Part shown: positions 1 through 64,000 of the stretch, one piece after another
Layout: the number at the start of each line of letters is the position of its first letter
How positions within the stretch are numbered: position 1 is the stretch's first letter
Source of the DNA: an uncultured Opitutia bacterium
Lineage (GTDB): Bacteria > Verrucomicrobiota > Verrucomicrobiia > Opitutales > Opitutaceae
Assembly (NCBI GenBank): GCA_903834135.1
Contig: CAILHZ010000007.1
Span: forward strand, 62,001-126,000
DNA: 64,000 bases
Direction: 5' to 3'
Notes under the pieces: model-generated
What the model was told of the DNA's origin: nothing
Databases searched by the model: none
The model's input: only the letters and a program-made list of their open reading frames with translations
Program-made: the position numbers and the translations under genes

Positions 1-1077
1 AAGCCTATATTTCCAATACGCTTAAGAAGAGCTCCCACCTCACAATTACCAGGTGAAACGACAGCTCCATATCAGCCCGATTACGAACTGCCTGAACTCA
101 TTTCATCTGAAGCCTTCTCTATTTCAGATATTACAAATCGCACTCAAGCTGCTCACGACTATGTAGCTAAAATTGTAGAGCGCTCATCGTATGGATGGTT
201 TCAGCCTTTCGTAGAAGGAAAAGCAAATATCTTTATAGGTACACGAGGCGGTGCAGAATGGTCTGGAGCAGCAGTAGATGTTCCAACAGGACGTTTGTAT
301 GTGACCTCAAACAGGATCCCTTCAATTATTACTGTCTTCACCCCTGAAAATGAAGAACGAGATCCCCATTATGCAGCCTCAAAGGGAGAAACTCTATACC
401 TTCAAAATTGTGCACCCTGCCATGGAGCATCGCGTTTAGGTACAGGTATGGTACCACCATTAATTTCACTGCATAAACGCATGACAGACACTGAAGTAAT
501 GACGCTTTTAAAAACAGGCAGAGCTGCAATGCCAGCAGCTCTTACGCTCGATGATCAAGCAAAGAGAGATGTGATAGACTTTCTATTTCATAGAAATCAG
601 CCACCTGTTCGCAAGGTCAAAGCAACTGGAAAAAAAGACGGAGGCATCTATTCATTTACTGGCTACAATTTCTTACTGGATAACGAAGGCTACCCTGGAA
701 TCAAACCACCCTGGGGACTACTTAATTGCTACGACCTAAGTACAGGTAAAGTATTATGGCGTGTTCCTTTAGGTGAGTATCCTGAACTTACCGCACAAGG
801 TGTTCCTAAAACGGGTTCTCAAAATTTAGGCGGAGCTAGCGTTACAGCAGGTGGACTTGTTTTTTGTGCAGGTACACAAGACAATAAAATCAGAGCTTTT
901 GATACCGATACAGGTGAAGAACTCTGGTCGAGTACTCTTCCCTTCGCAGGTTACGCAGCACCTGCAATATATGAAGTTAACGGTAAGGAATATGTTGTGA
1001 TTGCTGCCAGTGGTGGAGGGAAAGTCGGGGGTACTTTAGGTGACACCTATGTCGCATTCACACTTAAGAATAATTGA
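1..1077 (+). CDS. PQQ-dependent dehydrogenase with inserted cytochrome c domain, 3' part only
   Basis: The reading frame is open from base 1, so the N-terminus lies outside the window; 358 residues are visible. The visible start (KPIFPIRLRRAP... PDYELPEL) and the end (tryptophan-docking blades with DLSTGKVLWRVPLGEYPEL, GGLVFCAGTQDNKIRAFDTDTGEELW and SGGGKVGGTLGDTYVAF) are typical of beta-propeller quinoproteins that oxidise sugars or alcohols in the periplasm. A heme c site CAPCH (bases about 409-423) and a candidate distal Met ligand in GRAAMPA form a cytochrome c module set into the propeller. Electrons would therefore pass from PQQ to heme c and on to periplasmic cytochromes. Substrate cannot be told. 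It sits at the edge of a cytochrome-rich island. Confidence 0.85.
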   Translation, partial: KPIFPIRLRRAPTSQLPGETTAPYQPDYELPELISSEAFSISDITNRTQAAHDYVAKIVERSSYGWFQPFVEGKANIFIGTRGGAEWSGAAVDVPTGRLYVTSNRIPSIITVFTPENEERDPHYAASKGETLYLQNCAPCHGASRLGTGMVPPLISLHKRMTDTEVMTLLKTGRAAMPAALTLDDQAKRDVIDFLFHRNQPPVRKVKATGKKDGGIYSFTGYNFLLDNEGYPGIKPPWGLLNCYDLSTGKVLWRVPLGEYPELTAQGVPKTGSQNLGGASVTAGGLVFCAGTQDNKIRAFDTDTGEELWSSTLPFAGYAAPAIYEVNGKEYVVIAASGGGKVGGTLGDTYVAFTLKNN

Positions 1078-1193
1078 TAAGCACTGGTTAAGTAACCCAA
1101 TTAAAATCAGTAAGTAATGCAATTATTGAGAAGTAATAAGTTTCATCACTCTGGCGTTGGACTTTTAGATAATTGCGCATAAGTTTATTTTCT

Positions 1194-1880
1194 ATGTCGA
1201 AAACAATTTTAGTATGTGGCTATGGAACAGGAATATCAGCGGCTGTTGCTAAACACTTCGGCTCACACGGCTTTTCAGTCGCTCTTATTGCTCGTGACGA
1301 AAAGAAATTAACTGCTGCTGCAGCAGAACTAAATAAACAGGGAATTAAAGCTCACGCATTCCCAACAGATGTAGGCAATACAAACGCAGTTACTGAAATG
1401 ATTGCTCATGTGCGAAAGACCTTGGGATCAGTTACTGTCATTCACTGGAATGCTTACTCAGGCTTAGCAGGTGATGTGACGACAGCTCCCCTATCTGAGC
1501 TTCAAACTAATTTTAATGTCGGTGTAACTGGTCTAGTTGCTGCCGTTCAGGCAGCACTCCCTGATTTAAAAGCTTCAAAACAATCAGCTGTCTTAGTTAC
1601 AGGCGGAGGCTTTGCATATTACGGTCCTGAAACTGATTCGCTTATTTCACAGTGGAATGCAATGGGGCTCTCAATCACAAAAGCAGCTCAGCACAAATTA
1701 ACAGGTATTCTCACTGCTAAACTCAGCCAAGAAGGAATCTATGTTGGTGAGGTTGTTGTTACAGGTATGGTCAAAGGAACAGCCTTCGATTCTGGTAATG
1801 CAAAACTGGAGGCCTCTGCTATAGCAGCAAAATTCTATGAACTGTATACAGCTCGCACTGTAAACACAGTTAATATCTAA
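1194..1880 (+). CDS. SDR-fold protein lacking the catalytic Tyr
   Basis: The 228-residue protein has the short-chain dehydrogenase/reductase fold: a beta-alpha-beta NAD(P) region at residues 4-20 (ILVCGYGTGISAAVAKHF), ARDEKKL at the end of strand 2, and FPTDVGN at the adenine pocket. The active site is degenerate. In the usual YxxxK position the Lys is present (K163) but the Tyr is Leu (L159), the usual Ser lies in a Gly-rich VTGGGFAYYG stretch, and the third Gly of GxxxGxG is Ser15. It may bind a nucleotide without normal oxidoreductase activity, or use another residue. An in-frame TTG at 1173 exists, but ATG 1194 gives the normal SDR N-terminus. Function is unknown. Confidence 0.75.
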   Translation: MSKTILVCGYGTGISAAVAKHFGSHGFSVALIARDEKKLTAAAAELNKQGIKAHAFPTDVGNTNAVTEMIAHVRKTLGSVTVIHWNAYSGLAGDVTTAPLSELQTNFNVGVTGLVAAVQAALPDLKASKQSAVLVTGGGFAYYGPETDSLISQWNAMGLSITKAAQHKLTGILTAKLSQEGIYVGEVVVTGMVKGTAFDSGNAKLEASAIAAKFYELYTARTVNTVNI

Positions 1881-1900
1881 ACTCAATAACGAGTTTAGAT
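1875..1900 (+). terminator. hairpin at the end of the SDR gene
   Basis: A perfect 10-bp stem (ATCTAAACTC / GAGTTTAGAT) with loop AATAAC overlaps the stop codon. The following tract is T-rich but interrupted (TATATTCTTAATT). It lies between convergent genes and may work in both directions, weakly. Confidence 0.5.
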
Positions 1901-1927
1901 TATATTCTTAATTACCTGTAAAAGCAC

Positions 1928-2263
1928 TTACTTCTTAAGTGTTCTGACATAAGCGACTAAGTCTTTTATATCTGAATCTGAAAGTGTTTCCGCAAATGCC
2001 TTCATGCGGATTTTTCCATTCTTATCCTGCAAGCCATCTTTGATCTGCTTGGCTGCATCAGCATCTGTAAAAGTGTTTTGGTAATCGGCGTTACTTAGAT
2101 CCTTAACCCCTGCCATACGACCGGCTTTAGTGTGACCACCGCCGTCTTTACCATGGCATGAGGCACAACTTTTAGTCCAGTTTTCTGTCACATCAGCACA
2201 TGCAATTGAGCTGACTACTGTTAATCCAAGTACACAGGCTAGAGTTTTAAAAGTTAGGCGCAT
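1928..2263 (-). CDS. periplasmic monoheme cytochrome c (class I)
   Basis: A 111-residue small cytochrome with a signal peptide (about residues 1-23, ending ACA), one heme c site C33ASCH37, the usual GKDGGGHTKAGRMAG loop, and a C-terminal helix SDSDIKDLVAYVRTLKK. The Met ligand is probably in KIRMKAF. It resembles the soluble c5/c553-type carriers that shuttle electrons between membrane complexes and terminal acceptors. It is transcribed away from the pentaheme cytochrome gene and is a candidate soluble partner for the PQQ dehydrogenase or for the NrfD module next door. Confidence 0.88.
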   Translation of the reverse strand: MRLTFKTLACVLGLTVVSSIACADVTENWTKSCASCHGKDGGGHTKAGRMAGVKDLSNADYQNTFTDADAAKQIKDGLQDKNGKIRMKAFAETLSDSDIKDLVAYVRTLKK

Positions 2264-2347
2264 AAAATGTAAGGTTATAAGATTAAGTTAATTGTGACGC
2301 CTAGTATCAACGCCCCAAATCGCTAGTACTGTCAAAAGGCATCATTA

Positions 2348-2393
2348 TGCAGCATTTGTTAACTACTACGCATATTTAGACGATGATGCTGCA
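2348..2393. other. inverted repeat in divergent intergenic region
   Basis: In the 216-bp gap between the divergent monoheme and pentaheme cytochrome genes, TGCAGCAT (2348-2355) is repeated inverted as ATGCTGCA (2386-2393), 30 bases apart. It could be a pair of regulator half-sites or chance. No clear promoter was seen. Confidence 0.25.
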
Positions 2394-2479
2394 ATTAAAG
2401 CATACACCAAGATATGCGTAGCAATGACCAAGCGATAGAAAGCGAAGTCTAATCATTTCAGGTAAAGTTTGCTCACCAG

Positions 2480-3238
2480 ATGAGCGACAATTCTAAAACA
2501 ACATGGATGTTTGGCATCCTAACGTGCGTATTTATATGCCTTACGATTTATTTCGTTCGCTCCCCTATTCTCTATCCCCACGTGTATCAGAAGCCTGTAG
2601 TGCCATCTGCTCGTCTTGCAGGAATACCTAGTGGTACAATTCGTATCTCTGCAGCCCAACTGATTAAAAGTGGAGCAGATGTTTCAGGACTAGATTGTTA
2701 CGCCTGCCACGACCCCAAGCATCCTCCCGTCATCAAATTTGCTTTAGATGGCCAGGTTATCCTTCCCAAAGAACATACGGATCTCATCTACAGCATGCGA
2801 AATTGTGAAGAATGTCACTCACAGGAGAAGCCACAGAAAATTCAGTATAATCCTGATGGCAGTACGAACATTCCTAAAGCACACCAGGATCTAATGCAGA
2901 TGGCGCATGGGAAAGCAGTTAAAAATAATAATTGCTACAACTGTCACAACGAGAACCAACTTAATACTCTTCACTCCTCTACAGGCAAAAAGTTAAATTT
3001 TGATCAAGCCACACAACTATGTGCAGGTTGTCACGGCACAATCTATGAAGATTGGTTAGCAGGTTCACATGGTAGAACAGAAGGCTACTGGGATCACAAA
3101 TTAGGTCCTGCACGTAAGCAGGAATGTTCATCATGCCATGACCCACACGCTCCATCATTCACAGGAATCATACCTATGCCTGGTCCGCATCTGCTGCACC
3201 CAGAAGATGCTCCTGATACACACAATTCTACTCCTTAA
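2480..3238 (+). CDS. membrane-anchored pentaheme cytochrome c
   Basis: 252 residues. An N-terminal membrane anchor (about residues 9-26, WMFGILTCVFICLTIYFV) is followed by a periplasmic domain with exactly five CXXCH sites: CYACH at 73, CEECH at 109, CYNCH at 152, CAGCH at 181 and CSSCH at 216. Extra His residues (HPP, HGK, HGR, HDPHAP) can be distal ligands. Multiheme anchored cytochromes of this size partner Fe-S and NrfD subunits in Qrc-, Dsr- and alternative complex III-like quinone modules, and the next two genes are such subunits. It is the first gene of a tight four-gene operon (gaps of 5, 6 and 17 bp). It would pass electrons between the quinone module and periplasmic cytochromes. Confidence 0.88.
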   Translation: MSDNSKTTWMFGILTCVFICLTIYFVRSPILYPHVYQKPVVPSARLAGIPSGTIRISAAQLIKSGADVSGLDCYACHDPKHPPVIKFALDGQVILPKEHTDLIYSMRNCEECHSQEKPQKIQYNPDGSTNIPKAHQDLMQMAHGKAVKNNNCYNCHNENQLNTLHSSTGKKLNFDQATQLCAGCHGTIYEDWLAGSHGRTEGYWDHKLGPARKQECSSCHDPHAPSFTGIIPMPGPHLLHPEDAPDTHNSTP

Positions 3239-3243
3239 TTTCT

Positions 3244-4173
3244 ATGGCTGATCTCAATACAGAAGAAGGTATCACACGTCGCAGCTTCCTACGTGCAACA
3301 ACAGCAGCTGCAGCAGGAGCTGCGGCTTTAACCTCAGCTTTAGCACCACTGCGTAATATAGGCGACTTCCCCTCGGTAGAAGAATTTATCCAGAAGCACT
3401 ACACAGAACTTACACCTGCCCAACTTACGACGGTTTTAGGGCGTATCGAAAATGAAGTTCAAAAAGAATATGGGATTAGACCTCACGTACGCGCCTTAAA
3501 GCCAATGAACGGCGTAGAGTTTGTCTATGCGCTTAATTTAAGTCGATGCTGCGGATGTCGTAAATGTGTGCACGCCTGTGTTGCTGAAAACAATCAGTCT
3601 CGCAGTCCTGAAGTGCAATATATTCGGGTTCTGAAAATGCCTAATGATGGGCGTTTTGATTTAGAAAGTGGTGATCATAACTACAATCCAGAATCAGTTC
3701 CTGTACCCGGGCATTTTTTCATGCCTATTCAGTGTCATCATTGTAAAAACCCTCCCTGTGTTAAGGTCTGCCCTGTTAAAGCAACGTGGCAAGAACCAGA
3801 TGGCATCACAGTGATCGACTACGACTGGTGTATTGGATGCCGCTACTGCGAAGCAGCCTGCCCTTATTTTGCACGCCGTTTTAATTTTACAGAACCATCT
3901 ATACCTAAGGAAAAAATTAATCCTAATATGTCTTATCTGGGAAATAGACCTAGGCACAAAGGTGTCATGGAAAAATGCCATTTCTGTGTTCAGCGCACCC
4001 GAGCAGGACAATACCCAGCATGTCTTGAAGCATGCCCAACAGGATCCCGTAAATTTGGTAATATTTTAGATCCCGATAGTGAGGTATCCTATATTTTAAA
4101 GAATAAACGTGTCATGATACTAAAGGAGGAGCTCGGTACACTCCCACGTTTCTTCTACTACTTTGACGTTTAA
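3244..4173 (+). CDS. Tat-exported four-cluster ferredoxin subunit (NrfC/HybA/DmsB-like)
   Basis: 309 residues. A twin-arginine signal (TRRSFLRATTAAAAGAAAL, about residues 11-30) is followed by four Cys groups: CCGCRKCVHAC (from about residue 102), CHHCKNPPCVKVCP, CIGCRYCEAACP, and CHFCVQ with CLEACP. This is the layout of four [4Fe-4S] clusters in NrfC/HybA/DmsB subunits. It is folded in the cytoplasm and exported. It starts 5 bp after the pentaheme gene and ends 6 bp before the NrfD-like gene, so the three form one membrane module. No molybdopterin or other catalytic subunit gene is present in the window, so the module seems to be a pure electron wire between quinone and cytochromes. There is no C-terminal membrane helix. 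Confidence 0.9.
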   Translation: MADLNTEEGITRRSFLRATTAAAAGAAALTSALAPLRNIGDFPSVEEFIQKHYTELTPAQLTTVLGRIENEVQKEYGIRPHVRALKPMNGVEFVYALNLSRCCGCRKCVHACVAENNQSRSPEVQYIRVLKMPNDGRFDLESGDHNYNPESVPVPGHFFMPIQCHHCKNPPCVKVCPVKATWQEPDGITVIDYDWCIGCRYCEAACPYFARRFNFTEPSIPKEKINPNMSYLGNRPRHKGVMEKCHFCVQRTRAGQYPACLEACPTGSRKFGNILDPDSEVSYILKNKRVMILKEELGTLPRFFYYFDV

Positions 4174-4179
4174 AGCTCC

Positions 4180-5409
4180 ATGAAAAGATATCTCTACTTT
4201 TGGAAACGTTGCCTAAAAATCGCCTTTGTAGGCGATTGGCGCTACTATGGATGGCTTGGTATACTGCTGATTATTATTCTAGGAGGTGTGAATGCGTATG
4301 CTAAGCAGTACCTGCTAGGGCTAGGCACAACTGGAATGAGTGATCAAGTATCATGGGGAGTATACATCGCTAACTTCACTTTCTTAGTCGGTATGGCTGC
4401 AGCTGCTGTCATGCTAGTAATTCCTGTCTATATTTACAAAAATGAGGAGCTACATGATCTAGTCATCTTTGGTGAACTACTCGCTGTAGCTGCCATTCTT
4501 ATGTGCCTAGCATTCGTGACGGTTGATTTAGGAAGACCGGATCGGTTTTGGCATTTAATTCCAGGAATTGGTATTTTTCATTTTCCTGGCTCCATGCTAA
4601 GCTGGGACGTTCTAGTATTAAACGGCTACTTATTAATTAATCTGCATATTTGCGGTTACCATATCTATTGCCGCTACTGCGGAAGAAAACCTTCTAACTG
4701 GCTTTCTATTCCAGTTGTATTTCTAGGTATTTTATGGGCTGTATCCATTCATACAATTACCGCATTTCTTTATGTGGGACTTGGAGGACGTCACTTCTGG
4801 AATTCGGCTGTACTAGGACCTCGTTTTATTGCTTCAGCCTTCACTGCAGGGCCAGCATTTATTATACTCACACTACAAATCATTCGCCAATTTTCAGATT
4901 ACCACGTACCAGACCGAGCCCTATTTACCCTAAGATCAATTGTTCAGATCGCTATGCCGATTAACATGTTCTTATTAATTAACGAACTGTTCACTGAATT
5001 CTATACAACAGATCGCAACTCAGCTTCGTCACATTATTTGTTTCTAGGCCTGCATGGCCATCATGCTCTAGTTCCTTGGATTTGGACTGCGATTGGACTC
5101 AATATAACTTCGATGATTTTACTCATGCTCCCATTAAGCAGACGCTTAAAGTGGCTAGACACAGCCTGCATTCTAGCTGTGATCGGCATTTGGATTGAAA
5201 AAGGCATGGGGATGGTCGTTCCCGGATTTGTGCCTACACCCATTGGTGAAATCGTAGAATATACTCCTTCGAAAAATGAAGTTCTTATCTGCCTAGGGAT
5301 TTGGGCTTTTGGATTTTTCTGTTATACGATCTTCCTGCGTATGGCAGTACCTATTCTACACGGGAAGTTGTCGCGTGCGAATGAACCTGCAGAAGCAAAT
5401 CTAACTTAA
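4180..5409 (+). CDS. NrfD/PsrC-like quinone-binding membrane subunit
   Basis: 409 residues with about nine or ten hydrophobic helices. WGVYIANFTFLVGMAAAAV near residues 60-80 and the DLGRPDRFWHLIPG motif after helix 3 are marks of the NrfD/PsrC/HybB family. These subunits bind menaquinone or ubiquinone in the inner membrane and exchange electrons with the partner ferredoxin. Together with the two upstream genes it would make a quinol:cytochrome c oxidoreductase (or the reverse, if electrons come from outside). Direction cannot be read from sequence. Confidence 0.9.
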   Translation: MKRYLYFWKRCLKIAFVGDWRYYGWLGILLIIILGGVNAYAKQYLLGLGTTGMSDQVSWGVYIANFTFLVGMAAAAVMLVIPVYIYKNEELHDLVIFGELLAVAAILMCLAFVTVDLGRPDRFWHLIPGIGIFHFPGSMLSWDVLVLNGYLLINLHICGYHIYCRYCGRKPSNWLSIPVVFLGILWAVSIHTITAFLYVGLGGRHFWNSAVLGPRFIASAFTAGPAFIILTLQIIRQFSDYHVPDRALFTLRSIVQIAMPINMFLLINELFTEFYTTDRNSASSHYLFLGLHGHHALVPWIWTAIGLNITSMILLMLPLSRRLKWLDTACILAVIGIWIEKGMGMVVPGFVPTPIGEIVEYTPSKNEVLICLGIWAFGFFCYTIFLRMAVPILHGKLSRANEPAEANLT

Positions 5410-5426
5410 GTTAAACATCTATCGTC

Positions 5427-5963
5427 ATGGTACAAACTAAACAGCCAGCCATTGATTTAAGCCTGAACGCTGCGCATCTGTCTTTAACCGATCATGTAAT
5501 TATGAAAGGAAATGAAATATTTGAGAAATACGGCCCTAAAATTGGTTGGAGCGAATTACAAAAGATTATCGTCGATAAAGAATGTGTGCGGTACCCTCTT
5601 GATATCGTATTTGATTCAGTAGCGCTGGAGAATGATGAAATTGCTTACCCCTCTGCTAAAGGAGATCTACCTGAAGACGGCTTTACGCTTTATATTCATC
5701 CCTACTTTTCCTTAGATCCAACACGCATTCCAGCAATTGCTCTATACCAATTAGTACTGATCAACTACGGAACATTTGCTTCACCTGGAGATGCTGAAGC
5801 GTTTGGCGCAGCTGCACTTGGAATCGATATCGAAGCATACTATGCACAGCTATGCGAAATCGCAGATGAAATTAGCACTAAACACTTTGTCGATGAACCT
5901 GTGTTACCCGAAGTGGCCCATCAAGGATGTTCGAGTGGCGGCTCTTGCGGTTGTAGTCACTAA
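5427..5963 (+). CDS. unknown protein with Cys-rich C-terminal tail, last gene of the quinone-module operon
   Basis: 178 residues, family not recognised. It has no signal peptide or membrane helix, so it is probably cytoplasmic. The body is acidic with a conserved-looking core (YPLDIVFDSVALENDEIAYP and FTLYIHPYFSLDPTRIP). The C-terminus ends in a metal-ligand-like tail, GCSSGGSCGCSH, with three Cys and a final His. It starts 17 bp after the NrfD-like gene, which suggests co-expression. Possible roles are an Fe-S or metal chaperone for the exported ferredoxin, or an assembly factor for the complex; both are inference. Its stop codon overlaps that of hemN by 3 bases. Confidence 0.7.
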   Translation: MVQTKQPAIDLSLNAAHLSLTDHVIMKGNEIFEKYGPKIGWSELQKIIVDKECVRYPLDIVFDSVALENDEIAYPSAKGDLPEDGFTLYIHPYFSLDPTRIPAIALYQLVLINYGTFASPGDAEAFGAAALGIDIEAYYAQLCEIADEISTKHFVDEPVLPEVAHQGCSSGGSCGCSH

Positions 5964-7390
5964 ACTGTCTTGGAGTGCTTGTTAGCACCTTCAACCCAAG
6001 TAGCGTCAAAACGCATCGCAACCACACGCATTAAAGGCACACCACGGGGAGTTATCTCTATACCGTGGATATCACTAAGTAGGAGTCCATCCTCCTTAAG
6101 ATCTTTAAGCCCACCGATTTCTTTAGCATAAAGTTGCGTAACATCTATGCCTAACTCTTTAGATAAAGCTGCGTAGTTTAATTTGCGATCACACATAAGG
6201 CGCATAATTAAGGTTCTACGCCGTTTGTCATCATCAGTTAGAATTAGAGCCTTCTCCGTTGGTAACTTTCCTGAACGTACGGCGCTTCGCCACTGATCAA
6301 TATCTTTAAAGTTTTGCCTGTAACTATTTTCAGTTGAAGAAATTGAAGAGACGCCAAACCCATATAACGAAGCTCCAGCTTCCGTACTATAGCCCTGAAA
6401 GTTCCTGTGTAGGGTACCTTTCTTTTGAGCAAGGGCTAGTTCATCACCGGGTTTAGCAAAGTGATCCAAACCGATATCGATATACCCTGCCTGAGTAAGT
6501 TTTTTGTGAGCAACTGAAAACATGGCTAACTTATCACTCGCACTGGGCAATTGATTACGTGTTACAAAAATAAGCTGTGCTGGTTTAAGCCACGGCACAT
6601 GAGCGTAACTAAAAATAGATAATCGTTCAGGATTAAGTGTGAGTATATCATTAATAGTCTGAGCAAAAGTATCACGCGTTTGCAGAGGTAGCCCAAAGAT
6701 TAAATCGACATTAATAGATTTAAATCCTGCAGCTCGTAGCCAGCTGAAGGCTTGCTCGTTTGTATTCATCGGCTGCCAGCGGTGTATAGCCAGCTGGACA
6801 TCTGGATTCGTATCCTGAATGCCAAGTGAAGCCCTATTTGCACCAATTTGCTTTAATGCATGCACATGCTCTTCAGTTAACCTACGTGGATCAATTTCAA
6901 CTCCGAACTCAACTAATTCACTGAGAGTAAAATATTTTCGAATCAAAACTCCAAGTCTTAGCAGTTCCTTCGGAGGTAGGAAAGTCGGTGTCCCACCACC
7001 AAAATGAATCTGGGTTACCTTACGACTTGGATTCACCTTGCAAGCAACAAGGGCCATCTCCTTTTCTATATCATCAAGATAAATAGAAGCTTCTTCTTTG
7101 TGAGTAGTAATCACCGTATTACATCCACAGTACCAGCACAGCGATTCACAAAAGGGCAGATGAAAATACAGTGATATAGGACCAGCATTAGGCCCATTAT
7201 CTGTACGCAGCTCCTCATCTAAATTTAAATTATTTAGATCTGTTCTAAATTGTGTGGCTGGTGGATAGGATGTGTAACGAGGACCTGCGATGGAATATTT
7301 TTGAATTAAATCGATATCCAAACCAGTTGCTTGATACGCCACGGGCAGCTCAGTAGTAAGATTCATAAAAGAAGGATTAGCTGCATTCAT
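5960..7390 (-). CDS. hemN: oxygen-independent coproporphyrinogen III oxidase
   Basis: 476 residues from ATG 7390 (an in-frame TTG at 7411 is less likely). It is a radical SAM enzyme that decarboxylates coproporphyrinogen III to protoporphyrinogen IX in anaerobic heme synthesis. Visible marks are RYTSYPPATQF near the N-terminus, the cluster motif CESLCWYCGC with its extra Cys, HFGGGTPTFL, GVEIDPRRLT, RASLGIQD and NVDLIFGLP, as in true HemN rather than HemW. The C-terminal HemN domain (RRRTLIMRLMCDRKLNY) is present. It sits between two cytochrome gene groups on the opposite strand, which fits a high heme demand under low oxygen. Confidence 0.93.
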   Translation of the reverse strand: MNAANPSFMNLTTELPVAYQATGLDIDLIQKYSIAGPRYTSYPPATQFRTDLNNLNLDEELRTDNGPNAGPISLYFHLPFCESLCWYCGCNTVITTHKEEASIYLDDIEKEMALVACKVNPSRKVTQIHFGGGTPTFLPPKELLRLGVLIRKYFTLSELVEFGVEIDPRRLTEEHVHALKQIGANRASLGIQDTNPDVQLAIHRWQPMNTNEQAFSWLRAAGFKSINVDLIFGLPLQTRDTFAQTINDILTLNPERLSIFSYAHVPWLKPAQLIFVTRNQLPSASDKLAMFSVAHKKLTQAGYIDIGLDHFAKPGDELALAQKKGTLHRNFQGYSTEAGASLYGFGVSSISSTENSYRQNFKDIDQWRSAVRSGKLPTEKALILTDDDKRRRTLIMRLMCDRKLNYAALSKELGIDVTQLYAKEIGGLKDLKEDGLLLSDIHGIEITPRGVPLMRVVAMRFDATWVEGANKHSKTV

Positions 7391-7505
7391 CTTAGATGAA
7401 AATAACAGCAAGATCTGCGCGGTGCTTGCTCATCTGTAGGCATTACTTGCACAGTGCGCTCTATAGGCTAATCAGATTTGTAGTTAAACTTATAAATCGG
7501 GCAAA

Positions 7506-7540
7506 AATTGCGCGCAGCTTGGCAATTCGCGCGCAGCTTG
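7506..7540. repeat. tandem direct repeat upstream of the multiheme cytochrome gene
   Basis: GCGCGCAGCTTG occurs twice (7510-7521 and 7529-7540), 19 bp apart, each preceded by AATT. It lies in the 235-bp region between the divergent hemN and the MtrA-like gene. Spacing near two helix turns fits a tandem operator. No known regulator site was recognised. Confidence 0.45.
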
Positions 7541-7614
7541 AATTTGAACGTTCTGCGATACTCAAAGTAAGGAAAATTCTAGGGCTTAGTGCTCTATCTT
7601 ACTTCGAAAACAAT

Positions 7615-7620
7615 TATACT
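7615..7620 (+). promoter_or_regulatory. possible -10 element, near-leaderless start
   Basis: TATACT lies 5 bases before the ATG of the MtrA-like gene. No good -35 lies at the usual distance. If used, transcription would begin at or next to the start codon. Confidence 0.3.
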
Positions 7621-7625
7621 GCGCA

Positions 7626-8426
7626 ATGAATCCGCCCCCTAAAAAATCTACGCAACGAATCGTCATTGGTGCGATCGTTGTGTGGTCAGCCTTGATTATA
7701 TCCTGCGTTACAGCTGAACGCATTATTGTCGCTCCTGCACACGTAGCAGGCGCAACCTACGTAGGCAGTAAAGAGTGCGCACAATGTCATTCAGATAAAA
7801 CCGACCACTTTGCTGGGGCTACCCATGCAAGACTTCATATTTCAGATGTTAAGCTTGGAGACACGACCTGTGAAGCATGTCATGGTCCTGCAAGTTTACA
7901 TATTCAATCTGGCGGTAAACTTGGGACTATCGTCAATCCCAGGAAAAACCCTGAAGCCTGTTTTGCTTGTCACTTAGATAAACGTGGAGAAATGAGTCTA
8001 CCGCATACTCATCCTGTCTTAGCTGGTAAAGTTAGCTGTGTGGATTGTCACGATGTACATAAGGATAAATCTGTACGTGGAGGCGGTGCCGCACTCGCAG
8101 CATCGACTGAAACTTGCCTTAAGTGCCATACTCAACAAGCAGGACCTTTCACCTACCCTCATGGCGCAATCAAAGAAGAAGGATGTCTTGCCTGCCACAA
8201 TCCTCACGGAACAGTGAACGACAAAATGCTTATCGCACGTGATGCTAATCTGTGCCTGAGATGCCATCTCTCACAACTCACACCAGGATTTAATATCGGC
8301 GGATTCAAAACCGGTGGAGCACACGCCAATGCAGTGGGCTCTCGCCTTTCAGAAGGCGCCTGCTGGTCAGCTGGATGTCACGAAGGCGTCCACGGCTCTA
8401 ACGTCAATGCATCCCTTAGACCTTAA
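7626..8426 (+). CDS. MtrA/DmsE-like multiheme cytochrome c (eight heme sites)
   Basis: 266 residues. The N-terminal export signal (KKSTQRIVIGAIVVWSALIISC) has a lipobox-like LIISC, so it could be a lipoprotein or anchored. Seven CXXCH sites lie at residues 51, 82, 112, 138, 164, 187 and 210, and an eighth, unusual CX4CH site (CWSAGCH) lies at 246. CHNPHGT and CHDVHK are doubled-CXXCH family features of MtrA/DmsE/PioA periplasmic cytochromes, which plug into an outer-membrane barrel and carry electrons across the outer membrane. Known MtrA and DmsE have ten hemes, so this is a shorter relative. The barrel-like gene follows 21 bp later. Confidence 0.85.
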   Translation: MNPPPKKSTQRIVIGAIVVWSALIISCVTAERIIVAPAHVAGATYVGSKECAQCHSDKTDHFAGATHARLHISDVKLGDTTCEACHGPASLHIQSGGKLGTIVNPRKNPEACFACHLDKRGEMSLPHTHPVLAGKVSCVDCHDVHKDKSVRGGGAALAASTETCLKCHTQQAGPFTYPHGAIKEEGCLACHNPHGTVNDKMLIARDANLCLRCHLSQLTPGFNIGGFKTGGAHANAVGSRLSEGACWSAGCHEGVHGSNVNASLRP

Positions 8427-8447
8427 TTCTTTCGCACGACACCTCGT

Positions 8448-10658
8448 ATGAAAACAAACCTTATTTCCTTTAAGCACGTGTCCCGGCTAGTCTTGGGCGT
8501 TACTCTTACGCACTTCGCAAGCCTGTCATTCACACAAACTCCGCCACCTAACGCTGATGCATTCCCTACTTTTGAGTCCTACATCAAAGTATCAGGAGTT
8601 GCTCCATTCACAACGGGGGATAACGCCGCTTACGCCATGCGCCAAGGCAGTCCTACAGCAGGTTCAGGAGGCATTGAAGACTTCTACTATACAAAAGATA
8701 CATCGGATACGACGACAGTGGTATCTAAAGGCCACGCACTAGCAGGTGCAGAGGATTATCTTGCTAGTGTGAATGTAACGACAGCCAATATGGGATCAAT
8801 AGAGGCGGGCTATAAAGTATTTCGTACTTTCTATGACGGAATAGGTGGATTTTTTCCTCAAAGTAACACCTTTCAAAAACTCGGCCACGAAGAACTCCAT
8901 ACTGACCGTGGTTCATTTTGGTTCAACGTCACTTTAGCAAAACCAGATCGCCCTGTATTCAATGTTAATTTTCAAGCAGACACACGCACGGGCAAAAAAG
9001 ACTCTACTATATGGGCTGCTATCATATCTCCTACTGCTACAGTAACCAATGGGATTTTAGTAGGTAATACTGTTCCAGCGAATACACCATTCATTGCTCC
9101 CAATGTCTTAAATATGAATGAGCACCATGAAGAACTACAGGCAAGTGTTGTAGTCACGTCGGGTAAGGTTAAAGAAACACTCAAAGGAGCAATCAATTGG
9201 ATTAATAATAACGACTATCGCAGCTATGTTAAAAATCCAGGTTCAAACGTAATCGCTAGCCCAGAAGTGACTGTTCTTGATGACCAAGAATTAATCCATT
9301 CTACAAACTTTCGTATCCTAAACCAAATTGAAGCTAAATTAAACGACAAGCTTGGTTGGGACATAGCAGCAACATACGATCATCAATTTAGTACAAATGG
9401 CGGCCAATGGATTACACCTGCCTATAGCGCTACGGATGCTAGTACATATCCAGCAGTTACAGCAGGAAATATTTACGGAAAAGCTAAGGTAGACGATTAC
9501 GTTGCGAATACTTTTTTGCATTATAATCCCACCAAAAATTGGACTACAGATATAGGAATAAGAGATGAATATAAAGTGATATCTAGCCGCGGTGGATTTA
9601 TCACCACTTCACTGGCAACTGGATCAACAAGTACTGCTGCAAGTAATTTAACCGTGGCTAATGATCTTACCTATTCTCACGAAACTGAGCATGTAGATAC
9701 ACCAGAGCTCAGCCTACAGTACTTAGGAATTTCTAACATGACGGTTTATTTGAATGCAGACTACCGAATTAATCATGCTAACCAACACTGGATCAACCCC
9801 TATGCAGCTTCAACTGTTGCAGGCATCACCGGTGTAGCAACTACAGCCTTTGCACCTGCTGGGTCTGTATTCTTCCAAGAAGCAGATCAAAACAATAAAG
9901 ATTTGAAAGTAGGCTTAAACTGGAGTCCATCTCGCATCATTACAATTCGTGCAGAAATTTTCCGTAAAGATCATCAAAATCAGTACGTTGGTTCCAGTGA
10001 CTTAATTGGCATTGGAAGTACAGGTGGCCTTTATGCAACAGGCTATACCTTCACGGGAATGAAGTTTAACGTCCAAATTAAACCAACCCAAACACTAAGC
10101 TTTAATACACGCTTCCAGCCCCAACATGGGAGCATGTCTGTACTTGGTAATACAGTCACAGGTGGTTTAGGAAACGAAATTACTTCTGGAGTAGTCACTG
10201 GCTCGTTACTCAGTGAAAGTATAGACTGGAGTCCAAAACCTTGGCTTTACACAGAAGGCAATGTGAACTTTGTCTACAATTCGATCCAAACAGCATACCC
10301 CTACGTAACCGTGGCAACACCACCCGCTGCAATTGGTACTCCTATTGCAAATGCAGATAATAATTACGTGACTGCAATGCTACTGGCTGGATTTGTAATC
10401 GACAAACAAACCGACGCAAATATCCAAGGCCTACTTACTCGTGCTACTAATTATAACCGCCAAATCATGATGGGAGGAATTCCATATGGTGCAGCATTCT
10501 ATGAGAGAAGTATCACCGTTGGACTAAAGCATAAATTAAGTGACCGTATGTTTGCTGAAGGCAAAGTCGGTTACCTGGATAGACAAGATGCAACCGCAGG
10601 CGGATTCACAAATTACAAAGGCCCTTTAGTTTACCTATCTCTTACCTGCGCACTTTAA
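8448..10658 (+). CDS. large outer-membrane beta-barrel, MtrB/PioB-like candidate
   Basis: 736 residues with a signal peptide (about 1-29, VTLTHFASLSFTQ). The rest is rich in alternating polar/hydrophobic strands, aromatic residues and Asn/Thr/Gly turns, for example TLSFNTRFQPQHG, TIRAEIFRKDHQNQYVG and SITVGLKHKLSDRMFAEGKVGYL. There is no TonB box or plug domain. Length and position directly after a multiheme cytochrome match MtrB/PioB/DmsF sleeves. Sequence identity to that family could not be tested here, so the family name rests on fold impression plus context. It would form the pore that holds the upstream cytochrome. No MtrC/OmcA surface cytochrome gene follows. Confidence 0.6.
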   Translation: MKTNLISFKHVSRLVLGVTLTHFASLSFTQTPPPNADAFPTFESYIKVSGVAPFTTGDNAAYAMRQGSPTAGSGGIEDFYYTKDTSDTTTVVSKGHALAGAEDYLASVNVTTANMGSIEAGYKVFRTFYDGIGGFFPQSNTFQKLGHEELHTDRGSFWFNVTLAKPDRPVFNVNFQADTRTGKKDSTIWAAIISPTATVTNGILVGNTVPANTPFIAPNVLNMNEHHEELQASVVVTSGKVKETLKGAINWINNNDYRSYVKNPGSNVIASPEVTVLDDQELIHSTNFRILNQIEAKLNDKLGWDIAATYDHQFSTNGGQWITPAYSATDASTYPAVTAGNIYGKAKVDDYVANTFLHYNPTKNWTTDIGIRDEYKVISSRGGFITTSLATGSTSTAASNLTVANDLTYSHETEHVDTPELSLQYLGISNMTVYLNADYRINHANQHWINPYAASTVAGITGVATTAFAPAGSVFFQEADQNNKDLKVGLNWSPSRIITIRAEIFRKDHQNQYVGSSDLIGIGSTGGLYATGYTFTGMKFNVQIKPTQTLSFNTRFQPQHGSMSVLGNTVTGGLGNEITSGVVTGSLLSESIDWSPKPWLYTEGNVNFVYNSIQTAYPYVTVATPPAAIGTPIANADNNYVTAMLLAGFVIDKQTDANIQGLLTRATNYNRQIMMGGIPYGAAFYERSITVGLKHKLSDRMFAEGKVGYLDRQDATAGGFTNYKGPLVYLSLTCAL

Positions 10659-10668
10659 GGACTTTGGG

Positions 10669-11658
10669 TTATTTCTGAATTAATTCAGCAATAGCGATTC
10701 CTGATTCACCAGACACACTGTAGAGTAAATAAGTGTGCCCATCTTCTTTAAATATAGCTGGGTCTCTTAAAGCATGTTCTTTTACTTTTGTCTCACCCGC
10801 GTGAGAACGCGTAAGAGGAAGCTTTACTCCTTCATATATTTCTTCGGGTTTAATGACCTCCTGTGCTTCAGACACTTTCCAGGTCTTCCAATCAGCTTGT
10901 GTATCAATAAACACGCGTGAGATATGCTCCGGTGCATCTCCAATATTTGAGTAATACACCCATAAGCGCTCTCCTACCCGATCAAGTGCTACATGCCTAG
11001 GTCCTGGTGTGTTAGCCTCCTTAGCGCGGCCAACACTTTGAGGGAAAGGATTAGGCCCTTCCTGAAACCCAGTTAGGCCAGTAGTAGAGCGGTACATAAG
11101 TCCTCCCTTAGCCATCGCAAACCAGCCTTTATTTTCAGCAATCACACGCCAGTAAAAAATCCCCAGAATCTCGCTTGAAGCCTTGAAGTGAATTCCGTCA
11201 CTTGAGAGAGCAAGAAAAGTTTTCTGCCCTTCCCCTGATCTAGATGGGCCATGAAAGTAGAGTCTTAATTGTTTTGCCTGATCATCAATAACTACATCAG
11301 GAGAAGCAATGTGAGCCATACAACCAGGAGCCTGTTCTAAACGAAGTGTACCTGGTTCATAGACTTTCCAAGGTCCTTCAAGCGAATCTGCATACGCTAG
11401 GCGAATATACTTACCGCTATGATGTCCAAAATATAAATAGTATTTACCCAGTGGATTCACTACCCACGCAGGCACTCTAATTAGACAAGGTCCATTAATA
11501 TTATCTCCGTCTTTACCAGGTAACATCTCAGGACGAATAATCGGATTATTCGCTAATCGAATCACCTTGAGTGACTCGGCTTGTAAAAAAGAGGTTATAC
11601 TAAGTAGTGCAGCAGTAAGCACAAAAATACTCAGCTTAAAACGGGGTGTAGATGGCAT
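10669..11658 (-). CDS. secreted five-bladed beta-propeller protein, GH43/GH117-like
   Basis: 329 residues with a signal peptide (about 1-27). Repeated propeller blades are visible: GKYYLYFGHHSGKYIRLAYADSLEGPW, KQLRLYFHGPSRSGEGQKTFLALSSDG, ERLWVYYSNIGDAPEHISRV and DGHTYLLYSVSGESGIAIAEL. This is the fold of the GH43/GH32/GH117 clans acting on plant or algal glycans. Candidate acidic residues are in ASPDVVIDD and LRDPAIFKEDG, but the catalytic triad was not established. It may be a glycosidase or an inactive relative. It ends 10 bp from the barrel gene on the other strand. Confidence 0.65.
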   Translation of the reverse strand: MPSTPRFKLSIFVLTAALLSITSFLQAESLKVIRLANNPIIRPEMLPGKDGDNINGPCLIRVPAWVVNPLGKYYLYFGHHSGKYIRLAYADSLEGPWKVYEPGTLRLEQAPGCMAHIASPDVVIDDQAKQLRLYFHGPSRSGEGQKTFLALSSDGIHFKASSEILGIFYWRVIAENKGWFAMAKGGLMYRSTTGLTGFQEGPNPFPQSVGRAKEANTPGPRHVALDRVGERLWVYYSNIGDAPEHISRVFIDTQADWKTWKVSEAQEVIKPEEIYEGVKLPLTRSHAGETKVKEHALRDPAIFKEDGHTYLLYSVSGESGIAIAELIQK

Positions 11659-11717
11659 GACGTGTTTTAAATCTTAAAACAACGAATACGCCAAAAAACC
11701 ATCCTAAAATAAACGCC

Positions 11718-11936
11718 TTAAGCGTTAGGATCCTGCAAAGGAGAACCTAATTCGTAACTAATTTTACCTTCAGCAACCTCACGCAGAGCGGTATCTTCGG
11801 CTGATAACTTCTCTAAAGATTGCACTAAAGGACGATTGCCACGTCTGAGTTGCTTCACTCGGCGTGAGACTACATTTACTAAGATGTTAGGATCTTCAAT
11901 AACTAGTAGTGCGTTCCTTAAATAGTCGTCTCTCAT
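11718..11936 (-). CDS. rpoZ: RNA polymerase omega subunit
   Basis: 72 residues, short but normal for omega. NILVNVVSRRVKQLRRGNRPLV followed by EDTALREVAEGKISYE matches the conserved RpoZ core that clamps the beta-prime C-terminus and helps assembly. It starts at ATG 11936. A TATAAT sequence lies on the same strand about 50 bases upstream. It is probably monocistronic. Confidence 0.88.
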   Translation of the reverse strand: MRDDYLRNALLVIEDPNILVNVVSRRVKQLRRGNRPLVQSLEKLSAEDTALREVAEGKISYELGSPLQDPNA

Positions 11937-11985
11937 TAAGATAGGTGTCGTGTGATAGCGTTACGTGTAAGGGTCGTGAAAAAAA

Positions 11986-11991
11986 ATTATA
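11986..11991 (-). promoter_or_regulatory. rpoZ: possible -10 element for rpoZ
   Basis: TATAAT on the minus strand about 50 bases before the rpoZ start, followed by a T-run. No convincing -35 hexamer was seen. The rest of the 240-bp gap to the next gene shows nothing clear. Confidence 0.3.
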
Positions 11992-12176
11992 AAACACAAC
12001 TTCACTAAATACGATGTATATCGGCATATGAGTGCACAATTAACAGGCAAGCCGTTGATGGATTAACTCCTTAGAGCAGGCCGAATCTTACTTAATATAA
12101 GCCATATACGGGTGTTTTAGGCTGGAATACAATGTTTGCAATACGCCTAAAAACCCAGCTATCGTGTAAAACACGC

Positions 12177-13112
12177 ATGGCTCATTCACATTCCCACTCT
12201 GAATCAAAGCACGAGGATTTCTCGATTTGGTTATTTCTTTTCACGATTCTAACTACCCTCGCAGGACTTTTAGCTGCTGTTCGTTTTATTGCACCGCATG
12301 TATGGGCAGCTCAACTCGCTGCCCCTATATGGCTAACAATAGCCATATTCTTAATTATGAGTGTGGCGAACTGCTTCATGGAGTTCTTCTTTCACCGTTA
12401 CGTACTGCATACTCCTGCACTCCCATTTATACGCCGTCTATATAAGCAGCATACCCTTCACCATGCACTGACTCGCATTGGCCGTGGGAAAACACGCGAT
12501 GGACGCAATATTCTACTCATTGAGAATAAATTCCCAATTCTAGAACCTGAACAGACGGAGGCCTCATTTTTCCCTTGGTATTCATTGGCAGCATTTGCTG
12601 CATTCCAACTTCCGTTTCTAATCATTCTGCAGCTGCTGCTACCAAGCTGCCCTTGGTTTATATCGGGATTTGCGGCGCTAGCAGTCTCTCTATTAGAATA
12701 CGAAATATTCCATGCTATTAATCATTGGTCTTTAGAAACCTGGGATCCTTTAATTAGTCACCCTAGGTTTGGCCGCTTTTGGAGAATTGCTTACGCTTTC
12801 CATCTACGCCATCACGCTGTAATTGACTGCAATGAGTCTATTTCAGGTTTCTTTGGTCTTCCTCTAGCAGACTGGGCTTTTGGTACCTGTGTGATTCCAA
12901 CAACAATCTATGCAGACGGCGAAGAATGGCTACCTGCTAAATTTGTTAGTCCAAAACCTGTCTGGTTTATACAAGCCCTCGATAAATGGGCAAAGAAAGC
13001 AATTAATAGCCGCCGCTTTGATGCTAAGACCACTCAAGCAGCCCAAGCCTTAGTAATTCCACAGGCCGAAAGCGTCCTTCCTAAGCAAGCTACTGAGCAT
13101 TCTAGCTCTTAA
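12177..13112 (+). CDS. fatty acid hydroxylase / sterol desaturase superfamily membrane enzyme
   Basis: 311 residues from ATG 12177 (MAHSHSHSESKHED); ATG 12132 would add 15 residues and cannot be excluded. Hydrophobic helices alternate with the di-iron His clusters of the family: HRYVLH, HTLHH, HAINHW and HLRHH. These enzymes use O2 at the membrane surface to hydroxylate or desaturate lipids. The His-rich N-terminus may bind metal. The substrate is unknown. A strong terminator follows. Confidence 0.8.
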   Translation: MAHSHSHSESKHEDFSIWLFLFTILTTLAGLLAAVRFIAPHVWAAQLAAPIWLTIAIFLIMSVANCFMEFFFHRYVLHTPALPFIRRLYKQHTLHHALTRIGRGKTRDGRNILLIENKFPILEPEQTEASFFPWYSLAAFAAFQLPFLIILQLLLPSCPWFISGFAALAVSLLEYEIFHAINHWSLETWDPLISHPRFGRFWRIAYAFHLRHHAVIDCNESISGFFGLPLADWAFGTCVIPTTIYADGEEWLPAKFVSPKPVWFIQALDKWAKKAINSRRFDAKTTQAAQALVIPQAESVLPKQATEHSSS

Positions 13113-13129
13113 AGCTCTCAACTCTGAGG

Positions 13130-13166
13130 ACTTCCTTTGAGGTATAGCCTTAAAGGAAGTTTTTTT
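13130..13166 (+). terminator. rho-independent terminator
   Basis: A 13-bp stem (from ACTTCCTTT to AAAGGAAGT with an inner GAGG/CCTT part, one G-T pair), a 5-base loop and a run of T after it. It lies between convergent genes and ends the desaturase-like gene. Confidence 0.85.
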
Positions 13167-13175
13167 ATGTTTAAA

Positions 13176-13397
13176 TTAAGCGATCTGAATCTTCTTTTTA
13201 GAAATAAATAATTCAAGGTCAGCAAGGTCTGCAGCTTCTGTTTCACCAAGAACAAATGTGCTCGATTCAGCACGTTTTACGAAATTATTTAGCCATTCTA
13301 GCAAACTATCGCGTCTTGGAAGCCATATTTCTGGTGAACTCATGATTGCTTGCTGTAATGCGAGCGCCTGCTCGAGATACTTGGATGATTTATTCAT
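13176..13397 (-). CDS. small hypothetical protein
   Basis: 73 residues from ATG 13397; a longer frame to 13475 exists but starts in non-coding-looking sequence. The protein is probably helical (SSKYLEQALALQQAIM, RRDSLLEWLNNFVKRAES, EAADLADLELFISKKK), charged, with no signal or motif recognised. It is preceded by a 400-bp AT-rich gap and faces the strong terminator of the gene on the other strand. Confidence 0.5.
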   Translation of the reverse strand: MNKSSKYLEQALALQQAIMSSPEIWLPRRDSLLEWLNNFVKRAESSTFVLGETEAADLADLELFISKKKIQIA

Positions 13398-13805
13398 AAC
13401 TGTGGTACATTTTTTATTCCATTTCGTCAGCGAGTGGAAATGCATCGAAATTCTGAATCCCAGAGTGAAAATCATAGATTAATCGCGCTGAAAATAAACA
13501 ATCCGATGCGAAAAATCTCCGTTGAAATCGCGTCACCACAAACACTCTCGTTGATAATTAATCAGATGTCCAACGGGATTAAAATTTACCTAAAAATGTA
13601 CCGAAATGCGGATACAATTTACATGCCAAGTTACGACACGTGCGGAAATAGTTGGACGAAATCAAAATTTTATTACATATGTTAATAGTGTTCGACTAAG
13701 TGTATTGGATTTAGTTACCCCGCTGTATCTTTTTTCACTCAGTTTAGGACATCAATGTGAAGCACAACGCTTCACATCGTATCAACCCATAAAAAAGGAA
13801 TAACA
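13398..13805. other. 408-bp AT-rich gap upstream of the histone-like gene
   Basis: No convincing gene. Reading frames here are short and composed of unlikely residues. The 3' end holds a perfect hairpin (13755-13777) and the Shine-Dalgarno of the histone-like gene. The sequence is AT-rich, and the rest shows nothing recognisable. It probably contains the promoter and a long leader of the histone-like gene. Confidence 0.5.
13755..13777 (+). promoter_or_regulatory. perfect hairpin/palindrome in the leader of the histone-like gene
   Basis: ATGTGAAGC (13755-13763), loop ACAAC, then GCTTCACAT (13769-13777): nine perfect pairs, 28 bases before the start codon. No T-run follows, so it is not a terminator. 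It may be an operator or an RNA stability hairpin. Confidence 0.5.
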
Positions 13806-13895
13806 ATGGCTAAGAAAGCAAAAGCAAAGAAAGCAGTTAAGAAAGCAGCACCTCGCCGTAAGGCAGTTAAAGCAAAGAAGAAGTCAAAGAAGTAA
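13806..13895 (+). CDS. 29-residue Lys/Ala-rich histone H1-like protein
   Basis: The reading frame gives 29 residues, 14 Lys, 2 Arg and 8 Ala, in repeated KKAxAKKA patterns around a central APRRKA. This is the composition of bacterial H1/Hc1-like nucleoid proteins and of the C-tail of eukaryotic H1, here reduced to the tail alone. It should bind DNA (or RNA) by charge. It has one of the few clear Shine-Dalgarno sites in the window (AAAGGAA, 5-6 bases before ATG), a hairpin in its leader and a hairpin at its stop codon, all of which point to a real, well-expressed gene. Chance low-complexity sequence is the alternative. Confidence 0.75.
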   Translation: MAKKAKAKKAVKKAAPRRKAVKAKKKSKK

Positions 13896-13910
13896 TTTTG
13901 CTTCTTTTTG
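13886..13910 (+). terminator. possible terminator overlapping the histone-like stop codon
   Basis: AAAGAAG (13886-13892) and CTTCTTT (13901-13907) form a 7-bp stem around TAATTTTG, followed by TTG. The stem uses the last Lys codons of the gene. It is weak in GC. Confidence 0.4.
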
Positions 13911-13913
13911 TTC

Positions 13914-14147
13914 GAGCTTAATGGCTCACGGCGCATTACGATTCGTCGTTCTTGCGCCGCTTCAATTTTCCAGTCAGGGGTATTGTACTTGCTATTACGA
14001 GGATAGTAGCGAATGTAGATCCTCGTTCTTTAGCGTAAGATGGCAGTGTCTGGTGGATCCTCAGGTGAGCTCTCGGTTCTTGTGATGATTCGAAACCCAA
14101 ATTCTGGGAACAGCTGGTAGCGTACGAAGTAGACGAAATTATCACAA
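13914..14147 (+). ncRNA. candidate structured RNA or long structured leader of the RRM gene
   Basis: This gap contains a compact stem: CGGCGCA (13929-13935) pairs with TGCGCCG (13953-13959), and inside it ACGA and TCGT close a TTCG loop. A second perfect 8-bp stem, ACGAGGAT (13997-14004) / ATCCTCGT (14019-14026), follows. Shorter elements are GAGC...GCTC (13914-13927) and CCCA...TGGG near 14097-14109. GC content is higher than in the gap before the histone-like gene. No protein-like frame was accepted. It could be a free small RNA or a regulatory leader of the RNA-binding protein gene that follows. No known RNA family was recognised. Confidence 0.4.
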
Positions 14148-14498
14148 ATGAACTCCAAACTCTATGTTGGAAACATGTCGTTCAAGACAAGCGAAGCGGA
14201 CCTCCGTAACGCATTTAGCCAATTCGGCACAGTTACTGATGTTTACATCGCTAACGATCGCGAAACAGGCCGCCCACGCGGATTTGCTTTCGTAACCTTC
14301 GCAACTGAAGAAGAAAGCAAGCTAGCTACTGAAAAACTAAATGGTTTCGACCTCGATGGTCGTCAACTCACTGTTAACGAAGCCCGTCCAAAGGAGGACA
14401 TGGGTGGTGGCGGTGGTGGTGGCGGCGGCGGACGTAACTTCAGCAGCCCAAACCGTAAGCCAGGTGCATTCCAGGCTCGTGGTAACAGCCGTTACTAA
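14148..14498 (+). CDS. RRM-type RNA-binding protein (Rbp family)
   Basis: 116 residues. A single RNA recognition motif fills residues 3-80, with RNP2 KLYVGNMS and RNP1 RGFAFVTF, the aromatic residues needed for RNA contact. A C-terminal tail follows with a run of ten Gly and a basic end ([23 protein letters not shown]). It is like cyanobacterial Rbp and other bacterial glycine-rich RNA-binding proteins, which often respond to cold and act as RNA chaperones. It is preceded by a long structured gap and followed by a strong terminator, so it is probably monocistronic and post-transcriptionally controlled. Confidence 0.92.
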
Positions 14499-14543
14499 TA
14501 TATCCCGTTAAAAGAAGCGTAAGTTTCTTTTTAAAACGATTTT

Positions 14544-14577
14544 AAAAGGCGAGGCGTTAAAACGCTTCGCCTTTTTT
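14544..14577 (+). terminator. rho-independent terminator of the RRM gene
   Basis: AAAAGGCGAGGCGTT pairs with AACGCTTCGCCTTTT (one G-T pair), with a tight loop and a T-run. Strong. Confidence 0.9.
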
Positions 14578-14669
14578 GTGCCTGCTTGGAATTGACTGTC
14601 CGCTTGATTTGAAGAGTGAGCTTACTTCACAAAGTATATAATTATTATCGCTACCCTAACCCCTAGGAA

Positions 14670-16208
14670 ATGGATATGATTAAAAAATTCCCCCTTAGTT
14701 ATTCTCTTTGTACGTTTTTAGTTTTAATAAGCGCATCACAATTAATTAAAGCCCAAACCAAAGTAGATCCATTTGGTATGGGACCGCACACAACTTTAGA
14801 TGTTGTGCTCGCTGCTGCAAAAGCACCGAGCAGTTTAGCCGTTGGGCCCACCGAAGCATCTTGGGAGTCCATACGCTCAACCTACCAAATCCCGGCATGG
14901 TTTATGGATGCTAAGTTCGGCATCTTTATTCATTGGGGACTTTTTTCTATTCCAGCCCACCATAATGAGTGGTACGAAAAACATATGTACATGGGTGCAG
15001 AGGATACACGCTGGCATGTTGAGCACTACGGAGCACTTAATACATTCGGATACAAAGACTTCATTCCGCTGTTTAAAGCAGATCACTTTAACGCAAATAA
15101 TTGGGCAGCACTCTTTAAAGCTTCTGGAGCTCGTTACGTCATGCTTCCAGGTGAACATCATGACGGATTTTCCCTCTGGAATAGCACAGTAAATCCCTGG
15201 AACAGTACTCGTCTTGGGCCTAAGCGTGATCTCATTGGAGAACTAGCAATTGCTATGCAAAAAGAAGATCTGCATTACGGCATAGCAAATCACAGTATCG
15301 AGCACTACACCTTCACTTCAGCACCTAAAGACGGTACACCAACAGATCTTAACGATCCTAAGTACAAGTCGTTTTACTGGACTGAGCATAACCCAGAAAA
15401 TCTTAAGCTCTTCTTTGCGCAGTGGGTTTTAAAAAACGAAGAATTAATCGATCTCTATCATCCTGATATGCTGTGGTTTGATAACGGAATAAATGCGCGC
15501 GTGTATGATCCAATCAAATTAAAAGTCGCCGCTTATTACTACAACCGTTCACGGAGTTGGAATAAATCTGTTTCTATTGTTACTAAGTCAAATGCTTATC
15601 TTTCAGGTTCTATTGTGGATCACGAAAGACTTATGCGTGCACCACAAACACTCCAAAAAACACCTTGGCAAGTGCATGATACACTAGGCAGCACCTGGGG
15701 CTACACCGAGGGAATGCATATCGCCAGTGCAGCCGGTATTATCCGAACCTTAGTTGAAGTGATCAGTAAAAACGGATGCTACATGCTAAATGTTTCTCCT
15801 AAAGGCGATGGCTCAATACCTGAGGATCAACAGAAAGTACTTCATCAAATTGGTTCCTGGTTAGCCGTAAATGCAGAAGCTGTATACGGTAGTCGTACAT
15901 GGAAAATTTCAGGTGAAGGCCGTCTTATAATTCCTCGCGGTCAAACACCTACTGGTAAAGACATACGTTTTACCCAAAAAGATGGCTATGTGTATGCCTT
16001 TAGCTTAGCATGGCCTGGCACAAGCGCCTTAATTAGCTCGCTTGCTCAAAGCCCAACCTCAGGTACTATAATGAAAGTCGAACTGTTAGGCTCCCCAGCC
16101 AAAATCCCTTTTTTACACGACACGACTGGACTGCACTTAACCTTACCTGAACAAAAACCTGATGAAAGCGTTTTTGTATTTAAGATATCAGGGCTTAACC
16201 TAAATTAA
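14670..16208 (+). CDS. secreted alpha-L-fucosidase (GH29)
   Basis: 512 residues with a signal peptide (about 1-29, ending KAQ). The GH29 core is clear: WFMDAKFGIFIHWGLFSIPAHHNEWYEKHMY, GARYVMLPGEHHDGFSLWNS, HYGIANHSIEHY, and HPDMLWFDNGI carrying the likely nucleophile Asp. A C-terminal beta domain follows. It hydrolyses alpha-L-fucosyl residues from glycans such as fucoidan fragments or plant xyloglucan/pectin side chains. The pectinesterase gene starts directly at its stop codon, so the two form an operon. A TATAAT sequence lies about 28-33 bases upstream (14637-14642). Confidence 0.92.
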   Translation: MDMIKKFPLSYSLCTFLVLISASQLIKAQTKVDPFGMGPHTTLDVVLAAAKAPSSLAVGPTEASWESIRSTYQIPAWFMDAKFGIFIHWGLFSIPAHHNEWYEKHMYMGAEDTRWHVEHYGALNTFGYKDFIPLFKADHFNANNWAALFKASGARYVMLPGEHHDGFSLWNSTVNPWNSTRLGPKRDLIGELAIAMQKEDLHYGIANHSIEHYTFTSAPKDGTPTDLNDPKYKSFYWTEHNPENLKLFFAQWVLKNEELIDLYHPDMLWFDNGINARVYDPIKLKVAAYYYNRSRSWNKSVSIVTKSNAYLSGSIVDHERLMRAPQTLQKTPWQVHDTLGSTWGYTEGMHIASAAGIIRTLVEVISKNGCYMLNVSPKGDGSIPEDQQKVLHQIGSWLAVNAEAVYGSRTWKISGEGRLIIPRGQTPTGKDIRFTQKDGYVYAFSLAWPGTSALISSLAQSPTSGTIMKVELLGSPAKIPFLHDTTGLHLTLPEQKPDESVFVFKISGLNLN

Positions 16209-17633
16209 ATGAAATCAGCTGTTTTAAGTTTTATACTGCTACTCACGCTGTGTTCTAGCCTAGCTCAAAAACCTATTTTAAATAGCGTTTTTCCAGAGCC
16301 TAACACTAAGGATGTATGCACTGATGCAGTCATCCGTGTTCGTTTCGAAAGTCGCCCCATCTTGGGTAAAAAAGGAACAATAACGATTCGTGATAACTTA
16401 GATAATTCAGTTGTATACCAGGTTGATTGTAGTGCAAAGGCAGTCGATCGCACCATCGGCGGATTTCCAAATTTCAATGTCTATCCATACACGATTAATG
16501 GTACTGAAGTAGAAATCCCTATCTTCAATTTAAAGAAAGCAGTTACCTACAGAGTTGAAATCGAGTGGAGTTTATTTCCAGGACTTAAAGAGGTCTTACA
16601 TCAGAATGATCCTACTTTATCCTGGGTCTTTTCAACACGCAGTACTGAGCTTAAAGGTGACGCTAACCACCTCATTGTTGCTGCAGACGGAAGCGGAGAC
16701 TTTTGCACCATTCAGGGAGCCTTAGATTTCATTCCTCAAGGAAATACCCTAAGTAGAACTATTTTTATAAAACAAGGAATCTATCCCGAAATCATCGCTT
16801 TTGCTGAGAAACATAACATCACCGTAATTGGTGAAGATCGTCAGAAAACCATCCTAGCGTACGCTACAAACGCAAAATTTAATAGTGGCGGTGGCAATCC
16901 TTATGCTACAGCCCATGCAGATCCAAGTGCAGAAAAAAAAGCCTCTCACATCTATCACCGTGGTGTATTCTTAGCACACCGCACCGAAGGCCTTACACTT
17001 GATAATTTTACGATTCACAACACTACCCCACAGGGTGGTAGCCAATCTGAAGCAATTATTTTAAACGGTACTACCTCTGCTCGTGCTATCGTTAAAAATT
17101 TAGATCTCTACAGTTTCCAAGACACCTTACAAATAAACGGCCAAGCCTATATCACAGGATGTCATATTGAAGGAGACGTCGATTTCATGTGGGGCACAGG
17201 TCCCTGCTATTTCAAGGACTGCACCTGTATTGCACTACGCTCAAATGCGTATTACACCCAAATTAGAAATCCAAAAACAAATCACGGATACGTGTATGTG
17301 GGATGCCGTTTTATTGGCAGTGAGCATGTAACTGATAATTTTCTTTCACGTATAGAGCTTAACCGCTTCCCGTTTAGTGAAGTAGTGCTTCTTAATTGCA
17401 TCCTTAGCGAAGCAGTTGCCCCTATTGGGTGGCAACTTCAGGCTAAGGGTGACCCTAGCTTCCTGCATTTTTGGGAGTTTAACAGCCAAAGAACACCACA
17501 AGGACCGCTCTTTGACGTATCGCACCGCCTAAGTAGCTCAAAACAGCTCACGCTACCTGCAGATAAAGCCCTTATCGACGCATATTTAGATCCCGCATTC
17601 GTTCTAGGTAATAACTGGCGTCCAAACCTATAA
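16209..17633 (+). CDS. secreted pectinesterase (CE8) with N-terminal Ig-like domain
   Basis: 474 residues. Signal peptide (about 1-19), then an Ig-like/SbsA-type domain (PKDVxxDAVIRVRFESRP style, residues 25-145), then a right-handed beta-helix: ADGSGDFCTIQGALDFIP, IFIKQGIYPEII, VIGEDRQKTIL. Catalytic elements are seen in YSFQDTLQ and in GDVDFMWGTG (the Asp pair, with FMWG in place of the usual FIFG). It removes methyl esters from homogalacturonan, opening pectin to lyases. It directly follows the fucosidase with no gap, so both act on a fucose- and uronate-containing plant or algal polymer. Confidence 0.88.
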   Translation: MKSAVLSFILLLTLCSSLAQKPILNSVFPEPNTKDVCTDAVIRVRFESRPILGKKGTITIRDNLDNSVVYQVDCSAKAVDRTIGGFPNFNVYPYTINGTEVEIPIFNLKKAVTYRVEIEWSLFPGLKEVLHQNDPTLSWVFSTRSTELKGDANHLIVAADGSGDFCTIQGALDFIPQGNTLSRTIFIKQGIYPEIIAFAEKHNITVIGEDRQKTILAYATNAKFNSGGGNPYATAHADPSAEKKASHIYHRGVFLAHRTEGLTLDNFTIHNTTPQGGSQSEAIILNGTTSARAIVKNLDLYSFQDTLQINGQAYITGCHIEGDVDFMWGTGPCYFKDCTCIALRSNAYYTQIRNPKTNHGYVYVGCRFIGSEHVTDNFLSRIELNRFPFSEVVLLNCILSEAVAPIGWQLQAKGDPSFLHFWEFNSQRTPQGPLFDVSHRLSSSKQLTLPADKALIDAYLDPAFVLGNNWRPNL

Positions 17634-17696
17634 TTCTTAAGCGATTGTGCTACTAGTGAATTGACGCCGCCGTTGCGTAATTGTTTCCTAAATGCC

Positions 17697-18437
17697 ATGC
17701 ATGATCCCGTGGCTGTAGATCCATCAGTCAAATACAAGCGTGTCGTTCTGAAGCTATCAGGCGAAGTCCTCCGAGGTTCAAAATCGGGCGATCCGATCGA
17801 TCCCGTAACTCTCGAAAGGATGTGTAACCAGATTAAGGAAATACATGCTTTAGGCGTACAAATCTGTGTAGTCATTGGCGGAGGTAATATATTCCGCGGT
17901 CTACAAGGTGAAAAAACAGGTGTTGACCGTACCACTGGCGATTACATGGGAATGCTTGCAACGGTAGTCAATGGCTTAGCGATTATGGACCGCTTAGAAA
18001 AGATCGGGGTTACTACCCGAGTTCAAAGCGCTATTCCAATGAACCAGATTGCCGAACCGTTCATTCTACGTAGGGCAATCCGTCATCTAGAAAAAGGCCG
18101 CGTTGTTATCTTTGTTGCAGGAACAGGTAATCCATTCTTCACCACAGACACGACCGCTGCACTGCGCGCTTCTGAAATGCACGCTAACATTATCATGAAA
18201 GCCACCAAGGTAGATGGCATTTATGACAAAGATCCTAAAAAGTATCCAGACGCCGTAAAATACGATGAAATCACCTTCATCGATGCCTTAAAACAGCGCC
18301 TTAATGTAATGGATTCCACAGCGTTCTCGCTTTGCTTAGATAATGGTGTTCCAATCTTGGTATTCGATATCGACGGCGATCATGCAATTAGGCGTGCCGT
18401 CCAAGGTGAAAAAGTCGGAACGATCGTACATAATTAA
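17697..18437 (+). CDS. pyrH: UMP kinase
   Basis: 246 residues from ATG 17697; a TTG at 17661 would add 12 unlikely residues. Amino acid kinase fold with [53 protein letters not shown] and [13 protein letters not shown], all diagnostic of bacterial PyrH, which makes UDP from UMP. It starts 63 bp after the pectinesterase gene and leads a pyrH-frr-proB group. Confidence 0.95.
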
Positions 18438-18449
18438 ATCCTTAATCTC

Positions 18450-18989
18450 ATGAGCAATCCTCTCATCAACGAAGTTGGAATGAAAAAAGCGGTAGACCAT
18501 ACGCTTAAAGAATTTAGTTCCATTCATACTGGTAAAGCCAACCCAGCAATGCTGGAAGGCGTTATGGTTGATGCCTACGGCACCCAGATGCGCTTAAAAG
18601 ACTGTGCTGCTATCACAACTCCAGATGCGCGCTTAATTCAGATTCAGCCTTGGGATACAGGCCTTACAAAATCAATCGAGAAGGCTATCCAGATAGCAAA
18701 TCTTGGCTTCAATCCGATGGTAGATGGTAAAATTATTCGCGTTTCCTTACCTGATATGAGCCGCGAAAGACGCCAAGAATTTGTTAAGACTGCAAATCGT
18801 TTCGCCGAAGAAGGTCGTGTGCATGTACGTAATGTGCGCCGCGATGCTTTAGAAGCTATTCGTAAGGCAAAGCTTCCTGAAGACGAATCTAAGCGTACGG
18901 AAAAAGATCTTCAGACAGCTACCGATAAGTTTATCAAAGAGATCAATGACCAGCTTGCTAAGAAAGAAGCTGAACTGTTGGCAGTCTGA
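18450..18989 (+). CDS. frr: ribosome recycling factor
   Basis: 179 residues, close to the usual 185. LKEFSSIHTGKANPAMLEGV, IQPWDTGLTKSIEKAIQ, LGFNPMVDGKIIRVSLPDMSRERRQEFVK and HVRNVRRDALEAIRK are classic RRF signatures. It splits post-termination ribosomes together with EF-G. The pyrH-frr order is a conserved bacterial arrangement. The gap to pyrH is 12 bp. Confidence 0.96.
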   Translation: MSNPLINEVGMKKAVDHTLKEFSSIHTGKANPAMLEGVMVDAYGTQMRLKDCAAITTPDARLIQIQPWDTGLTKSIEKAIQIANLGFNPMVDGKIIRVSLPDMSRERRQEFVKTANRFAEEGRVHVRNVRRDALEAIRKAKLPEDESKRTEKDLQTATDKFIKEINDQLAKKEAELLAV

Positions 18990-18991
18990 TC

Positions 18992-20086
18992 GTGCGCGCA
19001 GCTAAACGCATTGTTGTTAAACTCGGAACCGGAGTTCTTACCTCAGATAAAGGGGAACTCGATCGTTCACGCATTTCAGGGGTGTGCTCTCAAATAGCTA
19101 CACTCAGAAAACTAGGCACTGAAGTCTTTGTTGTTTCATCGGGTGCAGTTGGCTTAGGCATGGCTTCCCTTGGCCTAAGTAAACGCCCTAAAGAGATTAG
19201 TAAAAAACAAGCCTGCGCCTCCATTGGTCAAAGTAAACTCATGCAGGTGTGGCAGGAAGAATTTAAGCACTTTGGTATTACAGTAGGCCAAGTCCTCTTA
19301 ACGCATGATGATTTACGGGTTCGTTCGCGTTACCTTGGAGTTCAAGAAACACTGCACCAATTAATCAGCTACCAGACGATTCCAATCATTAATGAGAATG
19401 ATACGGTAAGTGCAGCTGAAATTAAATTCGGAGATAACGATACCCTATCAGCTATGGTGGCAAGTTTAGTAGAAGCTGATCATCTGATCATTTTATCTAC
19501 CGCTCCTGGCTTAATTGATATGAAAGGAACAGGAAAAATCATTCCTATCATAGAAAAAATTACGGCTGAAATTGAAGCCATGGCAGGCGGCACAACAAAC
19601 GAGCGAGCTGTAGGTGGGATGACCAGTAAAATTTCTGCAGCTAAACTCGCTACTCGCGCAGGCTGCGGCGTCTTTATTGCAAGTGGTGAAGAAAAAAACG
19701 TTCTTCCTAGACTTCTTTCTGGCCAAGGCCCTGGATCCTTCTTTGTGCCAAGCGGGATTCCTTTAGATGCAAAAAAGCGCTGGCTAGCTTATTTTCAGCG
19801 TCCTACGGGCACTTTAACTGTTCATGCCAACGCAGTCGGACCCTTAAGCGATCAAGGCAGGAGTCTACTCGCAGTTGGAATCACAAACAGTTCTGGAGTT
19901 TTCGCAGAAGGAGATGTTGTAAACATTGCTGATCATAAAGGCCATGTTTTTGCACGCGGTACAACCCACTATTCAAGTAATGACATGCGCTTAGTGATGG
20001 GCAAAAAAGAGAACGAACTTAAAGCTTTGTTTCCTAAGAAGAAACGTCTCGAGGTTGTGCACCGAAACGAATTGGCCTTGCTGTAA
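18992..20086 (+). CDS. proB: glutamate 5-kinase with PUA domain
   Basis: 364 residues from a GTG start 2 bp after the frr stop. N-terminal amino acid kinase domain (KRIVVKLGTGVLTS, VSSGAVGLGMASLG, KQACASIGQSKLM, IINENDTVSAAEIKFGDNDTLSA, VGGMTSKISAAKLA) and C-terminal PUA domain (about 270-350; GRSLLAVGITNSSGVFAEGDVVNI). It catalyses the first step of proline synthesis. proA is not in the window. Translational coupling to frr is likely. Confidence 0.95.
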   Translation: MRAAKRIVVKLGTGVLTSDKGELDRSRISGVCSQIATLRKLGTEVFVVSSGAVGLGMASLGLSKRPKEISKKQACASIGQSKLMQVWQEEFKHFGITVGQVLLTHDDLRVRSRYLGVQETLHQLISYQTIPIINENDTVSAAEIKFGDNDTLSAMVASLVEADHLIILSTAPGLIDMKGTGKIIPIIEKITAEIEAMAGGTTNERAVGGMTSKISAAKLATRAGCGVFIASGEEKNVLPRLLSGQGPGSFFVPSGIPLDAKKRWLAYFQRPTGTLTVHANAVGPLSDQGRSLLAVGITNSSGVFAEGDVVNIADHKGHVFARGTTHYSSNDMRLVMGKKENELKALFPKKKRLEVVHRNELALL

Positions 20087-20138
20087 ACTAAGCTACCTAA
20101 AACTCTAAGGAGTGTTAGGAGAATGAAAACGAACCACC

Positions 20139-22145
20139 ATGGATTTTATTTTAGAGGACCAACAACCAAGCCCAGGTGGCATACCTGCTATTGATTTTAG
20201 AAAGGAACTCAACGATGAGCAGTTTGCTGCAGTCACTGCTCCACCAGGTCCATTACTCGTGCTTGCGGGAGCTGGCTCAGGTAAAACACGCACCCTCACC
20301 TACCGCGTAGCCTGGTTACTTAGCCAAGGGGTACGTCCTGGTGAAATCTTGCTGCTTACCTTCACCAATAAAGCAGCTAAGGAAATGCTTCAGCGTGTAC
20401 ACGAATTAACGGGTGTAGAACCAGGACAATTCTGGGGAGGCACATTCCACGGCATGGGTCACCGCGCTTTACGCATGCATGGAGAAGCCATTGGACTAGA
20501 AAAAGGTTTTACGATTTTAGATGCCGATGAGTCTGAAGGCTTACTTAAGCAAGCTGTAGAAGAATCTGAAAAAGGATTCTTCAAAGATAAAACCCATCCA
20601 AGACCAGGCCCCTTGCATGATTTAATTTCGATGGGTAGAAATACGGTCAATAGTCTACAAGAAACGATTACACGTTATTTCCCTCAGCACGAAGAATTGA
20701 TCGACAGAGTCCCAGTTTTCGCAAGTCGGTATGCTGCTAAAAAGAAAGCCGCTAAGGTGCTAGACTATGATGATCTCCTTGAATTCTGGCTTAGATTATT
20801 AAAGGAATCACCGCAGACTGCTGCCTATTTTACCCAGCGCTTTAAGCACGTTTTAGTGGATGAATATCAGGATACAAATAAGCTCCAAGCTGAGATTGTA
20901 GACTTAATTGGTGCTCACCACCGTGTCATGGCTGTAGGCGATGATGCCCAGTGTATTTATTCATGGCGAGGTGCAGATTTTGAAAACATTCTTACCTTTC
21001 CAGATCGTCATCCTGGAACTGTCATTCACCGTATCGAAACAAATTACCGCTCTACTCCTCAGATTTTAGAATTAGCTAATGGTGTTCTCTTAGCTCAGCC
21101 CAAGGGTCGTCATTTTGATAAGGAATTAAGAGCAGCAAGAGAAGACGGAGAGAAGCCTTACTTAGTGGAAGCTATGGATACAAGGGAGCAAGCGCAGTTT
21201 ATTATCCAGCGCTTACGAGGTCTAGCCGATGAGGGCTATGCCCTTAAAGATGTAGCCATTTTATACCGTGCTCATTTTCAAGCCTTGGATATCCAACTTG
21301 AACTATCGCGCCTTCAAGTGCCTTACCAAATCACAAGTGGTGTTCGTTTTTTTGAACAAGCCCATGTGCGTGATTTAATTGCGCTTCTTCGTTTTGTTTT
21401 TAATCCCGCTGATATCGCTGCCTGGGGACGTATTGCTATACTGCTTCCTAAAGTCGGTGATAAGGGTGCACAAAAATTGCACGGTCTAGCTCTTGATATA
21501 GCTAAGGCTAAGAAAATGGATTTTCTAGATGCATTAGATGCACCTGAAGTGTTCGCTAAAGTCCCACCTGATTGTAAAGAAGAGTGGCCACGCTTTACTG
21601 CCTCCCTGCAACAAGTAGGTGAAACGATGCGCACCTTATCTCCGGCAAACACAATTGATGTAGCAATCGATGGCTGGTACGGAGACTACCTTAAAGGTGC
21701 ATTTAATAATTATCCAACGCGTCTTGATGATTTAAAATCCATGGTCGGATTTGCAGGCAGATTTAATGAGATGTCAGAAATGCTTGGTCAGGTAATGCTT
21801 TTAAGTACTGAGACAACAAGCCGCTCAGATGACCCAAATGATGATGCCTTACGCCTCACTACTGTGCATCAAGCAAAAGGCCTAGAATTTCCTATCGTGT
21901 TTTTAGTTGGGCTAGCTGAAAACATGTTTCCTTTAAGACGCTCGATTGAGTCCGGGGATATCGAAGAAGAACGCCGTTTATTTTACGTCGCAGTCACACG
22001 GGCTAAAGATCAGCTGTATTTGTGCTACCCTAAGGTTAACACCAAGGGAGGCCCAGCGATGCTTATGACTGCTAGCCGCTTTATTGAAGAACTCTCCCCT
22101 GATTTACACCAGCCCTTAAGGCTTAAGAGAAGCTACGGCTGGTAA
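20139..22145 (+). CDS. UvrD/PcrA-type ATP-dependent DNA helicase
   Basis: 668 residues, superfamily 1A helicase. Motifs in order: LNDEQFAAV (Q motif), AGAGSGKT (I), LTFTNKAAKEM (Ia), LVDEYQDTN (II), GDDAQCIYSWRGA (III), NYRSTPQIL (IV), LTTVHQAKGLEFPIVFL (V) and RRLFYVAVTRAKDQLYL (VI). It unwinds DNA 3'-5' in repair or replication restart. Slightly shorter than UvrD or PcrA (about 720) because of a short C-terminus. It starts 52 bp after proB. Confidence 0.93.
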   Translation: MDFILEDQQPSPGGIPAIDFRKELNDEQFAAVTAPPGPLLVLAGAGSGKTRTLTYRVAWLLSQGVRPGEILLLTFTNKAAKEMLQRVHELTGVEPGQFWGGTFHGMGHRALRMHGEAIGLEKGFTILDADESEGLLKQAVEESEKGFFKDKTHPRPGPLHDLISMGRNTVNSLQETITRYFPQHEELIDRVPVFASRYAAKKKAAKVLDYDDLLEFWLRLLKESPQTAAYFTQRFKHVLVDEYQDTNKLQAEIVDLIGAHHRVMAVGDDAQCIYSWRGADFENILTFPDRHPGTVIHRIETNYRSTPQILELANGVLLAQPKGRHFDKELRAAREDGEKPYLVEAMDTREQAQFIIQRLRGLADEGYALKDVAILYRAHFQALDIQLELSRLQVPYQITSGVRFFEQAHVRDLIALLRFVFNPADIAAWGRIAILLPKVGDKGAQKLHGLALDIAKAKKMDFLDALDAPEVFAKVPPDCKEEWPRFTASLQQVGETMRTLSPANTIDVAIDGWYGDYLKGAFNNYPTRLDDLKSMVGFAGRFNEMSEMLGQVMLLSTETTSRSDDPNDDALRLTTVHQAKGLEFPIVFLVGLAENMFPLRRSIESGDIEEERRLFYVAVTRAKDQLYLCYPKVNTKGGPAMLMTASRFIEELSPDLHQPLRLKRSYGW

Positions 22146-22211
22146 TACTTTTAGGTGATACTTTTACCTTCACAAATAGGGCCAGTTAAGTGAGTCTAAA
22201 CAGACAAGATT

Positions 22212-23162
22212 ATGTCCACCCCTTCATCCGCAGTTGAGAATGTTGTAATCGTAGGAACAGGATGCGCAGGCTTAACAGCTGCAGTTTACACTGCGCGTGC
22301 TAATTTAAGTCCTCTTATCCTTGAAGGACCTCTTCCAGGTGGCCAACTCACCACAACAAGCGAAGTTGAAAATTTCCCTGGATTCCCTGAAGGGGTAGAT
22401 GGCTACGAGCTAATGCAAAACTTACGCAAACAAGCGACAAAGTTTGGTGCTCGCTTCGAACAAACCTTAGTTTCGAGTGTTAATTTTTCATCTAATCCTA
22501 AGCAGTTAATTACTTCAGAAAAAACACTGCTTGCTAAGAGTGTAATCATTTCCACTGGAGCTTCTCCTCGTATGACAGGAATTCCAGGAGAGAAGGAACT
22601 CTACGGCGGTAAAGGTGTAACAACCTGTGCTACGTGTGATGGAGCCTTCTACCGCAATATGGATGTCGCTGTCATTGGTGGCGGCGATAGCGCAGCCGAA
22701 GAAGCTCTTTTCTTAACACGCTTCGCAAGTAAAGTGTACTTAGTACATCGCAGAGATTCCCTGCGTGCTTCTAAAATCATGTCAGATAGAGCAACCTCCC
22801 ATCCTAAAATTCAGATGGTATGGAACAGTGCTCCCATTGAAGTCATGGGAGTAAAGGAAGGTTCAGTCAGTGGTTTAAAAGTACAGGATACTAAAACTGG
22901 CGCTTTCTCGGTACTGCCAATCAAAGGCCTTTTTGTTGCGATTGGACACGTCCCAAACACAGCACCGTTTAAGGATTCACTAGATTTAGATGATGCAGGC
23001 TACTTAGTGCCTGTTTTAGGCTCTCAAGTTAAGACCAAGATCCCAGGTGTCTATGTCGCTGGCGACTGTGCTGACCATATTTTCAGACAAGCAATCACTG
23101 CTGCTGGAATGGGCTGCCAGGCTGCGATTGAGGCTGAGCGTTGGCTTTCTGAGCATAGTTAA
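22212..23162 (+). CDS. trxB: thioredoxin reductase
   Basis: 316 residues, the normal length. FAD site [22 protein letters not shown] site [15 protein letters not shown], redox-active CATC within [13 protein letters not shown], and C-terminal FAD motif [27 protein letters not shown]. It keeps thioredoxin reduced in the cytoplasm. It is ended by a hairpin terminator just before the fur-like/suf promoter region. Confidence 0.96.
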
Positions 23163-23169
23163 GTCCTTT

Positions 23170-23196
23170 TTAGGTCTTTTGACCTAATTATTTTTA
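23170..23196 (+). terminator. terminator of trxB
   Basis: TTAGGTC / GACCTAA stem with a TTTT loop, followed by a T-rich tract. Confidence 0.7.
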
Positions 23197-23211
23197 AGAT
23201 ATTATTAGTAT

Positions 23212-23238
23212 TTAAGTCATTGTATAACAATGACTTAA
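23212..23238. promoter_or_regulatory. perfect 12+3+12 palindrome, candidate Fur-family operator
   Basis: TTAAGTCATTGT, centre ATA, then ACAATGACTTAA: all 12 pairs are perfect. It lies about 80-105 bases upstream of the Fur-family gene that heads the suf cluster and overlaps a possible -35 (TTGTAT 23220-23225, with TACATT at 23244-23249, 18-bp spacer). Position suggests repression and self-regulation. The arms differ from the classic Fur box (GATAATGAT). Confidence 0.65.
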
Positions 23239-23316
23239 TTTTCTACATTAGAATAGTTCTAATTATTAGTTGAAACTCAGTCTTATTAAGCTTCCTTGTC
23301 CTTTCCTCCCTTTCAC

Positions 23317-23760
23317 ATGACTGCGTCTAATATGAACACAGATAACCTATCCCATCATCTTGCCGGGACAGGACTACGTTCTACCCCTCAGCGCGAGATC
23401 GTTTATTCAGTACTTACAAGTAAGCGGGACCATCCAACTGCCGATGAATTGTTTGCTCGGGTTAAGCAGCAGATGCCAAACATTTCTCTAGCTACAGTGT
23501 ATAACTGTTTAGAGACCTTAGTTCAGTGCAACTTGGTACGCCAAGTGAATGTAGAGCGTGGCGCAATGCGCTACTGCCCGAACCTACACCCGCATGCTCA
23601 CTTCTTTAATGAAACAACGGGTGAAACAATCGACGTTGAAATCCCTGCTGAAGTACTCGCTCAAGTAAGCAGTGTACTGCCTAAACATTTTAAAGCTAAG
23701 TCCGTTGAAATCTTATTTCGCGGCGTTGTAGACAACCAAAACACTCCTACTTCCCTCTAA
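23317..23760 (+). CDS. Fur-family transcription regulator (PerR/Irr-like), head of suf cluster
   Basis: 147 residues from ATG 23317 (an in-frame TTG at 23296 and ATG 23332 are alternatives). Winged-helix domain with GLRSTPQREIVYSVL, HPTADELFARVKQQMPNISLATVYNCLETL, then a dimerisation domain with the metal-site motif HPHAHFFNETTGE. The CXXC pairs of the structural zinc site seen in Fur, Zur and PerR are absent, as in Irr-type members. The gene starts 9 bp before sufC, so it probably senses iron, heme or peroxide and controls Fe-S assembly through the palindrome upstream. Confidence 0.88.
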   Translation: MTASNMNTDNLSHHLAGTGLRSTPQREIVYSVLTSKRDHPTADELFARVKQQMPNISLATVYNCLETLVQCNLVRQVNVERGAMRYCPNLHPHAHFFNETTGETIDVEIPAEVLAQVSSVLPKHFKAKSVEILFRGVVDNQNTPTSL

Positions 23761-23769
23761 TTTACTCAC

Positions 23770-24528
23770 ATGGCATCCTCCTTAGAAATTAAAAACCTGC
23801 ACGTTTCAATCGGCGATAAAGAAATCGTCAAAGGTCTTTCCCTCACAGTTAAGACAGGTGAAGTGCACGCTATTATGGGGCCCAATGGCACCGGTAAATC
23901 AACGCTTTCTAAAGCGATTGCAGGTCATCCTGATTACACGATCACCAGTGGAGACGTCTTAATTGATGGCAAATCGATTTTAGGAATTGAACCTGATGAA
24001 AGAGCACGTGCTGGACTGTTTCTTGCATTCCAATACCCAGCAGAAATCCCAGGAGTAAGTATCGCAAATTTCATTCGTGCAGCGCTTCAAGCTAAGATGG
24101 GTGAAGGTGAAGAACTGGATGCAACCGCTTACTACAAGAAGCTCTACCAGAAAATGGATATGCTCCAGATCGATCGTAAGTTCACCTCACGCGCTGTGAA
24201 TGACGGGTTTTCTGGTGGCGAAAAAAAGCGCTGCGAAATTTTACAAATGGCCATGCTTGAACCTCGTTTCGCTATGATGGATGAAACCGATTCAGGTCTT
24301 GATATTGATGCTCTGCGCATTGTATCTGACGGCGTAAATCAACTTAAAGGCGACGCTCTAGGTGTCATCATGATCACTCACTATCAGCGTTTACTTAATT
24401 ACATCGTTCCTGATCACGTTCACGTAATGTGGGATGGTCGTATTGTAAAAAGCGGTGATAAGTCGCTTGCTTTAGAACTCGAAGCTAAGGGCTACGAGTG
24501 GGTTAAAAAAGAGCTCATTAAAGCCTAA
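23770..24528 (+). CDS. sufC: SUF Fe-S assembly ATPase
   Basis: 252 residues. ABC ATPase with Walker [10 protein letters not shown], SufC signature [14 protein letters not shown], and Walker [15 protein letters not shown], plus the family's [14 protein letters not shown] stretch. It powers the SufBCD scaffold. It lies 9 bp after the regulator gene and 32 bp before sufB. Confidence 0.96.
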
Positions 24529-24560
24529 TTGATTTTCTAAACCTGTACTTATTGCCTACC

Positions 24561-26000
24561 ATGGCTGATACCACACTTACTTCCGAACCTGTACAAAGCG
24601 ATAATCCTGTCACCGGGATTGATCAATCCGCAGGTAACTTTAGTTACAAAGTTGACTACGAATTTGATGCAGGCACTGGACTCTCTGAAAAGACAGTCGA
24701 GTACATCAGCGCAGCTAAAAAAGAAGATCCCTGGATTAGGGAGTTCCGCTTAAAAGCGCTCAAGGTATTTGAGTCAAAGCCTATGCCCACGCACTGGGCA
24801 ACAAAGGATCTTGAGGCTATTGATTTTAGTAAAATCCGTTACTACCTATCTAGCGGTCAAAAACCAAAACGTACCTGGGATGAAGTACCTGATGATATCA
24901 AGCGCACATTCGAGCGTCTTGGCATTCCTGAGCAAGAACGCAAATTCTTAGCTGGTGTGGAAGCGCAGTTCGATAGCGAAGCGGCTTATTCCAACGTAAA
25001 GGAAGCAGTCTCTAAACAAGGCGTTATCTTCATGAATTCGGGTGAAGCGCTTAAGGAACATCCTGAAATCTTTAAGAAATGGTTTGGGAAAGTAATTCCA
25101 ACTGGAGATAATAAATTCTCAGCTCTTAACAGCGCTGTTTTCTCAGGTGGCTCATTTATTTACGTTCCTAAGGGAGTTAAAGTTTCCCATCCCCTACAGG
25201 CTTACTTCCGTATTAATGCAGAAAACTTTGGCCAGTTTGAACGCACACTAATTATTGCAGATGAAGGCTCAGAGGTTACCTACATGGAGGGCTGTACTGC
25301 TCCTAAATTCTCAACCTCAACTCTGCACAGTGCGGTCGTTGAATTAGTCGCACTTAAAGGCGCTAAGATTCAGTACATCACAGTTCAAAATTGGGCAGCC
25401 AACGTATTTAATCTCGTAACTAAGCGTGGCGTTGCCCACGAAGAAGCAGAAATTAAATGGATCGACTGTAATATTGGTAGCAGGCTTACGATGAAGTACC
25501 CTGGCGTTATCCTTAAGGGACGCAAAGCACGCGGCGAAGTCATCTCTATTGCTTTAGCAAACGATGGCCAACACCAAGACACGGGTGCAAAGATGGTGCA
25601 CGCTGCAGATGAAACCACGTCAAACATCATCGCTAAATCAATTTCTGTAGGTCATGGCCGAAGCACCTACCGCGGTATGGTACACATGCCTAAGCATCTT
25701 AAGGGATGTAAGAATAACACCGAGTGTGATGCCTTGTTAATTAATACTAACAGTCGCACAGATACCTACCCTTCAATCACGGTGCGCGGCGCTGAAAATA
25801 AAGTGCAGCACGAAGCCAGTGTTTCAAAAGTAAGTGAAGAACAAATTTTCTACATGCGTCAGCGCGGTCTCACTGAGGCCCAAGCAATGAGCTTGTCGGT
25901 AAATGGATTCATTAATGATCTAGCACGCCAGTTCCCAATGGAATATTCCGTCGAACTCAAACGCCTCATCGATCTTGAGATGGAAGGGAGCGTTGGATAA
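24561..26000 (+). CDS. sufB: SUF Fe-S scaffold subunit SufB
   Basis: 479 residues from ATG 24561. SufB hallmarks: [10 protein letters not shown]-like [60 protein letters not shown] with the scaffold Cys region, [12 protein letters not shown], and the C-terminal [25 protein letters not shown]. With SufC and SufD it forms the cluster-building scaffold. The stop codon overlaps the sufD start (TAATG). Confidence 0.96.
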
Positions 26001-27307
26001 TGAGTACCTCAACTAATTTAGTTACTTCTGTAGGAGCTTTTAGTGCTGAGGCATTCGCTTTAGCTCTAGAATCCCACAAAGGTCTTCCTTCATGGTGGCT
26101 AGAAAGAAAAGAAGCAGCCTACAAGCAATTCACGAGCTTGGCTTACCCAAGCGCAACCGATGAAAGCTGGCGCTTTAGTACACGCAGTGGCTTCAAGCTT
26201 GATGGCTTCTTAGCAACTAATTCACCAGCTACAACGGCCGCTAAAGACATAGGCCTTCCTGGAAAACCAGCGCTTACGTTTGTTAACAACTCACTTACTG
26301 AATCAAATCCTGTAGATCAGGCACTGACACAAAAAGGCCTTGTTGTTTCAACACTTAAGCAGGCACTTAAAACACATTCAGAAGTACTTAAGGCCCACTT
26401 CATGGCACAAGACCAGCGTCTTGGCTCTGCAAAGTTTGCAGCCCTACATACAGCTTTTATTAACGACGGTGCTTTTATCTACGTACCTAAAGGTATGGAA
26501 TTAAAAACACCAATCACTATTGTTCACTCAGCAAGTGGAGCTAACACAGCTGTATTTCCACATACTTTGGTAATTACTGAAGAAAATGCTCAAGTAAGCG
26601 TCATTGACTACTTCGTTTCTGATTCTACTTCAGCTCATTTCTGCTGCGGAGCAAATGACTTGTATGCAGGGCATGGCTCAAAGCTTAATTACGTAGGGCT
26701 TCAGAACTGGTCTACCCTAGACCTCTGCTTACAGATGAATTCAACGGTTGTGAAACGCGATGCCCGTGCACAGTCACTGAACCTTCACTTAGGAGGCCAT
26801 CAAGCACGGCATGAATCTTTAAGCCAACTGCAAGCACCTGGTGCATTCTCAGAAATGCTAGCGCTTACTATTGCTAGTGGCGAAAGAGAATTCGATCAAA
26901 GAACGCTTCAAATCCATCAAGCACCTAATACAAAGTCAGATCTTCTGTATAAAAATGTACTGCAAGATAAAGCACGTACAATCTTCTCGGGTCTTATTGT
27001 TGTAGATCAAGACGCTCAAAAAACAGACGCTTACCAAAGTAACCGTAACTTAATGCTTAGCGATTCTGCTGAAGCTAATTCATTACCAGGCCTAGAAATC
27101 CAAGCTAATGATGTGCGCTGCACACACGGTGCAACCACAAGCCGTGTTGATCCTGAAGAACTTTTTTATCTTCAAGCTCGCTGCATTCCTGAAGCAAAGG
27201 CACATGAATTACTTGTATTCGGATTCTTTGAAGAAGTGCTAAACCGCTTAGAAGATGATGAACTGCATGCCGCTTTAAGAACAATCATTCAGTCTAATTT
27301 TAATTAA
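26000..27307 (+). CDS. sufD: SUF scaffold subunit SufD
   Basis: 435 residues, paralogue of SufB. N-terminal helical part with PSWWLERKEAAYKQF, then the beta-helix core with FIYVPKGMELKTPITIV and IFSGLIVVDQDAQKTDAYQSNRNLMLSDSAEANSLPGLEIQANDVRCTHGATTSRVDPEELFYLQARCI split over two motifs typical of SufD. Translationally coupled to sufB by start/stop overlap. Confidence 0.94.
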   Translation: MSTSTNLVTSVGAFSAEAFALALESHKGLPSWWLERKEAAYKQFTSLAYPSATDESWRFSTRSGFKLDGFLATNSPATTAAKDIGLPGKPALTFVNNSLTESNPVDQALTQKGLVVSTLKQALKTHSEVLKAHFMAQDQRLGSAKFAALHTAFINDGAFIYVPKGMELKTPITIVHSASGANTAVFPHTLVITEENAQVSVIDYFVSDSTSAHFCCGANDLYAGHGSKLNYVGLQNWSTLDLCLQMNSTVVKRDARAQSLNLHLGGHQARHESLSQLQAPGAFSEMLALTIASGEREFDQRTLQIHQAPNTKSDLLYKNVLQDKARTIFSGLIVVDQDAQKTDAYQSNRNLMLSDSAEANSLPGLEIQANDVRCTHGATTSRVDPEELFYLQARCIPEAKAHELLVFGFFEEVLNRLEDDELHAALRTIIQSNFN

Positions 27308-27318
27308 TTCAGTCTTAA

Positions 27319-27879
27319 ATGAGTACACCTGCTAATAGAGATCGCACCCTGTCACGAGAAGTCACGGCTACCCAAATTCCATCGGGTGATAAGCAAGTCC
27401 TCGCCTCAGGAACGAAGCTCATGCTTCACCAAACCTTAGGAGGAAGTTTTACTGTTCAAAGCGATTTTGGACTCTTTCGTATAGACGCAAAAGACGGTGA
27501 CGCGATAGGCGAGCAAGTATCTCAAGATACATCCACAGATCATGCTACACTAGCCGATGGTTCACCAGATCCTGAGGCAATTTGGGATCAACTGCGCAAG
27601 GTCTTCGATCCAGAAATTCCAGTAAACATCGTAGATCTAGGTCTTGTTTACACGATGGATATTGTCGAGCTACCTGAGAATACAGGTTTCGGCATTCAAG
27701 TAGCAATGACTCTGACAGCACCTGGTTGCGGCATGGGACCAGCGATCGCTGAAGATGCTAAGTCAAAGATTCTCTTAGTCCCCGGAGTTACAACAGCTGA
27801 AGTCCGCATTACCTGGGATCCAGCCTGGAATCAGTCTATGATTAGCGAAGAAGGTAAGATGAAGCTTGGTCTGATTTAA
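27319..27879 (+). CDS. sufT: SufT-like Fe-S maturation protein (DUF59/MIP18)
   Basis: 186 residues. The N-terminal segment (LSREVTATQIPSGDKQVLASGTKLMLHQTLGGSFTV) is that of SufT, and residues about 85-180 are a DUF59 domain: DQLRKVFDPEIPVNIVDLGLVYTMDI and LTAPGCGMGPAIAEDAKSKI. SufT helps mature Fe-S proteins downstream of the SUF scaffold. It is the last gene of the cluster; no cysteine desulfurase (sufS) or sufU/sufE lies in the window. Confidence 0.88.
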   Translation: MSTPANRDRTLSREVTATQIPSGDKQVLASGTKLMLHQTLGGSFTVQSDFGLFRIDAKDGDAIGEQVSQDTSTDHATLADGSPDPEAIWDQLRKVFDPEIPVNIVDLGLVYTMDIVELPENTGFGIQVAMTLTAPGCGMGPAIAEDAKSKILLVPGVTTAEVRITWDPAWNQSMISEEGKMKLGLI

Positions 27880-27947
27880 ACAATAGCAGCTAAGGGACAA
27901 CTTCAAACGTTGATACTAATGCTAAGCCGTTTAATACTAAGCTTTGC

Positions 27948-29987
27948 ATGGCAGTTATAAGCGCACCCTCTCTTCCACGTCGCACCCTTTTGTTAGCAGG
28001 TGCTATCATTGCTTTTTCAGGAATCGTTGCGTACATCAACTGCTTATCTGCTCCATTTATCTTTGATGATTTAGATGCAATCGTTGCCAATAAAACGATC
28101 CATACGTTTGCAACTTCACTTTCTCCAGCCGCTGATACGTCCGTTAGCGGAAGACCGGTCTTAAATCTTTCCTTAGCCTTTAATTATGCACTCGGGCATA
28201 ATTCTCCAGCGGGCTACAGAGCTGTTAATATATTAATTCACATCCTAGCTGGATTAACACTCTTTGGTATTGCTAGAAGAACACTCAAGCGCCCTGCCTT
28301 AAGGATACTCTACGGTGCGGATTCAGCCGCCTTGGCGCTTGCTGTATCTCTTATGTGGGTTCTTCACCCCTTACAGACTGAATCCATTACTTACGTCATT
28401 CAGCGCGCAGAATCTCTGATGGGGTTATTCTACCTGCTTACCTTATATTTCTTTATTCGAGGTATTGAACTACAGGAATTAACCGAAAAAAATAAAAGTA
28501 TTCTGTGGTACAGCTTAAGTATGATTGCCTGTTTCTTAGGCATGGGAACAAAAGAAGTAATGGTGTCTGCTCCCTTCATGCTGCTTGTCTATGATAGAGC
28601 ATTTGCAGCAGGAAGTTTTAAGGAGGCCTTTAAAGTAAGGCGCAACTGGTACCTAGGGCTTATCCTGTCCTGGCTCTTCTTAGCTCTTCTGATTGCAAGT
28701 ACAGGAGGTAACCGTGGTGGTTCAATTGGCTTTGGTATTGGAGTAGCGTGGTGGAAGTACGCACTCACTCAGTTTAAAGCTATCACAACATATATCAGCC
28801 TATCTTTATGGCCGCATCCACTCGTGTTTGCACGCGGAGCATTTTGGGTCACAAGCATTTTCGAAATCCTACCGCATGCTTTAATTGTCCTAGGTTTATT
28901 TGCAGGCACTCTGATTGCATTTAAGAAAAATACCCCGCTTGGGTTTTTAGGCTTATGGTTCTTTGCTATCCTCTCTCCTACCTCGAGTATAATTCCTGGT
29001 ACAACTCAGATGATTGTAGAGCACAGAATGTATCTACCTTTAATTGCAGTAATAACACTAGCCCTACTCGGCCTTTACGCCCTAGCCAGTAAGCGCACGA
29101 CAGCAATCTTCATTGTTCTGTGTTTACCCCTAGGCTATTTCACAACACTGCGTAATGCAGTCTACTTAGATACCTCTTTATTATGGAAGTCTACAGTCAT
29201 GCATGAGCCGACCAATGCCTTTGCGCAGCTCAACTACGGAGTGGAGCTTATGAAAACTGAGCATTACGAGGAGGCTAAAACGCATATTCAGACTTCACTT
29301 GAATTAAACCCTAACTCAATTGAAGCGTATACTAATTTGGGAAACATCGCCATTAAGACAGGTCACCCAGATGAGGCTTCAGGTTATTTTAAAGAAGCGC
29401 TAAAACTTCCCCAGGCTTCTGCTCAGACTCAGATTGATGTGGCTAATTCACTCTTAGAAACAGGCCACTACGATGAAGCACTTACTCATTACGAAGAAGC
29501 ACTTCATTTGAAACCTCAGAGCACTGAAGCAGAATGTAATTTTGGAATTGCACTGCTACGCAAAGGTCACGTCGTTGAATCACTCTCTCACTTTGATCGC
29601 TCACTAGAAAACGATCCTGACTTTACTCCCGCACACTTTAACCGGGGTAATGCTTTACGTAGAATAGGCCACACGAGTGAAGCCATTGCTGAGTATAAAG
29701 AGACGCTACGCTTAAATCCTAGCTTTATTGACGCAGCACTTAATCTAGGAAACCTGCTACTTCAAGAAGACAAACTTAGTGAAGCGATTGGTTACTTTCA
29801 CACAGTACTGCATAGTGCACCTAATTATGCTGAAGCACACAATAGTCTAGGACTTGCCTTAGCTAAAGGACATGCCTTTTCTGAAGCACTGACAGAATTT
29901 AAAGAAGCATTAAAACTAAAACCTAACTATCCTGCAGCAGCTGCTAATCTAAGTCATACTGAAGCAGCACTCAATGCCTCCCACTAA
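27948..29987 (+). CDS. TMTC-like polytopic membrane protein with seven TPRs
   Basis: 679 residues. Residues about 1-410 carry many hydrophobic helices with the FIFDDLDAIVANKTI loop near the first helix and VSLMWVLHPLQTESITYVIQRAESLMGLFYLL, features of the TMTC/GT-C-like family that includes O-mannosyltransferases. Residues about 420-679 hold seven full tetratricopeptide repeats and a partial eighth (for example EAYTNLGNIAIKTGHPDEASGYFKEALKL). A periplasmic protein glycosylation role is possible by analogy with TMTC; not shown. It heads a group with the DUF1080 gene (13 bp) and the MFS transporter (4 bp). Confidence 0.82.
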   Translation: MAVISAPSLPRRTLLLAGAIIAFSGIVAYINCLSAPFIFDDLDAIVANKTIHTFATSLSPAADTSVSGRPVLNLSLAFNYALGHNSPAGYRAVNILIHILAGLTLFGIARRTLKRPALRILYGADSAALALAVSLMWVLHPLQTESITYVIQRAESLMGLFYLLTLYFFIRGIELQELTEKNKSILWYSLSMIACFLGMGTKEVMVSAPFMLLVYDRAFAAGSFKEAFKVRRNWYLGLILSWLFLALLIASTGGNRGGSIGFGIGVAWWKYALTQFKAITTYISLSLWPHPLVFARGAFWVTSIFEILPHALIVLGLFAGTLIAFKKNTPLGFLGLWFFAILSPTSSIIPGTTQMIVEHRMYLPLIAVITLALLGLYALASKRTTAIFIVLCLPLGYFTTLRNAVYLDTSLLWKSTVMHEPTNAFAQLNYGVELMKTEHYEEAKTHIQTSLELNPNSIEAYTNLGNIAIKTGHPDEASGYFKEALKLPQASAQTQIDVANSLLETGHYDEALTHYEEALHLKPQSTEAECNFGIALLRKGHVVESLSHFDRSLENDPDFTPAHFNRGNALRRIGHTSEAIAEYKETLRLNPSFIDAALNLGNLLLQEDKLSEAIGYFHTVLHSAPNYAEAHNSLGLALAKGHAFSEALTEFKEALKLKPNYPAAAANLSHTEAALNASH

Positions 29988-30000
29988 TTATTAAATCCCC

Positions 30001-30684
30001 ATGAAATTATTTACTCCTTCTTTCATTCGCTTAAGTATTACCGCTTGTATAGCGCTACTCTTCACAGCCTCAAACCTAGCTGCTCAAGAACTGGTAACTA
30101 AGTCTATTTTTAATGGTAAAGATTTAACAGGCTGGAAACTTATCACCCAGACAAAAGCACCACTTGTACAGGTATGCAGTGTCGACAAAGAGGGAGTCTT
30201 ACACGTCAAAGGTAAGCCTGTAGGTTACCTGCTGTATGACGGCACCTATGTTAACTACCGCTTACACATCGAGTGGCGCTGGCCAGTAGCTGCAGTTAAG
30301 AACAGCAATGGTGGAATCCTAGTACATATTGCCTCTGGACCAATTGACCGCGATACATGGCCACTGTGCTTTCAGTTTCAAACTAAGTTAACTAGAGCAG
30401 GCGATATTCTTCCCATGGCTGGAGCGCATTTTAGTGAAGCCTTATCTACAGCTGCTGACGCTAAGACCCCTCAGCTCGATCGTAAGAAAGATTCGAGCGA
30501 AAATCCATTAGGCCAGTGGAATAGCTATGACATTGAATGCAATCACGGTGAAATGAGCTGCAGCGTAAATGGTGTTGCTCAAAACCATGTATCTCAAACT
30601 AACCCAGCATCAGGCCAAATCGGTGTGCAGCTTGAAGGAACTCCATACGAGTTAAGAAATATAAGTCTTACAATCCTTCCGTAA
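30001..30684 (+). CDS. secreted DUF1080 protein (3-keto-disaccharide hydrolase domain)
   Basis: 227 residues with a signal peptide (about 1-28, ending AAQ). A single concanavalin-like DUF1080 domain: SIFNGKDLTGWKLI, GYLLYDGTYVNYRLHIEWRW, NSNGGILVHI, WNSYDIECNHGEMSCSVNGVAQN and GQIGVQLEGTPYELRNISL. Such proteins are abundant in Planctomycetota and Verrucomicrobiota; some members hydrolyse 3-keto-glycosides. The substrate is unknown. Confidence 0.85.
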   Translation: MKLFTPSFIRLSITACIALLFTASNLAAQELVTKSIFNGKDLTGWKLITQTKAPLVQVCSVDKEGVLHVKGKPVGYLLYDGTYVNYRLHIEWRWPVAAVKNSNGGILVHIASGPIDRDTWPLCFQFQTKLTRAGDILPMAGAHFSEALSTAADAKTPQLDRKKDSSENPLGQWNSYDIECNHGEMSCSVNGVAQNHVSQTNPASGQIGVQLEGTPYELRNISLTILP

Positions 30685-30688
30685 TGTA

Positions 30689-31936
30689 ATGACTGCAGCG
30701 TCTTCACATGCACACGAAAAGTTTAAGCGGCTACTTCCACTGCTTCTAGCTTCGCTTGCTGCAGTAGGTCCTTTCTCAATTGACGCCTATTTGCCTTCCA
30801 TGGCTGAAATAGGTCAAGTCCTACACGCTTCGCCCTACGCTGTTCAGTCCACACTGACAGCCTATATGGTGCCCTTTGCAATCATGATGCTTTGGCATGG
30901 AGCGATTTCTGATACCCTGGGCAGAAGAGCTGTAATTCTTTGGGGTATAGTCCTATTTACGCTAGCTTCAGCCGCGTGTGCTATGGCCCAGACTATTGAA
31001 GCCCTGCTTATCTTTAGAGCCCTCCAGGGCATGGCAGCAGGTGCTGGTATGGTTGTAGGTCGAGCAATTATACGAGACTTATATCATGGAGCAGATGCAC
31101 AGCGTGTTATGTCTCAGGTCTCACTTACTTTCGCAATTGCACCTGCTATAGCACCCGTAATTGGCGGCTGGCTACAAGTCTGGTTTGGTTGGAGAGCAGT
31201 CTTTGTATTTATCGTGGGCTTTACCACCGTTGCGTGGTTTGTTTGCCGAGCTATTTTACCTGAAACCCTAGCTCCAGAAAAACGCCAACCCCTGCATCCT
31301 TTATATCTTGCACGCGCCTATTGGAGTGTTGCCACATCGCCTAGGTTTATTGCTGCTTGCCTAGCACTGACCTTTAATTTTTCAGGGATTTTTATTTATA
31401 TCACTTCGGCACCTGTTTACTTAATGCAACATCTGCATGTTCCAGAAACAGGCTTTATCTGGTTGTTTGGGCCAGTGACTGCAGGCTCAGCTACTGGAGC
31501 ATGGATTTCAGGTAAATCTGCAGGAAAAGTAAGTCCTTATAAAACTCTCCGTATGGCCTATACCTTTATGGTGAGTGCAGCTGTAGTCTGTGTGACCTAT
31601 CATTTCTTTTTTAAGCCTTCACTTCCCTGGAGTATTGTACCGCTTTATTTTTATGCCTGTGGAATGTCACTAGCATTCCCCTCTCTTACGATTGTTGCCT
31701 TGGACTTATTTCCAAAACAAAGGGGCCTTGCTGCATCGTGTCAGAGTTTTATTTCAACATCAGGAGCAGCCCTTAATGCAGTCATAGCACCACTGGTGTG
31801 GGGATCTGTATTTTCTTTATCTGTTACTTCTGCCGCAGCGATGCTCGCAGGTCTAGCATCATTTGTGATCTTTGCAGTATCAGGAAAACAAGAACCCAAG
31901 CATAACGAATCAGCTATCGAAGTGCTCTCTCATTAA
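30689..31936 (+). CDS. Bcr/CflA-type drug or metabolite efflux transporter
   Basis: 415 residues, 12 predicted membrane helices, major facilitator superfamily. FSIDAYLPSMAEIGQVL at helix 1, the loop 2-3 motif GAISDTLGRRAVILWG, and FRALQGMAAGAGMVVGRAIIRDLY are marks of the Bcr/CflA DHA1 subfamily, which exports bicyclomycin, chloramphenicol or amino acids by proton antiport. Its stop codon overlaps that of the convergent adenine deaminase gene by 4 bases. Confidence 0.9.
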   Translation: MTAASSHAHEKFKRLLPLLLASLAAVGPFSIDAYLPSMAEIGQVLHASPYAVQSTLTAYMVPFAIMMLWHGAISDTLGRRAVILWGIVLFTLASAACAMAQTIEALLIFRALQGMAAGAGMVVGRAIIRDLYHGADAQRVMSQVSLTFAIAPAIAPVIGGWLQVWFGWRAVFVFIVGFTTVAWFVCRAILPETLAPEKRQPLHPLYLARAYWSVATSPRFIAACLALTFNFSGIFIYITSAPVYLMQHLHVPETGFIWLFGPVTAGSATGAWISGKSAGKVSPYKTLRMAYTFMVSAAVVCVTYHFFFKPSLPWSIVPLYFYACGMSLAFPSLTIVALDLFPKQRGLAASCQSFISTSGAALNAVIAPLVWGSVFSLSVTSAAAMLAGLASFVIFAVSGKQEPKHNESAIEVLSH

Positions 31937-33570
31937 TCAGTAAACAGTGGCTGAAAAGCCCACTTCTTAGCCGAGAAAAGTCCCTTATCACTTAATTTAA
32001 GGTCTGGTATAACCAGTAGCGCCATAAATGATAAAGTCATAAAAGGAGCTCTTAGCATACTACCAAGTCGTTTAGCTAATGCATCACACTTGGTGTATTG
32101 GTTGGCCACTTCTTCTCCTCTGCTCTTAGCCATTAAACCAGCAATAGGGAGTGCGAGCACCTCACTTCTATTACGTCCTACAGCACTTAAACCGCCTTTA
32201 TTTTTAATCACTAAATTTGCAGCTTCAGCCATAGCTTGGTCACTTACCCCAATAACAACAATATTATGGGAATCATGAGCCACACTGGAGGCAAGAGCAC
32301 CGTCACTTAAAGCAAATCCACGGATAAATCCTACTGCAATAGGTGACTTTTTTTTGTACCGATTTATTACAGCAATTTTTAAAATATCTTTTAACGGATC
32401 AGTAACGACGTAGCCTTTCTTGATTTTTGGCTGCGCAGAAAATGAGGTGGTAATAAGTTGCCCATCGAGTGCTTGAATCACCTTAAGTTTTCCTGGCTTA
32501 CTTTTAATTTTAAAATCTGCTGATTTTACTTTCCCGACTTTAAAGTAATTAATGCTACGCACTGCTTTGCGCGGCAAAAGACTCTTCCCCTGTTTTGCAA
32601 CTATCTTACCTTTAAGATAAGTCGCCTGTACTTTAAAATTCACAAGGCTATCCACGATGATAAAATCAGCCCGATCACCTACTTGGAGTAGTCCTACCTT
32701 AAGCCCGTAATGTTTAACTGGGTTTACGCAGGCACACATCAAAACATCCATCGGATCCAACCCTAAATCAAGTGCTCTGCGGATATGTGAATCGATGTGA
32801 CTTTTAACCAGTAAATCAGGATGCAAGTCGTCGCAGCAAAACATGCAGTCCCTAGGATTAGTTTTAAGTAAACTAATGAGTGCATCAAAATTTCTGGCAG
32901 CAGAACCTTCCCGAATCAAAATCTTCATCCCTGCTTTTAACTTATCTTTCGCTTCTTCAAGACTGAAGCATTCATGGTCTGTGGATATACCAGCCGATGC
33001 ATAATCAAAAGCAGCCTGACCACGCAGTCCTGGAGCATGCCCGTCCACTTGTTTTCCCAAAGCCTTTGCACAAGCAATCATTCCCATTAAGGACTTATCC
33101 TTAGCTAGGACTCCCGGAAAATTCATCACTTCACTTAAATATCCAATCTCTTTTCTTTTAAGCAGTTTTTGTACTTCTTTTAAATTAAACTTTGCACCCG
33201 CTGTTTCAAACGTCGTGGCTGGAACACAGGAGGGAGCACCAAAACAAAAATTAAAGGGCGTACGCTTACCGTCCTTAATCATGTAGTCGACACCCTTAAC
33301 CCCAAGTACGTTAGCAATTTCATGAGGATCGGATACGGTAGCCACAGTCCCATGAATTACCGCAAGCCGTGCAAATTCTGCAGGGGGCAGTAACGAACTC
33401 TCAATATGAATATGCGCGTCCACAAAGCCTGGCATAATCAATTGTTTTGAACGTACCTTAGGGTCTTTCTTAATACGTGAAATATACCCATTTTTAATCT
33501 CTAGGGTTCCTAGAAAGTGCGTACGATTAAGTACATCCACAATGTGTCCAGAGATACGCTGAAGGCCCAT
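31933..33570 (-). CDS. ade: adenine deaminase
   Basis: 545 residues, amidohydrolase fold. Metal-site motif PGFVDAHIHIESS, SDPHEIANVLG, GHAPGLRG, STDHECFSLEEA, and FCCDDLHPDLL are those of AdeC-type adenine deaminases, with the C-terminal domain carrying AVGFIRGFALSDGALASSVAHDSHN. It converts adenine to hypoxanthine and ammonia in purine salvage. Divergent from clpP. Confidence 0.93.
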   Translation of the reverse strand: MGLQRISGHIVDVLNRTHFLGTLEIKNGYISRIKKDPKVRSKQLIMPGFVDAHIHIESSLLPPAEFARLAVIHGTVATVSDPHEIANVLGVKGVDYMIKDGKRTPFNFCFGAPSCVPATTFETAGAKFNLKEVQKLLKRKEIGYLSEVMNFPGVLAKDKSLMGMIACAKALGKQVDGHAPGLRGQAAFDYASAGISTDHECFSLEEAKDKLKAGMKILIREGSAARNFDALISLLKTNPRDCMFCCDDLHPDLLVKSHIDSHIRRALDLGLDPMDVLMCACVNPVKHYGLKVGLLQVGDRADFIIVDSLVNFKVQATYLKGKIVAKQGKSLLPRKAVRSINYFKVGKVKSADFKIKSKPGKLKVIQALDGQLITTSFSAQPKIKKGYVVTDPLKDILKIAVINRYKKKSPIAVGFIRGFALSDGALASSVAHDSHNIVVIGVSDQAMAEAANLVIKNKGGLSAVGRNRSEVLALPIAGLMAKSRGEEVANQYTKCDALAKRLGSMLRAPFMTLSFMALLVIPDLKLSDKGLFSAKKWAFQPLFTD

Positions 33571-33667
33571 ATGCCCTAAAAATGAGCCTTACTGACTAAA
33601 AAGCAACTCACCATCATGTTGCTTGAGCACTTGCCAATCTTAAAACCCTGTACAATCTTTGAGATGC

Positions 33668-34321
33668 ATGCACTTCGATCACCTTCAACCAGGACTAAAC
33701 CAACCTATCCCACGTCACGATGATGACGAGGACGAGGATGAGACAGAAAGCACAGCCGAGAGCTCCAAGTCATCCCCTATTGCTAATACAATCCAACGTA
33801 AATTCTTATCCCAGCGTAAGATTTTCCTTTGGGGTGCAGTAACCGATGAGACGGCTAAAGACATTACAGAAAAACTACTTTACCTTGAAGCAACCGCTCC
33901 TGGAAAAGAAATCACCTTCTATATCAATACTCCTGGAGGATCTATTACAGCAGGCATGGCTGTCTATGATACTATGAAGATGATCTCTTCACCTGTGAGT
34001 ATCGTTGTTACTGGCATGGCAGCCTCCATGGGTTCAATTCTGTTAAGCGGTGCAGCCAAAGGTAAACGCTTCCTTTATCCGCATGCACGCGTACTTATCC
34101 ATCAACCGCTGATTTCAGGACGCTTCATTGGCCCTGCTACAGATATCAATATACAAGCTCAAGAAATGGAGAAGTTAAGAACTGAATTAAATCAAATCTT
34201 AGCAACAGCTTCAGGCCAGCCGATGGAAAAGATTTCCCGAGATACTGATCGTGACTTCTATCTTAATGCCCACGAAGCAATCGAGTACGGTCTAGCCGAT
34301 AAGATTATTAAAAAACTCTAA
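33668..34321 (+). CDS. clpP: ATP-dependent Clp protease proteolytic subunit
   Basis: 217 residues from ATG 33668 (a TTG at 33659 would add three). Serine protease with catalytic Ser in GMAASMGSILL, His in ARVLIHQPL and Asp in SRDTDRDFYL, preceded by FYINTPGGSITAGMAVYDTM. The N-terminus has a very acidic stretch (HDDDEDEDETESTAESS) before the axial-loop region, longer than the short propeptide of typical ClpP. A TACAAT sequence 11 bases before the ATG may be its -10. No clpX lies nearby. Confidence 0.93.
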   Translation: MHFDHLQPGLNQPIPRHDDDEDEDETESTAESSKSSPIANTIQRKFLSQRKIFLWGAVTDETAKDITEKLLYLEATAPGKEITFYINTPGGSITAGMAVYDTMKMISSPVSIVVTGMAASMGSILLSGAAKGKRFLYPHARVLIHQPLISGRFIGPATDINIQAQEMEKLRTELNQILATASGQPMEKISRDTDRDFYLNAHEAIEYGLADKIIKKL

Positions 34322-34324
34322 CCT

Positions 34325-34358
34325 AAAAAAAGCCGATCATCAAATGATCGGCTTTTTT
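34325..34358. terminator. bidirectional terminator between clpP and the receptor gene
   Basis: A-run, GCCGATCAT, loop CAA, ATGATCGGC, T-run. The A-run and T-run on either side make it work on both strands. Confidence 0.9.
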
Positions 34359-34364
34359 GTGCCC

Positions 34365-36239
34365 TTAAAACTTCCAGTCTACCCCAGCATAAAAGCCTAA
34401 CCCAAGTGCAGGGTAACCATTCACAGGTGAATACTTTCTGTTGAGTAAATTCTCAATACGCGCATGTAGGGCAAAACGCTTAGTCATATTCCAATTAGAA
34501 TAGAGTCTAAAGATCGTGTAATTTCGGTCTATGATTGTCGCATAATTAAGTGCACTTACGTCTGATCTTTGACCAACAAAACTTGCACCTAAGCCAAGAC
34601 TTACACCACTACCAATATCTTCCCACAAATCGATTGTAGCACTATGCTCTGGTCGTCTTAGTAATAGACTATTCTGGGTAACATTTATTGCCTGCATATA
34701 GGTATATGCTGCACGCGTCTTAATAGATCCCAAGAAAATGGTCTTAGCTGCAAATTCGAGTCCATCGGTTTTTGCATGCTCTACATTTGCTGTCGTTGCA
34801 GGCGACAGCATAAAATTATCGATGATTAAATTAGTGTAATCATTGTTAAACCACGTAGCAGTTAAACTTCCGGAATTATTAGGAAAGTAGAAATCAAAAC
34901 CAAAATCCCATCCCTTTGTTTTTTCAGGAAGCAGTTTTGGATTACCTACAAAATAAGGATCTTTCCCATAAAGATCTAAAAAGCTCGGCGCATCAAATCC
35001 TGTCCCGTAACTACCTCTAAATTTAAGGAGTCTATTATTTGTAAGAATTGCTAGGGTAATACGCTCTGTATTTGCTGTGCCAAAAGTATCATAGATATCC
35101 TGTCTTGCACCCGCTGTGAGATAAACATTTTCAATAAGCATAGCCTCATCTTCTACAAAATATGCTCTGAGTGTTTGCTTCTTATCTACAGCACCAAAGC
35201 CAGTATTCTTTGTGTGCTCCAAATCTGCAGTCAAACCTGCGGTCAGTTTATTGCTTGATGTGATTTCACCTGTAAATTGCCAGTCAAGAATTTCACGCCT
35301 ATTTTGTACAACTGTATTAAGGGTCGCAGATCCTGGCCTTGGTTGATAGGCATTATAATTACGATCCTGCATACCTAAGATCAGATGTGTTTTAATATAC
35401 TGCGTTAATTGACCATCTAAAAATAGAGTACTTAACCAGTTGTGCTCTGTTTCATAGGCGTAGCGGTCATTAGTATATATATCACTAGGGTCCCCGTAGC
35501 GGTCCATTAGTCCACGCACCGTAAGACCAACACTTAAATCAGTGAAAAGTATTTTATCTAAGCGTAGCGCTACAGATGTGCCAGCAAAGCGGTTATTAAT
35601 ACGTTCATTGTTGGTTGTATACGTAGATGCCGAGACATTGTAGCCCCAACTATCTTTTACTCCCTGTAGGGAAGCTGCACCTTGGAGTGAGCCAAATGAA
35701 CCTGCGTCTGCAGAAATACTTCCGGACATAGGCCCCATACCACGTGCCGTCATAAGGGATACAACCCCTCCAACAGCCTCACCACCGTACAGTGTACTCT
35801 GTGGGCCTTGCGCAATTTCAATCGTATCACCTGGAGCTAACTTAGCTCCTGCTAGAAACACACTATAGTCTGTATTAGAATCGTTGAGTGGAATTCCATC
35901 TACTAGAAAAAGCGTTTGATTAGAATTAGAACCACGCAGGAAAACCGAAGTCACTGCTCCAATTTGCCCCGTGGAGCCGATAGGCGCTCCTGGAATTCCA
36001 GATAATGCATCTGCTACAGTAGATAATTGCCTACGAGCGAGATCAGATTGCTGAATAGAATCCACTTGCGTACCAAGAGTATTAGCAAATTCAGGAACAC
36101 GCGTTGCGGTGGTAACCTGAGGATCTAATTCAATAGAAGTATATTGAGCACGTAGCTGCATAGCACTCAGTAAAAGTGCACAGGCAAAGGCAAACGGAGT
36201 TCCGCTTCTAGCTAAAAAGCAGAATTTAATGGGTGTCAT
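34365..36239 (-). CDS. BtuB-like TonB-dependent vitamin B12 receptor
   Basis: 624 residues from ATG 36239 (a GTG at 36284 would disrupt the signal peptide). Signal peptide about 1-31, then a plug domain (VTTATRVPEF, LSTVADALSGIPGAPIG, VFLRGSNSNQTLFLVDGIPLND, IEIAQGPQSTLYGGEAVGGVV) and a 22-strand type barrel ending GLGFYAGVDWKF. The length and plug are like BtuB. The cobalamin riboswitch upstream on the same strand and the neighbouring B12-dependent methionine synthase support cobalamin as the cargo. Confidence 0.88.
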   Translation of the reverse strand: MTPIKFCFLARSGTPFAFACALLLSAMQLRAQYTSIELDPQVTTATRVPEFANTLGTQVDSIQQSDLARRQLSTVADALSGIPGAPIGSTGQIGAVTSVFLRGSNSNQTLFLVDGIPLNDSNTDYSVFLAGAKLAPGDTIEIAQGPQSTLYGGEAVGGVVSLMTARGMGPMSGSISADAGSFGSLQGAASLQGVKDSWGYNVSASTYTTNNERINNRFAGTSVALRLDKILFTDLSVGLTVRGLMDRYGDPSDIYTNDRYAYETEHNWLSTLFLDGQLTQYIKTHLILGMQDRNYNAYQPRPGSATLNTVVQNRREILDWQFTGEITSSNKLTAGLTADLEHTKNTGFGAVDKKQTLRAYFVEDEAMLIENVYLTAGARQDIYDTFGTANTERITLAILTNNRLLKFRGSYGTGFDAPSFLDLYGKDPYFVGNPKLLPEKTKGWDFGFDFYFPNNSGSLTATWFNNDYTNLIIDNFMLSPATTANVEHAKTDGLEFAAKTIFLGSIKTRAAYTYMQAINVTQNSLLLRRPEHSATIDLWEDIGSGVSLGLGASFVGQRSDVSALNYATIIDRNYTIFRLYSNWNMTKRFALHARIENLLNRKYSPVNGYPALGLGFYAGVDWKF

Positions 36240-36424
36240 AGTTGTGTAGCTGCGAAAGAGCGAACACCTATGTGCAGCTCCCACGCTTCATTTTTGCGAT
36301 GAAGAGAAATTTAAAGCGTGCGCAAAACACGCCCCAAATAGTGAGACACTCGGAATAGATATTCGGACTACGTAGTTCTTAAAAAATAAGATATATACTA
36401 TCTGATTTAAGGACCTCTACCCTC

Positions 36425-36565
36425 GCCTTCACCGATGAGTGTTTAATTCAAAGATTGGCTTTGCCCGAACCCATGTTCGGTGGGGCTTTGTGATACGTTA
36501 CCGCAGCGCAACTGTTGCTGAATTTCACAGCATTCCCTAAGACCCGAGTACTTGAAAGAACCTCT
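36425..36565 (-). promoter_or_regulatory. cobalamin riboswitch
   Basis: Read on the minus strand, the sequence has AGGTTC, then GGGTCTTAGGGAA (AGGGAA at 36538-36533), then GCTGTGAAATTCAGC followed by AACAGTTGCGCTGCGGTAACG. This matches the core of the cobalamin riboswitch (AGGGAA, GGTGAAAATCC, CCGCAACTGTAA-type segments). A CCGAAC/GTTCGG hairpin follows. It lies in the 457-bp gap before the BtuB-like gene, about 185 bases from its ATG, and should lower receptor expression when B12 is plentiful. Confidence 0.78.
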
Positions 36566-36611
36566 AAGAAGTTAGCATCCAAGGTAATGGACGAAAGGAA
36601 AGCAACTTTTT

Positions 36612-36617
36612 ATTATA
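36612..36617 (-). promoter_or_regulatory. possible -10 element upstream of the riboswitch
   Basis: TATAAT on the minus strand, about 45 bases before the riboswitch core. No clear -35. Confidence 0.35.
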
Positions 36618-36696
36618 TCATCATATACAGATTTATAGATATGACCTTGCCAAATTAGCTATACCCTGTTGAAGTTTACCCCTTTACTATACATCC

Positions 36697-37788
36697 ATGT
36701 CCACATCCGCACACGCAGAACAGAGAACAAAAGAGAGTCCCTCTTTTGAAGCACTGCGCACTTTATTTACTCAGAAGATTGGAATTCTTGATGGAGCCAT
36801 GGGGTCAATGATCCAAACCTACGGTCTTACAGAAGCAGACTTTAAAGGTGAGCGCTTCAAGAGTCATCCTCATGACCTACAAGGTAATAACGATTTACTG
36901 AGTATCACTCGCCCTGACATAATAGAAGCTATCCATACGGCCTACTTCGAAGCAGGTGCAGATATGGTTGAAACCAATACATTTAATTCAACCACTATTT
37001 CGCAAGCCGATTATCACATGCAAAGCCATGTGGATGAAATCAACACAGCAGCTGTTAGAGTTGCCCTCAGTGCAGCAAAAAAAGCACAGCTTAAAACACC
37101 TGGTAGGCGCTGTTTTGTAGCTGGAGCAATCGGGCCAATGAACCGAACTCTTTCTCTTTCACCTGATGTAAATCGTCCAGAATACAGAGCTGTTGAGTGG
37201 GATCAAGTTGTGGAGTCCTACGTTTCGCAAGCACGCTCACTTATCAAAGCAGGTGTAGATGTAATTCTTGTTGAAACGATTTTTGATACGCTAAATTCCA
37301 AAGCCGCGTTATTTGCCATCGAAAGTGTGTTTGATGAAATGAAAATCAAACTCCCTGTCATGATTTCAGTCACCATTACCGATGCTTCAGGGCGTACACT
37401 TTCTGGGCAAACCGTTGAAGCCTTCTATGCAAGTATAGCCCACGCTAAACCCTTTAGCGTTGGAATTAACTGCGCTCTAGGCGGCCGTGCAATGCGTCCC
37501 TACATAGAGGAGCTCTCACGTATTTCATCTTGCTTTGTGACCTGCTATCCTAATGCGGGACTACCTAATGCCTTCGGCGGTTACGATGAAACACCCGAAG
37601 AAATGGCTTCTGTACTGCGTGAATTCGCTCAGAACAATTGGGTGAATATGGTGGGCGGATGCTGCGGCTCAACCCCAGCACATATCGCTGCAATTGCAGA
37701 AGCGATGAAGGTTTTTAAACCGCGTATTCCAAGTGCACCTGCTGAGGTTATGCGCCTCAGCGGACTTGAAGCACTCAATGTAACATGA
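36697..37788 (+). CDS. metH: methionine synthase, homocysteine-binding part (split MetH, N-terminal piece)
   Basis: 363 residues. The homocysteine S-methyltransferase domain only: [69 protein letters not shown], and zinc ligands in GINCALGG and [12 protein letters not shown]. In most bacteria this domain is fused to the folate, cobalamin and activation domains in one chain of about 1,200 residues. Here it stops at 363 and the next gene begins in an ATGA overlap (37785-37788), so the two parts are made together. Confidence 0.93.
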
Positions 37789-40475
37789 GTACCACGGCCT
37801 CCTCATTTTTAGTCATCGGCGAGAGAACTAACATCACAGGCTCTCCTAAATTTGCAAAAGCAGTTAAGGCAGGTGACTGGAATCAAGCTGTTGCGATTGC
37901 ACTGCAGCAAGTTCAAAGCGGCGCTAATGTACTTGATATCAATGTAGATGAAGCGCTCATCGATGGCGAAGCCACGATGGCTATGTTTTTACGTCTGATT
38001 GGATCAGAACCTGAAATTATTAAAGTCCCTATCATGGTGGACTCCTCTAAATGGAGCGTCTTAGAAGCAGGCTTAAAAAATCTGCAAGGAAAAGGTATTG
38101 TTAATTCAATTTCATTAAAAGATGGTGAAAAAGAATTTCTAAAACGCGCACGTCTCGTTCAGCGCTATGGTGCTGCAGCAGTAGTAATGGCGTTCGATGA
38201 AAAGGGCCAAGCCGCAGACAAAGATGCTAAAGTGCGCATCTGTACTCGTGCGTATAACCTTTTAGTGGGCATGGGTTTTAATCCCTTTGATATCATTTTT
38301 GACCCCAATATTCTGACTGTCGCAACAGGTATCGAAGAACATAATAATTACGCAGTCGATTTCTTCGAAGCTACGAAAATAATCAAGGCAACTCTACCAG
38401 GCGCAAAAGTATCAGGAGGAGTCAGTAACGTTTCATTCTCTTTTAGAGGAAATAATGCAGTTAGAGAGGCTATTCATACGGTATTTTTATATCACGGCAT
38501 TAAAGCCGGTTTAGATATGGCGATTGTAAATGCCGGCATGCTCGGTGTTTACGAAGAAATTCCTAAAGATTTACTCGAACTCGTAGAAGACGTAGTGCTT
38601 AACAGAAGAAGCGATGCAACCGAAAGGCTTGTCACTAAAGCAGATGAAATCAAAGCGCTAGAAGAAGAAGCAAAATCAAATGGGGGAGCAAAGATTGCAG
38701 CTCCAGCGGCAGAAGCATGGAGACTAGGCCCAGTCGAGGAACGCTTAAAACATGCTCTAGTCAAAGGCATTGATGCCTTCATAGATAAAGATGTTGAAGA
38801 AGCTCGTTTGGATTCAGCTAAGTACACTCGCCCACTCGCCATTATTGAAGGCCCACTGATGGACGGTATGCGAGTCGTAGGAGATCTCTTCGGTGCAGGT
38901 AAAATGTTTTTACCTCAAGTGGTTAAATCTGCACGCGTGATGAAAAAAGCCGTAGCTCATTTAACGCCGTTCATGGAAGAAGAAAAACGCCTCCACCTAG
39001 CAGCTGGTGGAGACGCTCAGCCAAATGGAAAATTCTTAATCGCAACAGTCAAAGGTGATGTTCACGACATTGGTAAGAATATCGTAGCAGTTGTCCTTGC
39101 CTGCAATAATTACGAAGTAACAGATCTAGGTGTCATGGTCCCATGCGATAAGATCCTAGCAGAAGCAAAACGTATTGGAGCTGACGTGATTGGTTTATCA
39201 GGGCTTATCACACCGTCCCTAGATGAGATGGTACATGTAGCTAAAGAAATGAAACGCCAAGGTTTCACCCAGCCGCTACTGATTGGTGGTGCAACCACAA
39301 GTGCTGCTCATACTGCAGTCAAGATTGCTCAAGAATATCCTGCAGGTGTAGTACATGTTTTAGATGCATCCCGGGTAGTCAATGTGGTGAGCTCTCTACT
39401 CTCTAAAGAGCGTAAGCCGTTATTTCTTTCAGAAAATGAAATAAAACAGCAAAAACAACGTGAAGAATTTGCTGCCCGTAGAGCAAGGTCTCCTCTTATT
39501 TCATTAGGCCTTTCTCGTGAGCGTAAACCAAGTTTTGATTGGCAAGCTGTTGATATCCCGAAACCTTCATTTTTAGGGACAAAAATATTTAAAGAAGTCC
39601 CATTAACTGAGGTTGTCCCTTTAATTGACTGGGGTCCTTTCTTTAGTGCTTGGGAACTTGCAGGAAGATTCCCTGATATTCTAAAAGACGAAATTGTGGG
39701 TGTAGAAGCAACGAAGCTATATGCCGATGCCCGCACCTTACTTGACCGTATTGTAAAAGAGAAACTCTATACCGCTAAAGCAGTAGTTGGCTTTTGGCCA
39801 TGTAACGCAGTAGGTGAAGATATTGAAGTTTACTCAGATGAATCGCGCACGAAAGTTGTCACCACTTTCCATACACTGCGTCAGCAATTAGATAAACCAG
39901 TAGGCCAATTTAATACGGCTTTATCGGATTTTGTTGCACCTAAATCTAGTAACCGAATCGACTACATGGGTGGATTCGCAGTCACAGCAGGTCACGGCGT
40001 AGAACTGTTAGCTCAGGAATTCAAAGCAGCTCATGATGACTACTCTGCTATTATGGCTCAGGCCTTAGGCGATAGACTTGCTGAAGCTATGGCAGAAAAA
40101 TTCCATAAATTTGCGCGTGAAGTATGCCAATTTGGTCTCAGTGAAAACTTATCGAACGAAGATCTTATTCGTGAACGATACCGCGGCATTAGACCAGCTC
40201 CTGGTTATCCTGCTTGCCCAGATCACACGGAGAAACCAATTCTTTTTGAACTTCTTAAGGCAACAGATGCAACCGGGATTACACTTACAGAAAGTTGTGC
40301 TATGGCTCCTGCAAGTAGTGTCTCTGGTTGGTATTTTAATCATCCAGACTCGAAATACTTTGGCGTAGGTAAAATTGGTAGAGACCAAATTCAGGACTAT
40401 GCTCAGCGTAAAGGTTGGCCTGTCACTGAAGCCGAGCGCTGGCTTGGACCTTACCTAGACTACGATCCGCGTTAA
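37785..40475 (+). CDS. metH: methionine synthase, folate/cobalamin/activation part (split MetH, C-terminal piece)
   Basis: 896 residues. Pterin-binding domain ([30 protein letters not shown]), cap domain, B12 domain with [15 protein letters not shown] (the DxHxxG base-off motif) and [14 protein letters not shown], and C-terminal activation domain with [19 protein letters not shown]. Both proteins together make a complete B12-dependent enzyme that methylates homocysteine from methyl-tetrahydrofolate. It lies beside the B12 receptor and riboswitch. Its stop codon overlaps that of lnt by 4 bases. Confidence 0.95.
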
Positions 40476-42157
40476 GCAGAACGTTTTACAGTGGTAGATC
40501 TAAGTGACGTGTAGCCAAAAAAGGCTAAAGCAGCAGCAAAGATCACAAACCAATCACCAAATTGTACGTAGAAACTGAGTTTTCCTATCCAGCGTGAATC
40601 ACGCTCTACATCGACAGTTTGGGTAGTACGTAAATAAATATTACCGTCTGCATTTTGCACATGGAAGCGAACAATACCGAATTCATCTATCCAACCGCTC
40701 CAGCCTGCATTGCCGTCGCGTATAACTGGGCGACGTGTCTCTACTGCACGCAGAACGGAATGCGCTGCATGCTGAACAGCCGCACCCTCTTCTCCATACC
40801 AAGCATCATTGGTTGGAACAAACAGTACATCTGAACCTGCTAAGACATTCTCACGTGCCAGTGAGGGATAAACATCTTCGTAGCAAATAAGTGTACCAAA
40901 TGCAGTTGAACCCATGGGTAAAGTTACCACAAAAGGTTCAGCACTTTGCCCAGGTGTGAAATCAGAACCAATAGGTACTACTTTAGATAACCAGCCTAAA
41001 ATAGGACGAAGTGGGATATATTCTCCAAAGGGTACCATGTGGCGCTTAGCATAAGCCTTAGGCTCTAAGCCGTCTTTAGGCGTAACTAAAAACGCTCCAT
41101 TAAACCACTGTTCAGGCGCTACCGATGTTGCCTGATTTATTCCAACAGCTCCAAGCATTAAAGAAGAGCGAGCACTCGCAGAGACATGCTCGACAAAAGA
41201 CTTCATGTTCTGATCCCCTTTAACGGGCCACGGCATAGAGGCTTCAGGCCATACAATTAAATCCGGATGGGTATGTCCTGCTTTAAGCGTTAAATCACGA
41301 AACGTTGTGATGATACTAGGACCTTGAGCAGCATCCCATTTTTCTGCCTGAGGGATCTTAGGTTGAACAAATGCAATACGAGCAAGTGGCCTTTCAAAAA
41401 TACGTCTTACAAAGGGCTGAACCTCGACTAAAAAGATACACAAACAACTGAGCAGTAAAAAGACTGCTACCCAAAATTCCTGACTGCGTTTTTTAAGTAA
41501 AGCAAATCCATCGCGAGGAAGTTCCTCATCATAATTACCTGAAAATATTGCCTGATCTTCGAAAAATAATCTGTGTGCATAAGCAGCAAAACCAAGGTTC
41601 ATGGCAATTAGCACAAAGGAAACGCCGTAAGCACCTGTGAAAGCAGCAATTTGTAAGATAACAGGACGCTGCCACTGACTAACAGCAAGAGGTAGCCATG
41701 GAAATCCAGTTAAGACCCAAGTCCTAGACCATTCATTTACTACCCAAAGGCCAGCTAAGCCCATTTGAACAGCCACACGCACTGCGTGCGTTTGCTCACG
41801 CATACGAGGAACAGCCCACCAAACAGCTAGATACCATAGCCCTACCCAAATTCCGATAAACGGTGCGAGTAAGAAAAGTCCAACCCATGTTACATGGTGC
41901 AGCCAAAATAAAAGAATCGTCCAAGAAATCACCTGTGCGGCACCTAACGTTACTACATATAATTTAAATGAAGGTCTGCGGTACGCCCATAGAACAGCAG
42001 GAGCTGCAAAAGCGTATGCAAATTCAGGTGTCTTAAGCGGCGGAAAAGATGCAACCGTTAATGCCGTTGTAACGACTAGAACAATTGCAGCCCAAACGTA
42101 CTGAGCATTTTTTTCCCAAAATGAAACAGTGGGTTCATAGGGATCAGGTGCATTCAT
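40472..42157 (-). CDS. lnt: apolipoprotein N-acyltransferase
   Basis: 561 residues from ATG 42157 (a TTG at 42169 adds four). N-terminal half with about seven membrane helices, C-terminal nitrilase domain with the Glu-Lys-Cys triad visible in [24 protein letters not shown] and [10 protein letters not shown]. It adds the third acyl chain to outer-membrane lipoproteins. It lies 33 bp downstream of secA on the same strand, linking protein export and lipoprotein maturation. Confidence 0.94.
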
Positions 42158-42190
42158 AAGACTGTGCAAATTAACTCTAGAACAATTAAC

Positions 42191-45166
42191 TTATCCCTGA
42201 CCGTGGCACTGCTTATATTTTTTACCACTTCCACAAGGGCAAGGATCATTGCGACCTACTTTAGGTGCTTCCCTACGTATTGTGATCTTTGGTAATTGAA
42301 TTTCTGGCTCAGGAGCCGGCTCACCTGGTGCAATACTCTGCTGAGCAGGAGCAGCTTCGATGACATTATCTGGCCCCTGCGTCTTAGCACTGCGTGCTAA
42401 GATTGTGAGCATATTCTCAAAGGATTCCAGATTGGAAGCGCTTCTGAAAAGCCCTGTGCAAATTTGTAAGCGCACATTGTTCATCAGCTCCTCAAAATAC
42501 CTGTATGCTTCTGACTTGTACTCAATGAGTGGATCTTTTTGGCCGTAGCTGCGTAACCCAATCGAGCGGCGCAGTTCTTCCATTTCTGTTAAATGTTCCT
42601 GCCAGTGGTGATCAATAGCATTAATCACAACATAGCGCTCAACAGAGCCTAAGGATTCTGAATTCTCAATTGCCTCTTTGATACCATAAGCTGCTTTAAT
42701 CTTATCTACAATCTTAGCAGCAATCGCTTCAACGTCTGAACCCTGGATCTCATCAGACTTTATGCCTGCTGGGAAATGTGAATTAAGCCATCCAACCAGA
42801 CTGTCGATAGAGGATTGTGCAGCTCCAGTCTTTAAACCGAAACCAGCAATCTCTACACGGTTAGCTACTTCTTCATAAACCTGCTCGAAGATGATATCTT
42901 TTGGACGATCCGCTACGATTGCTCCGTTACGGATTCCGTAGATAACTTCGCGCTGCTGATTAAGCACATCATCATACTGTAAGAGTCGCTTACGAATTGA
43001 GAAATTCTGCTGCTCGACTTTTTTCTGAGCTGATTCAATCGAACGATTCAAGAGCGGATGCTCCAATTCTTCGCCCTCTTGCATGGAGCCTTCCATAAGA
43101 CGTGATGCTAGATTTCCCTGCAGGAAACGGCGCATCAAATCATCTTCCAAGGAAAGGAAGAATTTAGTTAAGCCAGGATCTCCCTGACGTGAACAACGTC
43201 CACGAAGCTGTCTATCTACACGGCGAGATTCATGACGCTCTGTACCGATCACATAAAGACCACCTACATCACGTACACCTTCACCGAGTTTAATATCGGT
43301 ACCACGGCCTGCCATATTAGTAGCAATCGTGACTGCACCACGTAAGCCAGCACGAGATACAATCTCAGCTTCTTGCTCATGGAATTTTGCATTTAAAACG
43401 GTATGGATAATTCCTGTTCTACGTAACATACGAGACAACACCTCTGAGGATTCAACACTGGTTGTTCCTACAAGTACGGGCTGACCACGTTTATTAGCCG
43501 ATTCAATTTCATTAACTACTGCGTTATACTTATCGCGACGTGTCTTAAATATTGAATCATTTTTATCGATACGAATACACGGCTTGTTCGTAGGAATAGT
43601 CTGTACCGATAAGCGGTAAATTTCATGGAACTCAGTTGCTTCCGTTTCAGCCGTACCTGTCATACCGGCTAACTTCTCATACATACGGAAGTAATTTTGA
43701 ATAGTGATTGTAGCGTAGGTACGCGTCTCACGTTCAATATCCACACCTTCTTTTGCTTCAACCGCTTGATGAAGACCATCAGACCAGCGTCTTCCTGGCA
43801 TTACGCGTCCCGTATTTTCATCAACAATCATTACCTTACTCTCAGGTGATGGAGTAACAACATACTCTACATCGCGCTCATACAATGTGTACGCTTTAAG
43901 TAGCTGCGATATAGCATGAATTTCCTCTGACACTTGCGCATACGTTTGCTGCGAAGCTAATTTCTTAGCTTCACGCTGCTCTGGAGTCATCGACGTATCT
44001 TTATCTAAATCAGAAAACTCTGTAGCTAAGTCAGGTAAAACGAATGCATCTGGATTATCAGGACGAAGACGTGTGCGGCCAATTTCTGTTAAATCAGCTT
44101 GGTGCTGGCGCTCATCTACTACGAAGTAAAGCTTCTCCTTAATCTTATAGCCTTCGTCTTTATTTAGATCTGAATTTACATCTGTTTCGAGTTTATCGAG
44201 CGCTTTACGCCATTCTGGATTCTCAAGAATACGAAGCAGCTGCTTATTCTTAGGAGTACCCATTTTCACTTGTAAGAGTAACCTCAGTGCATGGTCTTTT
44301 TGTTCACTACTTGGCGCACTTTGTTCTAAAATCTCTTTAGCCTCACTAGCTAATTTATTACAAAACCTTGTTTGATCAGAAAATAGTTGGTCGATGCCCG
44401 GCTTAAGACGAGTGAAAGGCTGTTCACGTTCAATAGGAGCAGGTCCTGAAATAATTAGTGGCGTACGTGCTTCATCGATTAAAATCGAATCCACTTCGTC
44501 AACAATACAGTACCAGTGATCGCGCTGGACCTGATCTTCTTTACGCGTTGCCATGCCATTATCGCGCAAATAATCGAACCCAAATTCACTGGCTGTTCCG
44601 TAGGTTATGTGGCGAGAGTACATGTCTCGTCTTACAGCAGGAGCCATCTGCTGCTGAATACATCCAACGGTTATACCTAAGTAATTATATAAATTACCCA
44701 TCCACTCGGAGTCACGGCGGGCAAGGTAATCATTTACAGTCACAAGCTGCGTATTACGGCCTGTAAGCGCATTTAAATAAAGAGGAAGTGTAGCAACTAA
44801 TGTCTTACCTTCTCCAGTTGCCATTTCTGCAATCTTACCCTGATGCAGCGCCATGCCACCAATTAACTGGGTATCAAAATGTACCATGTCCCAAGTTAAT
44901 TCATGATCGCACACAACAACGGTGCGTCCACACAGCCGGCGTGCTGCATTCTTAACTGCAGCAAACGCTTCAGGAAGAATCTGATCTAAAGTCTCTCCTG
45001 CCTTAAGGCGGGCCATAAACTCTTCGGTCTTAGCCTTTAGTTGGTCTTCAGGCAGAGCCTGATATGCCATTTCAATCTCGTTGATCTTGGCAACGATAGG
45101 ACGGCTTGTTTCTAAGAACTTCCGGTAATGCCGACCTGCAAAAGGTTTAAACAAAAAAGAGAGCAT
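42191..45166 (-). CDS. secA: preprotein translocase ATPase
   Basis: 991 residues. Walker A in [79 protein letters not shown] and the C-terminal zinc-binding tail [17 protein letters not shown]. Longer than E. coli SecA (901) by an insertion around residues 255-400, rich in Glu and Lys. It drives Sec-dependent export of the many secreted proteins seen here. Confidence 0.97.
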
Positions 45167-45284
45167 GAAAGATCAGGAGATAGCCGCCGAACGTGATTTT
45201 TGCAAACGACAAATGGTGGGTTTAAAAGCCTACACAAGTCTTTATAGGTCAACAGGTTTTGAAAATGAAATTTGGCCTTAAATC

Positions 45285-46268
45285 TCAGTACGGTCCCCGA
45301 ATCGAAGCATTAACCTTCGAGGTATAGAAATCGGCGAGTTTTTTATGGAGCTCGGTGGATAGTTTAGGGAGCTCAGATGACCTTGCATTACGCTGTGCCT
45401 GCTGCGGACTTTTACCCCCAGGAATGATCACTGAAACAGCGTCAAAATCCAGACACCACCTAAGTGCTAAATCCCCCAAAGTCTGACCACTTGGGACAAG
45501 CGCTTTTAATTCATCAGCTAACTCTACTGCCTTTTCAAAGGGCAGCCCTGCAAATGTTTCACCTACATTAAACTTTGCTCCGTCCCTATTAAAGTTTCGG
45601 TGATCGTTTTCTGGAAAATGAGTTTCCTTAGTAATACGGCCACTTAGCACTCCACTGGCTAGAGGTAAACGAACAATGAGTGCTACGTTTTTTTTCTTCG
45701 CTTCTTCAAACAACGTGTGAATTGGTTTCTGTCTAAAAATATTAAAAATAATCTGCAAAGAAGTTAATCCTTCCTGATTCAAACAGATAAGCGCTTCTTG
45801 CATAGACTCTACACTCGCTCCAAAGCCTTTAATTTTACCTTCTTTTTTAAGCTCTCGTAAATGCATGAAGACTTCCCCCTGACGCATCACCTCAGTAGGA
45901 ATACAGTGAAGCTGAGTAAGATCGAGTGCTTCAACACCAAGTCGTTTAAGGGAGGCCTCTGTATGCTCTCTAATGCCAGCTCTGCTAAAATTTTCAGGCC
46001 AACCAGGAGGACTAAAACGTCCAAGCTTAGTTGCAATAAAAGGCTTCTCGCCGGTTTCTTTTAAAAATTTACCAATGATTGTTTCACTACGGCCTTTGCC
46101 ATAAACATCTGCTGTATCAAAGAAGTTAGTTCCCGTTTCAATCGCTGCTTTAAGAGTACTCAGAGCTGTTTGTTCACTGACGTCACCCCACTCAGCGCCT
46201 ATTTGCCATGTACCTAGACCAACTTCACCAATAGCAATACCCGTAGAGCCAAAAATACGTTTTTTCAT
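45285..46268 (-). CDS. aldo/keto reductase
   Basis: 327 residues, TIM-barrel NADPH-dependent oxidoreductase. GLGTWQIGAEWG, NFFDTADVYGKGRSETIIG (Asp and Tyr of the catalytic tetrad), FIATKLGRFSPPGWPE (Lys), LDLTQLHCIP (His) and the C-terminal SVIIPGGKSPQQAQRNARSSELP nucleotide site. The physiological substrate cannot be told. It lies 24 bp after the epimerase gene in the same direction. Confidence 0.9.
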   Translation of the reverse strand: MKKRIFGSTGIAIGEVGLGTWQIGAEWGDVSEQTALSTLKAAIETGTNFFDTADVYGKGRSETIIGKFLKETGEKPFIATKLGRFSPPGWPENFSRAGIREHTEASLKRLGVEALDLTQLHCIPTEVMRQGEVFMHLRELKKEGKIKGFGASVESMQEALICLNQEGLTSLQIIFNIFRQKPIHTLFEEAKKKNVALIVRLPLASGVLSGRITKETHFPENDHRNFNRDGAKFNVGETFAGLPFEKAVELADELKALVPSGQTLGDLALRWCLDFDAVSVIIPGGKSPQQAQRNARSSELPKLSTELHKKLADFYTSKVNASIRGPY

Positions 46269-46292
46269 AGTAGAAACAGCCTTCCCTTCAGC

Positions 46293-47222
46293 TTACTTAA
46301 TTTGTCCTCTGAAATACTCTATTGTGCGTCCCAGTCCTTCTTCAAGTTGAACCTCAGGTTTCCACTTAATTGTTTTCTTTGCTAAGCTTACATCAGGTCT
46401 ACGCTGTTTAGGGTCATCTGCTGGAAGCGGCTTGAAGACTATTTTAGATTTTCCGCCTACTAACTTCAGTGTCATTTCAGCGAGCTCTAACATAGTAAAT
46501 TCACCAGGGTTACCTAAGTTCATAGGTCCTATAATTTTTTCCTGCCCCATGAACTTTACAAATCCGTCGATTAAATCGTTGACGTAACAAAAAGAGCGGG
46601 TCTGGGAACCTTTACCGTAAACGGTAATATTTTGTCCGCGCAGTGCTTGAATAATAAAATTAGAAACAACGCGACCATCATCCTCATGCATACGTGGGCC
46701 ATAGGTATTAAAAATACGTACAACCCGAATATCTACTTTATTCTCACGGTGGTAATCAAAGAAGAGTGTCTCAGCACAGCGTTTGCCTTCATCATAACAG
46801 GAACGTTTACCGATTGGATTTACGTTTCCCCAGTAAGATTCAGGCTGTGGATGAACTTTAGGATCCCCATAGACTTCACTTGTACTTGCTTGAAATACAC
46901 GTGCTCTCACACGTTTTGCTAATCCTAAACAGTTAATCGCTCCCATAACGGAAGTCTTCACTGTTTTAATTGGATTATACTGATAATGAGGAGGTGAAGC
47001 TGGACATGCCAAATTATAGATCTGGTCTACCTCAAACTTAAACGGATCAATGACATCGTGACGTACAAATTCAAAATCAGGATGCGTAAGTAAATGCTTA
47101 ATGTTTTGCTTACGGCCCGTGAAGTAGTTGTCCATACAAACAACTTCGTTTCCGTCTTTAAGAAGACGGTCACATAAGTGGGATCCTAGAAAGCCAGCTC
47201 CTCCGGTAACAAGAATACGCAT
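46293..47222 (-). CDS. UDP-glucuronate decarboxylase-like NAD-dependent sugar epimerase
   Basis: 309 residues from ATG 47222 (a TTG at 47243 is an unlikely start). Extended [18 protein letters not shown] nucleotide motif, [58 protein letters not shown] (YxxxK), [10 protein letters not shown] and [18 protein letters not shown], which together match bacterial and plant UDP-xylose synthase. It would make UDP-xylose from UDP-glucuronate for surface polysaccharide. Confidence 0.9.
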
Positions 47223-47311
47223 GGTGCAGATATAAAAAGGCAATCGGTCGTCTTTGGCGAGCTCTTGCTTAGGGCTAAAACTAAAATATTACTTCCTAAA
47301 ACAGCAGTACT

Positions 47312-48454
47312 TTATGCTAAGTGTGCAGCACCAGCCTCATAGCGCTTAATCCATTCAAGATGCCATTCACCAAAGTCCCCTGCCTCAATATGAGCTCTTG
47401 CTTGTGCTACCACATCTAAGAAGAAATGCAGATTGTGAATCGTAAGTAATGTACCGCTAAGCATTTCTCCAGACACGGCTAAATGTCTGAGATAAGCTCT
47501 CGAAAAAGTCCGGCACGTATAATTGTCTAGTCCCTCTACAATAGGCCTTGGATCTGTTTTAAAACGCTCGTTACGCAAATTCATTGGCCCATCTGGTGTG
47601 AAAACAAGCCCATTACGCGCCACTCGACTTGGCATAACGCAGTCGAACATATCTACACCCAGAGCTATCATCTTCAAAATCTGAGGAGGAGTTCCTAGTC
47701 CCATCGTATACCTCGGTTTGTCTTTAGGCATGAACGGAGTTGAAGCACCCACTTGCTTAAGCATTTCAGGTTCTGGCTCTCCAACACTCACACCCCCTAC
47801 TGCATAACCTGGAAAATTCATTGCCGCTAATGTCTCAGCAGCTTCGCGTCTTAAATCATCAAAGGTAGAGCCTTGAACGATAGCAAAAACATGATGCCCA
47901 TTTTCTAAGAACCCATTGCCTTGTGAGATTTCTAAACATTGCTTAGCCCACTTTAAACTCCGCTTCACAGAAATAGCACATTCGTCTTTTGTACATGGCC
48001 AAGGAGGGCATTCATCTAAAACCATGGCGATATCAGAGCCTAAATTAGCCTGAATCGTCATCACTTCTTTAGGACCTAGAAACAGCCGTTTACCATCTAA
48101 GTGAGAGGCAAAGAAGACACCGTCTTCACGAATGTCTCGTAATTTAGCTAAACTAAAGACCTGAAAGCCTCCGCTATCTGTAAGAATGGGGCCATCCCAA
48201 CCCATAAATTTATGCAACCCTCCGAGCTCTTTAATGACCTCACTTGTGGGTCTTAAGTTAAGGTGGTAGGTATTCCCCAAAATGATCTGTGAGCCTATGT
48301 CCTTAAGCTGCACTGGGGTAGTCGCCTTTACCGTCCCCTGTGTTCCAACTGGCATAAAGATAGGTGTTTGCACAATACCATGCCTTGTATGCAGGCGGCC
48401 GCGCCTGGCAGCTGTGTGGGTATCAGTTTTTAAGAGATCAAACACCGGTTTCAT
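47312..48454 (-). CDS. tgt: queuine tRNA-ribosyltransferase
   Basis: 380 residues. PIFMPVGTQGTVKATTP, LGNTYHLNLRP, GWDGPILTDSGGFQVFSLA (catalytic Asp), VLDECPPWPC, AIVQGSTFDDLRREAAETL, YAVGGVSVGEPEPEM, and the zinc site CRTFSRAYLRHL with later His. It swaps guanine 34 for preQ1 in GUN-anticodon tRNAs. Divergent from the trpG/pabA-like gene. Confidence 0.96.
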   Translation of the reverse strand: MKPVFDLLKTDTHTAARRGRLHTRHGIVQTPIFMPVGTQGTVKATTPVQLKDIGSQIILGNTYHLNLRPTSEVIKELGGLHKFMGWDGPILTDSGGFQVFSLAKLRDIREDGVFFASHLDGKRLFLGPKEVMTIQANLGSDIAMVLDECPPWPCTKDECAISVKRSLKWAKQCLEISQGNGFLENGHHVFAIVQGSTFDDLRREAAETLAAMNFPGYAVGGVSVGEPEPEMLKQVGASTPFMPKDKPRYTMGLGTPPQILKMIALGVDMFDCVMPSRVARNGLVFTPDGPMNLRNERFKTDPRPIVEGLDNYTCRTFSRAYLRHLAVSGEMLSGTLLTIHNLHFFLDVVAQARAHIEAGDFGEWHLEWIKRYEAGAAHLA

Positions 48455-48525
48455 TGGCTAGTCGTTGAATAAACGCACCTTCCACAGTCCTTGACCACCG
48501 CCAAGGTTCAAGCCATAAATGAGGA

Positions 48526-49092
48526 GTGCTATTGGTCATCGATAACTACGATTCCTTTACCTTCAACCTGGTTCAATACTTTGGTCAGCTTGGCGTGAAC
48601 CAGCAGATATACCGTAATGACCAGATAACACCCGCTGAGGCGCTTGCACTGAACCCAGACAGAGTCCTGATTTCTCCTGGCCCTTGTTCCCCTAAGGAAG
48701 CTGGCGTGTCCTTAGATATCATTAAAGCTTTTGCTGGTAAAAAGCCGATCTTTGGAGTCTGTTTAGGCCACCAATCCGTGGGACACTACTTTGGCGGCAA
48801 GGTAATCCGTGCTGACCGTTTAATGCATGGCAAAGTCTCTCCTATCCTACATAACGGAAAAGACTTGTTTAAAGGCATGCCTAACGGCTTCAAAGCTACC
48901 CGCTACCACTCTTTACTCGTTGAAAAATCAAGTTTTCCTGAGTCCCTAGAAATCACAGCTGAAACAGCAGAAGGTGAAGTCATGGGCCTTCGTCATAAAA
49001 CTCTCCCTATTTGGGGTGTTCAATTTCATCCGGAGTCCATTGCGACTGAAGGCGGAATGAAAATCTTGGAAAACTTTCTAACCCTCAATTGA
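48526..49092 (+). CDS. glutamine amidotransferase of anthranilate / aminodeoxychorismate synthase
   Basis: 188 residues from GTG 48526, giving the typical [19 protein letters not shown]-terminus. Class I glutaminase with catalytic Cys in [11 protein letters not shown] and His/Glu in [15 protein letters not shown]. It supplies ammonia to TrpE or PabB. No partner gene lies in the window, so trpG and pabA cannot be told apart; it may serve both. nrdR follows 10 bp later. Confidence 0.93.
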
Positions 49093-49102
49093 GGAATACA
49101 CC

Positions 49103-49564
49103 ATGCGTTGCCCTAAGTGTACATCTATCGAAGACAAAGTAATCGATTCACGTATCAGTAAAGAAGGAAGCTCAATTCGTCGCCGTAGAGAGTGCCTTGA
49201 GTGTAATCACCGTTATACAACAACAGAATCCGTAGTGCGTGATGGCATGGTTGTTATCAAGAGAGACGGAAGACGTGAAGATTTTGATCGTGAAAAACTA
49301 GTACGTGCAGTGCGTGCAGCATGTCACAAACGGCCGATTGATTCTGAACAAATTTCAATGCTCATTGAAGACACAATTGACGCGCTTGAGGCTCAATATG
49401 AAGTTGATATTCCTTCAGAAGCTATTGGCGAAGGTCTAATGCAACGCATTAAAACGATGGATCCAGTGGCCTATGTTCGATTTGCGAGTGTTTACAAAGA
49501 ATTTAGAGACGTTTCTGGCTTCGTAGATGAGATCAGTGCTTTAGCTAAGACTAAAAACCGGTGA
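49103..49564 (+). CDS. nrdR: NrdR transcriptional repressor
   Basis: 153 residues. Zinc ribbon MRCPKC...RRRRECLECNHRYTT (four Cys) followed by an ATP-cone domain (VVIKRDGRREDFDREKLVRAVRAACHKRPI). It senses ATP/dATP and represses ribonucleotide reductase genes, none of which lie in the window. It is one of the few genes with a Shine-Dalgarno-like GAGG at the right distance. Its stop overlaps the next start (GTGA). Confidence 0.96.
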   Translation: MRCPKCTSIEDKVIDSRISKEGSSIRRRRECLECNHRYTTTESVVRDGMVVIKRDGRREDFDREKLVRAVRAACHKRPIDSEQISMLIEDTIDALEAQYEVDIPSEAIGEGLMQRIKTMDPVAYVRFASVYKEFRDVSGFVDEISALAKTKNR

Positions 49565-50073
49565 AGAAAAGTTCCGCCTCTGCGGACGACATTCGCCGTC
49601 TGCATTTCATCAACGCCCTTTTCGACCAAGTTACGGGTAACGACCTATACTTAGCTCAGCAAATCAGGGATGGAATTGCTTTTAGTTTGGCTGAACTAGA
49701 AAAACAAGTTACCGAAAATCCAGAAACAGCAGCCACATTCGATACTGCATTTAATGCAGCTGCTGCAAAGCTATTGGAAAAGTTTTGTTTAAAGCAAAGT
49801 GAGCGAGGTTTCTTTCATTGGGATGCAACCAAGACGCTACACTCAGCAACGCCATTATTTGCACGCTCTGAAATAATGGAAGGCTTGAGGTACCTGGCTA
49901 GCTTTAAGGATTCAACACTTCTAGTTACCAATCTAAGACCAGCTCTCTTGCCAGATAACCGAATGAAGACCCCTAAGCGCAAACGCGAATATATGGAGCT
50001 ACTCGCCTTTATTCGCGGTCTTGCAGCAGCTAGAACAAAACGAAACTCTGATCTACAGCTTATCTTTTTGTGA
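49561..50073 (+). CDS. unknown protein coupled to nrdR
   Basis: 170 residues from a GTG overlapping the nrdR stop. No domain recognised. Soluble, mixed helices (RRLHFINALFDQVTGNDLYLAQQIRDGIAFSLAELEK), an aromatic centre (SERGFFHWDATKTLHS), and a basic end (MKTPKRKREYMELLAFIRGLAAARTKRNSD). Translational coupling to nrdR suggests co-expression, not necessarily shared function. Confidence 0.65.
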   Translation: MKKSSASADDIRRLHFINALFDQVTGNDLYLAQQIRDGIAFSLAELEKQVTENPETAATFDTAFNAAAAKLLEKFCLKQSERGFFHWDATKTLHSATPLFARSEIMEGLRYLASFKDSTLLVTNLRPALLPDNRMKTPKRKREYMELLAFIRGLAAARTKRNSDLQLIFL

Positions 50074-50099
50074 GTATAGTGATTTAACTTTTTTTTAGT

Positions 50100-50441
50100 A
50101 TGGCAAAAACACTGTTCCAAAAAATTATTGACCGCGAGATTCCTGCTAAGATCGAATATGAAGATAGTCTTTGCATTGTGATTCATGACATTGAACCTCA
50201 AGCACCTGTACATCTTTTGGTCATTCCTAAGAAACTAATAGCTCGGGTAGCAGTCGCAGAAGAGTCAGACCAAGCTCTATTAGGTCACTTACTGATCACT
50301 GTATCAGCACTAGCTAAAAAACTTAATTTAGAGCAGGGATTTCGCGTTATTATAAATAATGGACCTCATGCCTGCGAAAGTGTGCCACATATGCATATTC
50401 ACGTACTTGCTAAACGCCAAATGACCTGGCCTCCTGGCTAA
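50100..50441 (+). CDS. HIT-family purine nucleotide hydrolase (HinT-like)
   Basis: 113 residues. TLFQKIIDREIPAKIEYEDSLCIVIHDIEPQAPVHLLVIPKK and the histidine triad HMHIHVL near the C-terminus. HinT-like enzymes hydrolyse phosphoramidates of AMP. It follows the unknown gene after 26 bp. Confidence 0.94.
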   Translation: MAKTLFQKIIDREIPAKIEYEDSLCIVIHDIEPQAPVHLLVIPKKLIARVAVAEESDQALLGHLLITVSALAKKLNLEQGFRVIINNGPHACESVPHMHIHVLAKRQMTWPPG

Positions 50442-50475
50442 GCGCATCTTGTAATTTTTGTTAAAATCTATATAT

Positions 50476-50481
50476 TATAAT
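50476..50481 (+). promoter_or_regulatory. TATAAT just before a start codon
   Basis: TATAAT ends 1 base before ATG 50483. If it is a real -10, the true start of the following protein would be further downstream; otherwise it is AT-rich chance. Confidence 0.2.
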
Positions 50482-50482
50482 C

Positions 50483-50776
50483 ATGAATCAATTAATAAAA
50501 CTTTGCCTATTAATATCAGTTTTAACTCTTGGATCTAGCGCCCTTAACGCTGCTAGCAACCAAGCAGCTAAGAACAATTATCCACTTACAACCTGTGTTG
50601 TATCTGGTGACGATTTACAAGAAATGGGACATCCATTCACCTATATTCACAAAGAAGAAGGTAAGGCGGATCGCACAGTCATATTCTGCTGCAAAAATTG
50701 CGTAGATGATTTCAAGAAGGATCCTAAAAAATACTTAGCGATACTCGATGCGGCAGAAATGAAAGCTAAGAAATAA
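50483..50776 (+). CDS. small secreted Cys-containing protein, YHS/TRASH-like
   Basis: 97 residues with a signal peptide (about 1-23, ending LNA). The mature part reads TTCVVSGDDLQEMGHPFTYIHKEE...VIFCCKNCVDDFKKDPKKYLAIL. A first Cys, the CCKNC group and the FKKDPKKYL end resemble YHS/TRASH metal-binding domains. A periplasmic metal or heme-handling role is possible. It ends in a strong terminator. Confidence 0.75.
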   Translation: MNQLIKLCLLISVLTLGSSALNAASNQAAKNNYPLTTCVVSGDDLQEMGHPFTYIHKEEGKADRTVIFCCKNCVDDFKKDPKKYLAILDAAEMKAKK

Positions 50777-50803
50777 GGTTCTTTGCTTAACAAATAAGAT
50801 ACA

Positions 50804-50835
50804 AAAAAGGCCCAGAATTAATTCTGGGCCTTTTT
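50804..50835. terminator. bidirectional terminator
   Basis: A-run, GGCCCAGAA, TTAA loop, TTCTGGGCC, T-run; lies between the small secreted protein gene and the convergent TonB receptor gene and serves both. Confidence 0.92.
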
Positions 50836-50861
50836 GTTTTAATTAATTCCTGAAAATGGAA

Positions 50862-53800
50862 TTAGAAACTTATCGTGTTAGTTAATGAATAGTACCTAGG
50901 CATTGCATCATAACCAGCGTCATTGATTCCTGAGTATCCATTCACTGGGTTTGGAAGAATCACGATATGATAGTGATTAAATACGTTAGTTACATTGAGC
51001 TGAGTTTTGAATGTAACCTTACGGAATTTATGACTGTATGCCAAAATTGGGTCTAACCTAAACTGATTAGGTAGTGCATATACCTTGTCTGGCACACCTG
51101 GGATTGGCCCGTTCGGGTAGTAGAAAAATGAATTATTTTTCCATGTCATAATCACTGTAGCTCCGATATCTAAGCCTTTTAATTTTCCTGCAAAACTATA
51201 CATGTTAGTGTAATTGAATGCATACGTAGGATATCCCACTGTACTATCACCACTTTGCTGAACTGTTAAAACAGGCGAAGGAGTAAATCCAGGATTAATC
51301 TGAATAGATGAAATTGGCAGTCCTGTTTTACCTGTAAGTATAGCACCGTGCACAGGGTCCACCACTTTCAATACTAATGCAGCAGCAGACGAAGATAGAA
51401 TGGCTCCACTTATAGGCAGAGGGTTAGCATAATAAGAACTGGTTGAACTGCTCATCATTGAGACCGTCAGTGGCACAGCACCCGCTGTCGTTGATGCAAC
51501 AGTTAAACTCTTAGAATTATAAGTGGCAGGTACATAAACAACTGTTCCATCTGCGTATGTAACTTGACCTGCAGAATTTTGGTTAAATTGGTCATTATAC
51601 AATAGGTTGTAATTCACGTTGCTTGATATTTTACCCTTAGTCCAAGCAGCAGAAAAACGCATTCTCCATTGTGCACTCGGAGCAACTGTTGCAGCTAAGT
51701 TAATACCTTCTGAATTACGATCTACAGTAATCCAAGTGCTAGGAGCAGCACCATACCTACCGTTCAAGCCTGATGGATTTATGTCAAAAGATAGGAGATT
51801 AGTTATTGCAAGAGGCTCATTGGTTGAAGCCACATGAAATAAAGCTACAGAACCAGAGACAGAGTTAGTTTTATTTGAAAACTTAATACCAACTTCTTCG
51901 CCTAAACCATGCGCTGTACCACCATAATTACCGTAAGGATCACCGTTACCAGCTGAAGGCGGATTATAAGAATCTGAGAAATTAAAATATGGGTGTAGAT
52001 AATGATTTAGTTCATAATTAAGCCCTGCATTGTAACTAAACAATGTACCCTTAGTTAAATAATAATTTTGAGGTGCTGCTACTTCTGTTAGAAGTGTACT
52101 GGAATTATACATCAATCGAGCACCTAATAAAGTATGCAACTTATTATCAAGCCAAGCTGTGTCATTAATGAAAAAGTATCCTTTATTAATGGTTGTTAAT
52201 AGCGAGTAGTTCTGTCCACCAATTGAAGATACCCCAAGTGGATTGGAAGGAGAAATGAGTGCAGGATTAATTTGGTTATTAATCTGAAGAGAATAGTTAG
52301 CCCCATTATAACTCATAAACGGAGCAAAAGGCCCCCATAGTGGATACTTTACAGGGCCATTCCCGATAGGGATATACACGGAGGGAACTATTGAGCGTCC
52401 AGCATTTACTGAGGCAGTTGCTGGATTAACTAGCGTGTTCCAATTACCGTCTGTTTGGAAATAGGTGTATGAAATCTTTGCATTAATTGTTCTGTTGAAA
52501 TCTGCACCAATTAACGTTTGAGATTTCGCAAAATTACCTAGTTCATTAGTGAGTACTACACTTGCTCTAAATGCTTTAGATCTAACAGCGTAATTTTGAT
52601 TTTGCGCTGGTGCTTTTCCAGTAGATGCAAGAGCCCAGGTTCCTGTTGGATTTGTAGTCACTGTAGGAGACAAAATGCTCGAGAAGTTTGAAGCATTCAT
52701 GCGTGGATCAAGCAGGTTGTCATATCCGGCATCTAATTCTGTAGATACCATACTATTCCACTTTGTCTGTGCAGTTGCTGTTACCCATGAGTGATTAAAA
52801 CTCTCAACACCCCACTTACCATCTAAAGCATCAACATTACTCCAATTGATAAAGCCATTACCAATTAATCCCATTCCGCTGGCTCCACTGTTAGCGGCAG
52901 CCATTTGATTTGTAGCTAATAAGTAATGAAGCGTATTACCATTACGAACATCAAACGAAGTACTTGGTGCAGTAACTGTCTGACTAGACATGTTCTCGAT
53001 ACGATTATAACGTAATTTCTCAGCTGTAACACGTATGACTGTATTTTTTACAGGACGTGCTGCTATCTGCATATACTGTGCCTGCATTGGTCCACCTAAA
53101 AATTGCTCAAATCCAGCAACCTGCTGACTAAGTAGCACCAGGCGAACAGAAAAATTATCGCTACCTACCCCATAGTCTAGCTGTCCAAGTTTAGCTCCAT
53201 ATTGATCGTTTTTATACGTAAAAGATCCTGTCGGAAGCTGCCTGAAAAGAGCTTGTTTAGAAACCATATTAACAACTCCTCCTGCACCACCCGTACCATA
53301 GAGTAAGGACTGAGGACCATTAATAACCTCTACTCTTTCAATATCAAAATTTCCTGTCGTGCCGTTTGAGCCAGCAATAGACATGAACGTATCGCGGCGC
53401 ATAACAGTCGAAGAAAGTCCTCTAAGACTAATTGAATTACCGGCATTTTGTGGGTTAGTTAATGGATTAGTTGTCGCATTCTTACCCGGTATAGTCGTCG
53501 CTATTCCAGAGCCTGCGGAATAGTTCTGTATCATCGCTTCAACAGACGTAGTTTCACCTACATCTTTCATAAAAGCATCAGTAAAGATATCAGCTGTAAT
53601 GGGAAGATTCTGCAGTGCCGTATTAAACTGAGTCATTGAATTAGAATTCAATGCACCGTAACTTTTATCAGAATCCTCTGTGACCTGAAATGGATTTAGG
53701 GTAACTACCTCACCACGACTTGAGCCTGGACGGGGAGACTGTGTGGCAGCGGCTGTGGAATCCTGCGCATTAAGTGCAACAGCAGCAGAACCGGCAAGAA

Positions 53801-53876
53801 TAAGGACTAGCGCCTTAAACGAAGAGCATACAGAGCTCATATAATTACTATTAGGGGTTAGGGTATTTGTGTTCAT
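50862..53876 (-). CDS. large TonB-dependent receptor, Opitutae type
   Basis: 1004 residues. N-terminal signal (about 14-38, FKALVLILAGSAAVALNAQ), then GEVVTLNPFQVTEDSDKSYGALNSNS, a junction often seen in verrucomicrobial receptors, plug domain (SVEAMIQNYSAG, SISLRGLSSTVMRRD, IERVEVINGPQSLLYGTGGAGGVVNMVSKQ) and a long barrel ending SLTNTISF. The plug resembles FhuA/siderophore-type receptors more than SusC. The cargo could be a siderophore or a glycan fragment. The regulator pair and sulfatases next to it favour a glycan (inference). Confidence 0.85.
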   Translation of the reverse strand: MNTNTLTPNSNYMSSVCSSFKALVLILAGSAAVALNAQDSTAAATQSPRPGSSRGEVVTLNPFQVTEDSDKSYGALNSNSMTQFNTALQNLPITADIFTDAFMKDVGETTSVEAMIQNYSAGSGIATTIPGKNATTNPLTNPQNAGNSISLRGLSSTVMRRDTFMSIAGSNGTTGNFDIERVEVINGPQSLLYGTGGAGGVVNMVSKQALFRQLPTGSFTYKNDQYGAKLGQLDYGVGSDNFSVRLVLLSQQVAGFEQFLGGPMQAQYMQIAARPVKNTVIRVTAEKLRYNRIENMSSQTVTAPSTSFDVRNGNTLHYLLATNQMAAANSGASGMGLIGNGFINWSNVDALDGKWGVESFNHSWVTATAQTKWNSMVSTELDAGYDNLLDPRMNASNFSSILSPTVTTNPTGTWALASTGKAPAQNQNYAVRSKAFRASVVLTNELGNFAKSQTLIGADFNRTINAKISYTYFQTDGNWNTLVNPATASVNAGRSIVPSVYIPIGNGPVKYPLWGPFAPFMSYNGANYSLQINNQINPALISPSNPLGVSSIGGQNYSLLTTINKGYFFINDTAWLDNKLHTLLGARLMYNSSTLLTEVAAPQNYYLTKGTLFSYNAGLNYELNHYLHPYFNFSDSYNPPSAGNGDPYGNYGGTAHGLGEEVGIKFSNKTNSVSGSVALFHVASTNEPLAITNLLSFDINPSGLNGRYGAAPSTWITVDRNSEGINLAATVAPSAQWRMRFSAAWTKGKISSNVNYNLLYNDQFNQNSAGQVTYADGTVVYVPATYNSKSLTVASTTAGAVPLTVSMMSSSTSSYYANPLPISGAILSSSAAALVLKVVDPVHGAILTGKTGLPISSIQINPGFTPSPVLTVQQSGDSTVGYPTYAFNYTNMYSFAGKLKGLDIGATVIMTWKNNSFFYYPNGPIPGVPDKVYALPNQFRLDPILAYSHKFRKVTFKTQLNVTNVFNHYHIVILPNPVNGYSGINDAGYDAMPRYYSLTNTISF

Positions 53877-53921
53877 TTAATAAAAGGGGTAAACAATCCA
53901 TCGTAACTGGGTTGAAAGGAA

Positions 53922-54548
53922 CTACCTGCCAAGAAATTTAACGACAGCCTCAGTGCGTGACTGGACATGAAGCTTTTCATAAACTGAATGGATGTGAGTT
54001 CTTACAGTACTCATCGTAATACTCAATTTTTCAGCTATTTCTTTATAAAGAAATCCTTCAGCAAGTAGTGTAAGAATTTCGTTCTCCCGAGGTGAAAGCT
54101 CTCTCATGGGACTTGAAGCAGCACGTAAGTGATGGAAATGTGCGACTACTTTGCGTGCAATCTGCATAGACATAGGTGCTCCGCCAGCACTCACATCTTG
54201 CACTGCTTGTACCAATTCTGCAGCAGACATATTCTTAAGCAAATACCCATTCGCTCCAGACCTTAAGGAATCAAAAATCATCTCCGTTTCTTCATATGTC
54301 GTAAGCATCAGCACCTGCATTTTAGGACACTTTTGCTTTATAACGGACACAACGTCTATCCCACTCATTTTGGGTAGGTTAATATCTACTAAGGCAACAT
54401 CAGGAGAATCTTTACTGATTCCTACAATCGCATCTTCCCCGTTCGCATACGCATTCAAGCAGCGTGTAGTTGGTGGATTGTTGAATAATTTGATCAACTG
54501 TTCACGCGTACCCTTATTATCCTCAACAATTGATATCGTGATACTCAT
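53922..54548 (-). CDS. NarL/FixJ-family response regulator
   Basis: 208 residues. Receiver domain with acidic pocket EDN, phosphorylation site Asp55 in VALVDINLPKMSG, LMLTTYEE and the K of LLKNMSA; C-terminal LuxR-type helix-turn-helix (about 145-205; LSPRENEILTLLAEGFLYKEIAEKLSITMSTVRTH in part). It lies 93 bp downstream of the sensor kinase gene, same strand, and 45 bp from the TonB receptor gene, which is a likely target. Confidence 0.95.
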   Translation of the reverse strand: MSITISIVEDNKGTREQLIKLFNNPPTTRCLNAYANGEDAIVGISKDSPDVALVDINLPKMSGIDVVSVIKQKCPKMQVLMLTTYEETEMIFDSLRSGANGYLLKNMSAAELVQAVQDVSAGGAPMSMQIARKVVAHFHHLRAASSPMRELSPRENEILTLLAEGFLYKEIAEKLSITMSTVRTHIHSVYEKLHVQSRTEAVVKFLGR

Positions 54549-54641
54549 TCAGGGTTTATAGGGATATTCTACTAATCTGCTACACTTTAACACAATAGGC
54601 CTTTTTATACCATAGTACGAACATACTACCTAGGTGACGAC

Positions 54642-57600
54642 TTACACTGGGACACTAATCTCGATTGTTGTACCTTTACCGATTACAGATCGTATTAAAA
54701 ATTGCCCACCAATGACTTGTAAACGCTGGGCCATATTTAAAACTCCATCACCAGAAGTTGCCTGAACCTTAAAATCAAAGCCCTTCCCATCATCTCGTAT
54801 CACAATTTTAAAGTGTTCATCGGCCCCACTAATTTCTATCCATACTGTAGTCGCAGAAGCATGCTTAAGGATATTTGTAATAGCCTCCTTAACGACTAGG
54901 AAAAGGTTATGCCTTACTTCGGAACTGAACCCGATTTCCGAAGGGTACTCCGGCAAATTAAGAAGGCACTTAACTCCTCCATTTCTTAGTTTTTCTACGC
55001 AGTACTGACCTATATAACTAATAAGATTAGGTAGATTATCGTTCTTAGGATTAATGGCCCATACGATTTCATCTAAGGACTTAAGCATGTCCGTTGCAGT
55101 GGTTGTGATCTGCTTAAGACTTTCCTCCGACTGCTCAGAGCCAGGCTTATATTGTTGAGCAATTTCACTGATTAACTTGATTTGCGAAAGACTGCCTCCC
55201 ACATCGTCATGAATATCACGTGCAATACGTGCTCGTTCACTAAGTAGTGCAGTTTTTTGTTCAGCTATAATGAGATCTTTTTTCAATCTCCTGAAAGAAA
55301 AGATCCGAACAATTCCAATCACTATGCCCGTAAAAGAGAGTATAATAATACCCTCAAACCAAAGTGTCTGCCAAAAAAAGTGCCCCACAGAGACGACCAG
55401 CACAGTTGGCGTCTGATTCCAGACGCCCATTTCATTACAGGCAGAAACTTTAAATACATATTCCCCAGGACCAAGTTGGGGCAAAATAACGTTTTTTTGC
55501 AGCCCTAGCTCATTCCAGTCTCCATCTAACCCATCGAGTCTGTAGCGATATCTAATTTTTTCAGGTGCAGAATACTCAAGTGCACTGAAGGTAATAAATA
55601 ATTTACTATAATTTGAAGGAATATCTATATGCTGCTTGCCCTGTGAAAAATAAACAACTGAGCGCGCATCCGCAAAACTCTTAAGCTTAAGGTTATCATT
55701 AAGTTTATACAGTCGATCATCTAAGGTAACTGATTCAATGACTACTTCAGGTACAATAGGATTATTATTAATTCGGTCAGGATGAGCTACAACCAGTCCT
55801 AGATTTGTTGAAAATGAAACATTACCAGCACGATCTACACAGGCCGTGGGTGCATTACCGTACTGAGCTTGGAAACCCCTTAGCCCGTCCTGACTTCCAA
55901 AGATATAGGGATGTAGTTGTGTGTCATTGCCAGAAATAAATGCCTGTAAATCTTTTTTTGTAAAACGGCTAATGCCGTGAGAGCTAGCCACCCAAAGATT
56001 ATTTTTATAGTCAGTTACAATCTGCCAGATTGAATTATCAACTAACCCATCCTTGGTTGTTATAAATCTAAAATTGCCATCTTTTAAGTGCCCAAGCCCT
56101 GCACCAGAATATCCAATCCACAAACTACCATCTGTAGTAGCTGCAAGGCAGCGTACTGAGCGTGACGAGCTTACTTCAATCGCAGTATCTACCTGAACTT
56201 TATTGTTACGTATATTAAAGACACGCCCTTCTGAAGTACCAAAGTAAATAACATGATCTGGGGTTTCTGTAATTGAGCGTATGTTTCTTACATCTGAAGG
56301 AGTCTTATATACAGTCAGCTTTTCGTCTTTGATGTGATTTAAACAAGCAGGTTCGTCTGTTGAGAACCATAACGAATCATCACTCGCCAAATAAAGTGCT
56401 CTCACAGTATCGCTAGTAAGACCACTCCCCTTATTCCACGTCTTATATTTATTGTTGGATACGTTTATTTGTTTCAGCCCTTGGCCTCTCGTTCCTAACC
56501 AAAGATATCCTGCTTGATCAGCGATTATAGCAGTGGGTGAAAGAGCGCCCATTTTTTGAATGAGTGGTACTTCTTTCCAACTCTTAAATTCGTTATTCAA
56601 AACCTGCCCACTGCCGGTAACAACCCAAGACGTTTTACTCGTATCTACACATACTGAAATAGTAGATTCAAACGGCATTCCTGATTTACGACCTACAAAT
56701 TCAAGTGTTTTTAAACGCAGACGGTTTAAACCACCGCTTGCAGTACCAGCCCAAATATTACCTTCATGATCCTCTAAAATACATCTAATCGCATGCTGTG
56801 AGGTAGCTACATATTCAATAGCGTTTCCGTCAAAACGAATTAATCCATGTGCGTCTGTTCCTAGCCATACCGCCCCAAGACTATCCTCCATAAGACATTT
56901 AGGGAGAATTTCAGATTCGAAGCTGTACTCTAATGATAAAATTCCTGCTTCACTGTATCTCAGCAAGTGAGAGCCAGAACATACCCAAAGCCCACCGAGT
57001 TTAGCCTTGGTAATAACAATATGCTCATCATCGACTTTGAATTTAGAAGTAAATACCCCGTGAACAATTGTCCCCACCTCTTTTCCTAACGAACACCACG
57101 CTACGCCATTTTCATCTAAGATAAGTGTCGTTGATAAAGTATCCTTGTAGGGATCCTTCAATTTAATCCTATCTATATGATCCTTAGTTAAGCTATAAAG
57201 ATGACCACTAATTAAAAAGTAAACTTCTGATGATTTATCATCAGCCATACCCATAAGTTCGCCTGTTGGAACACCATCTGCATGGGTATAAATTTTAAAT
57301 TCGTCGCGACTGATTCTTAACAGTGTTTCGCGGAAAGTACTCATCCATAGCCAGTGTGCTCCATTACTGGCAGCTAACATTGAAGTGTAGCCGTTAAACA
57401 CTACGCCTGTTTCGTGTTTAAGTGGTACAGCTTCAAACTCAGTACCGTTAAACCGAGTAAGCCCTCCCCGAGTTGCTATCCACAAATAGCCATCCTTAGT
57501 TTGAGCAATACCTGATATACGATTGTCAGGTAAGCCATCATCGAGCTGCCAATTCCTAACACTCCATCTGGAAGTCTGAAATTCATCAAACTGTGCAAAG

Positions 57601-57692
57601 CAATTCACTTGCATGCTCAGTACAATAATACCGAGCAGTACTAACAAAGTATATTTGCGATAAATAAATGAATTAAACAAAGCAGTTGGCAT
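54642..57692 (-). CDS. sensor histidine kinase with two-component propeller (Reg_prop) and Y_Y_Y domains
   Basis: 1016 residues from ATG 57692 (TTG 57710 possible). Signal/anchor helix, then about ten Reg_prop repeats forming periplasmic propellers (WSVRNWQLDDGLPDNRISGIAQTKDGYLWIATRGG, LWLGTRGQGLKQI, LWFSTDEP), a Y_Y_Y domain (YRYRLDGLDGDWNELG), one membrane helix (IILSFTGIVIGIVRIF), a HisKA_3 domain with RARIARDIHDDVGGSLSQ, and HATPase (KEAITNILKHA, IRDDGKGFDF). This architecture detects polysaccharide fragments in other phyla. Paired with the NarL-type regulator downstream. Confidence 0.93.
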   Translation of the reverse strand: MPTALFNSFIYRKYTLLVLLGIIVLSMQVNCFAQFDEFQTSRWSVRNWQLDDGLPDNRISGIAQTKDGYLWIATRGGLTRFNGTEFEAVPLKHETGVVFNGYTSMLAASNGAHWLWMSTFRETLLRISRDEFKIYTHADGVPTGELMGMADDKSSEVYFLISGHLYSLTKDHIDRIKLKDPYKDTLSTTLILDENGVAWCSLGKEVGTIVHGVFTSKFKVDDEHIVITKAKLGGLWVCSGSHLLRYSEAGILSLEYSFESEILPKCLMEDSLGAVWLGTDAHGLIRFDGNAIEYVATSQHAIRCILEDHEGNIWAGTASGGLNRLRLKTLEFVGRKSGMPFESTISVCVDTSKTSWVVTGSGQVLNNEFKSWKEVPLIQKMGALSPTAIIADQAGYLWLGTRGQGLKQINVSNNKYKTWNKGSGLTSDTVRALYLASDDSLWFSTDEPACLNHIKDEKLTVYKTPSDVRNIRSITETPDHVIYFGTSEGRVFNIRNNKVQVDTAIEVSSSRSVRCLAATTDGSLWIGYSGAGLGHLKDGNFRFITTKDGLVDNSIWQIVTDYKNNLWVASSHGISRFTKKDLQAFISGNDTQLHPYIFGSQDGLRGFQAQYGNAPTACVDRAGNVSFSTNLGLVVAHPDRINNNPIVPEVVIESVTLDDRLYKLNDNLKLKSFADARSVVYFSQGKQHIDIPSNYSKLFITFSALEYSAPEKIRYRYRLDGLDGDWNELGLQKNVILPQLGPGEYVFKVSACNEMGVWNQTPTVLVVSVGHFFWQTLWFEGIIILSFTGIVIGIVRIFSFRRLKKDLIIAEQKTALLSERARIARDIHDDVGGSLSQIKLISEIAQQYKPGSEQSEESLKQITTTATDMLKSLDEIVWAINPKNDNLPNLISYIGQYCVEKLRNGGVKCLLNLPEYPSEIGFSSEVRHNLFLVVKEAITNILKHASATTVWIEISGADEHFKIVIRDDGKGFDFKVQATSGDGVLNMAQRLQVIGGQFLIRSVIGKGTTIEISVPV

Positions 57693-57777
57693 GGTTATAA
57701 CGCCACCCAAACTTTATCTATATTTACTGTAAGGTCTAACTTGAAATATCAGCACTAAAATGTGCTTCTTATCCAGC

Positions 57778-59271
57778 TTAACTTTGGTTCGGTAATGCAC
57801 CACGCCAGCCTGCTTGCCACTCAAGCATAAGCTCTTCAACAAGCGCCTTATTTTCAGGTTTCTTAGCTATACTATAATTCTCCTGAGGATCCACGGTATG
57901 ATCATATAGCTCAATAGCATCGATCTTTGAGTGGTCATCTCGGCTGACCCAAACGGTAAAACGGTACCGTTCAGTCCTCATTGAATAACCCATAATAGAA
58001 TGACCATTAACTTCTCTTGGATACTGGCTAAAGGCAGCCTTTTTCCAAGGGCGACTTGGGTTTTCCATCAGAGGCTTAAAGCTTAATCCCTCAAGGTGCT
58101 TTGGCAGCGGTAATCCAGCAAGATCGCATAGAGTTGGATAGATATCGACATATTCAACCAGAGACTGCGTGTGAGCGCCTGCAGTCTTTAGACCAGGTGC
58201 TGAAACAATAAGAGGTCCATTTGTATCATTTTCACAATCACTGTGCTTACACCAAGCATCATGCTCTCCAAGCTTCCATCCATGGTCTCCCCATAAAACG
58301 ACAATCGTGTTATCTCTAATACCTAATCGGTCAAGCTCGGCTAAAACTTTGCCGACCTGAGCATCCGTATAACTAATTGCTGCATAGTAACCGTGCTTTA
58401 ATTGCCGTGCGAGATCATCAGGAATTGAGCCTTTAGGAATACCCGAGTAAGCGCGCATTTCAGTGCCAGAGAGAATCGCATAGTCAGGAGCGTCTACCTG
58501 GCGAAACTTATTTGGAGCAAGTTGTATTTTTGAAGGATCGTATAAATCCCAATATTTTTTAGGAGATACAAATGGTAAATGTGGTTTAATGAATCCAACC
58601 GCTAAGAAAAAGGGTTGGTTTTTCTTACTCAACTTATCAATCGTTTTTACAGCGAGATTAGCTACTTTACCGTCTTGAAAGGTATCATCTGGCACGTCAG
58701 CTCCTTCAAAGGCAGGTCCACGTGTATTGAATTTACCACCTTCACTTGCTTCTTTAGGTCTCTTTGGAGCAATTGCATCATCAGGTTCACCTTCAAATTG
58801 ACGCTGATTTAATGCTACATTTTCTTTGAGTGCATAAGGGACAGCCTTAGGTGTGAACCATGGCGTGGACCATGTCTGTGGATCGTCATATCCACCATGA
58901 TAAATCTTACCCATACCTTGCACATAGTAGCCATGATTTTTAAACTGCTGACCAAGCGTCACGACATCTGGAAGTGCTTTCCTAAAGTGTGTCACTAAAT
59001 CCCATACTTTAGTTGTATCAGGACGTGTTCCAGTCATCACACTTGAACGTGTTGGGGAGCAGACTGCCTGCTGGCAATACGCTCTTTCGAAGGTAATACC
59101 ACTCTTTGCTAAGCCATCAATATTTGGGCTTTTAATGTAATCTTTACCAAAGCATCCAAGTTCTGGGCGTAAATCATCTACAGCAATAAAGAGAATATTA
59201 GGCTGCTTGTCTGCTGATAAGCCTAAAGAGATACAGCACAAAAAAAGCGCTAGAGAATAAAGGGACTTCAT
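57778..59271 (-). CDS. secreted sulfatase, iduronate-2-sulfatase-like
   Basis: 497 residues with signal peptide (about 1-19). Alkaline phosphatase fold: PNILFIAVDDLRPELGC (calcium-binding Asp pair), formylglycine site C71SPTR in VCSPTRSSVMTGTRPDTTKVWDL, GYYVQGMGKIYHGG, FFLAVGFIKPHLPFVSPKKYWDLY, and VVLWGDHGWKLGEHDAWCKHS. The motif set is that of iduronate-2-sulfatases. It removes sulfate from uronate-rich polysaccharides. Divergent from the second sulfatase gene across a 193-bp gap. Confidence 0.92.
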   Translation of the reverse strand: MKSLYSLALFLCCISLGLSADKQPNILFIAVDDLRPELGCFGKDYIKSPNIDGLAKSGITFERAYCQQAVCSPTRSSVMTGTRPDTTKVWDLVTHFRKALPDVVTLGQQFKNHGYYVQGMGKIYHGGYDDPQTWSTPWFTPKAVPYALKENVALNQRQFEGEPDDAIAPKRPKEASEGGKFNTRGPAFEGADVPDDTFQDGKVANLAVKTIDKLSKKNQPFFLAVGFIKPHLPFVSPKKYWDLYDPSKIQLAPNKFRQVDAPDYAILSGTEMRAYSGIPKGSIPDDLARQLKHGYYAAISYTDAQVGKVLAELDRLGIRDNTIVVLWGDHGWKLGEHDAWCKHSDCENDTNGPLIVSAPGLKTAGAHTQSLVEYVDIYPTLCDLAGLPLPKHLEGLSFKPLMENPSRPWKKAAFSQYPREVNGHSIMGYSMRTERYRFTVWVSRDDHSKIDAIELYDHTVDPQENYSIAKKPENKALVEELMLEWQAGWRGALPNQS

Positions 59272-59464
59272 AAGGGGATATGGAATATACTAAATTAAAT
59301 GATTTAACCATTACAAGCTAGGCTAGTATTTTTAGCAGGACAACACACTTGAGTATTAACAGCTATCGGTCTTTTGTACTAGCTACCCCGATTAAGCTTT
59401 TCGCACTAGGATCAAATCACCCATTAAAGAGACTTAAGGTAATTCACGTCCGAAATATCATACC

Positions 59465-60997
59465 ATGAAATTCACCCGCCTTTTAGCGCTTTTAATCATC
59501 ACCGGTTTAGTTAGCGGTTTCGCAAAAGCCGAACCCATATCTGATTCTCAAGCTAAGAAACTGAATATCATTTTTATTATTGTCGATGACTTAGGCTGGA
59601 AGGACTTTGCTTACATGGGGAGCAAATTCTATGAGACCCCAGGCATTGATAAATTAGCATCTCAGAGTCTGGCTTTTAGTCGTGCATACGAAGCAGCTCC
59701 ACGCTGCGTGCAGTCACGCACCACAATTGTGACTGGCAGAAATCATAACCGTCCTGAACTAGAAGGCGCTAACGGTTTAGCTCTCGATCAACAGACCATT
59801 GGTAATGCATTTCAAGAAAACGGCTACCGCACTTACTACGTAGGTAAATGGCATCTTGGCCTGACTGCTGAATACTGGCCTCAAAATAGAGGTTTTGATC
59901 TTAACAAGGGTGGTAGTTCACTAGGCGCCCTAGCCTCGCACTTTTGGCCCTACACGCGTGAAGACCGTGAAGTTCAAACAGCACGTAGAGAAATGCACAA
60001 TGTTACTCCCTTTGGATTAGAGCAGGGGAAAAAAGGTGAATACATTGCAGACCGCCTTACTGCTGAAACAATTGCTATGCTCAAAGCGCATAAACAAGAC
60101 CATTCAGATAAACCCTTTTTCTTATATCTAGCCCACTACCAAGTGCACGAGCCTTTAGAAGCAAAAGCCTCAGATATTAAATACTTTGAGCATAAGCTAA
60201 GTTTAATGCCTAAAGATAATGGACCTGATTATGAGAGCGACTACACAGGAAAAGTTAAACTCAAGCAGGATTTGCCTGTGTATGCAGCGATGATTAAGAG
60301 TGTTGATGAGAGTGTAGTTAAAATTCGCCAAACCCTTACTGAATTAGGATACGATAATAATACAGCTATTGTATTAACTTCAGATAATGGAGGTCTCTCA
60401 ACGTTTGATCTTTTAGGTAATAGAAAAGTTGCTACATCAAATAAACCACTACGTACAGGTAAGGGTTGGCTTTATGAAGGAGGTATGCGTGTTCCCTTAC
60501 TGGTATACTGGCCAGGCGTAACACAAGCTGGCACAACAACTGATCGTGCAGTCATTGGAACTGATTTCTATCCTACATTCTTAGAGATGGCAGGGCTGCC
60601 ACTAAAACCTAAGCAACATTTAGATGGGGAAAGTTTTCTTCCTGTACTTAAAGGTAATTTAACACCACGCAGTAAACCGCTTTTTTGGTATTTCGATGAT
60701 GCCAAACAAGGCACCGGCAATACAGCGATGGCTGCAATGTTAGATGGTGACATGAAACTAGTCAGGTATGTGTATGAAAATAAAGACGAACTCTATAATA
60801 TTAGAGAAGACATAGGTGAACATCACAATCTAGCAGCAAAGCAGCCTGAAAAAGTCGCATCAATGAAAGCTGCACTCTTAGCATGGCAAAAAGAACTTAA
60901 TATAAGACAGTTAAGCGCAAAACAGATATCTACTATCAAAGGTTTAATTAAAGAGATGCGTGGCGTTAAACCTAAAGCCACTGCAGATACGGATTAA
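59465..60997 (+). CDS. secreted sulfatase with variant formylglycine motif
   Basis: 510 residues with signal peptide (about 1-22). NIIFIIVDDLGWKDFAYMGSKFYETPGIDKLA, GYRTYYVGKWHLG, PFFLYLAHYQVHEPLEA, VLTSDNGGLST and a C-terminal subdomain. The formylglycine site reads C81VQSR, so the usual Pro of C-x-P-x-R is Gln while Cys and Arg are kept. It may still be modified, or may be poorly active. Its stop codon overlaps that of the nnr gene by 4 bases. Confidence 0.92.
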   Translation: MKFTRLLALLIITGLVSGFAKAEPISDSQAKKLNIIFIIVDDLGWKDFAYMGSKFYETPGIDKLASQSLAFSRAYEAAPRCVQSRTTIVTGRNHNRPELEGANGLALDQQTIGNAFQENGYRTYYVGKWHLGLTAEYWPQNRGFDLNKGGSSLGALASHFWPYTREDREVQTARREMHNVTPFGLEQGKKGEYIADRLTAETIAMLKAHKQDHSDKPFFLYLAHYQVHEPLEAKASDIKYFEHKLSLMPKDNGPDYESDYTGKVKLKQDLPVYAAMIKSVDESVVKIRQTLTELGYDNNTAIVLTSDNGGLSTFDLLGNRKVATSNKPLRTGKGWLYEGGMRVPLLVYWPGVTQAGTTTDRAVIGTDFYPTFLEMAGLPLKPKQHLDGESFLPVLKGNLTPRSKPLFWYFDDAKQGTGNTAMAAMLDGDMKLVRYVYENKDELYNIREDIGEHHNLAAKQPEKVASMKAALLAWQKELNIRQLSAKQISTIKGLIKEMRGVKPKATADTD

Positions 60998-62499
60998 TTT
61001 TTATCGAGTGCTTTAAGTACTTTAGGAAGCTCAGTAAGTAGTTCCGTAATGCGTGTAGCCGTTTGACCTTGGCTACGCGCAAGTAAGTCAGCTGCCATAC
61101 CGTGCCATACAACTCCGCGTGCAGCGGCAAGAGGCAAGTCGTGAGGTGTCTGTGCTAATAGTCCTCCTATAAGCCCTGCGAGTAAATCTCCACTACCACC
61201 ACGAGCAAGGACAGGGCCTCCGTAAAAACTTAAATAAGTATTACCGTCAGATCCCATAACTCTAGTTGTAGGACCTTTAAGTACTACAGTAGTACCAGTC
61301 CTAGAAACCAAAGTCTTTAAGTCACATCCAGCACCTATTCGATTAAATTCCCCTGTATGAGGTGTAAGAATAGCAGGTGTCTGAAGTTCATTAATCCAAG
61401 GCTGTTGCAGAGCATCTGCATCAATGACAAGAGGCAGTCTAGTTTTACTAAAGACTTCGGTAAGTAAAGCAGTGGTTGCCTGACTGCGTCCCATACCAGG
61501 ACCTACTACTAGTGCAGTGGCGTTACTTAACAGTGCTTCTAACTTTTTAAATCCTTTTAGATTCATTCCTCCTGATTCTAAATCTACAGGCATTCCAACC
61601 CACATGGCCTCAGGTGCAGCGGCTGCATATTCAGCAACCAGTGATTCTGGAACACATGCAGTAACTAAACCTACTCCACTTTTTAACGCACTTTTAACAG
61701 TCATTAATACTGCCCCAGGATACCTCAGAGATCCTCCTAAAATAAAAATATGACCATAGGTTCGTTTGTCGGACTGCGAAGGCCTAAGTTTTGCGAGAGC
61801 TAAAAGAAGTGTAGGCTTAAGTACTCGATCAGTTCCAAGACCGAAAGTTTCACCAGGATTAAAAAACCCTAAATCAAGATAACGAATTCTTCCTGCATTA
61901 CTACAGGCGAGTATTTCAGATTTAACACAGCCTGTTGCATAGGTAAAATCTGCTTTAAAGGCAGATTTCTCATTTAAGCCACTGGGTAAATCTACAGCAG
62001 CGCGCAAATCAACTGAAAGTGCGTTTACCTGCTCTATGAGTAACGCGACTTGGCTTGGGAGTGGACTGCAGTAAGAAGCCCCAAAGATGCCATCTAAAGA
62101 AAGCGTATAGGATTTTTTAAGCGTGGTTAATAAAATAATATGGACTTGGTTTACTTTGAACTCCTGTAGTTCTTGCCAGGCACGGGCAGCTAAGGGCTTT
62201 AAGGTACGTTCTCCAAATACAAATAAGACATCGATCTGAGCATCAGTCACATGTTCAAGAATTGTGTGTGCAGCAATCAGTGCATCTCCCCCGTTGTGCC
62301 CTTTTCCAACGAGCACTAAAAGATGTGGCGATTCAGGAAGTACTCCGCATTCAGAATAGTCGCGCAGTATTTCACATCCTACTTTAGACCCCGCCTTACG
62401 CATCGCTTGCCACTCTTTATCTGCATCACCATTAAAAAGAGTACTCTCTAGCATCAAGGCTTCTTGGCTAGTTAGAATAGGATCACTGAATTCAATCAT
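60994..62499 (-). CDS. nnr: bifunctional NAD(P)H-hydrate epimerase / ADP-dependent dehydratase
   Basis: 501 residues. N-terminal YjeF epimerase domain (LVLVGKGHNGGDALIAAHTIL, DGIFGASYCSPL, AVDLPSGLNEKS) and C-terminal ribokinase-like dehydratase (KRTYGHIFILGGSLRYPGAVLMTVKSALKSGVGLVT over two stretches, VVGPGMGRS, VIDADALQ, LTPHTGEFNRI, GGSGDLLAGLIGGLLAQ). It repairs damaged NAD(P)H. It follows a small membrane protein gene by 8 bp and is downstream of acpS, a common arrangement. Confidence 0.95.
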   Translation of the reverse strand: MIEFSDPILTSQEALMLESTLFNGDADKEWQAMRKAGSKVGCEILRDYSECGVLPESPHLLVLVGKGHNGGDALIAAHTILEHVTDAQIDVLFVFGERTLKPLAARAWQELQEFKVNQVHIILLTTLKKSYTLSLDGIFGASYCSPLPSQVALLIEQVNALSVDLRAAVDLPSGLNEKSAFKADFTYATGCVKSEILACSNAGRIRYLDLGFFNPGETFGLGTDRVLKPTLLLALAKLRPSQSDKRTYGHIFILGGSLRYPGAVLMTVKSALKSGVGLVTACVPESLVAEYAAAAPEAMWVGMPVDLESGGMNLKGFKKLEALLSNATALVVGPGMGRSQATTALLTEVFSKTRLPLVIDADALQQPWINELQTPAILTPHTGEFNRIGAGCDLKTLVSRTGTTVVLKGPTTRVMGSDGNTYLSFYGGPVLARGGSGDLLAGLIGGLLAQTPHDLPLAAARGVVWHGMAADLLARSQGQTATRITELLTELPKVLKALDKN

Positions 62500-62507
62500 G
62501 ATAAGGC

Positions 62508-63035
62508 CTAAGGTTTTTTAGGCATTTCAGAATTAGAATGAATAGAGTCTTTTATAACACTCCAGTCTTCTTCTGTTTTTTCTCTAAGCCATGCCGCACG
62601 CTGATCTTCTGTTTCAGTAAACTGCAGAGGTGAACCCGATTTAACGCCATGCGTTAATACTGGATGCGTAAGATGCGGTATAGATCTAAAAAAATAGCCA
62701 TCTGAAGAACGCACTACTTGGTAACAATCTGCAAAGGCCTTCAATTGAGAATTCCATAAAGCAACCTCAGTTTTATCCCGCTCCCATACAGCGTTCTCAC
62801 TGTACTGCTCAAAGACCGCCTCAATCACCGTAAGTCTAGGCGCCATAACAATTGTTTTTTCAACTGTTTTTTGAGGAGCTACTTCAATGGGTTTTTTGGC
62901 CTCAATTTGCTTTTTACCCTCATCTAGCGCGATTACAGAGAGTACACCGATTAAAAAACCTAGCATCACCCACGACGGCGTTTTTGACGGAGTCTTTTTC
63001 GCAATGCCAGAATAATCAGATGAGTCGTCTTCCAT
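62508..63035 (-). CDS. unknown single-pass membrane protein
   Basis: 175 residues, not recognised. Cytoplasmic basic N-terminus, one membrane helix at about 20-38 (PSWVMLGFLIGVLSVIAL), a Lys/Glu/Pro-rich linker, then a soluble domain (RLTVIEAVFEQYSENAVWERDKTEVALWNS and FRSIPHLTHPVLTHG split). It lies between acpS and nnr in the same direction. Confidence 0.7.
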   Translation of the reverse strand: MEDDSSDYSGIAKKTPSKTPSWVMLGFLIGVLSVIALDEGKKQIEAKKPIEVAPQKTVEKTIVMAPRLTVIEAVFEQYSENAVWERDKTEVALWNSQLKAFADCYQVVRSSDGYFFRSIPHLTHPVLTHGVKSGSPLQFTETEDQRAAWLREKTEEDWSVIKDSIHSNSEMPKKP

Positions 63036-63070
63036 ACAAAACTCACTTAAGAGTACCTAAAGTATAAGCC

Positions 63071-63475
63071 TTATTTTACAAGAGCTGCAACTGCCATTGC
63101 GACAGACTCAGTATGAGATAAACTTACCATCACCCGTGTTGCTCCGAGGGCCTTAAGTAAGGCCTGCCCTTTTTCATCTAAAATAACGATCGGCTCTTGC
63201 CTATCTCCATGTGTAATCGAAGCAGACTTCCAGCCAAATTCTGCCCCAATGCCTGTTGTAAAACATTTCGACACCGCTTCTTTAGCCGCAAAACGCGCTG
63301 CTAAATGAAGATGCGCATTGGCTTTTGACATACAGTAAGCTCTTTCTTCAGCAGTAAATACACGCTCAAGAAATCTATCACCCTGTCTTTCAACAACGCC
63401 TTTAATTCGTGAAATCTCTATCACATCACAGCCAAGGCTAAGCAGTACTCCACCCGGTGGTAGTGCGAAGTTCAT
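63071..63475 (-). CDS. acpS: holo-[acyl-carrier-protein] synthase
   Basis: 134 residues. LGCDVIEISRIKGVVERQGDRFLERVFTAEERAYC (magnesium-binding Asp) and FAAKEAVSKCFTTGIG are the AcpS signatures. It puts the phosphopantetheine arm on acyl carrier protein. The start overlaps the pdxJ stop (ATGA), the widely conserved pdxJ-acpS order. Confidence 0.95.
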   Translation of the reverse strand: MNFALPPGGVLLSLGCDVIEISRIKGVVERQGDRFLERVFTAEERAYCMSKANAHLHLAARFAAKEAVSKCFTTGIGAEFGWKSASITHGDRQEPIVILDEKGQALLKALGATRVMVSLSHTESVAMAVAALVK

Positions 63476-64000
63476 AGCTTCATAAGCCTTTTCATTTCAG
63501 CCACAGCCTCATGTAAGCCATAGCTTAAACTGCGTGCTACAATACTGTGTCCGATATTCAGTTCATGGACATAGGGAAGTGTTTTTACCTCAGCTATGTT
63601 TACGTAATTGATACCATGACCTGCATTTACTATTAGACCTAAGCTATGTGCTAGTTCAGCTGCACTCACTAAGCGTTTAAATTCAGCACTGCGTTTGGAA
63701 CTATAGTACGCATTTGCATAAGCACCCGTATGAAGCTCTATCCAAGGAGCTCCTAACTTAACTGACCACTCAATTTGTAAAGGATCTGGATCAATAAAAA
63801 GACTAGTTTTAATTCCAGCTGCATTCATTGCCTCAATACAGGCCTTAACTCGGTTCTTACCACTAACAACATCAAGTCCACCCTCTGTGGTGATTTCTTG
63901 TCTACTCTCTGGAACAAGACATACAGAGTTAGGTTTTAATTTTAGAGCGAAATCAGTCATGGCATCAGTGCAAGCCATCTCAAGATTAAGCCGCGTTTTC
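63472..64000 (-). CDS. pdxJ: pyridoxine 5'-phosphate synthase, N-terminus outside the window
   Basis: The frame is open through the window end; the segment KTRLNLEMACTDAM before the internal ATG at 63978 belongs to the protein, so the gene starts beyond base 64000. Visible are VCLVPESRQEITTEGGLDV, GIKTSLFIDPDPLQ, IELHTGAYANAY, LIVNAGHGINYVNI and ELNIGHSIVARSL, the core of PdxJ, which condenses aminoacetone phosphate with deoxyxylulose phosphate to make vitamin B6. Confidence 0.95.
   Translation of the reverse strand, partial: KTRLNLEMACTDAMTDFALKLKPNSVCLVPESRQEITTEGGLDVVSGKNRVKACIEAMNAAGIKTSLFIDPDPLQIEWSVKLGAPWIELHTGAYANAYYSSKRSAEFKRLVSAAELAHSLGLIVNAGHGINYVNIAEVKTLPYVHELNIGHSIVARSLSYGLHEAVAEMKRLMKL

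What the first reader, a model, noticed from the sequence alone, without database searches (positions are those of the whole stretch)
1..10658. Possible extracellular electron transfer island in a Verrucomicrobiota-like genome
Seen: a heme-containing PQQ dehydrogenase, monoheme cytochrome c, pentaheme cytochrome, four-cluster ferredoxin, NrfD-like subunit, hemN, an eight-heme MtrA-like cytochrome and a 736-residue barrel-like protein within about 10 kb. Established: MtrA/PioA/DmsE cytochromes inside MtrB/PioB/DmsF barrels move electrons across the outer membrane; NrfD modules exchange electrons with quinones. Inference: the island links the quinone pool to the cell surface, in either direction (metal or humic reduction, or Fe(II) oxidation).
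Basis: partly seen in the sequence, partly recalled or inferred. Interest (0 to 1): 0.82.

Follow-up and report, generated by a model that had tools for sequence, protein, structure and literature searches.

The report
Shortened MtrAB-type outer-membrane electron conduit
A bacterium of the phylum Verrucomicrobiota carries a pared-down relative of the MtrA/MtrB outer-membrane electron wire beside a quinone-to-cytochrome module, so it can probably pass respiratory electrons to or from material outside the cell, a known kind of system in an under-studied phylum.

Summary
The 7626 product is an MtrA-family cytochrome with eight hemes; it lacks hemes 3 and 4 of the decaheme type and has a lipobox. 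The 8448 product, missed by Pfam MtrB_PioB, matches decaheme-linked barrels by profile (98-99.9%; controls 0.2-17%), models as a 26-strand barrel and hits MtrB first in the PDB.

Among 95 genomes the pair is adjacent in all 35 with a strong cytochrome hit. ImcH-type quinol oxidases occur in 31 of these 35 and 0 of the other 60. The window's genome has neither ImcH nor CbcL; its candidate gate is the CbcSTU/SirCD-like NrfD module at 2480-5963. The PQQ dehydrogenase is not part (1 of 35 loci); hemN is a same-genus neighbour (4 of 35). Direction is unproven; outward is favoured.

He et al. 2017 already reported porin plus eight-heme clusters in Verrucomicrobia, as not homologous to Shewanella or Geobacter systems. 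The homology to MtrAB, the missing heme pair and the exchange of gates are added here. New variant of a known kind.

The parts
1928..2263 (-). Monoheme class I cytochrome c, probable periplasmic shuttle
   Evidence: PF00034 48.4 bits; a homologue (60 bits or more) lies in 23 of 35 loci with the barrel
2480..3238 (+). Pentaheme cytochrome with N-terminal hydrophobic stretch (cytochrome subunit of the quinone module)
   Evidence: five CXXCH; PF09699; NrfB-like PF22678 20.1 bits, below its cut-off of 27
3244..4173 (+). Iron-sulfur subunit with twin-arginine motif and four [4Fe-4S] groups, DsrO/CbcT/NrfC-like
   Evidence: NF045797 DsrO 176 bits (cut-off 200), TIGR03149 NrfC 104 bits (cut-off 378); four cysteine groups and RRSF
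4180..5409 (+). NrfD-type membrane quinone subunit, DsrP-like
   Evidence: PF03916 135.8 bits; NF045798 415 bits, cut-off 350
5427..5963 (+). Conserved protein of unknown function with Cys/His-rich tail; accompanies the NrfD gene
   Evidence: no Pfam or NCBIfam hit; present in the same 14 of 35 loci as NrfD
5960..7411 (-). hemN, oxygen-independent coproporphyrinogen III oxidase; same-genus neighbour, not core
   Evidence: TIGR00538 518 bits; in 4 of 35 loci at 300 bits or more, the window included
7626..8426 (+). Octaheme MtrA-family cytochrome, predicted lipoprotein (core)
   Evidence: 6r2q_A E 3.4e-28; TIGR03508 140 bits, cut-off 192; lacks hemes 3 and 4 of the decaheme type; lipobox-like Cys, invariant column, 29 of 29
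8448..10658 (+). 26-strand outer-membrane barrel, MtrB-like sheath (core)
   Evidence: model pLDDT 78, pTM 0.73; best PDB hit 6r2q_B E 1.6e-12; profile match to decaheme-linked barrels
1..1077 (+). C-terminal part of a PQQ dehydrogenase with cytochrome c domain; neighbour, judged not part of the unit
   Evidence: PF01011, PF13442; found at 150 bits or more in 1 of 35 loci, the window only

Best explanation
The unit is a porin-cytochrome conduit for extracellular electron transfer, a diverged and shortened branch of MtrAB, fed by an NrfD-type quinone module. Proposed flow: quinol -> NrfD (4180) -> four-cluster FeS protein (3244) -> anchored pentaheme cytochrome (2480) -> monoheme cytochrome (1928) -> lipid-anchored octaheme cytochrome (7626) held inside the 26-strand barrel (8448) -> an acceptor outside the cell such as humic quinones or Fe(III). 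Shown by computation: family membership, adjacency, co-occurrence, barrel fold, heme count. Inferred: the order of carriers, insertion of the cytochrome into the barrel, the acceptor, and the outward direction (about 2 to 1 over inward). Since the genome keeps aa3- and cbb3-type oxidases, the pathway is most likely a supplement used when oxygen is short.
For: Cytochrome homologous to crystallised MtrA. Barrel directly downstream on the same strand in 34 of 34 loci that hold both (35 loci from 33 genomes; one is cut by a contig end), in 35 of 35 genomes with a strong cytochrome hit once two divergent barrels are counted, and in 36 of 36 named octaheme loci, seven of them found only by tblastn and four of these cut or in pieces. 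Barrel profile against decaheme-linked barrels: 98.2, 99.1 and 99.9%; the same sets reversed 16.8, 1.0 and 1.1%; TonB receptors 0.7 and 0.2%. 26 strands, helix between strands 1 and 2, short first strands, as described for MtrB (passages). ImcH-like protein in 31 of 35 genomes with the cytochrome and 0 of 60 without; CbcL-like 24 of 35 and 0 of 60. In the fetched loci: NrfD 14 of 35, ImcH 15, either 24. Own genome: PF02335 (NrfA) hits only two other multiheme proteins; the only PF00384 hit is a NuoG-like protein; alternative complex III for aerobic respiration is encoded elsewhere (ActD PF11821 219.7 bits).
Against: No experiment. The octaheme model failed (pLDDT 41), so its fit inside the barrel was not modelled. 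PF11854 does not hit the barrel; the Foldseek margin over TonB receptors is only about two orders of magnitude in E-value; the barrel profile against itself reversed gives 78.4%, so barrel repeats can score. No surface cytochrome lies beside the pair. NrfD also occurs in 3 of 60 genomes without the cytochrome and is missing in 11 of 35 with it. Trait associations are not corrected for ancestry beyond counting genera (ImcH 22 of 25 against 0 of 56), and weaker hits were dropped before counting (the Full report section). One octaheme protein of the own genome passes the PF02335 cut-off in sum (26.5-27.1 bits, cut-off 24.1), though it has eight CXXCH and no CXXCK. PF00384 also misses the ActB-like protein, so it can miss diverged Mo enzymes. 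The genome is an aerobe with three COX1-type genes, which also allows inward flow.
Confidence: 0.8

Rival explanations
1. Same conduit run inward: an MtoAB/PioAB-like pathway that takes electrons from Fe(II) or reduced humics and passes them to quinone or to the aerobic oxidases.
For: No surface MtrC-like cytochrome is beside the pair, as in PioAB/MtoAB (passages of PMC6344600). The genome has aa3- and cbb3-type oxidases. NrfD modules can in principle run either way (recalled).
Against: In 31 of 35 genomes the pair travels with ImcH-type proteins, which the ImcH survey found only in Fe(III)-reducing bacteria and took as quinol oxidases (PMC6295460 abstract); the window's own genome has none. 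Passages of PMC8805035 say that MtrAB, MtoAB and PioAB do not separate by function on their trees, so sequence alone cannot settle it.
Confidence: 0.25
2. The NrfD operon is not the partner of the conduit but serves another periplasmic acceptor (nitrite, sulfur compounds or a Mo reductase), and the two operons are neighbours by accident.
For: NrfD present without the cytochrome in 3 of 60 genomes and absent in 11 of 35 with it. It passes the NCBIfam DsrP cut-off. An octaheme protein elsewhere in the genome passes the PF02335 cut-off in sum.
Against: That octaheme protein has no CXXCK motif and carries HEAT and TPR repeats; only a NuoG-like protein hits PF00384; no DsrM, K or J among the ten proteins scanned at 1-10658. 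Module and pair lie in one locus in 14 of 35. A FeS/NrfD pair (SirCD) replaces CymA for ferric citrate in Shewanella (PMC11434368 passage).
Confidence: 0.15
3. A DmsEF-like conduit that feeds an extracellular terminal reductase rather than minerals or humics.
For: The cytochrome scores with the DmsE model TIGR03508 (140 bits, below its cut-off of 192).
Against: No PF00384 hit in the genome beyond the NuoG-like protein and none among the ten proteins scanned around the pair. The relatives' loci were not searched for one.
Confidence: 0.05
4. The barrel is an ordinary porin or uptake channel and the cytochrome acts in the periplasm only.
For: The barrel has no Pfam, NCBIfam or PDB sequence hit; TonB receptors are the next structural hits.
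Against: Profile match to decaheme-linked barrels with low controls, adjacency wherever both genes could be read, and the same barrel fused to a cytochrome domain in 8 named relatives.
Confidence: 0.07

Closest known systems
MtrA/MtrB of Shewanella (crystal structure 6R2Q) and their MtoAB/PioAB/DmsEF relatives
   Same: MtrA-family multiheme cytochrome directly upstream of a 26-strand barrel; helix between strands 1 and 2; short first strands
   Different: Eight hemes instead of ten (hemes 3 and 4 missing), last heme motif CX4CH, lipobox-like Cys, no PF11854 hit, no MtrC gene beside it
Verrucomicrobial porin-multiheme cytochrome clusters of He et al. 2017 (PMC5615132; abstract, passages and a figure legend seen)
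   Same: Porin gene clustered with an eight-heme periplasmic cytochrome in Verrucomicrobia, including Opitutus terrae; proposed for EET to humics. Probably the same family: relative G015 is a single contig of 5,957,605 bases, which I recall as the size of O. terrae PB90-1
   Different: They state that systems homologous to the Shewanella and Geobacter ones are absent; the profile and structure tests here say it is a diverged MtrAB. Several of their clusters carry an extracellular cytochrome; the window does not. No direct sequence comparison with their genes was made
CbcSTU (Cbc4) of Geobacter and SirCD of Shewanella
   Same: c-type cytochrome, DsrO-like FeS protein and NrfD-type membrane subunit as a quinol module; SirCD can replace CymA for ferric citrate (PMC11434368 passages)
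   Different: Here a pentaheme cytochrome plus a conserved unknown fourth gene and a linked monoheme cytochrome; no direct sequence comparison with CbcSTU or SirCD was made
NrfBCD of the E. coli nitrite pathway
   Same: pentaheme cytochrome, four-cluster FeS protein and NrfD in one operon (make-up of NrfBCD recalled)
   Different: No clear NrfA in the genome; scores far below the Nrf cut-offs
Geobacter Pcc (OmbB/OmaB/OmcB)
   Same: porin plus octaheme periplasmic cytochrome (start of the PMC4245776 abstract in a listing)
   Different: No outer cytochrome beside it here; homology with OmaB/OmbB not tested

Membership tests
MtrA/DmsE cytochromes | Sequence homology to MtrA | tested here: met
   phmmer to 6r2q_A E 3.4e-28; alignment with eight decaheme homologues
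MtrA/DmsE cytochromes | Score over the curated cut-off of TIGR03508 (DmsE family) | tested here: not met
   140.2 bits against 192.2
MtrA/DmsE cytochromes | Ten hemes | tested here: not met
   seven CXXCH plus one CX4CH; hemes 3 and 4 absent
MtrA/DmsE cytochromes | Gene next to an MtrB-type barrel gene | tested here: met
   34 of 34 loci that hold both genes
MtrB/PioB barrels | Pfam PF11854 hit | tested here: not met
   no hit in the protein or in the genome
MtrB/PioB barrels | Homology to PF11854-type barrels by profile comparison | tested here: met
   98.2% with a nine-member set of which the three tested members hit PF11854; reversed control 16.8%, self-reversed 78.4%
MtrB/PioB barrels | 26 antiparallel strands, helix between strands 1 and 2 | tested here: met
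   predicted model, 26 strands of nine or more residues, against the description of MtrB
MtrB/PioB barrels | N-terminal CXXC motif (recalled for MtrB) | tested here: not met
   single Cys, residue 734
Porin-cytochrome conduit (function) | Electron transfer across the outer membrane | not testable with these tools
   needs protein or mutants
Porin-cytochrome conduit (function) | Cytochrome sits inside the barrel | tested here: inconclusive
   octaheme model unusable, pLDDT 41; no complex prediction on offer
ImcH (relatives only) | 495-519 aa, three N-terminal TM helices, one CX3CH and six CX2CH | tested here: met
   14 of 15 proteins are 497-506 aa with three hydrophobic segments, one CX3CH, six CX2CH; the 15th is cut by the contig end; definition from passages of PMC6295460
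ImcH (window genome) | Presence | tested here: not met
   no match in G000, 94.42% complete
CbcSTU/SirCD-type quinol module | NrfD plus DsrO-like FeS plus c-type cytochrome in one operon | tested here: met
   2480-5409, gaps of 5 and 6 bases
DsrMKJOP | DsrM, K and J beside DsrO/P | tested here: not met
   neighbours are the pentaheme cytochrome, gene 5427 and hemN
MtrC surface cytochrome | Gene beside MtrAB | tested here: not met
   no further multiheme gene in the window; genome-wide the test is partial: PF09699 over its cut-off hits only this island and an octaheme HEAT/TPR protein

The most novel reading that the evidence does not exclude
Verrucomicrobiota, with some Omnitrophota, hold their own old branch of MtrAB: a lipid-tethered eight-heme wire that lost one internal two-heme segment once, works without a surface cytochrome in some species, and is served by exchangeable quinol gates (ImcH, CbcL or a CbcSTU/SirCD-like NrfD module). 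The window species would be a natural minimal case: one gate, one monoheme shuttle and one conduit in a 2.65 Mb genome of an otherwise aerobic cell.
Probability: 0.5. Interest if true: 0.7.

Novelty: new variant of a known kind. Interest (0 to 1): 0.52.

Why it matters
Porin-cytochrome conduits explain how cells trade electrons with minerals, humics and electrodes. If this one works, a phylum found in lakes and soils holds a conduit that two standard models (PF11854, the DmsE cut-off) miss, so EET surveys that rest on them undercount it. The missing heme pair and the swap of inner-membrane gates are natural experiments on how long the wire must be and how it is loaded. Relatives in culture such as Opitutus (named in PMC5615132) make it testable.

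Tried and rejected
Pfam, NCBIfam and PDB sequence searches with the barrel alone gave nothing; PF11854 against the own genome gave nothing. These misses look like limits of sensitivity, since profile comparison succeeds. Structure of the octaheme cytochrome: pLDDT 41, not used. An FNR-like box search (up to two mismatches) found no site in the hemN/7626 intergenic stretch 7412-7625, and the window total was near chance, 57 against a mean of 47.7 in shuffles; promoter scan at chance, 22 against 24.5. Idea that the PQQ dehydrogenase feeds the conduit: dropped, 1 of 35 loci. Idea that the NrfD operon is the cell's alternative complex III: dropped, a separate cluster with a pentaheme cytochrome, an FeS protein with the TAT-variant extension, its own NrfD and ActD lies on contig C13. 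Idea that the NrfD operon serves nitrite or a Mo enzyme: no clear candidate. CbcL-like protein in the own genome: only a hit of E 5e-4 inside the pentaheme gene.

Literature: searches. Opitutaceae + extracellular electron transfer returned no paper; Opitutus + porin + multiheme returned two. Papers were seen as abstracts and found passages, none whole. PMC11475568, PMC12285243, PMC12057145 and PMC12307469 were looked into by term and gave nothing used here. Supplements were not read, and figures are not held, so Fig. 7 of PMC5615132 was seen only through its legend.
Full report
What is there. The window lies at G000:C7:62001-126000 of a 2.65 Mb, 94.42% complete genome. Its family in the collection includes G027, whose contig C19 matches in length and gene position a record named uncultured Opitutae bacterium, so it is a Verrucomicrobiota; the genome itself is not named. 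By position they form two plus-strand operons: 2480-5963 (pentaheme cytochrome, four-cluster FeS protein with a twin-arginine motif, NrfD, unknown gene) and 7626-10658 (octaheme cytochrome, barrel), with hemN on the minus strand between them. A monoheme cytochrome lies divergently upstream at 1928-2263. The PQQ dehydrogenase at 1-1077 is only the C-terminal part.

The cytochrome at 7626. Its best solved relative is chain A of 6R2Q, the Mtr complex (E 3.4e-28; the molecule label of that chain reads cystathionine beta-synthase). It scores 140 bits with the DmsE decaheme model (cut-off 192) and 154 with the GSU2203 decaheme model (cut-off 325). I aligned 29 of the 34 homologues printed (the window included), leaving out one truncated, two with uncertain starts and two close copies. 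All 29 have seven CXXCH and one CX4CH, and an invariant cysteine in a lipobox-like place, so a lipoprotein is likely; several decaheme relatives show such a cysteine too (read). Against eight decaheme homologues, twelve octaheme ones lack one continuous stretch that holds hemes 3 and 4. In a tree of 77 rows (80 named loci plus the window, less L104, L117, L132 and L143, which are cut or fused), 36 of the 37 eight-heme rows fall with one 11-heme Omnitrophota row in a branch of SH-aLRT support 99; the last, L101, joins next to it with support 88. Heme class needs two changes on that tree (quick search, no bootstrap, root not inferred, so loss and gain are not told apart). In the crystal structure the N-terminal side of MtrA protrudes into the periplasm (passages of PMC7198977), so the missing stretch would shorten the periplasmic side; that is inference.

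The barrel at 8448. No Pfam, NCBIfam or PDB sequence hit, and PF11854 finds nothing in the genome. From 20 sequences (the window plus 19 of the 61 downstream frames printed, chosen as octaheme-linked and not fused) AlphaFold2 gave pLDDT 78 and pTM 0.73. I count 26 strands of nine or more residues, a helix at 59-66 between strands 1 and 2, first four strands of 9 to 12 residues, the others 13 to 25. MtrB is described as 26 strands with four shorter first strands and a small helix between strands 1 and 2. Foldseek ranks MtrB (6r2q_B) first, E 1.6e-12, TM 0.46/0.52; TonB receptors follow from 2.2e-10, so this alone is not decisive. Profile comparison with three sets of barrels that follow MtrA-type cytochromes gives 98.2% (E 4.9e-14; the three members tested, L103, L123 and L126, hit PF11854), 99.1% (4.4e-19; the two members tested, L112 and L121, do not) and 99.9% (1.6e-33; the two tested, L093 and L106, do not, and this set holds two octaheme-linked Omnitrophota barrels). 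The first set matches the other two at 99.3 and 99.9%. Reversed, the sets give 16.8, 1.0 and 1.1%; a TonB receptor 0.7%, a two-sequence TonB alignment 0.2%; the query against itself reversed gives 78.4%, a warning that barrel repeats can score.

Co-occurrence. Of 95 genomes (own plus 94), 33 hold the barrel and 38 the cytochrome at E <= 0.001. I dropped three weaker cytochrome hits (G010 9e-4, G043 3e-23, G044 6e-6), leaving 35. The two without a barrel hit, G020 and G041, have a divergent barrel directly downstream: 35 of 35. In 35 fetched loci from 33 genomes, 34 hold both and all 34 have the barrel directly downstream on the same strand; the other is cut by a contig end. In named genomes 36 of 36 octaheme loci have a barrel directly downstream: 29 as an open frame and seven by tblastn, of which three are cut by the contig end and one is in pieces. 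L104 ends inside the cytochrome and is not counted.

Quinone gates. In 15 of 35 loci relatives carry a protein of about 500 aa with three hydrophobic segments, one CX3CH and six CX2CH (14 of 15; the 15th is cut), the published description of ImcH (PMC6295460 passages). It is in 31 of 35 genomes with the cytochrome and 0 of 60 without (36 hits, five weak ones of E 3e-10 to 1e-5 dropped). A CbcL-like protein (13 hemes plus cytochrome b561 domain) is in 24 of 35 and 0 of 60 (31 hits, seven weaker dropped, the strongest G090 at 2e-41). NrfD is in 24 of 35 and 3 of 60 (33 hits, six weak dropped). By genus: ImcH 22 of 25 against 0 of 56. These counts ignore deeper ancestry. PMC6295460 reported no mtrAB beside imcH. 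G045, with the pair, has none of the three gates, and G020 none either. The window's genome has neither ImcH nor CbcL, so the NrfD module is its only candidate of the three.

Why the NrfD module probably feeds the conduit. It lies in the same locus in 14 of 35. In the own genome PF02335 (NrfA) matches only an octaheme HEAT/TPR protein (26.5-27.1 bits in sum, cut-off 24.1; eight CXXCH, no CXXCK) and, weakly, the complex III cytochrome. PF00384 matches only a NuoG-like protein (TIGR01973 430 bits, cut-off 470), though it also misses the ActB-like protein. Alternative complex III has its own genes on C13. There are aa3- and cbb3-type oxidases over their cut-offs, a third COX1-like gene and no bd oxidase. 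A FeS/NrfD pair, SirCD, can replace CymA for ferric citrate, and Geobacter CbcSTU has the same three-part make-up (PMC11434368 passages).

Direction. ImcH linkage in relatives argues for quinol oxidation and outward flow; the absence of a surface cytochrome beside the pair and the aerobic oxidases leave inward flow open. I put outward at about two to one.

A supporting oddity. In eight named loci the barrel that follows the octaheme cytochrome carries an N-terminal PSCyt1 cytochrome domain. The part after that domain matches the window's barrel profile at 100% (reversed 9.1%, TonB 0.1%), so cytochrome and barrel are also joined in one protein in these relatives.

Known or new. He et al. 2017 (PMC5615132, abstract and passages) reported porin plus eight-heme clusters in six Verrucomicrobia MAGs and homologues in Opitutus, proposed EET to humics, and called the porin novel, with no homologues of the Shewanella or Geobacter systems. 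He et al. 2019 (PMC6344600, passages) again lists Verrucomicrobia among carriers of putative new types. The MtrCAB survey PMC8805035 does not contain the word Verrucomicrobi in its main text. So the kind is known; the link to MtrAB, the missing hemes 3 and 4, the lipobox and the exchange of gates are not in the passages I read.

Noticed in passing
L082:10799-13177, L086:10764-13298, L087:1418-3487, L088:10732-13167, L092:10775-13204, L096:6862-9222, L099:10739-13171, L100:10721-13132: In eight loci, mostly Pedosphaera/Limisphaerales-type, the octaheme-linked barrel carries an N-terminal planctomycete cytochrome c domain (PF07635), 8 of 8 by Pfam; the rest matches the barrel profile. A fused cytochrome-porin unlike the Cyc2 I recall.
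   Followed up: partly
L102, L103, L109, L110, L123, L127, L130 (barrels downstream of decaheme cytochromes): These MtrB-like barrels have a CXXCH motif at residues 188-226, perhaps a heme in the barrel protein itself.
   Followed up: no
window 4180-5409 and relatives: In many relatives the NrfD protein has an insert of roughly 160 residues between positions 239 and 242 of the window protein.
   Followed up: no
window 4180-5409: The NrfD protein passes the NCBIfam DsrP equivalog cut-off (415 against 350), so automatic annotation may call it a sulfate-reduction subunit although DsrMKJ is absent from its neighbours.
   Followed up: partly
window 5427-5963: Unknown 178-aa protein with a Cys/His-rich tail, found in the same 14 loci as the NrfD gene; a candidate assembly factor.
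   Followed up: partly
L166:6227-8428 (own genome C16): Octaheme protein with HEAT and TPR repeats that passes the PF02335 cut-off in sum without a CXXCK motif; no NCBIfam hit.
   Followed up: partly
L076:1238-9879: Two cytochrome-barrel pairs in tandem, each followed by a monoheme cytochrome, then an ImcH-like gene.
   Followed up: no
L124: Record labelled Bordetella parapertussis (a MAG) groups tightly with Acidobacteriota Bryobacterales in the cytochrome tree; the bin or its label is probably wrong.
   Followed up: no
PDB 6r2q chain A: Molecule name given as cystathionine beta-synthase although the entry is the Mtr complex and the sequence a multiheme cytochrome.
   Followed up: no
L085:1323-3732: Barrel gene after the octaheme cytochrome matches in three pieces, by sequencing error or decay.
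   Followed up: no
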